From: Spirochaetales bacterium | GTDB taxonomy: Bacteria; Spirochaetota; Spirochaetia; Sphaerochaetales; Sphaerochaetaceae | Assembly (NCBI GenBank): GCA_017470995.1 | Contig: JAFUXI010000085.1 | Location: 1-45,895, forward strand | DNA length: 45,895 nucleotides | Reading direction: 5' to 3' | Part shown: positions 1-45,895 of the stretch, one piece after another | Layout of the letters: each line of letters opens with the position of its first letter | Position numbering within the stretch: the stretch's first letter is position 1 | The notes under the pieces: model-generated | What the model saw: only the letters and a program-made list of their open reading frames with translations | Told to the model about the DNA's origin: nothing | The model's database searches: none | Program-made: the position numbers and the translations under genes

Positions 1-108
1 AGAAAGATCCTCAACGGCAGAACCCCTGCTCAGATGCTCTGCAAGGAGTTCCCTGACAGAATCATGATACTGAGGTTCTTCAACATCATCCCAAAGGAGG
101 CTGCATGA
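1..108 (+). CDS. IS30-type transposase, C-terminal fragment (cut by window edge)
   Basis: The first 35 codons read in frame to a TGA at 106-108. They contain LNGRTPAQML, which matches the C-terminal LNxxPRxxLGxxTPxE region of IS30-family DDE transposases, and end in NIIPKEAA. Only the tail is visible, so completeness cannot be judged. The same tail occurs on the minus strand at 20587-20713, which shows this insertion sequence is or was multicopy in the genome. Family assignment rests on the short tail and is fairly but not fully secure. Confidence 0.6.
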   Translation, partial: RKILNGRTPAQMLCKEFPDRIMILRFFNIIPKEAA

Positions 109-135
109 AAAACGGACAAATTACTTTACAGGAGA
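109..135 (+). repeat. Right end of the IS30-type element
   Basis: The bases after the transposase stop, including CAAATTACTTTACAGGAGA at 117-135, recur in inverted orientation at 20559-20577. The two copies diverge immediately after the final GGAGA, so the element end lies at about 135 here and about 20559 there. No left end is in the window. Confidence 0.6.
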
Positions 136-221
136 GTGAAAAAAAACTCTACATAGGCTATAGTATCTCACTGGTGCGTCAGACCTGAAAGATGGCCTGA
201 AAGTGCACGAAAAGGTAAAAA

Positions 222-1742
222 ATGATTAAAAACGATATGGAAACAAGACGCTGCGGCGTCCTTATTCACCCGACTTCGTTTCCTTCGCCTTTCGGCATAG
301 GAGATTTCGGGGAAGAAGCCAGACAGACCCTCATGATGCTTGCAAAAGCCAAGGTCAGCCTCTGGCAGATTCTGCCGCTGGGGCCCACAGGGTACGGAGA
401 CAGCCCCTACGCTGCCCGCTCGACATTCGCAGGAAACGAGCTTCTGATAGACCTCAGGTCCCTTGACCGGATGTTCTCCATAGGCAAAACCTATGAGGAC
501 CCGGAGAACAGAACCACAGGCAGGGTCGATTACAATGCAGTCTATGCAAACAAGATGCCGCTTCTCAGGGAAGCTGCACAGCTTTTCATCGACGGCAGAT
601 CCTCAAAGGATGCCTACAATGCATTCTGCGCCGAAAACGCCTGGTGGCTTGATGACTATGCCCTCTATCAGGCGCTGGTCAACCATTTCAACGATTCAAG
701 ATGGTTCATGTGGGAAGACGGCCTCAAGACCAGGAAGAAGACCGTCCTTGCAAAGTGGAGGAAAACCCTCGCATCCCAGATCGAGGTCTACAAGGTCCTG
801 CAGTTCTTCTTCTTCACCCAGTGGGACGACCTTCACAGGTTCGCCAACGGGCTCGGAATCAAGATCATCGGAGATATCCCCATCTATGTCGCAGGTGACA
901 GTGTAGATGCATGGACCAATCCCCAGCTGTTCAAGATCGATGCACAGGGCAACCAGACGGCACAGGCAGGCTGTCCGCCGGATGCCTTTACGGCAGAAGG
1001 TCAGCTCTGGGGCAATCCGGTCTACAACTGGCCCGTCCACAAGGCCGATGATTACTCCTGGTGGAGAACCCGCATGGAAATGACACTCAAGCTGGTTGAT
1101 ATCGTCAGGATAGACCACTTCAGAGGCTTCGAGTCCTACTGGGAAGTTCCGGCCGGCGCAGTCAATGCGGTCAAGGGAGAATGGATCCCCGGACCGGGCA
1201 TGGACCTTTTGTCTCACTTCAAGGGACTGAACGTCATCGGTGAGGATCTCGGATTCCTCACTCCGGCTGTTGCAGCCATGAAGAAGAAGAGCGGCTTCCC
1301 GGGCATGAAGATCGCACAGTTCGCCTGGGACTACTCAAAGGGTTACTTCGATGCAACCAATGCCTACCTGCCCCACAACTACGAGACAAACTGCGTAGCC
1401 TACACAGGTACACATGACAACGAGACAACCCGCGGCTGGTACAACGGTCTGTCAGACCAGTACAAGGATATCGTCAGACGTTATTTCCAGAGTCCGGACG
1501 AGGACATCGTGTGGCAGATGATCAGAGGCCTTCTGGCAAGTGCAGCCAACACGGTGGTGATCCCCATGCAGGACATCCTTGGTCTGGACAACAGCGCCAG
1601 AATGAATCTGCCTTCATCAGTCGGAAGCGCCAACTGGTCCTGGAGATACGATCCGGCTCTAATGCAGGACTGGATGATGGCAAGACTCAGGGAATTCATC
1701 CATCTTTACGGACGTGAACAGCTGGAGAAATGGGATATCTGA
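222..1742 (+). CDS. malQ: 4-alpha-glucanotransferase (amylomaltase), GH77
   Basis: This cytoplasmic enzyme transfers alpha-1,4-glucan segments between maltodextrins and releases glucose during maltose/glycogen use. At 506 residues it has normal length for bacterial MalQ. It opens with RRCGVLIHPTSFPSPFGIG, the family's N-terminal signature. The catalytic nucleophile Asp sits in RIDHFRG (about residue 300), the acid/base Glu in NVIGEDLGF, and the third acidic residue in GTHDNETTRGW. The start at 222 follows AAAAGG at a workable distance; an internal ATG at 237 would also give a good N-terminus. It lies directly behind the IS end and appears monocistronic, with a clear terminator 48 bases after its stop. 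No neighbouring maltose genes are present. Confidence 0.95.
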   Translation: MIKNDMETRRCGVLIHPTSFPSPFGIGDFGEEARQTLMMLAKAKVSLWQILPLGPTGYGDSPYAARSTFAGNELLIDLRSLDRMFSIGKTYEDPENRTTGRVDYNAVYANKMPLLREAAQLFIDGRSSKDAYNAFCAENAWWLDDYALYQALVNHFNDSRWFMWEDGLKTRKKTVLAKWRKTLASQIEVYKVLQFFFFTQWDDLHRFANGLGIKIIGDIPIYVAGDSVDAWTNPQLFKIDAQGNQTAQAGCPPDAFTAEGQLWGNPVYNWPVHKADDYSWWRTRMEMTLKLVDIVRIDHFRGFESYWEVPAGAVNAVKGEWIPGPGMDLLSHFKGLNVIGEDLGFLTPAVAAMKKKSGFPGMKIAQFAWDYSKGYFDATNAYLPHNYETNCVAYTGTHDNETTRGWYNGLSDQYKDIVRRYFQSPDEDIVWQMIRGLLASAANTVVIPMQDILGLDNSARMNLPSSVGSANWSWRYDPALMQDWMMARLREFIHLYGREQLEKWDI

Positions 1743-1789
1743 AATTATTCCTAATTCGGCAATAAAATCTGATAACAATAAAAACATAG

Positions 1790-1818
1790 GGCTGCAACCG
1801 CAAGATTGCAGCCTTTTT
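1790..1818 (+). terminator. Rho-independent terminator after malQ
   Basis: GGCTGCAA (1790-1797) pairs perfectly with TTGCAGCC (1806-1813) around an eight-base loop and is followed by TTTTT (1814-1818). It separates malQ from xpt. Confidence 0.9.
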
Positions 1819-1907
1819 GTTGCACTTGGTTGCAGATTAAACACATAAACCAATGCTTTTGATTTCCATGCAATTGACACTCAAAAACAAATAGGCAACA
1901 CTTAAGC

Positions 1908-2480
1908 ATGGACGAACTGAAAGCACGAATACTGTCGGAAGGCAAGGTCCTTCCAGGCAACATCATCAAGGTCGGGTCGTTTCTCAACCACAGAATCGAT
2001 ACAGCCCTCATGGGCAGGATGGCGGACGAATTCGCCAGACACTTCGACATCTCCAAGATAACAATGATTCTCACCATCGAGGCAAGCGGCATTGCATTGG
2101 CATCGGTCTGCTCCTACAAGTGGGGAATTCCCATGCTCTTTGCCAAGAAAGCCAAGAGCGACAACATCGAGAACGGAATCATCTGCTGCGAAATCTATTC
2201 CTATACCTATAAGAAGAATGTCACCGTCATGGTCGAGTCGGAACTTCTCAAGCCCACAGACAATGTCCTGATCATGGATGATTTCCTGGCAAACGGCGAA
2301 GCCATCCGTGGCCTGACAGACCTTGTCAGGGAAGCCGGAGCAAGCCTTGAAGGCATAGGAATTGCTGTTGAAAAGGGATTCCAGGGCGGCGGAGACAAGT
2401 TCCGCAAGATGGGAATCGATATCTACAGCCTTGCAGTGATCGATTCAGCTGAAAACGGAACAATCAAGTTCAGAGACTGA
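1908..2480 (+). CDS. xpt: Xanthine phosphoribosyltransferase
   Basis: It converts xanthine and PRPP to XMP in purine salvage. The 190-residue protein aligns end to end with Bacillus Xpt: KVGSFLNHRIDTALM near residues 21-35, the TIEASGIA segment, and the PRPP-binding loop VLIMDDFLANGEA around residue 120-132. Six bases separate its stop from the guaA start, so XMP made here feeds directly to the next gene product, which aminates it to GMP. The leader (1819-1907) was inspected for a purine riboswitch of the xpt type and none was evident. No strong Shine-Dalgarno site precedes the ATG. Confidence 0.93.
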   Translation: MDELKARILSEGKVLPGNIIKVGSFLNHRIDTALMGRMADEFARHFDISKITMILTIEASGIALASVCSYKWGIPMLFAKKAKSDNIENGIICCEIYSYTYKKNVTVMVESELLKPTDNVLIMDDFLANGEAIRGLTDLVREAGASLEGIGIAVEKGFQGGGDKFRKMGIDIYSLAVIDSAENGTIKFRD

Positions 2481-2486
2481 AACAAA

Positions 2487-4034
2487 ATGAAAGCCGACGA
2501 AGAAAAAGTGCTGATTCTGGACTTCGGAAGTCAGTACAACCAGCTCATAGCCAGACGCGTGAGAGAGATCGGTATTTACTGTGAAGTAAAACCCTTCTCC
2601 CTTTCATTCAAGGAGATAGAGGATTTTAACCCCATTGCCGTAATACTTTCGGGCGGGCCGTCCAGTGTCTATGACGAGAAATCGCCAAAGATAGACAAAA
2701 GAGTATTCGAACTCGGCGTTCCCGTTTTGGGAATCTGCTACGGAGCCCAGCTGATGGCCCACACGCTCGGCGGAACCGTTGTTCCAGCCGACAGCCTGGC
2801 CAGCCGTGAGTACGGAAGAACCGAAACAGAATTCAATACCAATTCTTCCTTATTCGGCAATATAACAAGCAAAAGCATCACATGGATGAGTCATGGGGAC
2901 AGTGTAAAGCAAATTCCGGAGGGTTTTGAGCCCATCGCCCACTCTGCCGGATGCCCCTATGCAGGCTTCGAGAACAATGAGAAACGCTTCTATGCCGTTC
3001 AGTTCCATCCTGAAGTCAGTCACACTGAAAAAGGTACCGAGATTCTCAGAACCTTCCTTGTTGATATAGCCAAAGCAAAGGCAAACTGGTCCATGGTCAA
3101 CTACAAGCAGACTGCAATCGATGCAATCCGTGCAAAAGTCAAGGACGGCAAGGCCCTGCTCGCTCTCTCTGGCGGTGTGGACAGCTCCGTTGCGGCAGCT
3201 CTGATGTCCCAGGCCATCGGTGAAAACCTGACCTGCGTTTTCGTCGATCACGGTCTCATGCGTAAGGATGAGGGAGATCAGGTCGAGCAGATCTTCTCCT
3301 CCTACAAGCTGAACTTCGTCAGGGTCAACGCCCAGGAGCTCTTTCTGGACAAGCTGAGCGGTGTCAGTGAGCCCGAAAAGAAACGCAAGATAATCGGCGA
3401 GGAATTCATCAGAGTTTTTGAACAAGAAGCAAAGAAGATCGGCAAGGTAGACTTCCTCGTGCAGGGCACAATCTATCCGGATGTCATCGAGTCGGGTCTG
3501 GGCAGCAATGCCGCAGTAATCAAGAGCCACCACAATGTCGGAGGTCTTCCGGACTATGTTGACTTCAAGGAAATCATCGAACCTCTCAGATATCTCTTCA
3601 AGGATGAAGTGCGTCAGCTTGGCAGGGAGCTGGGTCTTCCCGAGTACCTGGTAAGCCGTCAGCCGTTCCCCGGACCGGGCCTTGCAATCCGCATCATCGG
3701 AGACATCACAAAGGAGAAACTGGACGTCCTCAGAGAGGCCGACTGGATCTTCAGAAGCGAGATAGAGAATGCAGCAGTTAAGGATGCAAGCCAATACTTT
3801 GCCGTCCTTACAAACACCCGAAGCGTAGGTGTAATGGGAGACGGAAGGACCTACGAATATACCCTTGCCCTACGCTGCGTCAGTACCTCTGATTTCATGA
3901 CTGCGACGTTTACAAGGATTCCTTACGAACTGTTGGAGAAGATATCCCACCGCATCGTAAACGAAGTCCCCCACATCAACCGCGTTGTCTACGATATCAC
4001 AGCTAAGCCCCCAGCAACTGTAGAGTGGGAATAA
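2487..4034 (+). CDS. guaA: GMP synthase (glutamine-hydrolysing)
   Basis: It aminates XMP to GMP using glutamine and ATP. The full three-domain enzyme is present in 515 residues. The class I glutamine amidotransferase domain (about 8-200) has the nucleophile Cys in [10 protein letters not shown] and the His/Glu pair in QFHPEVSHT. The ATP pyrophosphatase domain has the P-loop [11 protein letters not shown]. The C-terminal dimerisation domain ends in PPATVEWE. It forms an operon with xpt. The last 27 bases of the gene are part of a repeat that recurs at 13368 and 16376, so the gene's 3' end looks like an attachment site whose coding sequence is preserved by the insertion. A second, amidotransferase-less paralogue lies at 44554-45534. 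Confidence 0.97.
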
Positions 4035-4036
4035 TT
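4008..4036 (+). repeat. Putative att site at the guaA 3' end (copy A)
   Basis: A 29-base stretch covering the last codons and stop of guaA is repeated without mismatch at 13368-13396 and with one mismatch over 28 bases at 16376-16403, all in direct orientation. The stop codon is inside the repeat. This is the arrangement left when a site-specific recombinase inserts DNA at a gene's 3' end and restores it. A perfect 14-base palindrome, GATAATTAATTATC, follows at 4066-4079. A close relative of it (16434-16447) also follows copy C. Confidence 0.75.
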
Positions 4037-4166
4037 GCATATTCAATCTAATTTATTATAAAGCCGATAATTAATTATCAGCTATTTCTTGCCTTGGATT
4101 ACTTTCCATTGAAAAAGAAGGCAGACGTTATACGGTTAAGTCATTTGTGAGGGTACATTTTTCGGG

Positions 4167-5735
4167 TCAGAATCCAGTTATTCCGAAATCCCTATAGTTC
4201 TTTTTTACATTGTCACTAATTTTTTCCCACCTCAGATCAGCCCCGCTGGCAGTAAGGCTTTTTACCATATCCAGGTCATCAAGAACTTTCTGCATCACGA
4301 ACTTATTGAAGTGACTGTCTTTCTGGAGGGTTCTGTTTATATAGATTTCGAATATAAGCGCTAGATACTCCAAGAATATCTTCCCTTCCAGATTCGTGCT
4401 GGAGGATATGACTGGATAGTTACAATTTAGACGGTCTTTTATATTGCTGAAGGCATGTTCAATCATATGCCTATTTGTGTAAAAGTTGTAGGCCTTCACG
4501 GGATTAGGCTCTGAATCAGAAATCAGAATAGAATAGCCATAGAGTTTTTTTGCTTCCTCAATCGCTTTCTTCTTTGGTCTGGCAGTAATTCCTTTGACAG
4601 GCGTCTTTGTAATCTCAAAATAGCGGTTATATATTTCCTGGTGTCTCGGGTTCATCTCATCTTCTTCAATTTCCTGCTGGTACTTTGCCATGCGGTAATT
4701 GAAAAACTGAGCATCTTCAATCCCGATGCTCCTGCTATAGAACACATGGATGAAAAGACGGTTTTCCCCTTTCGGCACACTCTTTCTGAACGGTCTGTCT
4801 TTACCATAATCCCAGAAGGTCTCAATAGTCCGGAACGAGAGGTCAAGCTTCTCATCATATTCCGCTGAAACTTTGGTGAAATCATCCAGATGGCTGATTA
4901 TCTCCGTCCCCAAATCTCCGTATTTCGGCACAGATAAAAGGAAGTTGATTTTCTCTCTGCAGAGAGCATTGATGTTTTCAATGGAGCAAAAACCACTTCC
5001 AAGCACGAATTGGACATTCTCATAGCCTTTAGTATTCATTGCATCAAGAATGTAGTTAAGCATGTTCATGTCCGAAATCACTTCAGTCTGCTCGTGGTAA
5101 TAAAACGGAAGATAGTCGGGTTTTCCACTGAAAGCGAAAGCAACTGTCAGTTCTTCCATCGTATTCTGTTTGTTGAATGCATTGGTGAAATCGTGCTTCC
5201 TGTGTTCAGACTGGCTTGATAGGAAAGAAGCATCATAGATGGTGACATTCTCCCTGTTTCTCCTTAGGCTCTGAAGGTGAAAGAATTTTATCCGATTCTC
5301 CCGTTTCACGGACGAGAACAGTTTCTCAATGACAATCGGTTTTGAGTACGGAAGATGGTGCCTTTCTGCCCAGTTCTCATATCTGAAGACAGAACTCGAC
5401 CCCTCCATGACAAGGAAATAGACAACAGAAAGAATCTTTGAATAGTTTCTCGGAAAACACTTCTTCAGGTCTTCCTCGATTCCGAGTTTTGCACTTATCT
5501 GATTCAAAAGAAAAGTTGCCCCGAAGCTTTTCGCTTCAAGGCATGGCATGGATAAATCAGAAGCGGTTTCATCGGAAATATTCGTTCCGGTTTTGACAAT
5601 GTTGCCAAACTCATCCAGTTTACCAATCAGTATTCTCTGACTGCGCGACTGTTTTTTCTCCTTGTCCCAGAAGGATTTGGATTCATAGACATATGTGATT
5701 CCGCTTTTTTTGTTTTTTTGGAAAACTACTGCCAT
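4167..5735 (-). CDS. IS1634/IS4-type DDE transposase, probably inactive
   Basis: The 522-residue protein starts with the KKSGITYVYESKSFWDKEKKQ segment seen in IS1634-like transposases. The first acidic residue is recognisable in IYDASFLSS and the Glu region in NRHMIEHAFSNIKDRL. The second catalytic Asp, normally in a (V/S)DRGF(Y/F)S motif, is replaced: the sequence reads VLGSGFCS, with Gly at the Asp position. The start ATG shares its A with the TAA stop of the upstream dehydrogenase (TAATG), so no insertion-sequence left end separates them. This is unusual for an insertion sequence and suggests a 5' deletion or capture into the operon. No terminal inverted repeats were identified. Catalytic failure is inferred from the residue change. 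Confidence 0.8.
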   Translation of the reverse strand: MAVVFQKNKKSGITYVYESKSFWDKEKKQSRSQRILIGKLDEFGNIVKTGTNISDETASDLSMPCLEAKSFGATFLLNQISAKLGIEEDLKKCFPRNYSKILSVVYFLVMEGSSSVFRYENWAERHHLPYSKPIVIEKLFSSVKRENRIKFFHLQSLRRNRENVTIYDASFLSSQSEHRKHDFTNAFNKQNTMEELTVAFAFSGKPDYLPFYYHEQTEVISDMNMLNYILDAMNTKGYENVQFVLGSGFCSIENINALCREKINFLLSVPKYGDLGTEIISHLDDFTKVSAEYDEKLDLSFRTIETFWDYGKDRPFRKSVPKGENRLFIHVFYSRSIGIEDAQFFNYRMAKYQQEIEEDEMNPRHQEIYNRYFEITKTPVKGITARPKKKAIEEAKKLYGYSILISDSEPNPVKAYNFYTNRHMIEHAFSNIKDRLNCNYPVISSSTNLEGKIFLEYLALIFEIYINRTLQKDSHFNKFVMQKVLDDLDMVKSLTASGADLRWEKISDNVKKNYRDFGITGF

Positions 5736-6820
5736 TAACTCGTTGATTCACATAACACTTTGGCGATATCAAGATAGAGCTTGATATCTTCTGCGGCATC
5801 ATAGACATCACACTTCGGTCGTTTGCTTTCTGTAATGCTACGGTAGAATTCCTTTTCCTCTAGACCGAACATATCCTGATAATGGGGACCATAGACGGTA
5901 TGCTTTGCCTTGTCTCCATCAAGTTCATCAACAGTCAGGGTGCTAGGGAGACTTCTAATATAGGGGCTGTCGTATTTAAGCTTGAGCTTACGAGTTCCCT
6001 GATATATTTCGATACTTTCATCGAACTCTACGACCTTCTGGTCATTCATCTCCTCAAATACCATATTGAACCCGTCATACTCGAAGATCAGGGCAAGCTG
6101 CATTCCGTTCGGGGAAACCGTTGCAGCCTTAATCTTCTTCGGAAGTCCTATCAATTCGCGGACTGCGGAAAGAATATGGCAGCCTGATCCCGTAATCAGC
6201 AAGAATGCTATTATCTGAGCTCTTGTTGCATTCTCACCTATTAAGGACTTGATTGAAGCAAAGAGATTGGCCATCATGACCTGTTTTCCCGATGGATCAA
6301 GGTCAGTTGCCTTCTTCTCTGTCCATGTATTGGATATATACCAAGGCCCTTCAAGAATAACAGTCCTGGCGTGGACATAGGTTATGGGAAGGTCTGAGGA
6401 TCTGAGAAGTTCCTTCATCTTGTAAAAGGATTCATTGTATCTTCTGCAGTATCCGACCTGAGCGATCAGGTCCGGATGTCTCTCCTGTGCTTCAATAAGC
6501 CGCTTGGCTGATTCGGCGCTCAGTGTCATCGGTTTCTCAATAAACACATGCTTCCCGGCATCAAGGGCTTTGATTGCATATTCGGCATGGTCACCGGATG
6601 ACATCACCATAACGGCATCAACCTCCGGACAAGCAATCAGCTCTTCTGCAGTTCTGAAGCGGTTTTTGACATTGTATTTGTCGGCGATATAATCGGTAAG
6701 GGCAGCGGAAATATCCGAAACTGCCGTGACTTTGAACATTTCCTCCATATGCTCAAGATTTGGAAGATGAAGAATCTGGGCTGCCTGGCCCAATCCGATG
6801 ATACCCAATCTGACTGTCAT
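5735..6820 (-). CDS. Gfo/Idh/MocA-family NAD(P)-dependent dehydrogenase
   Basis: The 361-residue protein has the N-terminal Rossmann motif GIIGLGQAAQ and the family's EKPMTLS motif (Lys of the catalytic EKP) near residue 95. The C-terminal half is the usual GFO_IDH_MocA substrate domain. Such enzymes oxidise or reduce sugars, inositols or sugar acids; the substrate is not evident here. It is the last metabolic gene of the ABC/PHP operon, 16 bases after the IolE-like gene. Its stop overlaps the transposase start by one base. Because the family C-terminus varies, slight truncation by the transposon fragment cannot be excluded. Confidence 0.85.
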   Translation of the reverse strand: MTVRLGIIGLGQAAQILHLPNLEHMEEMFKVTAVSDISAALTDYIADKYNVKNRFRTAEELIACPEVDAVMVMSSGDHAEYAIKALDAGKHVFIEKPMTLSAESAKRLIEAQERHPDLIAQVGYCRRYNESFYKMKELLRSSDLPITYVHARTVILEGPWYISNTWTEKKATDLDPSGKQVMMANLFASIKSLIGENATRAQIIAFLLITGSGCHILSAVRELIGLPKKIKAATVSPNGMQLALIFEYDGFNMVFEEMNDQKVVEFDESIEIYQGTRKLKLKYDSPYIRSLPSTLTVDELDGDKAKHTVYGPHYQDMFGLEEKEFYRSITESKRPKCDVYDAAEDIKLYLDIAKVLCESTS

Positions 6821-6836
6821 TTGATTTCTCCCTTTT

Positions 6837-7730
6837 TTACTCTATCATATTAATCCGTCTGAGGTATTCTAGATTTTTCTTTGCAGTACGGAATGCAATA
6901 TCAGTCGTTGCCTTGAACATATCCTGCTCGATTACAGCAACACCACGGAAATCAATCTCGCTGAGTACATCTCGCAACTGTTCGAAATCTATGACGCCAT
7001 CCTCCAGATCACACATGACCTGACTCATGAAAGCCTGCATGACGCTCCACCCCTCTTCGATGGATTTCCGACGGATTTCACCATCCACATTCTTGAAATG
7101 CAGATAGGCAATCCTATCCTTGTTCTCCTGAATGAAGTTCAGTGCAGTCTGATCACCTTTGTCTGTGCCACCATTTGAGAACACATGATGTCCGGTATCG
7201 AAACATAGGTAGATATCACCCATCTGAAGCATATGATTGATTTCATCCGTGAACTCTATTGCAGTTCCGGCATGAGGATGAAATACCATCTTGATGCAAT
7301 GTTCTTTCTTCAGATAATCATTTACCTGAAGGATATTGTCATATACAGTTTTCCAGATTTCCGGTGTCCACTCTTTTTTCCTTGGAAAATCCTTGCCATA
7401 GAGTGTTCCGTCCATAACGACCATTTCGCTGCAGTCAAGGTTGTTGAGTCTTGTAGCAAGCTGTTCAATCATGCCTATGCATTGGTCGCGATTCATTGCA
7501 CCAAATGGAATTGTAGCAGTTCCGGCACATACACCCAATCTGTATTTATCCAGCTCACCTTTCAACTTGATTATGTCCTGAGGAAGATATCCGTCCGGGC
7601 CTAACTCAATCTTCTTGTACCCTGCTTCTGAAGCTTGGCTCAGGAATACGGGATATGGGGTATTGGAAGTCCTTCCATCAGCATAAAAAACTCCCCACGA
7701 ACACGGTGCAGTAGCAATTTCGATTCTCAT
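6837..7730 (-). CDS. IolE-like sugar isomerase/dehydratase (xylose isomerase-like TIM barrel)
   Basis: The 297-residue TIM-barrel protein starts with TAPCSWGVFYADG, close to the APxSWG opening of inosose dehydratase IolE. Likely metal ligands are in KKIELGPDG, FHPHAGT, CFDTGHH and VIEQD, the E/H/D/E arrangement of this superfamily. It may dehydrate or epimerise a keto-sugar or keto-inositol produced by the neighbouring MocA-type dehydrogenase. It overlaps the PHP gene by four bases, so translation is probably coupled. IolE proper is a suggestion only; other sugar-phosphate epimerases share the fold. Confidence 0.75.
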   Translation of the reverse strand: MRIEIATAPCSWGVFYADGRTSNTPYPVFLSQASEAGYKKIELGPDGYLPQDIIKLKGELDKYRLGVCAGTATIPFGAMNRDQCIGMIEQLATRLNNLDCSEMVVMDGTLYGKDFPRKKEWTPEIWKTVYDNILQVNDYLKKEHCIKMVFHPHAGTAIEFTDEINHMLQMGDIYLCFDTGHHVFSNGGTDKGDQTALNFIQENKDRIAYLHFKNVDGEIRRKSIEEGWSVMQAFMSQVMCDLEDGVIDFEQLRDVLSEIDFRGVAVIEQDMFKATTDIAFRTAKKNLEYLRRINMIE

Positions 7731-8752
7731 TGTTTCTCCTCCGAAGAATTAACATAATACGGACTGGTGAATGCTATCTCACAGTCCTTGTCCATGACAT
7801 ATCCGCTGAACACAACTCTGAAATGGCCTTTTTTCGCCTTGAACACGATTTCAGCAGGATTGAAACCGTCCAGATCAATCTTTGCGATGACAGCTCCGAA
7901 TCTGCCAATTACCTTGGCAGATTCAGGAACAAAACCATACTTACTCCACTGTTCGGATCTGTAGTCGCCGTCAATCATGACGCTCAGGGATACATCTGAA
8001 CCTTCCCTGACCGTATCACCCGGGAGGATTTCCATGCCTTCCGCATGCGCAACAACCACTGGTCGCGGCCCCATAGAAACCATGGTGCGCCCCATTCGGA
8101 TTGCATCCTTTACCTTATGAGGCAAGTCGCTGTCAGAGCCGTTTACAGCGATATAGGTACATCCCCACGGTTCTTTTTCATCCACTTCGAAGTGCCAGTC
8201 TTTTCCATAGCTGGCCGCAATATGGTAACCCTCGTCAAGAAGACTCTGCCACATATCGACTGCACGCTGGTTTCTTCCGCGATGGATAGAAGGAAAACCC
8301 ACACTCCAGACTTCGATATAATCGACAAGATCCCATCGGGAAACTGTGTATTCCCAACAACATCCCGTACAAATCGGGGATCCGACAGAGAAAGGATGGG
8401 CAATTCCGACCAGTCCACCGTTTTCCTTTACTTCCCTAATCTTTTCATCCATCCCGTCCTTGGTAACATCGCGCCAGTCGACAAATCTGTCTGCGTCAAG
8501 GACAAGCATGTGACCATAGTATGCAGTCCACTCGATTCCTCTGATTACGGGAACGTACTTCGATTCCAGCGCCGGACTAAGCTCAGTAACCCCCGCAGCC
8601 GTATTGTGGTCGGTAAGGGCAATGAGGCTGAGGTCATATCTTTTGGCGCATTCCAGAAGAGACTCAACTGTGAATCTTCCGTCGCTGTGAACTGTATGGC
8701 AATGTAATTCGGCTGCAATCCATTCAATATCTTTCGGTCCGGATAATCTCAT
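7727..8752 (-). CDS. CehA/McbA-type PHP-domain metallohydrolase
   Basis: The 341-residue protein begins its PHP domain at once with ELHCHTVHSDG, followed by LIALTDHN, then EWTAYYGHMLVL and VGIAHPF, the metal-ligand motifs of the PHP phosphoesterase superfamily. CehA-like members hydrolyse phosphodiesters, carbamates or related bonds. The C-terminal 90 residues form a beta-rich accessory domain. No signal peptide is present, so it acts in the cytoplasm, presumably on the imported substrate. It starts two bases after the stop of the preceding gene, which resembles the N-terminal domain that long CehA proteins carry on the same chain. Confidence 0.8.
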   Translation of the reverse strand: MRLSGPKDIEWIAAELHCHTVHSDGRFTVESLLECAKRYDLSLIALTDHNTAAGVTELSPALESKYVPVIRGIEWTAYYGHMLVLDADRFVDWRDVTKDGMDEKIREVKENGGLVGIAHPFSVGSPICTGCCWEYTVSRWDLVDYIEVWSVGFPSIHRGRNQRAVDMWQSLLDEGYHIAASYGKDWHFEVDEKEPWGCTYIAVNGSDSDLPHKVKDAIRMGRTMVSMGPRPVVVAHAEGMEILPGDTVREGSDVSLSVMIDGDYRSEQWSKYGFVPESAKVIGRFGAVIAKIDLDGFNPAEIVFKAKKGHFRVVFSGYVMDKDCEIAFTSPYYVNSSEEKQ

Positions 8753-8754
8753 TT

Positions 8755-9237
8755 TCAGAACTCTCCTTTGATGATTGTCTTGACCTCAACTGAAGGCGTT
8801 ACGACGGCATGACACTGTACGGCTATCCGCCACAACCCTTCATTGATAGGATCAGGCTGGAATCCGTAGCTTGCCCTATCCCTGGATATTTCATGAACCT
8901 GATGGCTCTGGTGCCTGTGTGCACAACCGATGTATTCACCCTTCTCGTTATCGATTGAAACAGTTATGAGATTGTGAAGGGGAAAATCGGAGAAATCTGC
9001 TCCGGCCCAGACCAAAGCAAGCAGTTCCTTGTCATATGGCGGCGGCATGTATTTGTTTAGACAGGCCTTGACCTTTTCCTTTCTCAAATCACCCTTCTCC
9101 ATCTCGTCCGGGCTATATGAGAAGTCGATAAGAATCCGTTTACAGCCTTCCGGAACATAGAAACTGTAGTAGAAGGTATTGTTTGTTGAATCCTCGTAGA
9201 GTACTGATTCAGAAGAAAAGAGAATACGCTCTTCCAT
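8755..9237 (-). CDS. Beta-sandwich protein resembling the N-terminal domain of CehA
   Basis: The 160-residue protein has YYSFYVPEGCKRILIDFSYS near the start and GLWRIAVQCHAV near the end. Both segments resemble the beta-sandwich domain that precedes the PHP domain in long CehA-like proteins. It has no export signal. The ATG at 9237 was chosen over a GTG at 9249 because GAGG lies six bases upstream of it. The next gene begins two bases after its stop, so the two products probably form one split enzyme. A recent frameshift or sequencing error splitting one gene is an alternative, but the PHP gene's own ATG and the clean junction argue for a real split. Confidence 0.6.
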   Translation of the reverse strand: MEERILFSSESVLYEDSTNNTFYYSFYVPEGCKRILIDFSYSPDEMEKGDLRKEKVKACLNKYMPPPYDKELLALVWAGADFSDFPLHNLITVSIDNEKGEYIGCAHRHQSHQVHEISRDRASYGFQPDPINEGLWRIAVQCHAVVTPSVEVKTIIKGEF

Positions 9238-9245
9238 GCTAATCC

Positions 9246-10097
9246 TCACATTTTGCCCAAAGCGGCTCCGAGGTATTCGGTCTTGATAAAATGCTCAGTC
9301 AGCATGAGAACGATTATATTCGGAACCATCATCACCAAAGTAACAACACTGGCATTTGTTCTCAGGAAGTTGTAACCGAGATACGAATACAGAATCGTTG
9401 GCACCGTCTGGATACGAGGAGCTCCTATTATAAAACTGAGGTTGAATTCCTCCATACTTCCAATGAATGTAAAGATACATCCTGCAATTAGCCCGGGAAC
9501 TATCATAGGAACATATACTTCCTTGAACCTGTACCAGGGATTGGCACCCAGATTCGATGCTGCATCGATGATATCCTGAGGCATCGATTCAAAGCTTACG
9601 GTAAGTATCCTCAGTAGCAGAGGAAGAGTACACAGAATGTGTGCAAGGGCAATACCCAAATACGAATTGGACAACCCCCACTTCGAGAACATTCTTCCGA
9701 GGAAGATAGCCATTGCCATTCCAGGCATCGCCATCGGCAGCAGGATAATAATCTTGAAGGTCTCGCTTCCAATCAGTTTTCTTCGTCCTATGGCATAGGC
9801 TGTCGGGATGGCAAGAATGACACTGCCGATGGTTGTCATTGTGGCAACAATCAGGCTGTTCTTGATCGCACCCAAAATGTTCGTATACCGGAAGACATGT
9901 TTCCAATGATAGAGCGACAGATGCGACGGGAAAATTTGAGGATACGACCAAGAGTAATCTGGATTGACCAGAGACCACAATACGGCCATCCCCATGGGTA
10001 CGACGAACCATGCCATGAATATCAGACCCAGACATGCGGGAATAATGAATGCGACAAGCTTTTTCGTTAGGGAGCGGTTTCTGTTTCTGTCAGGCAT
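9246..10097 (-). CDS. ABC transporter permease (PotC/FbpB-like)
   Basis: This inner-membrane permease of 283 residues has about six hydrophobic segments. It carries the cytoplasmic EAA loop around DAASNLGANPWYRFKEVYVP, the contact site for the ATPase. Family resemblance is to the binding-protein-dependent permeases for polyamines, ferric iron and phosphonates. Its start overlaps the end of the other permease gene by eight bases. The two permeases would form the heterodimeric channel of the importer encoded by this operon. The substrate cannot be read from sequence. Confidence 0.88.
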   Translation of the reverse strand: MPDRNRNRSLTKKLVAFIIPACLGLIFMAWFVVPMGMAVLWSLVNPDYSWSYPQIFPSHLSLYHWKHVFRYTNILGAIKNSLIVATMTTIGSVILAIPTAYAIGRRKLIGSETFKIIILLPMAMPGMAMAIFLGRMFSKWGLSNSYLGIALAHILCTLPLLLRILTVSFESMPQDIIDAASNLGANPWYRFKEVYVPMIVPGLIAGCIFTFIGSMEEFNLSFIIGAPRIQTVPTILYSYLGYNFLRTNASVVTLVMMVPNIIVLMLTEHFIKTEYLGAALGKM

Positions 10098-10953
10098 CCT
10101 TGCTTCCTCCCTGCTTGAGATATTTACCCAGAATTGTGTATAGAACCATGAAAATGACGGTTACGATAGTCATCAGCACGCCTATACATCCGGCAGTAGT
10201 CCAGTCGTCATACGTGTATGCAGTTGTTTTCATTAGGTTCGACAGTGATAGCGGATACATTGGTCCCGCGGTACTGGAAATTGCGTAATCATTGAATGTT
10301 CTAATGAATGTAAGGATAACAGAGACCAAGGCGGAAGAAACAGTGAGAGGCAAGGTTATGTGCCACAGAACCTTGAGTGAATTGGCACCCAGATTCCTGG
10401 CGCAGTCTTTGATGTCCTGTCTCACCCCCTCGATGGCTGAAAACATTATAATCATCATAAACGGGACATTCTTCCAGATGTGAATGATTATGACTGCAAT
10501 TCCATTGGCGTCATTTCTCAATCTCATCGGTTCCTTGATTATCTTCAAGAGAATAAGAACCTCGTTAAGAAGTCCGTGGTAGTCTATCAAGTTCACAATA
10601 AGGAAGGAACCGACCAAACCCGGAATGAAGTAAGGAATCTTAATCAGTGGAAGTAGCCATTTCCTTGCCTTTGATTTCTGCAGAAGCAGAGCCAAAGGAT
10701 AAGTGATGGCAATGCTTACCAGTGAAACGACAATACTTATCTGCAACGTAAACCACAGAGAATCAAAGAAACTCTTGTCAAGAACATTCTTCCAGCTCTC
10801 CAAAGTGAACGCGACTTCGCCGGTTATGGCATTGTATAGTCCGAAACTCTGGCTGATCATTACATATGCGGAGATGATTACAAAAAAGCCTATATAACCG
10901 ATTCCGGGAATCAAAAGAAGATAACCCCAGTCAAATTTCTTCCGTTTTTTCAT
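10090..10953 (-). CDS. ABC transporter permease (PotB-like)
   Basis: The 287-residue polytopic protein starts with a basic segment and then LLLIPGIGYIGFFVIISAYV, typical of PotB/ThiP-like permeases. The EAA loop is CARNLGANSLKVLWHITLP. It lies 19 bases downstream of the ATPase gene and overlaps the next permease by eight bases, consistent with stoichiometric translation of the heterodimer. Confidence 0.88.
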   Translation of the reverse strand: MKKRKKFDWGYLLLIPGIGYIGFFVIISAYVMISQSFGLYNAITGEVAFTLESWKNVLDKSFFDSLWFTLQISIVVSLVSIAITYPLALLLQKSKARKWLLPLIKIPYFIPGLVGSFLIVNLIDYHGLLNEVLILLKIIKEPMRLRNDANGIAVIIIHIWKNVPFMMIIMFSAIEGVRQDIKDCARNLGANSLKVLWHITLPLTVSSALVSVILTFIRTFNDYAISSTAGPMYPLSLSNLMKTTAYTYDDWTTAGCIGVLMTIVTVIFMVLYTILGKYLKQGGSKDA

Positions 10954-10972
10954 CTCTGTCTCCCGGTCTCAG

Positions 10973-12040
10973 TCAACCCTTCACTATTCTTGTTTTCGAG
11001 AAAGGAACGGCGAATGTGAACTCTGTGCCTTCCGGAATCAGATAATCCCTCGCGACACTTGCCCTGAACGTATTGTTCCCGCAACTCAGGAACACATCGA
11101 GACGTTCTCCCATATAAACGGAATTTCTGACAATGCCGGTAACAAGATTACATCCTGCTGGAGGATTCTCCTTATCCAGAACAGGAACCATGTCCTCAGG
11201 CCTCCAGGCCACAGAGATGTCATCAAGCTCCTTGTAGTCATCATCCTGCACTATGAATGTTCCATTTTCCGAATCAACGACCAGATTAAGTTCATCCCTC
11301 TCCCGGAACGACCCTTTGACCAGATTCGCGGTTCCGATGAAATCGGCTACAAATCTGTTCGCTGACTTGTCATAGATTCTTCTTGGTTCGTCTATCTGCT
11401 CGATTACGCCATGATTCATGGCAATGATAGTATCCGATATGGCAAGGGCTTCCGCCTGATCATGTGTGACGTAAATCGCGGTAATCCCCAGCTTTCGCTG
11501 GAGATCCCTGATTTCAACCCTGACTTTCTCCCTCAGTTTGGCATCGAGATTGCTAAGCGGTTCATCGAACAAGAGCAAGTCAGGGCGAACAACAACACAG
11601 CGGGCCAGCGCAACACGTTGCTGCTGGCCTCCGGATAATTCATAGGGCTTCCTGTTGTCCATACCGGTTAATCCGACCATCTCCATGGCCTCATGAATTC
11701 GGGCTTCATGTTCTGAAAGGGGAACTTTGTGCATCCTCAGTCCGAAACGAATGTTTTCGTAGATGTTCTTGTGCGGAAACAGAGCATATGACTGGAAACA
11801 CATCGCGGTGTTTCTTTTGTGCGGCGGCACGTCATTTACACGTTTCCCATCAAAGAGGATATTTCCCTCATCAGGATCAAGAAAACCTGCAATGCATCTG
11901 AGAAGTGTTGTCTTTCCACATCCCGATGGACCGAGAAGTGTCACGAACTTTCCACTTTCTATTTCAAAGCTGACTCCCTTCAGAGCCATGAAATCGCCAT
12001 AAGAAAGCTTCACATTATCAACAGTTAGTCGTATGGACAC
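10973..12040 (-). CDS. ABC transporter ATP-binding protein (PotA/UgpC-like)
   Basis: The 355-residue ATPase has Walker A GPSGCGKTT, signature LSGGQQQRVALARC, Walker B LLLFDEPLSNLD and the switch His in VTHDQAEAL. The C-terminal 110 residues form a TOBE-type regulatory domain, as in PotA, UgpC and FbpC. It energises the importer formed with the two downstream permeases and the upstream solute-binding protein. Confidence 0.93.
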   Translation of the reverse strand: MSIRLTVDNVKLSYGDFMALKGVSFEIESGKFVTLLGPSGCGKTTLLRCIAGFLDPDEGNILFDGKRVNDVPPHKRNTAMCFQSYALFPHKNIYENIRFGLRMHKVPLSEHEARIHEAMEMVGLTGMDNRKPYELSGGQQQRVALARCVVVRPDLLLFDEPLSNLDAKLREKVRVEIRDLQRKLGITAIYVTHDQAEALAISDTIIAMNHGVIEQIDEPRRIYDKSANRFVADFIGTANLVKGSFRERDELNLVVDSENGTFIVQDDDYKELDDISVAWRPEDMVPVLDKENPPAGCNLVTGIVRNSVYMGERLDVFLSCGNNTFRASVARDYLIPEGTEFTFAVPFSKTRIVKG

Positions 12041-12072
12041 AGGCTGCTCCTATGAAATGGTTGATTTAGTTA

Positions 12073-13242
12073 TCAGTATGCTTTCTGCAATACCTCGGAA
12101 ACAAATCCGAGACAATATGCGCGCTTGTATGCATACGGAGTCCAGTTGGTTCTGTTAACAAGATCCTCAGGTGGGATGACCGTGTATTTGACTTCGATAT
12201 CTGTTCTTCCGGGATATGCATGCTGGAAATCGTTGATAAGGGTCTGAGCCACATCGCCTGTCAAGAAATTAGCAAGAAGCAGTGATGCTGCGGGATGCTG
12301 TGAGTTCTTGAGGATACCGATTGTGTCCCCTCCACCGGGCATTCCAAATTCGGGAATGTAGAAGGTTACATCCTTGAACAGCTCACCGTTGCTCTTAGCG
12401 GTGTAGGTTCCATCGTCCCAGGCTACAACAAGATCCAGCTCACCCTGATTCAGTCTTGAGAGAGAATCGTTGTTGGACGATGTGATGGTAATCTTGTCCA
12501 TTCTTTCAAGGAACCAGTTCCACATTATGCCCCAGTTAGCCATCTTTTCGGGGTCAGCATCAATATCGCCGGTATACTTGTCCAAACCTCCGCAGAGATT
12601 GTCGATAGCGGAGAGGATAAAGACACCGCCGCTTCCTCCCTGGAGGGGATGACAGACACCGAACTTCTTGGGATTTGCATCAATCCATGCTTCCAGTTCA
12701 GCCCATGTCTCTGGCGGATTGGGTACCTTGGCCGGATTATATAGAAGACCTCCCTGGTTTCTATAAAGCGGAGCAAGATAACCGTTGTGTACATAGCCTT
12801 CCTGTATCATGCAGAGATTCTGGTCGAGTTTCTCATAGTTTTCCAGCTTCTGCACGATTGGTCCGAACAAAGCATCTGCGTTGAGCAGTGTCTGCGGAGC
12901 ATTGATGACAGCCACGTCGAATGATCCCTTCGGTTCTGTAGCTTCAGCAACCATCTTGTCAAGAGCTGCACTTGAATCGGAAACGACAAGATTGAATTTG
13001 ACTCCCGGATAGGCCTTCTCAAAAGCCTTAGCAATCTCTGTGTAGCAGGCCTCATCATGCCAAATGAAGAAGACAACCTCTCCTTCTGCTTTTGCCTGTT
13101 CATAGATGGCATCCCAGGAGCTGTCCATCAGTGAATCCAGATTCTTCATCTCAACTTTTGGGGCTTCTGCCTCTTTTGCTCCATTGGCAAAAGCAGAGAA
13201 TGCAATCATCATAATCAACAAAACAAAAAATAGTCTTTTCAT
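12073..13242 (-). CDS. ABC transporter solute-binding protein, family 1
   Basis: The 389-residue exported protein is the first gene of the operon. Residues 1-20 form a hydrophobic leader ending in AFANGAKEAE. The leader has no Cys at a lipobox position, so it is probably a free periplasmic protein. The fold is of the PotD/FbpA/2-aminoethylphosphonate-binding type, judged from the matching ABC components and the VVFFIWHDEACY and DVAVINAPQTLL segments. A strong AGGAGG-like ribosome site precedes the ATG. Ligand identity is unknown. The downstream PHP hydrolase and inositol-type enzymes suggest a phosphorylated or esterified polyol, as an inference. Confidence 0.88.
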   Translation of the reverse strand: MKRLFFVLLIMMIAFSAFANGAKEAEAPKVEMKNLDSLMDSSWDAIYEQAKAEGEVVFFIWHDEACYTEIAKAFEKAYPGVKFNLVVSDSSAALDKMVAEATEPKGSFDVAVINAPQTLLNADALFGPIVQKLENYEKLDQNLCMIQEGYVHNGYLAPLYRNQGGLLYNPAKVPNPPETWAELEAWIDANPKKFGVCHPLQGGSGGVFILSAIDNLCGGLDKYTGDIDADPEKMANWGIMWNWFLERMDKITITSSNNDSLSRLNQGELDLVVAWDDGTYTAKSNGELFKDVTFYIPEFGMPGGGDTIGILKNSQHPAASLLLANFLTGDVAQTLINDFQHAYPGRTDIEVKYTVIPPEDLVNRTNWTPYAYKRAYCLGFVSEVLQKAY

Positions 13243-13330
13243 TTCTTTCCTCCTTTTGAAACAATGAATTAACCTCTGTTTTTATTGTCGGAGTCTGAGA
13301 TGGCATAATTCAACTTTAAAAAACACCCGC

Positions 13331-13350
13331 TCGTTATATCGCTGTAACGA
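13331..13350. promoter_or_regulatory. Dyad upstream of the ABC/PHP operon
   Basis: TCGTTA (13331-13336) and TAACGA (13345-13350) form a perfect six-base inverted repeat, about 90 bases upstream of the solute-binding-protein start and just inside att copy B. It could be an operator for the operon. No regulator gene is linked, and no convincing -35/-10 pair was located. Confidence 0.3.
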
Positions 13351-13367
13351 TGAACCTCCTACCCAAA

Positions 13368-13396
13368 CCCCCAGCAACTGTAGAGTGGGAATAATT
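13368..13396 (+). repeat. Putative att site, copy B
   Basis: The 29 bases are identical to the guaA 3' end at 4008-4036, but here no guaA reading frame leads into them. It is the shared boundary of the two proposed islands. Confidence 0.75.
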
Positions 13397-13456
13397 ACAG
13401 CATCACATGATTTTCTTGTAATATAATGAATTAGATTAATCTTATAGTGTGCACCG

Positions 13457-13471
13457 GTACAATTTTTGTAC
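13457..13471. promoter_or_regulatory. Short palindrome in the leader of the DUF234 ATPase gene
   Basis: GTACAA-TTT-TTGTAC is a perfect inverted repeat followed by AAAAAA. It may be an operator, or a weak terminator for minus-strand transcription. Function is unproven. Confidence 0.25.
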
Positions 13472-13560
13472 AAAAAAGCTATTCTATGGATTCCCATTAT
13501 TCTCTTCAAACCTGTTCTTAAGGTCTTGCATTAGAAAGAAAAATCAATAATAATCAAATT

Positions 13561-13595
13561 AACCCAAATTAATTTCGGCTAAATTGATTTGGGTT
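13561..13595. promoter_or_regulatory. Long inverted repeat before the DUF234 ATPase gene
   Basis: AACCCAAATTAATTT (13561-13575) and AAATTGATTTGGGTT (13581-13595) are 15-base arms with one mismatch around a five-base spacer. The repeat ends 29 bases before the ATPase start codon, a position suited to an operator over the promoter or to a leader hairpin. Comparable dyads precede the other two orphan ATPases in the window. Confidence 0.55.
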
Positions 13596-13624
13596 TAATG
13601 AAGTTGGATTAATGGAGACACAAA

Positions 13625-15007
13625 ATGGCGAAACAGTTCAGAGGAAGAAACAAAGAACTCAAAGCTCTTGAGCAGAAGTTCAACCAAAAAGGATTTTCCA
13701 TGACCATCATTTTCGGAAGACGGAGAATTGGTAAAACCATGCTGGTCAACCACTTCATTCAGGGAAAGGAATGCAAGTGCATAACATTTACTTCGGTTGA
13801 ACGAGAAGAGAAGGAACTGCTGTCTATTATGACAGAATCTGTTCTGGATGCTTTGGCCCCGGATTTGAAAGGGAATATCAACTTTACCAGCTTTGAAAAA
13901 CTCTTTGATTTCATTGGAACTCAGGCTGAAAGAGAAAGGATAATCTTCTTCATAGATGAATATCCATATCTGGCAAAGCAGTGTCCTTATATTCAATCTG
14001 TTCTTCAGAAAGTCATAGATACCCGTTGGCAAACAGGCAATCTGTTCCTCATTCTTTGCGGATCTCTTGTAAGTTTTATGAAAAGGGAGGTCCTCGCAGA
14101 GTCGGCACCCTTGTACGGAAGGAGCAATCTGGTATTGAAATTGAGACCGTTTGACTATAGGGAAACCGCCGGGTTTCTTGATGGTTTTTCCAACGAAGAA
14201 AAAGCCATCTGCTATGGACTTACAAACGGCATAGCCAAGTTCATTGAGCAATTCGATGATCAATGTAGCCTGGATGAAAACATCATCAATCAGTTCTTTT
14301 CCATCGGTGGATATTTCACAGAGGAACAAATCAAAACAGTGGTCTCCAACGAAAAGCAGAGCCCTGCCCTATATAACTCCATATTATCCGCAGTGGCCAC
14401 CGGACATACCAAAAACAGTGAGATAGCCTCATTCATAGGTTCTGATGATATTTCATATCCCCTCAAGGTCCTTGTTGAAGCCGAACTACTCGAAAAAAGG
14501 TTTTCAAAGAAGCCATACTATATTCTGAATGACAGCATGCTTGAATTCTGGTTCAGATATGTAAACAGAGCCACTAGCCTGATCAATGCCGGTCGTGGTG
14601 ACATCTATTATCGTTCAAATGTCAAAGATCATATACACGAGTTCATGGGAAAGGTCTTTGAGAAGATGGCCAAAGAATATCTGTTTATGAATTCAGGCAT
14701 TGATGGTTTCCCTGTCCTCACGGATATTTCGGAGTATCAGTCTGCAGTGATTGATGAGAGCAGAAAGCCCAAGCAGATCGAAATAGATCTTATGGGCAGG
14801 AATAACAATGATATCCTGCTGATAGGAGAATGCAAATTCAAGAATTCACCATTTGACAAGACGGAATTGGACAAGCTGCTTGAAAAGACAAAATACCTCC
14901 CCGCTTCAAACCCCCAAATCTGCATCTTCTCGCTCAGCGGATTTACCGAAGAAGTCATCAAAAACTCCGGTAACTGCAGATTGATAAGGCTTGACGATAT
15001 GTATTGA
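13625..15007 (+). CDS. Orphan AAA ATPase, ATPase_2 plus DUF234 (PD-(D/E)xK-like tail)
   Basis: The 460-residue protein has Walker A GRRRIGKT (about residues 31-38) and Walker B IIFFIDEYPYLA (about 107-118), the archaeal-type ATPase_2 fold. A winged-helix-like middle region follows. The C-terminal DUF234 region has IEIDLMGR and LLIGECKFK, which resembles the Glu...Asp...Glu-x-Lys core of PD-(D/E)xK nucleases. The role of this family is not established; proposals include mobile-element or defence functions. It begins 29 bases after a long inverted repeat and is followed 51 bases later by the anSME-like gene in the same island. Confidence 0.85.
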   Translation: MAKQFRGRNKELKALEQKFNQKGFSMTIIFGRRRIGKTMLVNHFIQGKECKCITFTSVEREEKELLSIMTESVLDALAPDLKGNINFTSFEKLFDFIGTQAERERIIFFIDEYPYLAKQCPYIQSVLQKVIDTRWQTGNLFLILCGSLVSFMKREVLAESAPLYGRSNLVLKLRPFDYRETAGFLDGFSNEEKAICYGLTNGIAKFIEQFDDQCSLDENIINQFFSIGGYFTEEQIKTVVSNEKQSPALYNSILSAVATGHTKNSEIASFIGSDDISYPLKVLVEAELLEKRFSKKPYYILNDSMLEFWFRYVNRATSLINAGRGDIYYRSNVKDHIHEFMGKVFEKMAKEYLFMNSGIDGFPVLTDISEYQSAVIDESRKPKQIEIDLMGRNNNDILLIGECKFKNSPFDKTELDKLLEKTKYLPASNPQICIFSLSGFTEEVIKNSGNCRLIRLDDMY

Positions 15008-15058
15008 AGCTGTCCGATTATAGTCCGTAAAAAGAGATTGATAATATGGATAATATAG

Positions 15059-16192
15059 ATGGATAAACTTAGACAGCTTTCATTTCTGATCAAACCCGCC
15101 TCATCGCTCTGCAACCTCAGGTGCAAATACTGTTTCTATGAGGATGAATCGGAGAACCGCAATCAGAAGTGCTACGGAATCATGGACTCCGATACGGCTG
15201 ACAAGCTCATAGCATCTGCGGTAGAGGCCACATGCGAGAACGCCCTGATTTCAGTTGGCTTCCAGGGCGGCGAGCCCACCGTAGCAGGGCTTGATTACTT
15301 CAGACATTTCATTGAAGAAGAGAAGAAGTATCCGAAGAGGAGGTTCTCTCATTCGATTCAGACCAACGGATATGCACTGAATGAAGAATGGGCAGTCTTT
15401 CTTGCCGAGAACAACTTCCTCGTGGGAATCTCGGTCGATGGCTATAAGGATCTTCATGACCTTCACAGGCTTACGCCATCCGGGGAAGGCTCCTTCGACA
15501 GGATCTCAGAAAACCTGGAGCTTCTGAAAAAGCACAATGTCGAATTCAACGCCCTTTGCGTGGTGACAGAACAGTGCACCAAACGTCCGCACAGGGTCTA
15601 CAACAGACTCAAGGACATGGGCTTCGGCTATCTTCAGTTCATCGCCTGTCTTGACCCAATAGGAATACCCCGCGGACAGGAAAGCTATTCCCTTTCTCCC
15701 GAAAGCTACGGCCGCTTCCTCTGTGCAACCTTCGATGACTGGTATAACGACTGGAAAAACGGGACTTTCACCAGCGTGAGGCAGTTCGACGATTACATTC
15801 ACCTTCTGACAGGGGTTCTGCCATCCTCCTGCGCCGCCCTCGGCAAGTGCGGAACCTATCTGGTGGTCGAAGCAGACGGAAGCCTCTATCCCTGCGATTT
15901 CTATGTTCTGGATGAATGGAATTTAGGAAAAATCTCCGAAACATCTGTATTAATGGCAATCAATTCGGAAAAGGCAAAAGCATTCAGAAGTGACAACGGA
16001 AGACGGCCTGAGCAATGCATGAGCTGCTCCTGGCTACCTTTGTGCCACGGCGGATGCAAGCGAGACATCACGTTCAACGGCGCTGCTGCGGAGAACTATT
16101 TCTGCCCGTCTTATAGATTCTTCTTCGAGTATGCATCACAACGCCTGATGGAAGTTGCCAAAGCCGAGAACAGGGCAATGAGTAGTCAATAG
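15059..16192 (+). CDS. Radical SAM/SPASM enzyme, anaerobic sulfatase-maturating enzyme-like
   Basis: The 377-residue protein has the radical SAM cluster motif CNLRCKYC near residue 18-25 and the QGGEPTVAG SAM-binding segment. It has two C-terminal cysteine-rich SPASM regions (CAALGKCGTY...PCDFYV, and CMSCSWLPLCHGGCKRD followed by FCP). Enzymes of this type convert an active-site Cys or Ser of type I sulfatases to formylglycine without oxygen. No sulfatase gene is in the window, so its target is elsewhere, or it modifies another peptide. It sits 51 bases behind the DUF234 ATPase gene inside island 2. Ribosome site is weak. Confidence 0.88.
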   Translation: MDKLRQLSFLIKPASSLCNLRCKYCFYEDESENRNQKCYGIMDSDTADKLIASAVEATCENALISVGFQGGEPTVAGLDYFRHFIEEEKKYPKRRFSHSIQTNGYALNEEWAVFLAENNFLVGISVDGYKDLHDLHRLTPSGEGSFDRISENLELLKKHNVEFNALCVVTEQCTKRPHRVYNRLKDMGFGYLQFIACLDPIGIPRGQESYSLSPESYGRFLCATFDDWYNDWKNGTFTSVRQFDDYIHLLTGVLPSSCAALGKCGTYLVVEADGSLYPCDFYVLDEWNLGKISETSVLMAINSEKAKAFRSDNGRRPEQCMSCSWLPLCHGGCKRDITFNGAAAENYFCPSYRFFFEYASQRLMEVAKAENRAMSSQ

Positions 16193-16247
16193 AGGGATTT
16201 CCTCATATAGAAAGGGATTCTGAATTCGTTCTCGATCTCAGAACTTT

Positions 16248-16397
16248 TCAACGCACGGAAGCATCGGTCCTGATTTCGTTTATGACCGGCTCATCCTCGT
16301 TGTCCTGATCAGTAATTCTCGGGAAGAAATCCGGATTCCTGCTCATTCCCGAAGCAAAAGCGGAAGCCGGCCAAGCCCCCAGCAACTGTAGAATGGG
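16248..16397 (-). pseudogene. Tail of an unidentified gene, cut at att copy C
   Basis: On the minus strand an open frame runs from within the copy C repeat to a TGA at 16248-16250. It encodes a tail containing GMSRNPDFFPRITDQDNEDE and ending TDASVR. An in-frame TAA lies just beyond the repeat, so the frame cannot extend upstream. It looks like the C-terminus of a gene truncated at the proposed recombination point. I do not recognise the family, and a chance frame is possible. Confidence 0.3.
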
Positions 16398-16403
16398 AAT
16401 AAT
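16376..16403 (+). repeat. Putative att site, copy C
   Basis: It matches the guaA 3' end (copy A) in 27 of 28 bases; the single change is G to A in the GAGTGGG part. Like copy A, it is followed by a GATAATTA-type palindrome (16434-16447) and related flanking sequence. This suggests that C marks the original chromosomal side of the insertion site. Confidence 0.7.
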
Positions 16404-16828
16404 AACTTATTTTGAATAATTCCGTATAGAACCGATAATTACTTATCAGCTTTTTCTATCTTTGGATGACTTTTGGATGAAAAGTAATACAAACACATGA
16501 AGTAATTCGTGTAATTCGTGTAATTCAGGCTTTCGGAAATACAATCACTGAACCTGATAATTCTAATACTCTGTAAACCTCATTTTCTATTTACAAATCG
16601 TTAAATCGTCTTCAAGGAAATAATCTATCTGCCTGCCAAGGGCATATACTGAACCGACAACTATCTTTCTGCTTTTTCCATCAAGAAAGACCATTACAGG
16701 TCCGCTCTTCCGTTAGCAGATACGGCTGCAAGTAGAAGTGTAAATCCCGTTGGTTCGATTATACTCCAATCATCTTCAGGTTTCAGGTTTACAGGCACGG
16801 AGCACAGAGGGACGGTTCGATTTACCGG
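16404..16828. other. Gene-free stretch with short tandem repeats
   Basis: No supported gene lies here. It holds a palindrome followed by TTTTT (16434-16455) that could terminate rightward transcription. It also holds two copies of CTTTGGATGA/CTTTTGGATGA (16460-16480) and 2.8 copies of GTAATTCGT (16502-16526). A short minus-strand frame at about 16584-16700 encodes VFLDGKSRKIVVGSVYALG; it may be a gene remnant but is not recognised. The TTTTGGATGA pair resembles the TTTTGGCATCA pair beyond the second guaA gene (45592-45613). Confidence 0.5.
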
Positions 16829-18085
16829 TCAGAGTCCGATCAGGCTCACGGGATAATAGTATGAGATGCCGTTTGCAGGGCGGATCCTGTCACATGAGTC
16901 TATTATCAGACCGGGTTTTATCTCCATCCCATATTTGGAAAGGACACCGAAATTCCTTGCGGGATTCTTCGGGGATGTTCCTTTCTTGATCTCGATCGGG
17001 TATATCTCGTTTCTCCGAACAAACAGAACATCAATCTCCTTCTGGTCGATGTCCCTGTAGTAAAACAGATATCCCTTGGGGTCGATGTTGTTCGCATAGT
17101 GGTTCTTTACCATCTCGCTTACGACGAATGTCTCGAAGAAAGCCCCGTCCATGGCGCAGCTCTCAAGCATTTCGGCGTCGGGCCATCTGCACAGATAGGC
17201 GCATAACCCGGTATCCATGAAATAGAGTTTCGGGGCCTTGATTATACGTGACGACATGTTCGGCATATAGGGCTGGAGCAGGAAGACGATTCCCGAGGTC
17301 TCCAGGATCGAGATCCACCGTTTGCATGTCCTCGTGTCAATCCCGACACTGTTTGCGAGAACATCATAATGCAGTTCCTGGGCTGTCCGGAGAGCCAGAA
17401 GGGAGAGGAAGTTCCGGAACTGCAGTTCCATGTCAGCGTTTATCAGCTTGCGGACATCCTTCTCGATATATGTGTTCAGATAGGATCTGAAATATGCAGT
17501 CCTCTCGGATTCTCCTGTCACTATATCCGGCATTCCGCCCTGGAATATTTCTCCGAAGATCTCTGGTCTTGTCCTATATGTTCCCGGGAGTTCCCGTTCC
17601 CTTCTGATGAGATTGTCTATTTCCGGATCGAAGGGCAATCCTTCCTTTCCTGTCTTCTCGGCCATGGAGAAAGATGACATCTCTATCACCCCGCATCTTC
17701 CGGCAAGGGATTCCGATATTCCTTCCTGGAGTTCGAACCTGTTCGATCCGGTAAGGATGAACATCAGCCGTCTTCTCTCTCCGTTTTTCAGCCAGAGAAG
17801 ACGTTGTTCGTCTATCTTTTTCTTTATCTCGTCCAACAGGTTCGGAGCCTTCTGTATCTCATCGATTATCACCGGCCACGGATTGAGTTCAAGGAATCTC
17901 TTCGGATTCTGAATGGCAAGGGCCCGGTCTTCACCGTCATCCAGTGTCACTTTCCTGAAACCATCACCGAACAGATGGTCGATGACAGTTGATTTTCCAA
18001 CCTGTCTCGGCCCATAGACCACGATGCAGGGAAATGACTCCGAGACAGCTGAGATTGTCTTCTCGTAATTTCTTTTGATGTACAT
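16829..18085 (-). CDS. Orphan AAA_14/DUF4143 ATPase
   Basis: The 418-residue protein has Walker A GPRQVGKST, Walker B WPVIIDEIQKAP and the LTGSNRF sensor segment. The DUF4143 C-terminal region has EIDVLFVRRNEIYPIEIKKG, a PD-(D/E)xK-like core. The family is common in anaerobes, usually alone, and of unproven role. The start at 18085 (MYIKRNYEK) was chosen because GGAG lies eight bases upstream; a longer frame to 18130 lacks this. Upstream are a tandem TTGTACATG repeat and a spaced inverted repeat, suggestive of regulation. Confidence 0.87.
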   Translation of the reverse strand: MYIKRNYEKTISAVSESFPCIVVYGPRQVGKSTVIDHLFGDGFRKVTLDDGEDRALAIQNPKRFLELNPWPVIIDEIQKAPNLLDEIKKKIDEQRLLWLKNGERRRLMFILTGSNRFELQEGISESLAGRCGVIEMSSFSMAEKTGKEGLPFDPEIDNLIRRERELPGTYRTRPEIFGEIFQGGMPDIVTGESERTAYFRSYLNTYIEKDVRKLINADMELQFRNFLSLLALRTAQELHYDVLANSVGIDTRTCKRWISILETSGIVFLLQPYMPNMSSRIIKAPKLYFMDTGLCAYLCRWPDAEMLESCAMDGAFFETFVVSEMVKNHYANNIDPKGYLFYYRDIDQKEIDVLFVRRNEIYPIEIKKGTSPKNPARNFGVLSKYGMEIKPGLIIDSCDRIRPANGISYYYPVSLIGL

Positions 18086-18099
18086 CCGCTTTTCTCCTG

Positions 18100-18170
18100 T
18101 TGTACATGTTGTACATGCAGTATATCCCAATAATCCGATTAAAACAACATTCGGATGTGTTTTTAATCGG
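18100..18170. promoter_or_regulatory. Repeats upstream of the first DUF4143 ATPase gene
   Basis: TTGTACATG occurs twice in tandem at 18100-18117, inside the presumed leader. Further upstream CCGATTAAAA (18135-18144) and TTTTAATCGG (18161-18170) form a perfect ten-base inverted repeat. A smaller hairpin, ACAT-TCGG-ATGT (18147-18158), lies in the space between them. The larger dyad could be an operator. Confidence 0.45.
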
Positions 18171-18288
18171 GTTTTCAGATAATAACATTATTTGAATAAT
18201 TCATTATATAGCTTCCCCATCCGGAGAGCCCGTGTACGAAAACAAACTTCAATTCTCCCATAATCACCCCATTAATCAGATTTGAACT

Positions 18289-18591
18289 TCAGTGTGCACC
18301 AAAAACGTAGTTTCTCAAAGCATCGTTGATTCTTGTCTGATAGCCTTCTCCCTGACTTTTGAAAGCTTCGAGCACATCGGCATCAATTCTAAGTGATATC
18401 TGGACTTTCCTGGGCTTGTAGACGTTATGATCTACAAGGTAATACGGAGCAAACTCTGCCAGTTGTTCTGAAGTAAGTTTCGGAGCATCCTTTGTGTATC
18501 GTACCGGCTTCCCGGCTGCTTCCTCCACTTCTTTCAGCATTTCAGCTGTTGGCTTTTGTCCAATCTGTATTTCGTGCTTTTCCATTTGCAT
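18289..18591 (-). CDS. BrnA-like antitoxin without a partner toxin
   Basis: The 100-residue protein ends in a ribbon-helix-helix segment, VQISLRIDADVLEAFKSQG then YQTRINDALRNYV, the hallmark of BrnA antitoxins. These bind their own promoter and neutralise the ribonuclease BrnT. BrnT normally lies immediately upstream, but here that space holds only a promoter and the next gene is a transporter. The start at 18591 is supported by GAGGAGA 7-8 bases upstream. It may be a solitary regulator or the residue of a lost toxin-antitoxin pair. Confidence 0.8.
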   Translation of the reverse strand: MQMEKHEIQIGQKPTAEMLKEVEEAAGKPVRYTKDAPKLTSEQLAEFAPYYLVDHNVYKPRKVQISLRIDADVLEAFKSQGEGYQTRINDALRNYVFGAH

Positions 18592-18624
18592 TGTAGATTC
18601 TCCTCTCATTCTTGTCGGCCAATC

Positions 18625-18670
18625 TTGTATATACAAAAATGACTATACACCAGTCCACTAATAAATACAA
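18625..18670 (-). promoter_or_regulatory. Promoter and palindromic operator of the BrnA-like gene
   Basis: On the minus strand, a -35 TTGTAT (18670-18665) and -10 TATAGT (18647-18642) are separated by 17 bases. A perfect 12-base palindrome, TTGTATATACAA, lies just downstream at 18625-18636. The placement fits autorepression by the ribbon-helix-helix protein. Confidence 0.6.
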
Positions 18671-18708
18671 CGAGCTATTGCTATTTTTTAACGTTCAGGA
18701 TAAAGACA

Positions 18709-20460
18709 TCATGCCACGGGGAATCTGATGGTCAGGACATTCAGGCCGAGAAGATTCTGATATGTGACATCATCGGCAAGTTTCATCACCATGCGGATTC
18801 CGATGTTCTTCTCAGGGCTCTCATCCGAGAACTGGGAAGCACGCTCCTTAGGATCAAACGGGATGCAGTCGTCCTTGATTCTGAGAAGAAGGCTGTCGTT
18901 CTTCAGAATTACACTGACAATGACCTGATGGCTCTTGCTGTCTGCGCTGAAGCCATGGCGGACAACGTTTCCCGCCATCTCCTCTATGCTCAGGGCGGCA
19001 TAGACGCAGACCTTATGGGAAAGCGCGTGTCTTGAACAGAAGTCCTGAACCTTCTCGGATGTAGACAATGCCTCTTCCATGCTCTCGACCACTAGTTCCA
19101 GTTTCATGTCATCGGAAACTCCGAAGTCCTTTCTGAGAAACAGCCAGTCATCAAAAGATGACGGAAAACGCCTGTTGAATATGCAGGCATATACAAGAAT
19201 GGAAACCAGGATAAAGAACAGGCCTATCGGGTGGGAGATCCATACTCCGAACGCACCCAGAAGCTGGGCAAGAATCAGAGCGGGAGCGACCACGGCAAGA
19301 AAGCCGTCGAGGAAGGACAGCAGGTTAACAAACAAGTTGTGCCCGCAGGCATGAAGATAATTGCAGTAGATCTGAATCAGCATTATCAGAGGCATGCACA
19401 GCGCATAGATCAGGAAAAGCTGTTTTGTGATCACATACACATGGGAACTCTTGTCTGCAAAGAAAACCGAAGTAAGCGGACCGGAAAGGACAGCCGCAAC
19501 CACTGCCACGACTGCGGAAAGAATCATACCCTTGGACAATGCGGTCTTCATTACCGTCCTCAGACCGTCCCTGTCTTCCTCTCCGATCAGAACACTGGAC
19601 ATCATTCTGACAACGGAACCCACTCCGACGCAGAAGGCAACCTCCAGACCGGAGACCATTCCGAATGCGCCTTGGGCGGAAAGACCGTCGCTGCCTGCAT
19701 ATTTTAGAAGGATTATGTTCAGGACCAGGGCTCTCACTGCCAGATAGAAAACAAGGGCAGCACCGGGGAAGCCTGTCTTTAGCAGAGGCAACAGCTGAGA
19801 GATATCGATCTTGGACAGGGAGAATTTCAGCTGAGCCTTGCCGGTGAAATAGTAAGGGATGAGAATCAGCAGATATATCCAGTTGCTTATGCTTGTGGCA
19901 AGGGCAAGTCCGAAAGGTCCCATTCGGAAGACTTTGACCAGGACTATGTCAAGGACGATATTGCTTATCATCATTACCACAACGCCGATATAGCCTATTG
20001 CGCTCTTGCGTTCAAGCTGGAGGAACATTGCTACCTGCTGGGCAATCATCATAGGCATAATGCCTAAACCATAGCCCCTTATGTAAGAAACAAGTGCATT
20101 TTTAAGGTTTGGGCTGGCACCCAGGGCACTGGCCATAGGAGACGGAATCAGGAAGCTGATGACAGAGAGGATTGTCCCGACCAGAAATGCGATGGTAAGA
20201 TTTAGGGAGAAGAGGCTGTTTGTCTTATCAAGATCGCCTCTGCCCATGTACTTGCCGCAGAGGATGGAAGATCCGCCGAGTAGTACTGAACTCACAGCAG
20301 CGAGGACATTCACCATCGTGAAATAAAGGCCGATGACACCGACGGATTCGGCATCTATGAATCGTCCGGCCACGGCACCATCGACTATAGAGTTTATCGA
20401 GCCCATGGCTATTATCAGAATCTGAACAGGCAGGAGCTTGTAGAACAGCCTTTTGAACAC
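18709..20460 (-). CDS. MATE-family transporter fused to an RsbW-like ATPase domain
   Basis: Residues 1 to about 445 form a twelve-helix MATE/NorM-type transporter, starting LFYKLLPVQILIIAMGSINS. The remaining 130 residues are a GHKL ATPase domain of the RsbW/SpoIIAB anti-sigma kinase type: N-box EEMAGNVVRHGF, then IKDDCIPFDP (the usual Gly after the Asp is Cys) and a GIRMVMKLADDVTY segment. The fusion suggests a membrane protein whose transport is gated by nucleotide, or a membrane-anchored kinase of an anti-sigma-antagonist. The start is GTG with AGAGGGGG upstream. A TATAAT -10 lies at 20526-20521 on the minus strand. The gene stands alone. Confidence 0.88.
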   Translation of the reverse strand: MFKRLFYKLLPVQILIIAMGSINSIVDGAVAGRFIDAESVGVIGLYFTMVNVLAAVSSVLLGGSSILCGKYMGRGDLDKTNSLFSLNLTIAFLVGTILSVISFLIPSPMASALGASPNLKNALVSYIRGYGLGIMPMMIAQQVAMFLQLERKSAIGYIGVVVMMISNIVLDIVLVKVFRMGPFGLALATSISNWIYLLILIPYYFTGKAQLKFSLSKIDISQLLPLLKTGFPGAALVFYLAVRALVLNIILLKYAGSDGLSAQGAFGMVSGLEVAFCVGVGSVVRMMSSVLIGEEDRDGLRTVMKTALSKGMILSAVVAVVAAVLSGPLTSVFFADKSSHVYVITKQLFLIYALCMPLIMLIQIYCNYLHACGHNLFVNLLSFLDGFLAVVAPALILAQLLGAFGVWISHPIGLFFILVSILVYACIFNRRFPSSFDDWLFLRKDFGVSDDMKLELVVESMEEALSTSEKVQDFCSRHALSHKVCVYAALSIEEMAGNVVRHGFSADSKSHQVIVSVILKNDSLLLRIKDDCIPFDPKERASQFSDESPEKNIGIRMVMKLADDVTYQNLLGLNVLTIRFPVA

Positions 20461-20520
20461 CTATGGAACCCCCTCTTGAGAACTCAACCCCGATTGCCTT
20501 CATCGCATCAGGACCTTTCC

Positions 20521-20526
20521 ATTATA
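20521..20526 (-). promoter_or_regulatory. -10 element for the MATE-RsbW fusion gene
   Basis: TATAAT on the minus strand, about 60 bases before the GTG start, between the IS remnant and the gene. No good -35 was found. Confidence 0.4.
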
Positions 20527-20558
20527 CTGGTATCGGACATACCTGCACAGTATCAAGG

Positions 20559-20713
20559 TCTCCTGTAAAGTAATTTGTCCGTTTTTTCATGCTGCCTCCT
20601 TCGGGATGATGTTGAAGAACCTCAGGATCATGATCCTGTCAGGGAACTTCTCTCTGACCATCTGTGCCGGTGTCCTGCCGTTCAGGATCCTCCTCGGGGA
20701 GTTTTCGCAGACT
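20559..20713 (-). mobile_element. IS30-type right-end remnant
   Basis: On the minus strand a transposase tail (ENSPRRILNGRTPAQM to NIIPKEAA, stop at 20587-20589) is followed by the same terminal sequence as at 109-135, ending at about 20559. Nothing of the upstream transposase remains; the preceding bases belong to an epimerase gene in another frame. It is a decayed end of the same element seen at the window's left edge. Confidence 0.75.
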
Positions 20714-21695
20714 TTTTGAGCCATAGCACCGTATCACGGATGCTGCTCTTAACTGGGCGCGGAGCATATCCGAAAGCAGCTGTGGCTGCACTTCTGTTGA
20801 ACAGGCAGTTTGACTCGAGAACCGAAACGGAATATGGGGTAAAATACGGCGTCTGTTTTTTTCTCAGACTTCTTCTCTCACAGATGGGCGCAACAAGCTT
20901 TGCGAGGCATACCGGCAGAAACGAAACGAATCTTTTCAGCCCCAGGGTTTCTTTTGCCGAAATCAGTATGTCGCGGATTGTCGCATAATGACCGGAGAGA
21001 ATATAACCGCACCCCCGCCTGCCCTGTTCCGCACAGGAGACGATACCGGCTGCAACATCCCGTACATCAACAAAGTCATAACCTCCTCTGACCGCCATCG
21101 GAAGTTTCCCTGCAATGAAGGCCATAAGCATATTGGTGATGCTTCCTTTGCCGATATCGCCCGGACCGATGATTCCGGACGGGAAAACCACGCTTGCATT
21201 CAGTCCGCGTCCGGCTGCTTCAAATACGAGAGATGTTGCAATGGCTTTGCTTTTTGCATAATCGCCACGCACCAGATCGGGGGAAAAGACAGCATTCTCT
21301 GAGATTTCCGTTCCGTCGGGCTTTTCCGGGAGAGCATGGACCGAACTCACATAGACAAGTTTCCCGACTCTCATCTTCTCGCACTGACGGATGATATTGT
21401 TCGTACCACCAACATTCACCCGATATATCCGTTCTCCGGGATGTGAAACCACCGAAACGATACCGGCACAGTGAATCACACATGTTTTTCCATCCGAACC
21501 GGAAAAGAAGCGTTCAAGAGAAGCATCGCTGCACACATCGCCGCGGACAACGGAAACACTCTCCGACAACTCAACGGACACAGGGTCATCGTCCATCACC
21601 AGAACACGGATCTCCCTTCTCTTTTTCTTCAGTTCTCCAAGTACCGCGCGGCCGAGAAAGCCGCTTGCTCCGGTTAAAAGATATTTGCTGAACAT
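20682..21695 (-). CDS. NAD-dependent epimerase/dehydratase (extended SDR), C-terminus replaced by IS sequence
   Basis: The 337-residue protein has the GASGFLGRAV nucleotide-binding motif near the N-terminus. The catalytic Tyr-x3-Lys is in YAKSK and the Ser is in VYVSSVHALPE, as in dihydroflavonol-reductase-like SDRs. The final residues, about SAKTPRGGS, are encoded by IS30 remnant DNA read in a different frame, so the natural C-terminus has been lost or swapped. GGAGGG precedes the chosen ATG at 21695. The gene is divergent from a TetR regulator that probably controls it. The substrate is unknown. Confidence 0.82.
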   Translation of the reverse strand: MFSKYLLTGASGFLGRAVLGELKKKRREIRVLVMDDDPVSVELSESVSVVRGDVCSDASLERFFSGSDGKTCVIHCAGIVSVVSHPGERIYRVNVGGTNNIIRQCEKMRVGKLVYVSSVHALPEKPDGTEISENAVFSPDLVRGDYAKSKAIATSLVFEAAGRGLNASVVFPSGIIGPGDIGKGSITNMLMAFIAGKLPMAVRGGYDFVDVRDVAAGIVSCAEQGRRGCGYILSGHYATIRDILISAKETLGLKRFVSFLPVCLAKLVAPICERRSLRKKQTPYFTPYSVSVLESNCLFNRSAATAAFGYAPRPVKSSIRDTVLWLKKSAKTPRGGS

Positions 21696-21718
21696 AGACT
21701 GCCCTCCTTTATAAAAAG

Positions 21719-21832
21719 ACAAGTGTTGATTATCTTTCACTCTTACAGTATAAAAAGAAGGTAATGGAAACAACAACCGACAATGTTTTCAAGACCAGTA
21801 AGAAAAACAACACGTGCACCGGCAAGTGTTGT
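21719..21832. promoter_or_regulatory. Divergent promoter region with TetR-type operator candidates
   Basis: For the epimerase, -35 TTGTTG (21776-21771) and -10 TATACT (21752-21747) on the minus strand are 18 bases apart. ACAACAC (21807-21813) and GTGTTGT (21826-21832) form a perfect inverted repeat upstream of the TetR gene. The half-site CAAGTGTTG recurs at 21720-21728 downstream of the epimerase promoter and at 21823-21831. The TetR protein may thus bind both sides. Confidence 0.5.
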
Positions 21833-21863
21833 AAAAGAATAGTTTTTATACGGAGGAATCAGC

Positions 21864-22412
21864 ATGGGGAGAAGCGATGCAAGAGTACGGTATACAAAAC
21901 GCGTGATAAAGGAATCCTTTCTGTCCCTGCTCCGGGAAAAGCCGGTAAACAAAATCACCGTAAAGGAGGTCTGCGAATTGGCCGAGCTCAATCGGGCAAC
22001 CTTCTATTCCCACTACAGCGACTGCTTTGCACTGATGGATAACATCGAGCAGGAGCTTCTGGAAGCTTTCGAAGAATCACTCCGTTTCATAGATGGTTTT
22101 GACGTGAGTGCTCTGATTGCGGCAATCTATTCCATGGTTGAACAGAATGAAAACGCCTGCAGGGTATTGGTCTTCGGCGGCGCAAGTCCCGGAATTCTCG
22201 GTCGGATGATTGATTTGGCCAAAGCATCAAGCATCGAAGTCTGGAGAAACCAGCTGCATCATGCAACCGATGCAGATCTTGAAATGCTATATATCCATCT
22301 GTCGAATGGACTTATGAATGTTGTAACAAGCGGATATGACAGATACAGCCGCGATGAGGTCATCTCTTTTGTCAACCGAATCGTAAAGAGCAGCCTCTCG
22401 CTGTTCAGGTAA
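21864..22412 (+). CDS. TetR-family transcriptional regulator
   Basis: The 182-residue protein has an N-terminal helix-turn-helix (ITVKEVCELAELNRATFYSHY, about residues 33-53), typical of TetR regulators, and a TetR_C_8-like ligand/dimerisation region. It is preceded by CGGAGGA. Divergent orientation to the SDR gene and the shared CAAGTGTTG repeats indicate control of that gene and of itself. The inducer is unknown. Confidence 0.88.
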   Translation: MGRSDARVRYTKRVIKESFLSLLREKPVNKITVKEVCELAELNRATFYSHYSDCFALMDNIEQELLEAFEESLRFIDGFDVSALIAAIYSMVEQNENACRVLVFGGASPGILGRMIDLAKASSIEVWRNQLHHATDADLEMLYIHLSNGLMNVVTSGYDRYSRDEVISFVNRIVKSSLSLFR

Positions 22413-22474
22413 TCCCGAGCTTAAAGGCTCGAACGGAAACCTCACCCCTTCATAATGGCTCATCGAACGTTCTT

Positions 22475-22492
22475 ACTGCAGTTAACTGTAGT
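22475..22492. repeat. Near-perfect palindrome at the TetR/HNH convergent junction
   Basis: ACTGCAGTTAACTGTAGT is an 18-base palindrome with a single non-matching pair. It overlaps the stop codon of the minus-strand HNH-like gene. No clear T-run follows on either strand, so terminator function is doubtful. Confidence 0.3.
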
Positions 22493-23495
22493 TTGACGCT
22501 GGCCCTTTTCCGGGTTTCCTGTACTGTTGCGCAAGAGCATCTGCCTCTGCTTCAGAGATTCCGTAGCCTGAAAGATCCAGGAGAATCCTCCCTTCAGACT
22601 CCTCGAAAAGAGTCTTGCGGATCTTGTACGGATAGTTTTCGTTGCCTTTCAGCCCTCCCTTGTGGATACAGTCGATTATCTCATCCATCTGGATCTGGCA
22701 ATATTCAGGAATCCCGGGATTTCTGTCAATGTAGACCGAAAGGGGGACATTCTCGCGGTATTTGTTGCCATTGCTCGAGACCAACAGGAAGTTCGAGATA
22801 TCATTGCTGCCTCCGAGGCTGTGTGGCTTCACATGTTCTATGGTGGCAACCGACCCGATCAAGAGCCTCCTGAGGATTTCGTGCTCATCCCTTACCGAAT
22901 ACTTGATGATGAATGCACTTTCGCTGCTTCCTGATGTCGGGAGAAAGAGAGCAAGGTTCATTATCTCGGAGAGAACCCGTTCCTCGTACGGGTTTCTTGC
23001 ACTGATACCATTCAGGGCATTGAGGAAATTCTTGCGCTTGAAAAAAACATCCCTGCTGCTGTTGAGGATTTGGTTCCGGCAGCTGGTCGTCTCCTTCCTC
23101 AACTCCAGTTGTGTACGTGCAGAGAGAAGCGCCGACTTGGTATCGACACTGTCTATCACCTTGAACTCCTCGAGCTTCAGCTTTGCAAGGTGATCTGCGT
23201 AGTTTGCAGAAAAGAAATCCATCATGCCCTTTTCGGGATTGGAGTCAAGGAAAAACGTTATCCTGTCATAGATGTGCCGTTCAACGGGCTGCATATTCCT
23301 GGCATATCTTGAAAGAAGAAAGAGCTTCTCCTTTATGTTCTTGCAGTATCTGAACCTTTCCTCAATCCTGCTCATCTCCGAACCCGAAATCATCCTTATT
23401 CCCGTATAGGGGCATGTGATGTTCTTCAGCCTTTTCAGAGCTGTTCCCTTCCCTGTATCTACTTTTGCACCTGCGATTTTTACTCCATTTCCCAT
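22482..23495 (-). CDS. HNH-nuclease-like protein of unknown function
   Basis: The 337-residue protein contains IEHVKPHSLGGSNDISNFLLV followed by NKYR in its C-terminal half. This fits the H...GG.ND..N...N pattern of HNH nucleases. A CPYTGIRM motif near residue 28 could contribute to a metal site, but the second Cys pair of many HNH proteins is absent. The rest is helical and unrecognised. It begins 31 bases after the ALDH stop on the same strand and may be cotranscribed. No restriction or phage genes are adjacent. Confidence 0.55.
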   Translation of the reverse strand: MGNGVKIAGAKVDTGKGTALKRLKNITCPYTGIRMISGSEMSRIEERFRYCKNIKEKLFLLSRYARNMQPVERHIYDRITFFLDSNPEKGMMDFFSANYADHLAKLKLEEFKVIDSVDTKSALLSARTQLELRKETTSCRNQILNSSRDVFFKRKNFLNALNGISARNPYEERVLSEIMNLALFLPTSGSSESAFIIKYSVRDEHEILRRLLIGSVATIEHVKPHSLGGSNDISNFLLVSSNGNKYRENVPLSVYIDRNPGIPEYCQIQMDEIIDCIHKGGLKGNENYPYKIRKTLFEESEGRILLDLSGYGISEAEADALAQQYRKPGKGPASNYS

Positions 23496-23526
23496 AAGCT
23501 GATACCTATTCTATTGTGACACAGTT

Positions 23527-24945
23527 TTATTTCTCGAACAGCTTGAGAAGCTTCATCTTCCTCTGACCGGCCTTGCCTCCGTAAGGATGCTCCCTCAGAG
23601 GAAGATTCATATGAGTCTTCCCTTTAAGTACGGATGTCGGGTGCGAGAATTCCCTGAATCCCCATTCACCGTGGTAGGCACCCATGCCCGAGTGCCCGGT
23701 ACCGTTGAAAGGCACACCCTTGACCATCATGTGGATGCAGACCTCGTTGATGCATCCCCCACCGTACTGCATCGTAGTCATCACTTTCTTTGCCCATTTC
23801 ATGTCGGATGTAAAGACATAAAGGGCAAGCGGATGCTCCCTGTCTGCAATCAGATCCATGACAGAATCAACCTCACTGTCCTTGAAAGGGACCACCGGAA
23901 GAAGCGGACAGAAGAGCTCATGCCTGACGATATCCTCATCAGATCCGACCGGGTAGATGATTGTAGGAGAGAATTTGTTGCTTGCTCTGTCCCCAGTGCC
24001 GCCGAACACAATGCGTTCTTTGTACTGCGTGCACAGGCGCTCGCACTTGTCATAGACAGAGGACGTGATGAGCTTCGGGTATTCCGAGTTTTCCTCGGCC
24101 TTTTCCCCTATCTGTCTTACGAACTCTGCCTTCAGATGCTCCAGGAACTCCTCGGCAACCTCTTCGGATACTGCAATCTGGTTGATGTTTATGCAGATCT
24201 GACCTGCATTGCAGAGCTTGAAGAATGCAATCTTGCGGGCAGCATCCCTGAGGTCGGCGTCTTTTCTTACAACCGCCCAGTTTCCGGTCTCGCCACCCAG
24301 CTCGAGCGCTACCGAAGTCAGATTGCGGGATGCCATCTCAAGAACATGCCTGGCAACCGCAGGAGATCCCGTGTAGAAGATCTTGTCGAACCTTTCTGCA
24401 AGGCACATGTCGGCTATGTCATGACCGCCGTCGATTACCGTCACATATTCCTCAGAGAAGGTCTCGGAAATCATCTTCTTCAGGGCACGCGTGCTGGCTG
24501 CAGACTTGGAACTCGTCTTGATCACCGCAGTGTTTCCTCCGCAGAGGCTTGCTGCAAGGACTCCCAGGGTCAGGAGAACCGGAAAGTTGAACGGGCTGAT
24601 TATCAGAGAAACCCCGTAGGGCATCTTGTAGACCGTGGTCCTGGTGCTCGGGAAACACATCAGACCGCTGAAATGATGCTCGGGTCTGGCCCATTTCCTA
24701 AGGCCCTTGAGAATCTCGTTGACCTCGACGATGACCGGACCTATATCACAGAGATAGGCTTCCACGTGGCTTCTGCCCAGATCCTTGGCCAGGGCCTCCT
24801 GAAGCATGCTCTGATTTGCAATGACTGCACTCTTCAGCTTTTTGAGCTGCTCGATTCTCCATCTGACATCAAGAGTCTCCCCCGTCCTGAAGTATCGCCT
24901 CTGTTCAAGAACGATATCGTGAATCATGTCCTGCGTATAACTCAT
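23527..24945 (-). CDS. Aldehyde dehydrogenase, class 3-like
   Basis: The 472-residue NAD(P)-dependent enzyme oxidises an aldehyde to a carboxylate. It has the SPFNFPVLL cofactor segment, the FYTGSPAVARHV loop, the catalytic Cys in CNAGQICI and the general-base Glu in ALELGGETGNW. In most relatives the residue after ELGG is Lys rather than Glu. No signal is present; class 3 bacterial enzymes often end in a basic tail, as here. It starts one base after the stop of the alcohol dehydrogenase, so an alcohol-to-aldehyde-to-acid (or reverse) two-step is likely. The substrate is unknown. Confidence 0.9.
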   Translation of the reverse strand: MSYTQDMIHDIVLEQRRYFRTGETLDVRWRIEQLKKLKSAVIANQSMLQEALAKDLGRSHVEAYLCDIGPVIVEVNEILKGLRKWARPEHHFSGLMCFPSTRTTVYKMPYGVSLIISPFNFPVLLTLGVLAASLCGGNTAVIKTSSKSAASTRALKKMISETFSEEYVTVIDGGHDIADMCLAERFDKIFYTGSPAVARHVLEMASRNLTSVALELGGETGNWAVVRKDADLRDAARKIAFFKLCNAGQICININQIAVSEEVAEEFLEHLKAEFVRQIGEKAEENSEYPKLITSSVYDKCERLCTQYKERIVFGGTGDRASNKFSPTIIYPVGSDEDIVRHELFCPLLPVVPFKDSEVDSVMDLIADREHPLALYVFTSDMKWAKKVMTTMQYGGGCINEVCIHMMVKGVPFNGTGHSGMGAYHGEWGFREFSHPTSVLKGKTHMNLPLREHPYGGKAGQRKMKLLKLFEK

Positions 24946-24946
24946 T

Positions 24947-26152
24947 TCAGAACCCCCTTCTTATCTGGTCAAGCAGCATCAGGATTTCATTGTCCGTGAG
25001 CGTCCTTGACGGAGAATAGTTGATAGAGTCGGCGTTTATCATCTTCTTGAGCCTTTCATAGTCCTCGACCTTCAGCAGGCTGCAACCTTTTTCGAGGCCG
25101 CACCTGTCTAGAAGAGACTGAACCTCAAGAAGGAATCCGTCTGCAGCACTGACCTGGTCAAGCCCAGTATCCGGATGGCAATGGGAGAAGACGGCAGCAA
25201 GCTGAGCGTACCTCTGGTTCTCCTGAGCCTTCATAATCGGCAGCAGACACCATGCGATTGCCTTGCCGTGAGGAATGTGGTACAGGGCGCCCAGAGAATG
25301 GGCAAATGCATGCACATAGCCTGCAAGCTGGGTATTGATTGCATTGCCTCCGTAATGGGCTGCAAGCAATGTGGCCTGCCTTGCTTCTACATTCTTCGGG
25401 TCATCAAGAAGGATCGGGAGGTTTTCCAAAATCAGTCGCACGCATTCACGGCTCTTGAAAACATCCTCCTCCGAGGAATTGATATCTGCCAGAAGTCCCT
25501 CCAGTCCGTGACTCAGGGCATCGATGGCACACCAGACCGTCACACCCTGAGGTGCGTTCACGATCAGTTCGCTGTTCAGTATCACATGACTTATGGTAAG
25601 GCCTACGACGACAGTCGATTTCTTTACACCGCGATTATTCTTTACAACAGCTCCGACCGTACATTCGGCACCGGTTCCCGCTGTGCTCGGGATGTTTATC
25701 ATGGGCAAGGTCCCGTCCGGGGCCATTGCAAACTTCAGCAGAAACTGGCGCAGGGGCAGATGCGGGTGTTTTGCACTTGCGGCTATGATCTTGGAGCTGT
25801 CAAGGACAGATCCTCCGCCTATGGCGACGATGCAGTCCGCGCCGCAGTCGATGGCCGCACGTCTTCCGTTCTTTACGATCTCGACCGTAGGCTCGGAATT
25901 GATGGAATGGAACACCGTGCATTTTATGCCCTGGCTTTCCAGTGAAGAAACTGCTTTCTGATGCAGGCCGAGACCGAAAAGAGTCTCATCCGTCACCAGA
26001 AAAACCGACTTATACCCGGCATTGCGGCAGATCTCCCCCACCTGACTGCGCGTACCGAAACCCTGAATCAACTCAGGATGTGGAATCGGAACCACTTTAA
26101 TGACTGTTCCGGGAATCTTCCTGATTGTTTTTCTTTCTACATAGAACGGCAT
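24947..26152 (-). CDS. Iron-containing alcohol dehydrogenase
   Basis: The 401-residue group III enzyme has the GGGSVLDSSKIIA nucleotide loop and metal ligands in CAIDALSHGLEG and YVHAFAHSLGALYHIPHG. It interconverts an alcohol and an aldehyde with NAD(P)H. It is the first gene of the ADH-ALDH pair, and possibly of an HNH-containing transcript. The N-terminal 20 residues preceding IPHPELIQGFG are longer than in many homologues. The ATG at 26152 lies six bases from a TATGAT element. Confidence 0.92.
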   Translation of the reverse strand: MPFYVERKTIRKIPGTVIKVVPIPHPELIQGFGTRSQVGEICRNAGYKSVFLVTDETLFGLGLHQKAVSSLESQGIKCTVFHSINSEPTVEIVKNGRRAAIDCGADCIVAIGGGSVLDSSKIIAASAKHPHLPLRQFLLKFAMAPDGTLPMINIPSTAGTGAECTVGAVVKNNRGVKKSTVVVGLTISHVILNSELIVNAPQGVTVWCAIDALSHGLEGLLADINSSEEDVFKSRECVRLILENLPILLDDPKNVEARQATLLAAHYGGNAINTQLAGYVHAFAHSLGALYHIPHGKAIAWCLLPIMKAQENQRYAQLAAVFSHCHPDTGLDQVSAADGFLLEVQSLLDRCGLEKGCSLLKVEDYERLKKMINADSINYSPSRTLTDNEILMLLDQIRRGF

Positions 26153-26158
26153 GCCTCA

Positions 26159-26164
26159 ATCATA
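26159..26164 (-). promoter_or_regulatory. Candidate leaderless -10 for the alcohol dehydrogenase gene
   Basis: TATGAT on the minus strand is followed by six bases (TGAGGC) and the ATG, so transcription may begin at or next to the start codon. GAGG within the six bases could instead be a poorly spaced ribosome site from a more distant promoter. Confidence 0.35.
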
Positions 26165-26283
26165 CATCAGAAGCACGTCAAAAGCAAAACCGGATGAATC
26201 AGAACAGAAGGACCACTCCTGCTACGGAACATGCGGAAAAAGAATAGAGCGAGAATCGAAGCTTTTCACCCCAAATAGTCCTG

Positions 26284-26341
26284 AATTCGCTAATTCTATT
26301 TGCATTTTTAGCCAAAATTCGCAAATTGTATTTGCGTTTTT
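26284..26341. repeat. Two direct repeats with internal dyads before the second DUF4143 gene
   Basis: Two 26-base units (26284-26309 and 26316-26341) agree at 23 positions and are 32 bases apart, about three helical turns. Each contains an inverted repeat; the second has perfect CGCAAAT-tgt-ATTTGCG. The TTGCGT of the second unit could serve as a -35, with TTATTT as -10 at 16 bases. A protein bound here would block transcription of the ATPase gene. Confidence 0.55.
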
Positions 26342-26377
26342 CTGGACATTCTGTTATTTTTCCAATGGGAGTGCTTC

Positions 26378-27556
26378 ATGGATTACATAACCAGAAAACT
26401 GGATATCAAAGAACGTCTTAACCGGAAATCGGTCCTTCTGCTTGGCCCCAGGCAAACAGGAAAGACATCATATATCAAAAACGAACTCACCCAATCGGTC
26501 AGGGCCAAATGGGATCTGTTGAACTCAAGAACCAGAAGACAGCTGGAAGCCGATCCCCAGATTCTGAATGACCAGATAGCTGCGCTCGATATCAATCCTG
26601 AAACAGACATTCTTGTAATTGATGAAATTCAGAAGGTGCCTGCTCTTCTGGATGTAGTGCATGCAATCATAGAAGAAAAGAAAATCCGGTTTCTGATTAC
26701 TGGCTCTAGTGCACGTAAACTCAAAAAGGAAGGAATTAATCTTCTAGGAGGAAGAGCATCCAAAACCACCCTTCTTCCATTTGTATATGAAGAGCTGAAA
26801 ACCCATGGAGAAAAGAGCCTCGAGGAAATCTTTCTGAGAGGAATGCTTCCGCCTGCATGGGACGATGATGATCCGGAAGCCTTCCTTGATGATTATATAT
26901 CAACATATCTTCAGGATGAAATCGCAACCGAAGGGGTAACAAGAAATCTCCCCGGATTCGGAAACTTCCTGAAGATAGCTGCATTGCAAAGCGGCGAGCA
27001 GCTGAATTACTCGAACATTGCAAATGACATCGGTATGTCCAGACAGTCAATAGCCAACTGGTATCAGGTGCTTGAGGACACTCTTCTTGGATTCCAACTC
27101 CAGCCATGGAAAAAGTCTGTGAAAAGAAAAAGCGTAAGCATCACAAAATTCTATCTGTTTGATGTCGGCGTTACCAGAAGTCTGTCCGAAATAGAAGTCC
27201 CTTCTGACACTCAGAGCGATTACGGACGCCTTTTCGAAAACTTCATTGCAATGGAACTGAAGGCCTGGCATGACTACAACAGAAGAAAAGAAACTCTATG
27301 CTACTGGAGAACCGAAAACGGAACTGAAGTTGATTTTGTTATCGGAGACGACATCGCAATAGAAGTCAAGGCCACAAGAAACCCGACATCACGTAATCTG
27401 GAGGGATTGAGGAAAATCGGCGAGGAAAAAATCTTCAAGCAAAGAATCCTTGTTTGCCGTGAAAACATGCCACGCAAAACAGATGAGGGCATCCTTATCC
27501 TCCCGTGGCAGGAATTCCTCCACCGCCTCTGGGAAAACAGATTCCTACCTCAATAG
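26378..27556 (+). CDS. Orphan AAA_14/DUF4143 ATPase
   Basis: The 392-residue protein has Walker A GPRQTGKTS, Walker B ILVIDEIQKVP and the LITGSSARKLK sensor. The DUF4143 tail has TEVDFVIGDDIAIEVKATRNP, again a PD-(D/E)xK-like core. It has the same architecture as the gene at 16829 but is clearly divergent in sequence, so it is not a recent duplicate. GGGAG six bases upstream supports the ATG. Paired repeats just upstream suggest autoregulation. The gene converges on the cysteine desulfurase with only 22 bases between stops. Confidence 0.87.
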   Translation: MDYITRKLDIKERLNRKSVLLLGPRQTGKTSYIKNELTQSVRAKWDLLNSRTRRQLEADPQILNDQIAALDINPETDILVIDEIQKVPALLDVVHAIIEEKKIRFLITGSSARKLKKEGINLLGGRASKTTLLPFVYEELKTHGEKSLEEIFLRGMLPPAWDDDDPEAFLDDYISTYLQDEIATEGVTRNLPGFGNFLKIAALQSGEQLNYSNIANDIGMSRQSIANWYQVLEDTLLGFQLQPWKKSVKRKSVSITKFYLFDVGVTRSLSEIEVPSDTQSDYGRLFENFIAMELKAWHDYNRRKETLCYWRTENGTEVDFVIGDDIAIEVKATRNPTSRNLEGLRKIGEEKIFKQRILVCRENMPRKTDEGILILPWQEFLHRLWENRFLPQ

Positions 27557-27578
27557 CCCGACACCACTGGGCACAGCT

Positions 27579-28718
27579 CTAATGGGAGAGGATTTCCCCA
27601 AGGGCATCGATTGTCAGGAAAATCTCATCCTTCATGGTAAACGGACCGGGAGAGAACCGCAACGTCCCGCCCGGGAAGGTTCCCAGACTCCTGTGGCTTG
27701 AAGGCGAGCAATGCATCCCCACCCTTGTCTCAATCCCGTAACGCTCGCTCAGAAGCGCCGAAATCCGGGCAATATCCATACGTTCCGATACCACCGAGAT
27801 CACCGAGGTCCTGGGTCTGTCCAAAGGGGCACCGACTACTTGCAGTCCTTTTATGGAAGAAAGTCCTTCATAGAGAAGCTCAGTCATACGCCTTTCGTTC
27901 TCTAGAAGTGAACGGAGATTCCTACGTACATAGCGGACACTCTCTGCCAGAGCCAGAAGCCCTGGAAGGTTCTGAGTCCCCGCCTCGAGCCTGTCGGGCA
28001 GTGTCACGGGAACATCCTCGCTGTCGCTCTGGCTGCCGGTCCCGCCGCTGATAAGCGGAGGAATGCTCAGGGCAATATCCTTTCTGAGGGCTATGCCACC
28101 CGTGCCTTCAGGGCCCAATAGGCCCTTGTGCCCGGAGAAGACAACGCCGGCGATATGGTTCCTTTTCATTTCAAATTCAACATAAGGAATGGCCTGAGCT
28201 GCATCGAAGAACATTAAAAGTTTGTTATCATAAGCAAACTGAGCTATCTTTTCGATATCCTGGATGGCACCGCTTACATTGCCGGCCGCACATATGATCA
28301 TGGCCTTGGTGTTCGGTCTGATCAGTTTCTCAGCCCCATCAAGAACCAGATATCCATACTCGTCGCAGGGGATTCTGGAAAAAGGAATGCCTCTCTGCAC
28401 AAGAGGTCGCATCACGCTGTTGTGCTCGCAGGAAGAGACAAGCACATGGTCATCATTTGAGAAAAGACCGCTGATGATCATGTTCAGGGACTCGGTCACT
28501 CCGCTGCTGAAGCAGACGCTCTCGGGAGTTGTGAATCCGAGCATTTCGCCGATATCTTTTCTCAGACCGAACAGCTTGTCGAAGACTGGATACTCACCCG
28601 GGCCGCTGGTCCTGTTTATGTTGGTGCAGTCCTTCTCCAGGAATGCCTTCATCACATTCCCTATCCCCGGGGCCTTGGGGAAACTGGTTGCAGCGTTGTC
28701 CAGGTAAATGCGTCTCAT
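27579..28718 (-). CDS. Cysteine desulfurase-family PLP enzyme of the selenium cluster
   Basis: The 379-residue aminotransferase class V protein starts MRRIYLDNAATSFPKAPG. It has the PLP Lys in SGHKGLLGPEG and a candidate persulfide Cys in GMHCSPSSHRSLGTF. It resembles the EF2568-like family that travels with yedE, a TusA-like gene, DUF3343 and selD, where it probably supplies selenium or sulfur for a labile selenium cofactor. It is divergent from that gene set. The start at 28718 matches family N-termini. There is no Shine-Dalgarno site, and an extended -10 ends seven bases away, so the message is probably leaderless. Confidence 0.87.
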   Translation of the reverse strand: MRRIYLDNAATSFPKAPGIGNVMKAFLEKDCTNINRTSGPGEYPVFDKLFGLRKDIGEMLGFTTPESVCFSSGVTESLNMIISGLFSNDDHVLVSSCEHNSVMRPLVQRGIPFSRIPCDEYGYLVLDGAEKLIRPNTKAMIICAAGNVSGAIQDIEKIAQFAYDNKLLMFFDAAQAIPYVEFEMKRNHIAGVVFSGHKGLLGPEGTGGIALRKDIALSIPPLISGGTGSQSDSEDVPVTLPDRLEAGTQNLPGLLALAESVRYVRRNLRSLLENERRMTELLYEGLSSIKGLQVVGAPLDRPRTSVISVVSERMDIARISALLSERYGIETRVGMHCSPSSHRSLGTFPGGTLRFSPGPFTMKDEIFLTIDALGEILSH

Positions 28719-28724
28719 GTGGAC

Positions 28725-28730
28725 ATTATA
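28725..28730 (-). promoter_or_regulatory. Extended -10 for a leaderless cysteine desulfurase mRNA
   Basis: The minus strand reads TGCTATAAT, then six bases (GTCCAC), then ATG. A TATAAT with the TG extension at this distance puts the transcription start at or next to the start codon. Confidence 0.55.
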
Positions 28731-28827
28731 GCATACCTTCCATTGTATTTTTAAAAACTCAATGATAAAATCAGCGTTGAATACAGATATGTTGCTCACA
28801 CTGCAAGAAATCTGAAAGGAAGGGATA

Positions 28828-29925
28828 ATGACAATATCCAAGGAAAAGAGGAACCTCGCAATCGCAGGCGGCCTCATCGGCATCATCGCCATCGTTCTTG
28901 TTCTTCTGGGAAATCCGAAGAACATGGGTTTCTGTATCGCCTGTTTCATCAGGGATATCGCCGGAGGCATCAAGCTTCATACAGCGGCCCCCGTAAGGTA
29001 TGTCAGACCTGAAATCATCGGCCTGATCCTGGGCTCGTTCATCATCAGCCTGGCCACCAAGGAGTTCAATGCCAGAGGCGGCTCATCCCCCATGCTGCGT
29101 TTCTGCATCGGTGTGATGGTCATGATCGGATGTCTGGCATTCCTCGGCTGCCCGTTCAGAATGGTCCTCAGACTCTCTGCCGGAGATCTGAATGCCCTTA
29201 TCGGTATGCTGGGCTTCGCCGCAGGAATCGGGTGCGGATCGTTCTTCCTGGCAAAGGGATTCTCTCTCGGAAGATCGCACAGACAGGCTCCGCTAGAGGG
29301 CACTGCCATCTCTGCAGTTAACGTGCTTCTTCTGCTTCTGGTCCTCATCGCCCCTGCCCTGTTCGCCTTCTCCGAGAGCGGCCCGGGCTCGATGCATGCA
29401 CCGGTAATTATCTCACTCTGCGCAGGTCTGGTCGTAGGAGTTCTGGCTCAGAGAACGAGAATGTGCATGGCCGGAGGCTTCCGTGACATCTACCTGCTCA
29501 AGGACGCTACCCTCATCACAGGCTTCATCGCACTCTTCATCTTCGCGCTGATCATGAATCTGGCAACAGGCAACTTCAAGCTCGGCTTTGCAAGCCAGCC
29601 CGTCGCACACAGCGCACACATCTGGAACTTCCTCGGAATGTTCGTCTGCGGCCTCGGATGCACGATGCTCGGAGGATGCCCGCTCAGACAGCTGATTCTG
29701 GCAGGTGAAGGAAACAGCGACAGCGCAATCACGGTGCTCGGACTTCTCACCGGTGCTGCGATCTCCCACAACTTCGGTCTTGCCGGCGGAGCCGACAGCG
29801 TAGTCGACGGAGTCTACAAGGTCGGCGGAATCAGCACCAACGGAAAGGTCGCCGTCATAGCATGCATAGTGATTCTGCTTGCAATAGCATGCGTGAAGAC
29901 ATTCGCAAGGAAAATGGAGGACTGA
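28828..29925 (+). CDS. yedE: YedE-family selenium/sulfur transporter
   Basis: This inner-membrane protein of 365 residues has about ten hydrophobic segments. It carries the paired Cys motifs of the YeeE/YedE family: GFCIACFIRD near the start, GCLAFLGCPFRM, RMCMAGGFRD and GCTMLGGCPLRQ. These resemble the thiosulfate/selenium-handling motifs of the fold. Its place before TusA-like, DUF3343 and SelD genes supports the selenium-linked subfamily. It is the first gene of the operon, with GGAAGGG before the ATG. Confidence 0.88.
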   Translation: MTISKEKRNLAIAGGLIGIIAIVLVLLGNPKNMGFCIACFIRDIAGGIKLHTAAPVRYVRPEIIGLILGSFIISLATKEFNARGGSSPMLRFCIGVMVMIGCLAFLGCPFRMVLRLSAGDLNALIGMLGFAAGIGCGSFFLAKGFSLGRSHRQAPLEGTAISAVNVLLLLLVLIAPALFAFSESGPGSMHAPVIISLCAGLVVGVLAQRTRMCMAGGFRDIYLLKDATLITGFIALFIFALIMNLATGNFKLGFASQPVAHSAHIWNFLGMFVCGLGCTMLGGCPLRQLILAGEGNSDSAITVLGLLTGAAISHNFGLAGGADSVVDGVYKVGGISTNGKVAVIACIVILLAIACVKTFARKMED

Positions 29926-29926
29926 T

Positions 29927-30130
29927 ATGGAACTTGATTGCAGAGGCCTGAGCTGCCCGGAGCCTGTCATCAGGACAAAAAGAGCTATTGCAGATAAACC
30001 GGAGAGCATTGATGTTCTGGTTGACCAGAGAGCACCTCTGGAGAATGTCTCGCGCTTTCTCAAGGCAATGAAGTATAATGTCGTTGCCGAGGAGCTTGAC
30101 GGAGAATGGAAGATCAAGGCAACAAAGTGA
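29927..30130 (+). CDS. TusA/YedF-like sulfur- or selenium-carrier protein
   Basis: The 67-residue protein has the CPxP motif in RGLSCPEPVIRTKRA, the Cys that carries a persulfide or perselenide in TusA/YedF proteins. It starts one base after the yedE stop, and its TGA overlaps the next ATG. It is likely a carrier between the YedE transporter or the desulfurase and SelD. Confidence 0.9.
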   Translation: MELDCRGLSCPEPVIRTKRAIADKPESIDVLVDQRAPLENVSRFLKAMKYNVVAEELDGEWKIKATK

Positions 30131-30345
30131 TGGTGGCGACCTTCGCCAACCATTACGGTGCCATGTTGTTCAGAAAAACTGTAGGAGCCGGATGCACATT
30201 GCGTCCGGTTCCCCGCAATCTGTCCTCCTCCTGCGGAACCTGTGCGTTTTTCAGCGGTCCGTTTCTGAAGGACTATATCAATGAGAATCTCGAAGCCGTC
30301 TACGAGCAGAAGGACGGCAAGTTCATCAAGATCTATGAAAACTGA
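30130..30345 (+). CDS. DUF3343 protein of the selenium cluster
   Basis: The 71-residue protein has GAGCTLRPVPRNLSSSCG, with Cys residues spaced as in DUF3343, a family that nearly always occurs beside selD and yedE in genomes with selenium-dependent molybdenum hydroxylases. The exact role is unknown; a putative Se-binding protein is an inference. The ATG at 30130 shares its A with the TGA of the preceding gene, favouring translational coupling over an upstream ATG at 30106. Confidence 0.8.
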   Translation: MVATFANHYGAMLFRKTVGAGCTLRPVPRNLSSSCGTCAFFSGPFLKDYINENLEAVYEQKDGKFIKIYEN

Positions 30346-31378
30346 CGTGAAACTGACAAGCATGGTGAAGACCTCCGGCTGTGCGGCCAAGCTGCCGCCG
30401 GAAAAGCTCCACAGAGTCATAGACAATCTGCCCCTTATGAAAAGCGACAAGCTGCTCGAGGGCTTCGAAAGCGCAGACGACGCCCTGGTCTATCAGGTGA
30501 CCGATGACATCGTATCTGTCCAGACCGTGGACTTCTTCCCTCCCATGGTGGACGATCCCTTCATCTTCGGCGAGGTGGCTGCGGCAAATGCCCTGTCGGA
30601 TGTCTACGCCATGGGCGGAGAACCAGCCGTGGCAATGAATCTTCTGTGCTTCCCGTCCTGTCTGGAACTTGATGTGATGGACAAGATCCTTCGCGGCGGA
30701 ATTGCCAAGGTAAAGGAAGCCGGAGCAGTCATCGCAGGCGGTCACACAATCGCTGACCCGACACCGAAGTATGGCCTGTGTGTTACAGGTTATATGAAAA
30801 AAGATGAAGTCTGGTCCAATTCAGGCGCCAGATGCGGTGATGCCGTAGTCCTTACAAAGGCTCTAGGCGTAGGCATTGTGAATACCGCAGCCAAGGGAGG
30901 AGAGGCTACGCAGAACAGCATTGATGCTGCCGTGGATTCCATGACGCGCCTCAACAGGCTTGCCAGGGATACTGCGCGCAGATATACGGTCCATGCGGCC
31001 ACCGATGTCACGGGTTTCTCGCTTGCCGGCCACTCTCAGGAATGTGCAGCAGCCTCAGGCGTCACCATCGAATTCGACATCAACTCGCTTCCCATCATCG
31101 AGGGAGCTCGCGAACTTGCCACATTCGGCTTCATTCCGGAAGGAAGATACACCAACGAGGACTACCTGTTCGACAAGGTGTTTTTCGAGGAAGGCATCGC
31201 ACAGGATCTGATAGACATAGCCTTCGATCCGCAGACCTCGGGTGGACTTCTTCTGTTCATGCCCGAAGCGGAGGCACAGGCCTTCGTAAGGGCGATGGAC
31301 AAACCCTACTGCAAGCTCATCGGCAGGGTCGTTCCCAAGGCCGAGAGGGATGTAATATTCAGAAAAACCCTCAGATAA
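30335..31378 (+). CDS. selD: Selenide, water dikinase
   Basis: It makes selenophosphate from selenide and ATP. The 347-residue protein has the N-terminal SGCAAKLPPEKL loop with the catalytic Cys (codon TGT, not TGA) and Lys. It has the AIM-type AGGHTIADPTPKYGL segment and PQTSGGLLLFMP. The ATG at 30335 overlaps the end of the DUF3343 gene by 11 bases. No selA, selB or tRNA-Sec is in the window; the partner genes fit a labile selenium cofactor more than selenocysteine, though both may exist. Confidence 0.93.
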   Translation: MKTDVKLTSMVKTSGCAAKLPPEKLHRVIDNLPLMKSDKLLEGFESADDALVYQVTDDIVSVQTVDFFPPMVDDPFIFGEVAAANALSDVYAMGGEPAVAMNLLCFPSCLELDVMDKILRGGIAKVKEAGAVIAGGHTIADPTPKYGLCVTGYMKKDEVWSNSGARCGDAVVLTKALGVGIVNTAAKGGEATQNSIDAAVDSMTRLNRLARDTARRYTVHAATDVTGFSLAGHSQECAAASGVTIEFDINSLPIIEGARELATFGFIPEGRYTNEDYLFDKVFFEEGIAQDLIDIAFDPQTSGGLLLFMPEAEAQAFVRAMDKPYCKLIGRVVPKAERDVIFRKTLR

Positions 31379-31461
31379 TCTTCCTGAACTGTCTTTATTG
31401 TACAAGCCTTGTTCGTCAAAATTACTGTGCTAAAAAAAAATAAGTCTATACAATACAAAAC

Positions 31462-32859
31462 ATGAGCACATCTAAAGCGGTATTAGCAAGGGACACGGAC
31501 CTTCTCCACGGCCCGTTGCTGGGGAAGATATTCTCTTTTGTCCTGCCGCTGATGATTACCAACCTGATTCAGAACCTCTACAACGCAGCCGACATGGTCA
31601 TCGTGGGAATGTCCTCCGTCGACGGCGCAATCGGTGCAATAGGCACCACCGCGGCAATGGTCAACTGCATCCTGAATCTCTTTATGGGCTTTGCGGTCGG
31701 CGCAAGCGTCATGGTCGCACGTGCAATCGGAGAGCGGAACCGGGAAAAGACATCCCAGTCCGTCCACACCTCCCTTGTGATAGGCATGATTTCCGGCATT
31801 GCCGCCTTGGCTCTGGGACTATCCGTAAGCAGACCTATACTCATCATGCTGGGCGATCAGGGACATATCCTTGAGCTGGCACATCTGTACACCAAAATCT
31901 ATTTCATCGGCGTACCATTCATTGCGGTTACAAACTTCCTCATCTCCATTTTCAGGGCAAAGGGAGATACCAGGACCCCGCTTGTGATTCTGACCATCAC
32001 GGGTCTTCTGAATGTACTTCTGAACCTGCTGTTCGTAGTTGTTTTCAAGATGTCCGTCGACGGAGTTGCGCTGGCGACCACTATATCAAACCTCGCATCC
32101 ATGGTTGCGCTTGCTCTGGTGCTCCATAAGGATCAGGGCTGGTGCCGTCTGGAGTTCAGAAAGCTCAGAATCGAGAAGTATTCGCTTAAGGGAATACTGT
32201 ACAACGGTTTTCCTGCAGTCATCCAGGGAGTGCTGTTCTCCCTGTCGAACATGATAATCCAGAGCAGCATCATAGGAATCAACAACAGGCAGTTCCCGGG
32301 CGGATCCGATATCATCGACGGCAATGCCGCAGGACAGAGCATCGAGAGCTTTGCCTATGTTGCAACAAACTCGGTGTGCCAGGCAGCCGTCACCTTCACG
32401 AGCCAGCACTACGGGGCAAGGAAGTTCAACCGCATGGGCAAGGTAATCAGGGATTGCTATCTGGCAAGCTTCATGATTGCCGAGATAATGTCGCTTTCGA
32501 TTCTTTTTTTGCGCTTCCCGCTGGCAAGGATCTATCTTGACTCACCGGCAGCCATAGAAGCCTGCTCTATCAGACTGCTGCACACCCTTACAGCCTACTT
32601 CACCCTGGCATCAATGGACACGGGTTCGGGCATAGTCAGGGGCCTAAACAGGTCGATCATGTCAACCGTAGTCTCCCTGATGGGCTCCTGTGTGCTGAGA
32701 ATCGTCTGGATAGCCACTGTAGCGCGTGCCTACCCGACTCTGAATATGGTCTACATCTCGTACCCCATTTCCTGGGGAATCACAGGACTCTGCCACTTCA
32801 TAGTGGCTATGGTCGTAAAGAAAAAGATGCTCAGCCAGCATCCTGTTGATGAAGACTGA
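31462..32859 (+). CDS. MATE-family efflux transporter
   Basis: The 465-residue protein has twelve predicted membrane helices and the MATE start LGKIFSFVLPLMITNLIQNLYNAADMVIVG. It is a stand-alone transporter without the C-terminal ATPase domain of the gene at 18709. It probably exports organic cations or drugs in exchange for Na+ or H+. It starts 83 bases after selD and could be cotranscribed or have its own promoter. A stem that terminates the convergent gene is embedded in its 3' end. Confidence 0.9.
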   Translation: MSTSKAVLARDTDLLHGPLLGKIFSFVLPLMITNLIQNLYNAADMVIVGMSSVDGAIGAIGTTAAMVNCILNLFMGFAVGASVMVARAIGERNREKTSQSVHTSLVIGMISGIAALALGLSVSRPILIMLGDQGHILELAHLYTKIYFIGVPFIAVTNFLISIFRAKGDTRTPLVILTITGLLNVLLNLLFVVVFKMSVDGVALATTISNLASMVALALVLHKDQGWCRLEFRKLRIEKYSLKGILYNGFPAVIQGVLFSLSNMIIQSSIIGINNRQFPGGSDIIDGNAAGQSIESFAYVATNSVCQAAVTFTSQHYGARKFNRMGKVIRDCYLASFMIAEIMSLSILFLRFPLARIYLDSPAAIEACSIRLLHTLTAYFTLASMDTGSGIVRGLNRSIMSTVVSLMGSCVLRIVWIATVARAYPTLNMVYISYPISWGITGLCHFIVAMVVKKKMLSQHPVDED

Positions 32860-32866
32860 GCATCTT
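32820..32866 (-). terminator. Terminator of the VTC/DUF4956/beta-helix operon, inside the MATE 3' end
   Basis: AAGATGCTCAG (32824-32834) pairs with CTGAGCATCTT (32856-32866) over eleven bases with a 21-base loop. On the minus strand the stem is followed by a run of T, so it fits termination of minus-strand transcription. The loop is long, which weakens it. Confidence 0.45.
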
Positions 32867-32892
32867 ACTCACCTGTTATCGCTATCTTCTGT

Positions 32893-34095
32893 CTAGAATC
32901 TTCCGCCGAAGCCTCCGCGGCCGCCCATTGCGCCTCCGCCGGGACCGCCCATCATCTGACTGATGATGGCGTTGACAGTCTGGCCGTTGACGATGATTGT
33001 GCCTCCGGTGTACTTGGCAGTTCCGTCATAGTCGAAGGATGACTGAGCAGTGATGTCGATCGTTCCTCCGTTGACGTAGAGGTTGCCGTTGGAATCGACT
33101 GCATCGGTATCGCCGGAGCTCATCTTGATCGTGATGTATCCCCCGTTGATCTCGATTGTCACCGCATAGGCTGTGCTCTTCTTGCCGGCGTTGATTCCGT
33201 CATCCGTTGCGCTGATGTTGATGGTTCCGCCGTTGATCTGGACATAAGTGCCCTCGATACCCTCTCTTGCCGTAAGTTTTATCTCACCTCCATCGATCTG
33301 GACCACAGTTGTGGCATGGATGGCATCGTCTGAAGCCGTGATGTTCAGGCTTCCGCCTCCGATGTAGATGTAGCCTACGCTGTTGTCTTCATCATATTCG
33401 GCATGCAGACCGTCCTTCTTGCTCACGATGGTGATGTTTCCGTCGGCGATTCTGATCGAGTCGTTGGCCTCAAGCGCATCAGAAGTGCAGTTGATGCTGA
33501 TTGTTCCTCCGGTGATCTTCAGATCATCCTTGGATGTGATTCCGTTGTCGGTGGAGCTGATGACCAGGCTTCCCTCCCCGTTGAGGACCAAATCGTCCTT
33601 GGAGAAGATGACGGCATCGGTATTGGTATCTCCGTCGCTTGTGAAGGAACCGGTCACCTTGAGGGTGTTCGTCGAATCGGTGGTCGTAATGAACACCTTG
33701 TCCGCACTCTTGACGTAGATGCACGGGAAATCTGTATTGGTGATCGTCAGTCCGTCCAGAACCAGCTGGACCTTGTCCTCGTCTGCAGCATCAACGATGA
33801 CGGTTGTCTCCTTGGCGCTTCCGCTGATGACATAAACACCGGCGCTTGAAATGGTGACATCCTTGCCGCTCTCCACGGTAATGTACTGCGCATCGGTAAG
33901 ATCCGCGCTCTGCTTCAGGTCCCTGTTGGAGAACAGGTCATCCGATGTATAGATTGCAGTACCCGTTGATACCGCATTCGTTGTGGAAGTACTGCCGGAG
34001 ACTGAGGAACCGACCTCGGTGGACCCGGTTGCATTAAGTGTGAACATTACAGCCAGAAGCAGGCTGATTATGATTGTGAATTTCTTTGTCTTCAT
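32893..34095 (-). CDS. Exported beta-helix protein, Cthe_2159/DUF4353-like
   Basis: The 400-residue protein has a hydrophobic leader (residues about 5-22) without a lipobox Cys. After a Ser/Thr-rich linker it consists of repeating units such as DNGITSKDDLKITGGTISI and DDAIHATTVVQIDGGEIKL, one per turn of a right-handed parallel beta-helix. Family members include the polygalacturonate-binding, Ca2+-rich Cthe_2159. The C-terminus is Gly-rich (GGPGGGAMGGRGGFGGRF). GGAGGAAACAAC precedes the ATG at 34095. It forms an operon with DUF4956 and VTC genes, so a role with surface polymer or polyphosphate is plausible but unproven. Confidence 0.85.
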   Translation of the reverse strand: MKTKKFTIIISLLLAVMFTLNATGSTEVGSSVSGSTSTTNAVSTGTAIYTSDDLFSNRDLKQSADLTDAQYITVESGKDVTISSAGVYVISGSAKETTVIVDAADEDKVQLVLDGLTITNTDFPCIYVKSADKVFITTTDSTNTLKVTGSFTSDGDTNTDAVIFSKDDLVLNGEGSLVISSTDNGITSKDDLKITGGTISINCTSDALEANDSIRIADGNITIVSKKDGLHAEYDEDNSVGYIYIGGGSLNITASDDAIHATTVVQIDGGEIKLTAREGIEGTYVQINGGTINISATDDGINAGKKSTAYAVTIEINGGYITIKMSSGDTDAVDSNGNLYVNGGTIDITAQSSFDYDGTAKYTGGTIIVNGQTVNAIISQMMGGPGGGAMGGRGGFGGRF

Positions 34096-34115
34096 GTTGT
34101 TTCCTCCGTTTGTTT

Positions 34116-34775
34116 TCAAATCTGATCTTTTTCTGCGATTCTGCAGCAGCTTACGCTGAGGTTCCCGTTCCTGGCCCTGATTTCATCAAGAAAAGCCTTG
34201 GGAACCATATCCGTTGCAAGGTCGATGTCATATCTGAGTTCATAAAGGGTACCCAGGTTCACGGTCTTCACATCCGTGAGCTTGTAGTTTCTGGTGTACT
34301 TCTTCAACAGATCATCGAAGAGTCCGTCATAATCCATATCCTCGGGAATCTGGATCTTGAGCTTGCGGCCGTTGTTCTCGTTGGAAAAACCAAGCAGTGT
34401 AACTGCAAAGACCACGGCTGCGACGATTGCCAGGAACACGCATGCGGCCACGACATAACCCATTCCGGTTGCAAGACCGAGGGCCATTGCAATGAAGATG
34501 GCTGCGATATCACGCCCCTTTCCTGCTGCAGAGCGGAATCTGACAAGACCGAAGGCTCCTGCGATGGCAACACCTGTTCCGATGTTGCCGTTGACCAGCA
34601 TTATGACGAGCTGTACTGCAATCGGAAGCAGTATCAGCGTAAGTGCAAAACTCGATGTGCTCCTGTTGCGGAAGGAGAACACTGCGGCTGTCAGCAGGCC
34701 CAGGATGACCGAAACCGCTGAACAGATGAGAAAACTGCTGATAGTCAGACTTGTGCCGATAATTGAACTGAACAT
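34116..34775 (-). CDS. DUF4956 membrane protein
   Basis: The 219-residue protein has about four or five membrane segments in its first 130 residues and a soluble tail. The segment GAFGLVRFRSAAGKGRDIAA between helices is the signature of DUF4956. Its function is unknown. It commonly sits beside VTC-domain genes. The ATG at 34775 follows GGAGG, and the gene overlaps the VTC gene by 31 bases, indicating coupled expression. Confidence 0.87.
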   Translation of the reverse strand: MFSSIIGTSLTISSFLICSAVSVILGLLTAAVFSFRNRSTSSFALTLILLPIAVQLVIMLVNGNIGTGVAIAGAFGLVRFRSAAGKGRDIAAIFIAMALGLATGMGYVVAACVFLAIVAAVVFAVTLLGFSNENNGRKLKIQIPEDMDYDGLFDDLLKKYTRNYKLTDVKTVNLGTLYELRYDIDLATDMVPKAFLDEIRARNGNLSVSCCRIAEKDQI

Positions 34776-35482
34776 CTCTTTTCCTCCTTCAGGATGTTGT
34801 TTCTGTAGACCGCCCCGTACTTGGAGAACGAGTATGGTCTGATCTGATATTTGCTGAGCATCTGTGCAACCCACAGAGGCATCGACATGGGATTCTTTAT
34901 CTCCATCAGGACTCCCATTACCGGGACCTGTTCGGAAGCCTGCTTCTCATCGAAGGAGAAGCCGGAGGTCTGGTATCTGATGTTGGTATCGAAGGTGATC
35001 CTAAGCTCGCCTCCGTCGGCGGCGGCGTAGGCTTCCCTGTCGTACGTCAAAAAGGTCCTGTTGACTATGTGATGACGTTTGAGGAAGAAGTCGAACTCCG
35101 AGGTCTCCAGGTCAGTCAGTCCTTCGGGTCTCTCTCCGGAGAAGACGTAGAACATGGCATCCAGGAACGACATCCCGATTCTTCGCTTATAGACGATTCC
35201 GTCGTATTTCTTCTTGATTTCCAGAAAGACTCTGTCGTTTTTGTTCCTGTCCCAGGTCCCGTATGCACGCAGGCGGAGTTTTTCCTTGTAGTCGGCTCCG
35301 TCAACCGAGGTCCTGATCAGATCATAATCCTCAGTATCGAAGTAGATGTTCTTGATGGAGTATCTGGCATGGGCATCCGGAACCATCTTCTCACGGATTG
35401 CCTCTATAACCTGCCTGTACTGCGCTTCGGTGAGAAGGTATTTCTTCTCATAGCGCTGGAATAAGAGTTTTGCCTGCTGCAT
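34745..35482 (-). CDS. VTC-domain polyphosphate polymerase-like protein
   Basis: The 245-residue protein is a triphosphate-tunnel fold like the catalytic domain of yeast Vtc4: RYEKKYLL at the start, the basic strand EKLRLRAYG, then FLEIKKKYDGIVYKRR, and LMEIK plus SKY near the end. All the tunnel Lys, Arg and Glu rows seem present. It has no membrane segment; the DUF4956 partner may anchor it. In Vtc4 such a domain makes polyphosphate from ATP; the bacterial homologues are little studied. The ribosome site lies in a hairpin that precedes the ATG by a T-run. Confidence 0.83.
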   Translation of the reverse strand: MQQAKLLFQRYEKKYLLTEAQYRQVIEAIREKMVPDAHARYSIKNIYFDTEDYDLIRTSVDGADYKEKLRLRAYGTWDRNKNDRVFLEIKKKYDGIVYKRRIGMSFLDAMFYVFSGERPEGLTDLETSEFDFFLKRHHIVNRTFLTYDREAYAAADGGELRITFDTNIRYQTSGFSFDEKQASEQVPVMGVLMEIKNPMSMPLWVAQMLSKYQIRPYSFSKYGAVYRNNILKEEKRCSVQLSAQV

Positions 35483-35533
35483 AAAAAAGTTCCTCCGTCG
35501 TTTGTCGATGACTCAATTTACGACGAAGGAACT
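35483..35533 (-). promoter_or_regulatory. Hairpin with embedded ribosome site upstream of the VTC gene
   Basis: On the minus strand AGTTCCTTCGTCG (35533-35521) pairs with CGACGGAGGAACT (35500-35488), 12 of 13 pairs plus one G-U, with a 20-base loop. TTTTTT and then the ATG of the VTC gene follow. It can be the terminator of the upstream operon (35603-43183). Its right arm carries the GGAGG ribosome site of the VTC gene, so it could also act as an attenuator or a translation switch. Confidence 0.65.
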
Positions 35534-35602
35534 CATAAAGTAATGATTTCTAAAATTTCCACAAATTTCTACATTGTGTGTGGATTGTGTGAAGAACGCC
35601 TG

Positions 35603-37081
35603 TCAGAACGGATTCTCTGAAGGATAGAGGACTCCTGCGGGTCTGTTGTAGTCGATGTTCCTGACTCCCAGATACTTGAACACCTCGAACAGGGCCTTGC
35701 CGCAGTGGCTGAAGGCAACCGCGCCATGGTGCGGGAAACGGTTCTGGATCAGGGCATAGCGGTAGAAGCGGCCCATCTCGGGAATTGCAAAGATTCCGAT
35801 TCCGCCGAAGCTGCCGGTTCTTACGGGAAGGACCTCGCCCTGTGCGATGTAGGATCTGACGACTCCCTCGCTGTCGCACTGCAGGCGGTAGAACGTGATG
35901 TCGGATGCTGCGATATCACCTTCCAGGGTTCCGCGTGTGAAGTCAGGCTCGCTGCCTTCCGGCTCCAGAAGCCTGTGCTGGATGAGCTGGTACTTGACCG
36001 CACGGTCTGCGCACATCTTGCAGGAAGGAGTGTTTCCGCAGTGGAAACCCATGAATGTATCGGTGAGCTTGTAGTTGAACTTACCCTTGATTTCCTTCTC
36101 ATACAATGAGGCGGGTACGGAGTTGTTGATGTCCAGAAGCGTGACTGCATCTGCGGTGACACAGCTTCCGATGTACTCGCTCAGGGCACCGTAGATATCG
36201 ACCTCGCAGCTTACGGGGATTCCCCTGGACGCAAGACGGCTGTTCACGAAGCAGGGCTCGAAACCGAACTGCTGCGGGAATGCAGGCCAGCACTTGTCGG
36301 CAAATGCGACATACTTGCGTGCGCCCTTGTGGCCCTCGGCCCAATCAAGAAGCGTAAGCTCGAACTGAGCCATGCGAGGCAGAAGCTCCGGATAGTTGTT
36401 TCCGCCCACTCCCAGCTCGGCTGCCATGTCTGCACAGACATCCTTGATCCTCGGATCACCTTCGTGCTCCTTGTAGCTGACCAGAAGATCCAGCTCGGAA
36501 TTCTCCTCGATCTCGACGCCGAGTTCATAGAGACCCTTGATCGGTGCGTTGCAGGCAAAGAAGTCCTGAGGTCTGGGACCGAAGGTGATTATCTTGAGGT
36601 TCTTCACGCCCAGGACTGCGCGTGCGATAGGTATAAATTCCTTTATTTGAAGTGCTGCCTCTTCTGCGGTGGCGCAGGGATAATCGGGTATGTAGGCGCT
36701 GATGTGTCTCATGCCCAGATTGTAGGAGCAGTTGAGCATTCCGCAGTATGCATCGCCGCGGCCGTTGATCAGATCTCCGTCACCTTCTGCTGCGCTTGTG
36801 TACATCACGGGGCCATCGAACTTCTGGGCAATCAGGGTCTCGGGAGTTTCCGGACCGAAGTTGCCGAGGAAGACCACCAGGGCATTGCAATTGTGTTTTT
36901 TGACATCCTCAAGGGCTTTTAAGGCATCGTTTTCATTCTCAACTGTAACAGGACACTCGTAGAGGCCTTTTCCGAAAGCCTTGACCACGGCGGCTCTTCT
37001 GGCAATTGAAAGCGAAATCGGGAAGCAGTCACGTGAGACCGCGATGATTCCGAGTTTTACATTCGGGATGTTTGAGCTCAT
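35603..37081 (-). CDS. L-fucose/L-arabinose isomerase-family protein
   Basis: The 492-residue protein resembles the fucose isomerase-like superfamily (aldose-ketose isomerases needing Mn2+). Typical features are LVVFLGNFGPETPETLIA in the N-terminal domain, the EVDIYGALS segment with acidic ligands, and the HCGNTP stretch in the C-terminal domain. The exact sugar is uncertain. It lies 13 bases after a xylulokinase gene in one operon, so a pentose or 6-deoxyhexose route to a phosphorylated ketose is likely. GGAGAAGAT precedes the ATG. Confidence 0.82.
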   Translation of the reverse strand: MSSNIPNVKLGIIAVSRDCFPISLSIARRAAVVKAFGKGLYECPVTVENENDALKALEDVKKHNCNALVVFLGNFGPETPETLIAQKFDGPVMYTSAAEGDGDLINGRGDAYCGMLNCSYNLGMRHISAYIPDYPCATAEEAALQIKEFIPIARAVLGVKNLKIITFGPRPQDFFACNAPIKGLYELGVEIEENSELDLLVSYKEHEGDPRIKDVCADMAAELGVGGNNYPELLPRMAQFELTLLDWAEGHKGARKYVAFADKCWPAFPQQFGFEPCFVNSRLASRGIPVSCEVDIYGALSEYIGSCVTADAVTLLDINNSVPASLYEKEIKGKFNYKLTDTFMGFHCGNTPSCKMCADRAVKYQLIQHRLLEPEGSEPDFTRGTLEGDIAASDITFYRLQCDSEGVVRSYIAQGEVLPVRTGSFGGIGIFAIPEMGRFYRYALIQNRFPHHGAVAFSHCGKALFEVFKYLGVRNIDYNRPAGVLYPSENPF

Positions 37082-37094
37082 ATCTTCTCCTTTT

Positions 37095-38570
37095 TCATGC
37101 TAGTTCGGCGAACAGATTCTTCATTGCAGGATAAATCTGTCTGAACTTGGAATAACGTTCGTTGTAGAGTTCAACAAGAGATTCCTCAGGCTGAACCGTG
37201 GAGCACACCGATACAAGTTCATCGGCAGCGCTCCTAACATCATTGTACACCCCGCATCCCACCATTGCGAGAATAATCGCACCATATCCAGGGCCCTGCT
37301 CCGTCTTGTCCAGATCCAGAGGAATGCCCAGGACGTTTGCAAAGATCTTCTTCCAAAGAGGGCTCTTGAAACCGCCTCCGCAGATCTTGGATCTGTTGAT
37401 TGGAATTCCGAGGCTCCTTGCGACTTCGAATGAATCGCGGATGGCGAATGCCACGCCTTCCAGTACGGCCTGGACCATATCGCTGCGGTTTGTATCCATC
37501 GTCATACCTACAAAGGTTCCGCGTGCATCGGTGTCGTTGATCGGACTGCGCTCGCCCATGAGGTACGGCAAAAAGAATACATGGTTCCTGCCCAGATTCT
37601 CCTCTCTGATATCCTGCTGCAGTTCCGAGTAGTCGTTCCTGCCCAGGATGTCCTCGCAGAACCACTTGTTGCAGGAGGCTGCGCTGAGCATGCAGCCCAT
37701 CAGATGGAAGCCCCCATCTGCGTGGGCAAAGGCATGCAGGGCATTGTTGGGATCCACGCTGAAGTTATCCGAAGAAATGAAAACCGTACCTGAGGTTCCG
37801 AGGGAGATGTTACACCTTCCCTCTCCTACGGTTCCGGTTCCCACTGCGGCTGCTGCGTTGTCTCCTGCTCCGGCTACTACCTTCACGCTCTGCGGAAGAC
37901 CGAGTTCCCGGGCGACATCGCCTTTGAGCGTACCGACGACCTCATAGCTCTCATACAGAGCGGGCATCTGGTCCTTTCTTATACCGCAGATTTCCAGCAT
38001 TTCCTCGGACCAGCACCTGTCCTTCACATCAAGTAGAAGCATTCCGCTGGCATCGGAATAATCGCAGCAATGAACTCCGGTGAGAATGTAGTTGATGTAG
38101 TCCTTGGGCAGCATTATCTTCGAAATGCGCCTGAAGTTCTCAATCTCGTTCTTCTTCATCCAGAGGATCTTGGGTGCGGTGAAGCCTGCAAAGGCGATGT
38201 TGGCAGTAAGCTCGGAAAGGCGTTTCCTGCCTATGACATCGTTGAGATAGTCTACCTCGGCTGAAGTCCTTCCGTCATTCCAGAGGATGGCAGGCCTGAT
38301 CACCTTGTCATCTTTGTCCAGTGCCACAAGGCCGTGCATCTGTCCGCCGGAGCCGATGCCCGCGACATCTGAGGCATCGAAACCTTTCAGAAGCTCACTA
38401 ATCCCATCTCTGCAGGCATCCCACCAGAGGTACGGGTCCTGTTCAGACCACCCCGGCTTGGGAAACATTAGCGGATATTCCCTGGAAACGGTATTGAGAA
38501 TGTTTCCCTTTGAATCCGAAAGCAGAAGCTTTACTGCCGATGTACCGAGGTCTATTCCGATAAAAAGCAT
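37095..38570 (-). CDS. xylB: Xylulokinase (FGGY family)
   Basis: The 491-residue kinase begins FIGIDLGTSAVKLLLSD, the ATPase phosphate-1 motif of FGGY kinases. It has GQMHGLVALD (substrate region), ILWNDGRTSAEV, the GAGDNAAAAVGTG loop, and ICGGGFKSPLWKKI near the end. These match D-xylulose kinases more than glycerol or gluconate kinases. It phosphorylates the ketose produced by the next gene's isomerase. It is the fourth gene of the operon, 12 bases after the FAD-DUF1667 gene. The specificity is inferred from motifs. Confidence 0.88.
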   Translation of the reverse strand: MLFIGIDLGTSAVKLLLSDSKGNILNTVSREYPLMFPKPGWSEQDPYLWWDACRDGISELLKGFDASDVAGIGSGGQMHGLVALDKDDKVIRPAILWNDGRTSAEVDYLNDVIGRKRLSELTANIAFAGFTAPKILWMKKNEIENFRRISKIMLPKDYINYILTGVHCCDYSDASGMLLLDVKDRCWSEEMLEICGIRKDQMPALYESYEVVGTLKGDVARELGLPQSVKVVAGAGDNAAAAVGTGTVGEGRCNISLGTSGTVFISSDNFSVDPNNALHAFAHADGGFHLMGCMLSAASCNKWFCEDILGRNDYSELQQDIREENLGRNHVFFLPYLMGERSPINDTDARGTFVGMTMDTNRSDMVQAVLEGVAFAIRDSFEVARSLGIPINRSKICGGGFKSPLWKKIFANVLGIPLDLDKTEQGPGYGAIILAMVGCGVYNDVRSAADELVSVCSTVQPEESLVELYNERYSKFRQIYPAMKNLFAELA

Positions 38571-38582
38571 TTAGTCTCCTTT

Positions 38583-39956
38583 TCAGAGGCTGGTCTGTGT
38601 TGCAACCACTCTGATGTCCTCACCGTCGATTTCGGTTCTGAGAACCTCATCTCCAATGATAACACCTGAATCGAGTTTTGTTTTTCTAAGTTGCTCCACA
38701 ACATCGAAAACGTGGGCCTTGCTGATCCTTCCGGCCGTCCTTACCGGAATCAGCGATCCCGAGGCTGTCTTCACGGTAGTGGTGACGGACCTCGTGGGAG
38801 AGTTATGCTCCTGCTCGGCGAATCTTGCACCGCGCTTGCACCTGTTGCCCGAGAAGGTCCCTGTCTTCTCATCCCATTTCACCTGACAGCCGTTTGGACA
38901 GACAGTACATGTGACGGTCCCTTCCTCGGGAAAGCCTTTCTTCATGCAGTTGGATTTCTCCTCGTCCCAGGTTTCCATCTCCTCTCCCCTGATCAGGTGC
39001 ACTGCATTGCGGCCTGCCATCTCACCCTGCTCGGACACATAGTCCGCAAGGTCCATCACATGGCGGCTGTTGCCGCAGGAGAAGACTCCGGGAACACTTG
39101 TCTGAAGGTATCTGTCAGTATCGACCGCATTGTTGGCAAAAAGCTTCACGCCCGCAGTCTGTGCAACTTCATTTTCGGGAATCAGTCCTACGGACAGAAC
39201 CAGGGCATCGCAGTCTATGCGTCTTGCTGTTCCAGGTATCACCTTGCCGTTCTGATCAAGGTCCGAAAGTTCAACGGCCTCAAGCTTTCTCTTTCCTATG
39301 ATTTTGGAAACAGTCGTCTTCACATAAAGCGGGATTCCGAATTCCTGCACGCACTGGCTTACATTGCGGGCAAGGCCGGTCGGGGCGCTCATTATCTCCG
39401 CGATTGCCAGAACCTTGGCGCCCTCGAGCGTGAGTCTTCTGGCCATGATCAGGCCTATGTCCCCGGAGCCGAGAATGACCACGCGCTTTCCGATCATCAC
39501 ATTGCGGACATTCACCAGATTCTGTGCAACTCCTGCCGTAAAGACGCCTGCAGGCCTGCTTCCCGGAATCGAGATGTTTCCGCGGGTTCTCTCCCTGCAG
39601 CCTGTAGCAAGGACAATGGTTCTGGTCCGGTACTCCTCGATTCCGTCCTTGGTGTAGACGGAAACGCAGTAGCCCGAATCGGTCTTGCTGATTTCAGAAA
39701 CATGCCTTGAAAGCAAAATCTCGGCTCCCGCATCGGTTGCCTCCCTGATTGCCCTGGCAGCATACTCCGGGCCGGTAAGCTCGCAGTTGTAGCGGATAAG
39801 TCCGAATCCGTCATGGATACACTGGTTGAGGATTCCCCCCGCGCGGTTGTCCCTTTCGAGGACAATCACGGAAGAGGCTCCCGCCTTTTTTGCGGAACAC
39901 GCTGCGGCAAGACCGCCGGGGCCGCCGCCTATGACAAGAACATCACAGCTTCTCAT
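38583..39956 (-). CDS. FAD/NAD-dependent oxidoreductase fused to a DUF1667 domain
   Basis: The 457-residue protein has the FAD motif VLVIGGGPGGLAAACSA at its start and a second nucleotide motif VVILGSGDIGLIMARR near residue 160. The C-terminal 110 residues are a DUF1667 domain with CTVCPNGC and GNRCKRGARFA Cys pairs, suggesting an Fe-S or Zn site. In many bacteria DUF1667 is a separate small gene after this oxidoreductase; here they are one chain. The protein probably partners the GlpA-like gene upstream. The start ATG at 39956 shares one base with the TGA of that gene and has GGAGG upstream. Confidence 0.85.
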   Translation of the reverse strand: MRSCDVLVIGGGPGGLAAACSAKKAGASSVIVLERDNRAGGILNQCIHDGFGLIRYNCELTGPEYAARAIREATDAGAEILLSRHVSEISKTDSGYCVSVYTKDGIEEYRTRTIVLATGCRERTRGNISIPGSRPAGVFTAGVAQNLVNVRNVMIGKRVVILGSGDIGLIMARRLTLEGAKVLAIAEIMSAPTGLARNVSQCVQEFGIPLYVKTTVSKIIGKRKLEAVELSDLDQNGKVIPGTARRIDCDALVLSVGLIPENEVAQTAGVKLFANNAVDTDRYLQTSVPGVFSCGNSRHVMDLADYVSEQGEMAGRNAVHLIRGEEMETWDEEKSNCMKKGFPEEGTVTCTVCPNGCQVKWDEKTGTFSGNRCKRGARFAEQEHNSPTRSVTTTVKTASGSLIPVRTAGRISKAHVFDVVEQLRKTKLDSGVIIGDEVLRTEIDGEDIRVVATQTSL

Positions 39957-41410
39957 CACTTCACCTCCCCGCTGAACAGCTCGCTGCCCTTTCCCCTGTA
40001 GGTTATCTCCTCGGGTTTCATGTGATAATCATGGATCAGCATGTCCACGATCTTGGCAAGGCAGTACCCGCCGTTGCACCTTCCGGTGGTTGCCCACGCA
40101 CGGTATTTGATGGCCGATATGCTTCTTGCTCCGAACCTGTTCTCTATGGCATCTCGGATCTCGCGCCGCGTGACATTCTGACAGCGGCAGATGATCTCGC
40201 CGTACTCAGGATCCGTTTTGATCAGTTTCTCCTGTTCTTCCCGTGAAAGCTCGCGGAATCTCACCGGAGCCTTGCGCTCGGCCTTGAAGTCCGTCTTGGG
40301 GCTCAGATCGATATGCTTTCTCAGCATGTCGGAGACCATGAAGGAAATGGGAACCGCCGCCGTGAAGCCCGGCGACTCTATGCCGATGAGATTGATCAGA
40401 CCCGGACAGGCTTCCTCTTCCTTGATGACGAAATCCCTGAATCCGCCTTCTCCCGGAGGTGCCTGCTTTGGTCTTATGCCGCAGTAATTTCCGATGATGT
40501 GTTTCCTTTCGATGGCCGGAAGCAGGGCTTTTGCCTCAGAAAACAGCTTATCCATTACATCCGGGGTTGTCGAATAGTCATCCGGATCTTCAAGGTACTC
40601 GGCACTTGGTCCTATGATTATGTTGCCGTCGACAGTCGGTGTCAGATGGATTCCCAGACCTCCGATTCCAGGTCTTGGTACCGGATAAGCAGGGATGTCC
40701 AGAAGGTCGGAAGCGACTTTGTCCAGGATGTAGTACTGGCCGCGGCAGGGGTAGATGCGGTAGTTGTCCACACCCAGCATTGCGGAGATTCTGTCACAGT
40801 ACAAGCCAGCGGAATTGACTATGAACCTTGAGGAGAATACTCCCTTGGGTGTGGTGACGTAAAAGGTATCGTTCCGTCTGCTTATTGCAGTGACCTCGCT
40901 CTCTAAGGAGAAATCCACCCCGTTGTCCATGGCGTTTTCGGCGTGGGCGATGCAGAACTCAAAGGGGTCGAAGATGGCGGTGTTGGGAGACAGCATTCCC
41001 CCTATGCCACATATGCCGGGTGCGATTGCACGGATTTCGTCCTGTCCGATGAGCCGAAGTCCTTCGCAGCCGTTTGCCTTTCCACGCTCGATTATGCCTT
41101 CAAGGACCTTCATGTCGGCCTCGTCGAAGGCTACCAGCACCTTGCCTGTTTTTTTGTAGGGAATACCCAACTCACTGCAGACTCCCTCGAAGAGCCTGTT
41201 GCCCTCGACGCAGAGTTTTGCCATCAGAGAGCCGGTCTTGTTGTTGAAGCCTGCGTGGACGACACCGGACATTCGCCCGCTTGTACCGTAGGCTACGTCG
41301 CATTCCTTCTCAAGAACCAGTGTGCTGATGTTGTAGCGCGAAAGCTCTCTGGCAATGGCGCATCCGACAGCCCCGGCCCCGATTATGATGACGTCATAAA
41401 CCTTGCCCAT
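39956..41410 (-). CDS. GlpA-like FAD oxidoreductase with BFD-type [2Fe-2S] domain
   Basis: The 484-residue protein opens with VIIIGAGAVGCAIARELSRY, the FAD-binding motif of DAO/glycerol-3-phosphate dehydrogenase proteins. It ends with a BFD-like cluster-binding domain (CRCQNVT...TTGRCNGGYC). With the FAD-DUF1667 partner it resembles the operons annotated as anaerobic glycerol-3-phosphate dehydrogenase or 2-hydroxyglutarate oxidase. The substrate is likely a hydroxy-acid or glycerol-3-phosphate. It lies 12 bases after the Na/Pi cotransporter gene. Confidence 0.85.
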   Translation of the reverse strand: MGKVYDVIIIGAGAVGCAIARELSRYNISTLVLEKECDVAYGTSGRMSGVVHAGFNNKTGSLMAKLCVEGNRLFEGVCSELGIPYKKTGKVLVAFDEADMKVLEGIIERGKANGCEGLRLIGQDEIRAIAPGICGIGGMLSPNTAIFDPFEFCIAHAENAMDNGVDFSLESEVTAISRRNDTFYVTTPKGVFSSRFIVNSAGLYCDRISAMLGVDNYRIYPCRGQYYILDKVASDLLDIPAYPVPRPGIGGLGIHLTPTVDGNIIIGPSAEYLEDPDDYSTTPDVMDKLFSEAKALLPAIERKHIIGNYCGIRPKQAPPGEGGFRDFVIKEEEACPGLINLIGIESPGFTAAVPISFMVSDMLRKHIDLSPKTDFKAERKAPVRFRELSREEQEKLIKTDPEYGEIICRCQNVTRREIRDAIENRFGARSISAIKYRAWATTGRCNGGYCLAKIVDMLIHDYHMKPEEITYRGKGSELFSGEVK

Positions 41411-41422
41411 TTCCGTCTCCCG

Positions 41423-43183
41423 TCAGTTCTGGCTGAAAGCAGGCAGCCCGTACTGTTTCATGAATGAATCGTAGGTCGTGTTGAACCTCTCGCTGTGATG
41501 TTTGTATTCGTTGAGTGTCTCGTGCAGGTTCAGGTTATGCAGGGCCGCATCCATGACACAGCCTGCAATGTTGGAGCAGTGGTCGCTGACACACTCCATG
41601 CTTGCCAGAAGGTCATTGAGCACAAAGCCTGCCTCGATGCTGCACAGGCCTTTCTGCAGGCGGCTGATATGGCGTGTGCGGATCTCCTCCCTGAGGTAGT
41701 CCACTACCTGCTCCAGGGGCTCTACCTTGAAGGCTGAATCCATATCCTTGTTGACGAAGGCATTGTAGGCAAGCAAGGTGATGTGATTGATTGCTTTTAT
41801 CATTATGCCGATTTCACTGTCTGCATCATCGGAGAACACAATACCCTTTTCCTTGAGCTCCAGCGAGGATTTCACTACGTCCACGCTGTGATCGGCTATT
41901 CTTTCGAAATCACTGATGAGCTTCAGATACTCGGCTGCGGTCATGCTCTCCTCGTCACCGATCTTCATTCCGCTGAGCTGTACCAGGTAGGTTCCCATGA
42001 CATCCTCATAGTGGTCCGTCAGATCCTCCTTCTCCTGGACGGTCTTCATGACCTCTTCCGTGCAGTTCTTGTAGGAGTTCAGACTCAGCGTGATGGAGTC
42101 CATTGCACTCTTGGCCATGTCATCCATCAGCACACGGCATCTTTCAAGAGCCAGAGCCGGGGCCTTGAGAAGTCTTTCATCAAGTTCGACTTTCTTGTCC
42201 GGAGCCGAGGAATCAGGAACCATCTTGCAGATGAGGCGCTCGATCAGCTTGTTGAACGGTGCGATCAACAATACGCACAGAAGCTTGTATGCGGTATGGA
42301 CCAGGGCAATCCCGAACGGATTGGTTGCACTGTGCAGGATTTCGGAATCGATCAGGCTTCCGCCTATCAGGAAGATGGCAAGACCCAGGACAGCACCGAT
42401 AAGGTTGAAGATAAGATAATAGAGAGCAGATCTCTTGGCGTTCTTGTTGGTTCCGATCGAGGAAATCAGAATCGGAACGCTGGCTCCGATATTCATTCCC
42501 ATCAGCATGGGAATGGCAGTCGAGAAGGACACAAGCCCTGCAAGCGAGAACGACTGGAGGATACCTACGGAGGCAGAACTGGACTGGATGATTGCCGCAA
42601 CAAGAACTCCGACCAGAAGGCCCAGTATCGGATTCTCGAATTTCAAAAACAGGCTGTGGAAAGCCGGTACCTGGTCCAGCGTCGACACCGCTTCGGACAT
42701 GGTGATCAGGCCGAACATCAAGGTCGCAAAACCAAGGAGGATGGTTCCTGTATCCTTTGACTTGCTGTTTTTCCCCCTGAGAAGAAAGATGACTCCTATC
42801 AATGCAAGCACCGGTGTGAACGAGGACGGCTTGAGAAGCTTGAGGAAGAAACTCCCGCCGGAGATTCCCGTAAGGCTCAGGATCCATGCAGTGATGGTTG
42901 TTCCGACGTTTGCACCCATTATCAGGCTCAGCGACTGCTGCAGCGTCATCAGGCCCGAGTTCACGAAACCGACAACCATGACCGTGGTGGCGGAAGAGCT
43001 CTGGATTACCGCAGTAACCACAAGGCCGGTCAGAAAGCCTATGAACTTGTTGTCCGTCAGCTTTCCGAGAATATACTTGAGGCTGTTTCCGGCCCTTCTT
43101 TCCAGAGCCTGCCCCATAATGTTCATTCCGAACAGAAAGAGGCTCAGTCCTCCAATCAGCGTCAATACGTCAAACAGATCCAT
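41423..43183 (-). CDS. Na+/phosphate cotransporter with PhoU-like domain
   Basis: The 586-residue inner-membrane protein has two inverted repeats, each with the QSSSA motif (VTAVIQSSSATTVM and AAIIQSSSASVGI), which bind Na+ and phosphate. Residues about 330-586 form a helical PhoU-like regulatory domain. It imports phosphate, or possibly a phosphate ester, using Na+. It is the first gene of the operon that includes two FAD enzymes, a sugar kinase and an isomerase. The -10 TATAAT (43221-43216) lies near the divergent gene's promoter. The Shine-Dalgarno site is weak. Confidence 0.9.
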   Translation of the reverse strand: MDLFDVLTLIGGLSLFLFGMNIMGQALERRAGNSLKYILGKLTDNKFIGFLTGLVVTAVIQSSSATTVMVVGFVNSGLMTLQQSLSLIMGANVGTTITAWILSLTGISGGSFFLKLLKPSSFTPVLALIGVIFLLRGKNSKSKDTGTILLGFATLMFGLITMSEAVSTLDQVPAFHSLFLKFENPILGLLVGVLVAAIIQSSSASVGILQSFSLAGLVSFSTAIPMLMGMNIGASVPILISSIGTNKNAKRSALYYLIFNLIGAVLGLAIFLIGGSLIDSEILHSATNPFGIALVHTAYKLLCVLLIAPFNKLIERLICKMVPDSSAPDKKVELDERLLKAPALALERCRVLMDDMAKSAMDSITLSLNSYKNCTEEVMKTVQEKEDLTDHYEDVMGTYLVQLSGMKIGDEESMTAAEYLKLISDFERIADHSVDVVKSSLELKEKGIVFSDDADSEIGIMIKAINHITLLAYNAFVNKDMDSAFKVEPLEQVVDYLREEIRTRHISRLQKGLCSIEAGFVLNDLLASMECVSDHCSNIAGCVMDAALHNLNLHETLNEYKHHSERFNTTYDSFMKQYGLPAFSQN

Positions 43184-43215
43184 CCTATATACCGATTCCT
43201 TTCATCAGAAATCAT

Positions 43216-43285
43216 ATTATAGATAAGCACTGTTGTTCAAATGCAGATTCTTAATCTTGTTTACATTCAAACAGCATGTTAGTAT
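43216..43285. promoter_or_regulatory. Divergent promoters of the Na/Pi operon and the small exported protein
   Basis: Plus strand: TTGTTT (43257-43262), 17-base spacer and TAGTAT (43280-43285), 27 bases before the exported protein's ATG. Minus strand: TATAAT (43221-43216) for the Na/Pi operon, without a clear -35. The two lie less than 70 bases apart. Confidence 0.5.
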
Positions 43286-43312
43286 TTGTTCTGTAGGAAA
43301 ACGGAGGGAGAA

Positions 43313-43789
43313 ATGAAAAAAGCAATCGTCTTTGTTCTCATAGCTATCGTCGCAGTATCATCTGCATTCGCATTCAAGTTCAATTCAGTAGGAATTGAAG
43401 CAGGCAATGGTTTCCATGCATCTGCCGATATGGAGATCATCAAGAATCTCGATGGATATTTCAGACTGGGATATACGGGCTTTTTCGACATTTCGCTCGG
43501 TGCACAGTATAAGGTCGCGGAATTCAAGATCGGAAGCACTCCCGTTTATCTCAAACCGGGTGCCCAGATGGGTTTCAGTATGGGAGACGAATACTTCAGT
43601 TTCTCGCTTCTCGGCACCTGCGCATTATCGTTTGACGCGGATCATCTTACTGCTTTCGTAAGGCCGGGAGTCGGATTCTACACCTATCCTTCATACACAT
43701 ATGAATACCCTTCATACGACCTGAAAAAGGTGACGAAAGCAGGATTTGCATTTCTCATCGAATGCGGCGTAGCCTATCTGTTCAACTGA
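43313..43789 (+). CDS. Small exported protein, possibly a beta-barrel
   Basis: The 158-residue protein has a signal peptide (KKAIVFVLIAIVAVSSAFA, about residues 2-20). It continues with alternating hydrophobic and polar strands and several Tyr/Phe-rich stretches (YFRLGYTGFFDISLGAQY; GFYTYPSYTYEYPSY). The last residue is Asn after an aromatic FN end, reminiscent of outer-membrane proteins. No family is recognised. GGAGGGAGAA precedes the ATG at 43313. A strong terminator follows. Confidence 0.65.
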   Translation: MKKAIVFVLIAIVAVSSAFAFKFNSVGIEAGNGFHASADMEIIKNLDGYFRLGYTGFFDISLGAQYKVAEFKIGSTPVYLKPGAQMGFSMGDEYFSFSLLGTCALSFDADHLTAFVRPGVGFYTYPSYTYEYPSYDLKKVTKAGFAFLIECGVAYLFN

Positions 43790-43810
43790 GATTTGATTCT
43801 TGTTTATTCG

Positions 43811-43834
43811 GGACTGCTTCGGCAGTCCTTTTTT
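43811..43834 (+). terminator. Rho-independent terminator of the small exported protein gene
   Basis: GGACTGC (43811-43817) and GCAGTCC (43822-43828) with the stable TTCG loop are followed by TTTTTT (43829-43834). The T-run touches the stop codon of the convergent acetyltransferase gene. Confidence 0.93.
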
Positions 43835-44447
43835 ATACCGTTTGTCCGTAAATCAGGGTCTCCGGATGTGAGAAATTGAACCTGATGTTCTTCTTGGGAT
43901 TGATGAGTATGTTCAGAACACCGGGCTCCTTGGTTCCCATCCGGGTATCCATGATCAGCTTGCGGTACGGCACGAAACCGCATTTCTCCTGCACCCTCTT
44001 CGAACGGCTGTTGAAGTCATAATAGCCGCAGGTAAGAAAATCCATATCGCACTCATTGAACAGATAATCGACAACGGCGCTTACTGCCTCAGGCATCAGC
44101 CCTCTTCCCCAGTAATCCTGACTCAGAACATAGCCTATCTCCCGGCCCCTGTAGCCGTCGAACTCGGTAAGCTTTTCCTCCATGCCGTACTTTTCAACAC
44201 CAAGCGATCCGATTACCTTGCCGCTTTCCTTGAGACAGACTGCAAAGGTCTTGTCTTCCGTGATGAAGAGGTCGAGAATCTGTGAAGACTTTTCCCGGTT
44301 CTCATGGTGATGCCATCCTGCCATCTCGCCGGTACCCTCCACGGAAGCATATTCGTAGAAATCCTCCAGATCAGTTTTCCCGAATGGCCTGAGGACGAGT
44401 CTCTGTGTTTCAATAATCTTACCGTTGATGTGGAATTCGGCGTTCAT
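43833..44447 (-). CDS. GNAT-family N-acetyltransferase (RimJ/RimL type)
   Basis: The 204-residue protein begins IETQRLVLRPF, typical of ribosomal-protein-type acetyltransferases. It has the acetyl-CoA loop DYWGRGLMPEAVSAVVDYLF and the NSRSKRVQEKCGF segment. The substrate is unknown; it could be a protein N-terminus, an antibiotic or a small amine. The ATG at 44447 follows CGGAGGG, which favours it over a longer frame. It is convergent with the exported protein gene and divergent from the second guaA gene. Confidence 0.87.
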   Translation of the reverse strand: MNAEFHINGKIIETQRLVLRPFGKTDLEDFYEYASVEGTGEMAGWHHHENREKSSQILDLFITEDKTFAVCLKESGKVIGSLGVEKYGMEEKLTEFDGYRGREIGYVLSQDYWGRGLMPEAVSAVVDYLFNECDMDFLTCGYYDFNSRSKRVQEKCGFVPYRKLIMDTRMGTKEPGVLNILINPKKNIRFNFSHPETLIYGQTV

Positions 44448-44497
44448 GGTTCCCTCCGCGAGCACATACTATCACATATCCGACTCCTATTCATTCT

Positions 44498-44526
44498 TTC
44501 CGAATACCCTCTTCTTCTGCTATACT
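44498..44526 (+). promoter_or_regulatory. Promoter of the second guaA gene
   Basis: TTCCGA (44498-44503) and TATACT (44521-44526) are 17 bases apart and 27 bases before the ATG. The -10 is good, the -35 weak. Confidence 0.5.
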
Positions 44527-44553
44527 CTTTCCATCAGACCAAAGGAGGAGCCT

Positions 44554-45534
44554 ATGTCCGCAAACGTCCGCCCACAGTCCATGGAGCGCATCACAACAGA
44601 GAAACTTGCAAACGCATTCATCGAAGAACAGGTAGCCGAACTCAGAAAGCAGATCGGAACCAAGAAAGTCCTTCTTGCCCTCTCCGGAGGAGTCGATTCC
44701 TCCGTTGTCGCTGCCCTGCTCATCAAGGCAGTCGGAAAGCAGCTTGTATGCGTCCACGTCAATCACGGCCTTCTCAGAAAAGGCGAGCCCGAGCAGGTCA
44801 TAGAGGTCTTCAGAAACCAGATGAACGCCAACCTCATCTATGTCGATGCCGTTGACCGTTTTTTGGATAAACTGGCAGGTGTCTCCGACCCCGAACAGAA
44901 GAGAAAGATCATCGGTGCAGAATTCATCAGAGTATTCGAAGAAGAGGCCCGAAAGCTTGAGAACATAGAATTTTTAGCACAGGGAACCATCTATCCGGAC
45001 ATCATTGAGAGCGCAGGCGTCAAGGCTCACCACAATGTCGGAGGTCTTCCGGAGGATCTGAAATTCCAGCTTGTCGAGCCCGTCAAGCTTCTGTTCAAGG
45101 ATGAGGTGCGCGTGGTAGGAAAAGCACTGGGTCTTCCTGACAACATGGTCTACCGCCAGCCCTTCCCCGGTCCCGGTCTCGGTGTCAGATGCACAGGCGC
45201 CATCACACGTGACCGCCTCGAGGCAGTCCGGGAATCAGATGCTATCCTGCGCGAGGAGTTTGCAAAGAACGGCCTTGCCGGCAAGGTATGGCAGTACTTC
45301 ACCATCGTACCCGACTACAAGTCCACCGGTGTCATCGACGGAAAGCGCAGCTGGGATTGGCCGGTTGTCATCCGTGCCGTCAACACGACCGATGCAATGA
45401 CCGCTACGGTCGAGAATATCCCGTTCGAGCTTCTACAGCACATCACGGACCGCATCATCCACGAGGTCAAGGGCGTGAACCGCGTGCTCTATGATATCTC
45501 ACCGAAGCCGATTGCTACGATTGAGTGGGAATGA
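44554..45534 (+). CDS. GMP synthase subunit without the glutamine amidotransferase domain
   Basis: The 326-residue protein aligns with the ATP-pyrophosphatase and dimerisation domains of Gua[16 protein letters not shown], the HHNVGGLPE and [11 protein letters not shown] segments, and a C-terminus ending IATIEWE. The N-terminal class I amidotransferase domain is absent. The ATG at 44554 has AAGGAGGA upstream and no homologous domain precedes it. It could use free ammonia, or borrow an amidotransferase partner encoded elsewhere, as in archaea. It is much shorter than the full guaA at 2487 and differs strongly in sequence, so it is an old paralogue. Its 3' end resembles the guaA att core. Confidence 0.9.
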   Translation: MSANVRPQSMERITTEKLANAFIEEQVAELRKQIGTKKVLLALSGGVDSSVVAALLIKAVGKQLVCVHVNHGLLRKGEPEQVIEVFRNQMNANLIYVDAVDRFLDKLAGVSDPEQKRKIIGAEFIRVFEEEARKLENIEFLAQGTIYPDIIESAGVKAHHNVGGLPEDLKFQLVEPVKLLFKDEVRVVGKALGLPDNMVYRQPFPGPGLGVRCTGAITRDRLEAVRESDAILREEFAKNGLAGKVWQYFTIVPDYKSTGVIDGKRSWDWPVVIRAVNTTDAMTATVENIPFELLQHITDRIIHEVKGVNRVLYDISPKPIATIEWE

Positions 45535-45542
45535 TTGCATAT
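45523..45542 (+). repeat. att-like sequence at the second guaA 3' end
   Basis: The last codons and the eight bases after the stop match the 3' end of guaA (4023-4042) at 19 of 20 positions (only R in GGGAATRATT differs), even past the stop codon. A partial copy, GGTGGGAATAAT, recurs at 45761-45772 just before the next gene. This hints that the second guaA end is also a target of similar elements. Confidence 0.45.
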
Positions 45543-45559
45543 AAAAGCCAAACCCTTAC

Positions 45560-45588
45560 AATGCCGACACTTAGATGTCGGCATTTTT
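45560..45588 (+). terminator. Rho-independent terminator after the second guaA gene
   Basis: AATGCCGACA (45560-45569) pairs with TGTCGGCATT (45576-45585) with a six-base loop, followed by TTTTT (45584-45588). Confidence 0.9.
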
Positions 45589-45591
45589 GTG

Positions 45592-45613
45592 TTTTGGCAT
45601 CATTTTGGCATCA
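45592..45613 (+). repeat. Tandem TTTTGGCATCA repeat
   Basis: Two exact 11-base units lie next to each other, followed by TTTT. A related pair, CTTTGGATGA/CTTTTGGATGA, lies at 16460-16480 downstream of att copy C. Such short direct repeats could be recombinase arm sites. The rest of 45614-45785 shows no gene. Confidence 0.55.
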
Positions 45614-45785
45614 TTTTCTTCAAAAAAGAATGTAAGTAATGCTTGGAATAGATGCAATAGAAAAGACTTGTCTCCCGGTCTGGAAATCTTTAAGAAATGC
45701 CTGCAATTATGATACCATTAACCGACTATTCTCAAAGCGAGCTTCGGGATGTGAAAATCGGGTGGGAATAATCAGAACTAAGTCT

Positions 45786-45895
45786 ATGGTCTATCTGGAT
45801 TACAGCGCACATACTCCGCCGGACCGTGAAGTGATGGCGGCATTCATGAATACGGAACTCGACAACCCGGGAAACGCAAATTCCACCCATGCCTA
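45786..45895 (+). CDS. Cysteine desulfurase, N-terminal part (cut by window end)
   Basis: The visible 36 residues read VYLDYSAHTPPDREVMAAF then NPGNANSTHA, the start of NifS/IscS-type cysteine desulfurases (usual YLDxAAxTP and NPSSxH; here A to S in the first motif). The ATG lies 14 bases after an att-like GGTGGGAATAAT. No ribosome site is clear. It is distinct from the enzyme at 27579-28718. Confidence 0.75.
   Translation, partial: MVYLDYSAHTPPDREVMAAFMNTELDNPGNANSTHA

Follow-up and report, generated by a model that had tools for sequence, protein, structure and literature searches.

The known bacterial polyphosphate enzymes, PPK1 and PPK2, act intracellularly, and to our knowledge there is no clear route by which polyphosphate reaches the bacterial exterior. 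Proteins of the VTC family have already been published in company with CotH. In Gram-positive Pel operons, a poly-phosphate polymerase, a DUF4956 membrane protein and CotH are described as accessories (PMC7112168, PMC12345266), and NELoc-2 of Clostridium perfringens has two VTC genes together with CotH (PMC2879425). In Streptococcus intermedius, deletion of the DUF4956 or the CotH homologue (SIR_1592, SIR_1594) alters the Pel level and aggregation (PMC12345266). In the open literature, with subscription papers outside the search, we found no description of a triad of VTC, DUF4956 and Cthe_2159, no paper using both the VTC and the DUF4956 terms, and no report of enzymatic activity for bacterial VTC-DUF4956 pairs. 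DUF4956 is named in three open papers.

Here we describe such a triad in a contig of 45,895 nucleotides (the window) from a Spirochaetales bacterium of the family Sphaerochaetaceae. The reading that we favour, tentatively and at slightly less than an even chance, is that the three genes are one functional unit, in which polyphosphate would be made inside the cell, passed out via DUF4956 and held by an exported beta-helix.

Layout of the locus and its leader

The triad lies on the minus strand and is transcribed in the order VTC, DUF4956, Cthe_2159. The features are as follows.

34745..35482, minus strand: VTC gene, 245 aa, Vtc4-like triphosphate tunnel protein, predicted polyphosphate polymerase (Pfam PF09359, E 1.9e-37)
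34116..34775, minus strand: DUF4956 gene, 219 aa membrane protein with five predicted transmembrane helices and a ferredoxin/ACT-like C-terminal domain (Pfam PF16316, E 1.3e-16)
32893..34095, minus strand: Cthe_2159-family gene, 400 aa exported right-handed beta-helix with an Asp ladder and a Gly-rich C-terminus (Pfam PF14262, E 1.5e-75)
34745..34775, minus strand: overlap of the VTC and DUF4956 frames, 31 bp
35487..35534, minus strand: RNA hairpin predicted by folding, whose 15-bp stem sequesters the VTC ribosome-binding site immediately 5' of the ATG
35558..35580, minus strand: candidate operator/promoter, a 23-bp inverted repeat CACA-N15-TGTG shared within the genus

All three proteins score well over their Pfam cut-offs (23 bits for VTC; 254 bits against a curated cut-off of 25.8 for Cthe_2159). 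Thus the gene arrangement given by an earlier sequence-only reading, a Vtc4-like gene overlapping DUF4956 and followed by a secreted Cthe_2159 beta-helix, holds. For DUF4956 the preferred start is the ATG at 34775, which follows GAAGGAGGAAAAGAG, and the Pfam E-value from it is 7.6e-17. A start of Cthe_2159 at the TTG at 34119 was dropped, and the ATG at 34095, with GGAGG just 5', was preferred. The overlap of VTC and DUF4956 suggests translational coupling.

Upstream on the same strand lie an L-fucose-isomerase-like and a xylulokinase gene, a SelD gene also flanks the triad, and downstream there is a MATE gene, which we excluded from the unit because it is convergent and is not conserved with the module. 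Neither pel nor other polysaccharide-synthesis genes were found beside the triad, nor was a two-component system found near it. VTC and DUF4956 are each present once in the host genome. Two more copies of Cthe_2159 and a single CotH gene are found outside this contig; the CotH gene sits on contig C76 and does not adjoin the VTC gene of the window.

The leader hairpin of VTC (-26 kcal/mol, z -6.1 against shuffles) was the strongest among 25 gene starts tested in the window, the next having a z of -2.1. Two sister species (G127, G133) have different leader sequences at the same place that still pair with the ribosome-binding site and have the loop GACAUCAA in common. That a hairpin over the ribosome site is kept within the genus is suggestive, on a comparison of the three distinct sequences that exist. 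On this comparison the VTC leader is a candidate RNA switch; an Rfam scan across the locus gave no credible match. A hairpin general to all VTC loci was rejected, as it is strong only in the genus of the window and possibly at one further locus (L116). The inverted repeat CACA-N15-TGTG occurs in four species of the genus at equal distance from VTC, and a search of the whole genome at up to three mismatches gave only one match.

Linkage of VTC and DUF4956 to exported partners

Tight coupling of the three families had been claimed from the letters of the window, with a survey of co-occurrence as its check, and the surveys bear it out. Across 393 genomes of the phylum, DUF4956 was found within 2.6 kb of VTC at 35 of 36 VTC loci (Fisher p ~3e-32 by genome, uncorrected for relatedness). 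Every phylum genome with both VTC and Cthe_2159 (8/8) has the pair adjacent, within 6 kb, for which chance would give about 0.4% per genome. The beta-helix gene stands after DUF4956, before VTC or divergently, so that three gene orders occur, and the VTC-linked beta-helices of the phylum are spread over more than one branch of the tree of these proteins. That the linkage has come about repeatedly and independently is, as judged from gene order and trees, the best indication that the genes are functionally linked. DUF4956 lacks a VTC neighbour at 26 of 61 phylum loci and therefore has other uses as well. Four phylum carriers of VTC-DUF4956 (L144, L145, L147, L148) additionally encode a conserved secreted protein with KFKKKF at its C-terminus, which may be an outer-membrane barrel, and have genes for small secreted proteins beside the pair.

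Beyond the phylum, named public genomes were scanned with the DUF4956 profile, and the best 80 of at least 411 relatives were kept. These loci come mostly from Lachnospiraceae, Oscillospiraceae and other gut Clostridia, with a few from Bacilli and Coriobacteriaceae, one from Treponema and two from archaeal bins. VTC is present at 77 of these best 80, and the commonest VTC-DUF4956 junction among them is an 8-bp overlap. Cthe_2159 lies up to 2.2 kb downstream at 54, and at 51 it starts within 200 bp of the DUF4956 end, although some of the loci end at a contig edge. As the association recurs in the host family, in the phylum and in unrelated Clostridia, it is, on this comparative evidence, not due to chance. 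A histidine kinase and a response regulator were found within 4.5 kb at 39 of the best 80 loci, upstream, downstream or divergent (among others at L044, L045, L066, L080, L086, L035 and L036). By eye, many clostridial leaders carry TTTAAG-type direct repeats before the gene, which could be a two-component binding site.

In the host family VTC is rare (14 of 139 genomes, some with fragments only). DUF4956 occurs in 12 of the genomes and adjoins VTC in all 12 full loci. The adjacent third gene encodes Cthe_2159 in the window and in G023, G025, G028 and G119, and the secreted kinase CotH in G131, G107, G081 and G128. This swap indicates that VTC-DUF4956 forms a constant core whose extracytoplasmic partner can be exchanged. 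G127 and G133 carry a beta-helix gene orthologous to that of the window, on another contig than VTC. In G135 (L032, 4378-4890) the first part of VTC is fused to the last residues of Cthe_2159 at the same site, between selD and the isomerase gene. This locus lacks DUF4956 and the adjacent MATE gene as well, and both junctions share the 8 bases CGGAGGCG. From these junctions, G135 is apparently a natural deletion that removed the remainder of the unit at once.

What accompanies the pair elsewhere in the family opens another reading, which we consider somewhat unlikely: VTC-DUF4956 would assist the assembly of surface polysaccharides by regulating or energising it. Its product, short polyphosphate or a transferred phosphate, would modify or control a glycan, and CotH or Cthe_2159 would bind or act on that glycan instead of on polyphosphate. 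Indeed, three of the CotH-VTC-DUF4956 operons (G131, G107, G081; loci L037, L038, L039) are accompanied by genes that look PelF- and PelG-like by eye, and in G084 Wzc- and CpsB-like genes, likewise assigned by eye, stand beside VTC-DUF4956. Such Pel operons are also known from streptococci, clostridia and bifidobacteria (PMC7112168). The altered Pel level after deletion of SIR_1592 and SIR_1594 (PMC12345266) points the same way, as does the binding of cellulose and polygalacturonate by Cthe_2159 relatives (PMC6712302). However, the triad of the window has MATE, sugar isomerase and xylulokinase genes as neighbours instead of polysaccharide-synthesis genes, and most triads of gut Clostridia adjoin regulatory rather than glycan genes, as far as an unsystematic annotation of neighbours goes.

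The three proteins

The reading as a synthesis and export unit assigns a role to each protein. In the Cthe_2159-family protein, a signal-peptide-like stretch was read at the N-terminus, and phmmer matched it to the solved Clostridium thermocellum structure 4peu at 7.8e-35. Asp recurs at the equivalent place of each coil (SDALEA, KDGLHA, SDDAIHA, TDDGINA), and several of these columns are invariant among seven VTC-associated members. Cthe_2159 itself, a distant relative, binds cellulose and polygalacturonate (PMC6712302). Because of the latter activity, it is plausible by analogy that the stacked Asp residues form a Ca2+ ladder for binding of a linear polyanion.

In a quick tree the beta-helix of the window falls within a clostridial clade, where copies from Lachnospiraceae are its closest neighbours, and it is separated from 20 further Cthe_2159 proteins of the host family. 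This placement suggests that the gene was acquired horizontally. A quick tree also separated 55 VTC-linked from 20 free Cthe_2159 proteins (SH-aLRT 100). The idea of a VTC-only subfamily was weakened, since two genomes (G350, G303) have members of the clade but lack VTC, and weakened further by linked Treponema-like copies that fall outside it. The Cthe_2159 and CotH domains, the same families that alternate as third gene, also occur together in anaerobic gut fungi, which is unusual among fungi (PMC6712302).

The AlphaFold model of DUF4956 (pLDDT 81.5) has five membrane-length helices and a ferredoxin-like C-terminal domain. A GA..xVRFR motif at residues 73-81 is invariant in 89 relatives. In the model, VRFR (78-81) lies at the inner end of helix 3 and is a candidate contact for a polyanion; by the positive-inside rule, the Arg/Lys-rich loops 35-41 and 78-90 and the C-domain would be cytoplasmic. 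Searching solved structures with DUF4956 gave chance matches only, and in the fold search only the C-domain was matched, the transmembrane part having no informative match. Kinship with MgtC has been proposed for a streptococcal DUF4956 homologue (PMC12345266). The MgtC Pfam profile gave weak matches in 21 of the 89 proteins (best E 9e-4, below membership level) and no match to the DUF4956 protein of the window. The C-domain superposes on that of Mycobacterium tuberculosis MgtC (2lqj) with Z 8.2, a fold so common that unrelated proteins score equally high. Together, these comparisons suggest the kinship weakly.

This resemblance bears on a further alternative, because MgtC affects phosphate metabolism (PMC12345266). 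VTC could make an ordinary intracellular polyphosphate store, with DUF4956 acting only as sensor or anchor and the beta-helix being a co-regulated adhesin unrelated to the product. PPK1 was not found in the host genome (81% complete), so that another synthase would be useful, and the orthologous beta-helix lies apart from VTC in the two sister-species assemblies. Even so, we regard a plain store as quite unlikely. Ppx/GppA was not found in this 81% complete genome either. This leaves VTC as the only synthase candidate tested and lowers the likelihood of a store in the cytoplasm that is recycled by the usual enzyme, as no Ppx/GppA would be there to reuse it. Moreover, genes for exported proteins came to lie beside the pair repeatedly, and they belong to two unrelated families, a pattern not expected from simple co-regulation.

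The AlphaFold model of VTC (pLDDT 91.5) has yeast Vtc4 (3g3r) as its closest solved structure (Foldseek 9.5e-14; VIA Z 19.4; rmsd 3.0 over 223 residues). By profile alignment, K14, R70, R72, E88, K90 and K99 correspond to K200, R264, R266, E279, K281 and K294 of Vtc4, and R149, R161, E194, K196, S220 and K221 to R361, R373, E426, K428, S457 and K458. The expected tunnel residues are therefore retained, and they are essentially invariant across 83 bacterial VTCs; R70, R72, E194 and K221 are invariant in 83/83. The triple mutation R264A/R266A/E426N has been used to inactivate yeast Vtc4 (PMC9911596). The sole checked tunnel residue missing from the window protein is K455 of Vtc4, which is lost in all 83 relatives and mostly replaced by Ser.

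In hydrolytic tunnel enzymes a second metal is held by three glutamates (PMC4641920). We assigned these positions by the correspondence of RxExK with ExExK and of ExK with ExE, with ygiF (Glu-4 and Glu-162 among the three) as reference. R10 and K196 are basic as in Vtc4, and E12 keeps the hydrolase-type Glu, which makes the protein polymerase-like with one hydrolase-like trait. Given the kept E12 and the lost K455, a triphosphatase or other tunnel enzyme with a different transfer reaction and no polymerase activity is conceivable, the more so as triphosphatases and cyclases also belong to the wider tunnel fold and AtTTM3, with the Vtc4 fold and core residues, makes no polyphosphate (PMC4641920), but it is very unlikely, since Arg and Lys stand at the Glu-4 and Glu-162 positions as in Vtc4 and the profile matches Vtc4/Vtc2/Vtc3 at 1.6e-17 to 3e-10 against E = 1 for ygiF, the top non-VTC match.

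Proposed model and relation to known systems

According to the reading that we favour, VTC on the cytoplasmic side would convert ATP into a linear polyphosphate chain. DUF4956 would anchor VTC at the membrane and let the chain exit, the role of the yeast Vtc1-type helices. Outside the cytoplasm the exported beta-helix, with its probably Ca2+-binding Asp stacks, would grip the polyanion and anchor it at the surface or in a matrix. In relatives the secreted CotH kinase would replace the beta-helix; both of these swapped partners are exported. That neither PPK1 nor Ppx/GppA was found in the 81% complete genome is in keeping with a product dedicated to export. The analysis establishes gene order, conservation, the VTC fold, the tunnel residues and the swapping of partners; catalysis, export through DUF4956 and the binding of Ca2+ and polymer are steps that we infer. 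It counts against the model that deletion of the VTC homologue SIR_1593 of S. intermedius led to no reported aggregation or Pel phenotype (PMC12345266). In its broad form, as a widespread machine that exports polyphosphate via DUF4956 either as a surface or matrix polymer on Ca-loaded beta-helices or as phosphate donor for CotH, the model is unlikely as it stands.

The sequence-only reading had proposed membrane-linked polyphosphate synthesis paired with a Ca2+- or polymer-binding surface protein. Linkage and tunnel residues speak for the first part, whereas polymer binding rests on a distant relative. That picture was also incomplete, as it missed the alternation with CotH, the published Pel-accessory pair and the hairpin that hides the VTC ribosome site.

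The VTC-DUF4956 module is common in gut Clostridia and holds the parts expected of a coupled synthase-exporter with interchangeable exported partners. Three poorly understood families thereby become testable together. The module also suggests why CotH kinases and a polyphosphate polymerase occur together in Pel biofilm operons: if the model is true, exported polyphosphate would supply a secreted kinase that is otherwise without ATP outside the cell.

The Gram-positive Pel operons (PMC7112168; SIR_1594-SIR_1592, PMC12345266) contain the same tightly linked pair with an exported third protein. There, however, the third protein is CotH inside a Pel cluster, whereas the window has Cthe_2159 and no Pel genes near. 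The order CotH-VTC-DUF4956 was seen only at Pel in PMC12345266, while VTC-DUF4956 lies mostly outside Pel in our surveys. In NELoc-2 of C. perfringens (CP4_0460-CP4_0465; PMC2879425) there are two VTC genes, each followed by a membrane-assigned protein of about 220 aa and then CotH; this locus is annotated VTC-tubulin-CotH, and no beta-helix is reported there. The likeness of DUF4956 to MgtC/SapB, in a weak profile match and in the C-domain, stays below the Pfam membership level. With Cthe_2159 of Clostridium thermocellum (4peu) the third protein shares the beta-helix family, and cellulose and pectate binding is known for that namesake only. With the yeast VTC complex (Vtc4 and Vtc1/2/3), the bacterial protein has the tunnel fold and nearly all active-site residues in common, and in both a membrane partner could pass the chain on. 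Unlike the yeast proteins, the 245-aa VTC matches only the VTC domain in Pfam, with neither an SPX nor a Vtc1-type transmembrane domain, and its membrane partner DUF4956 belongs to an unrelated family.
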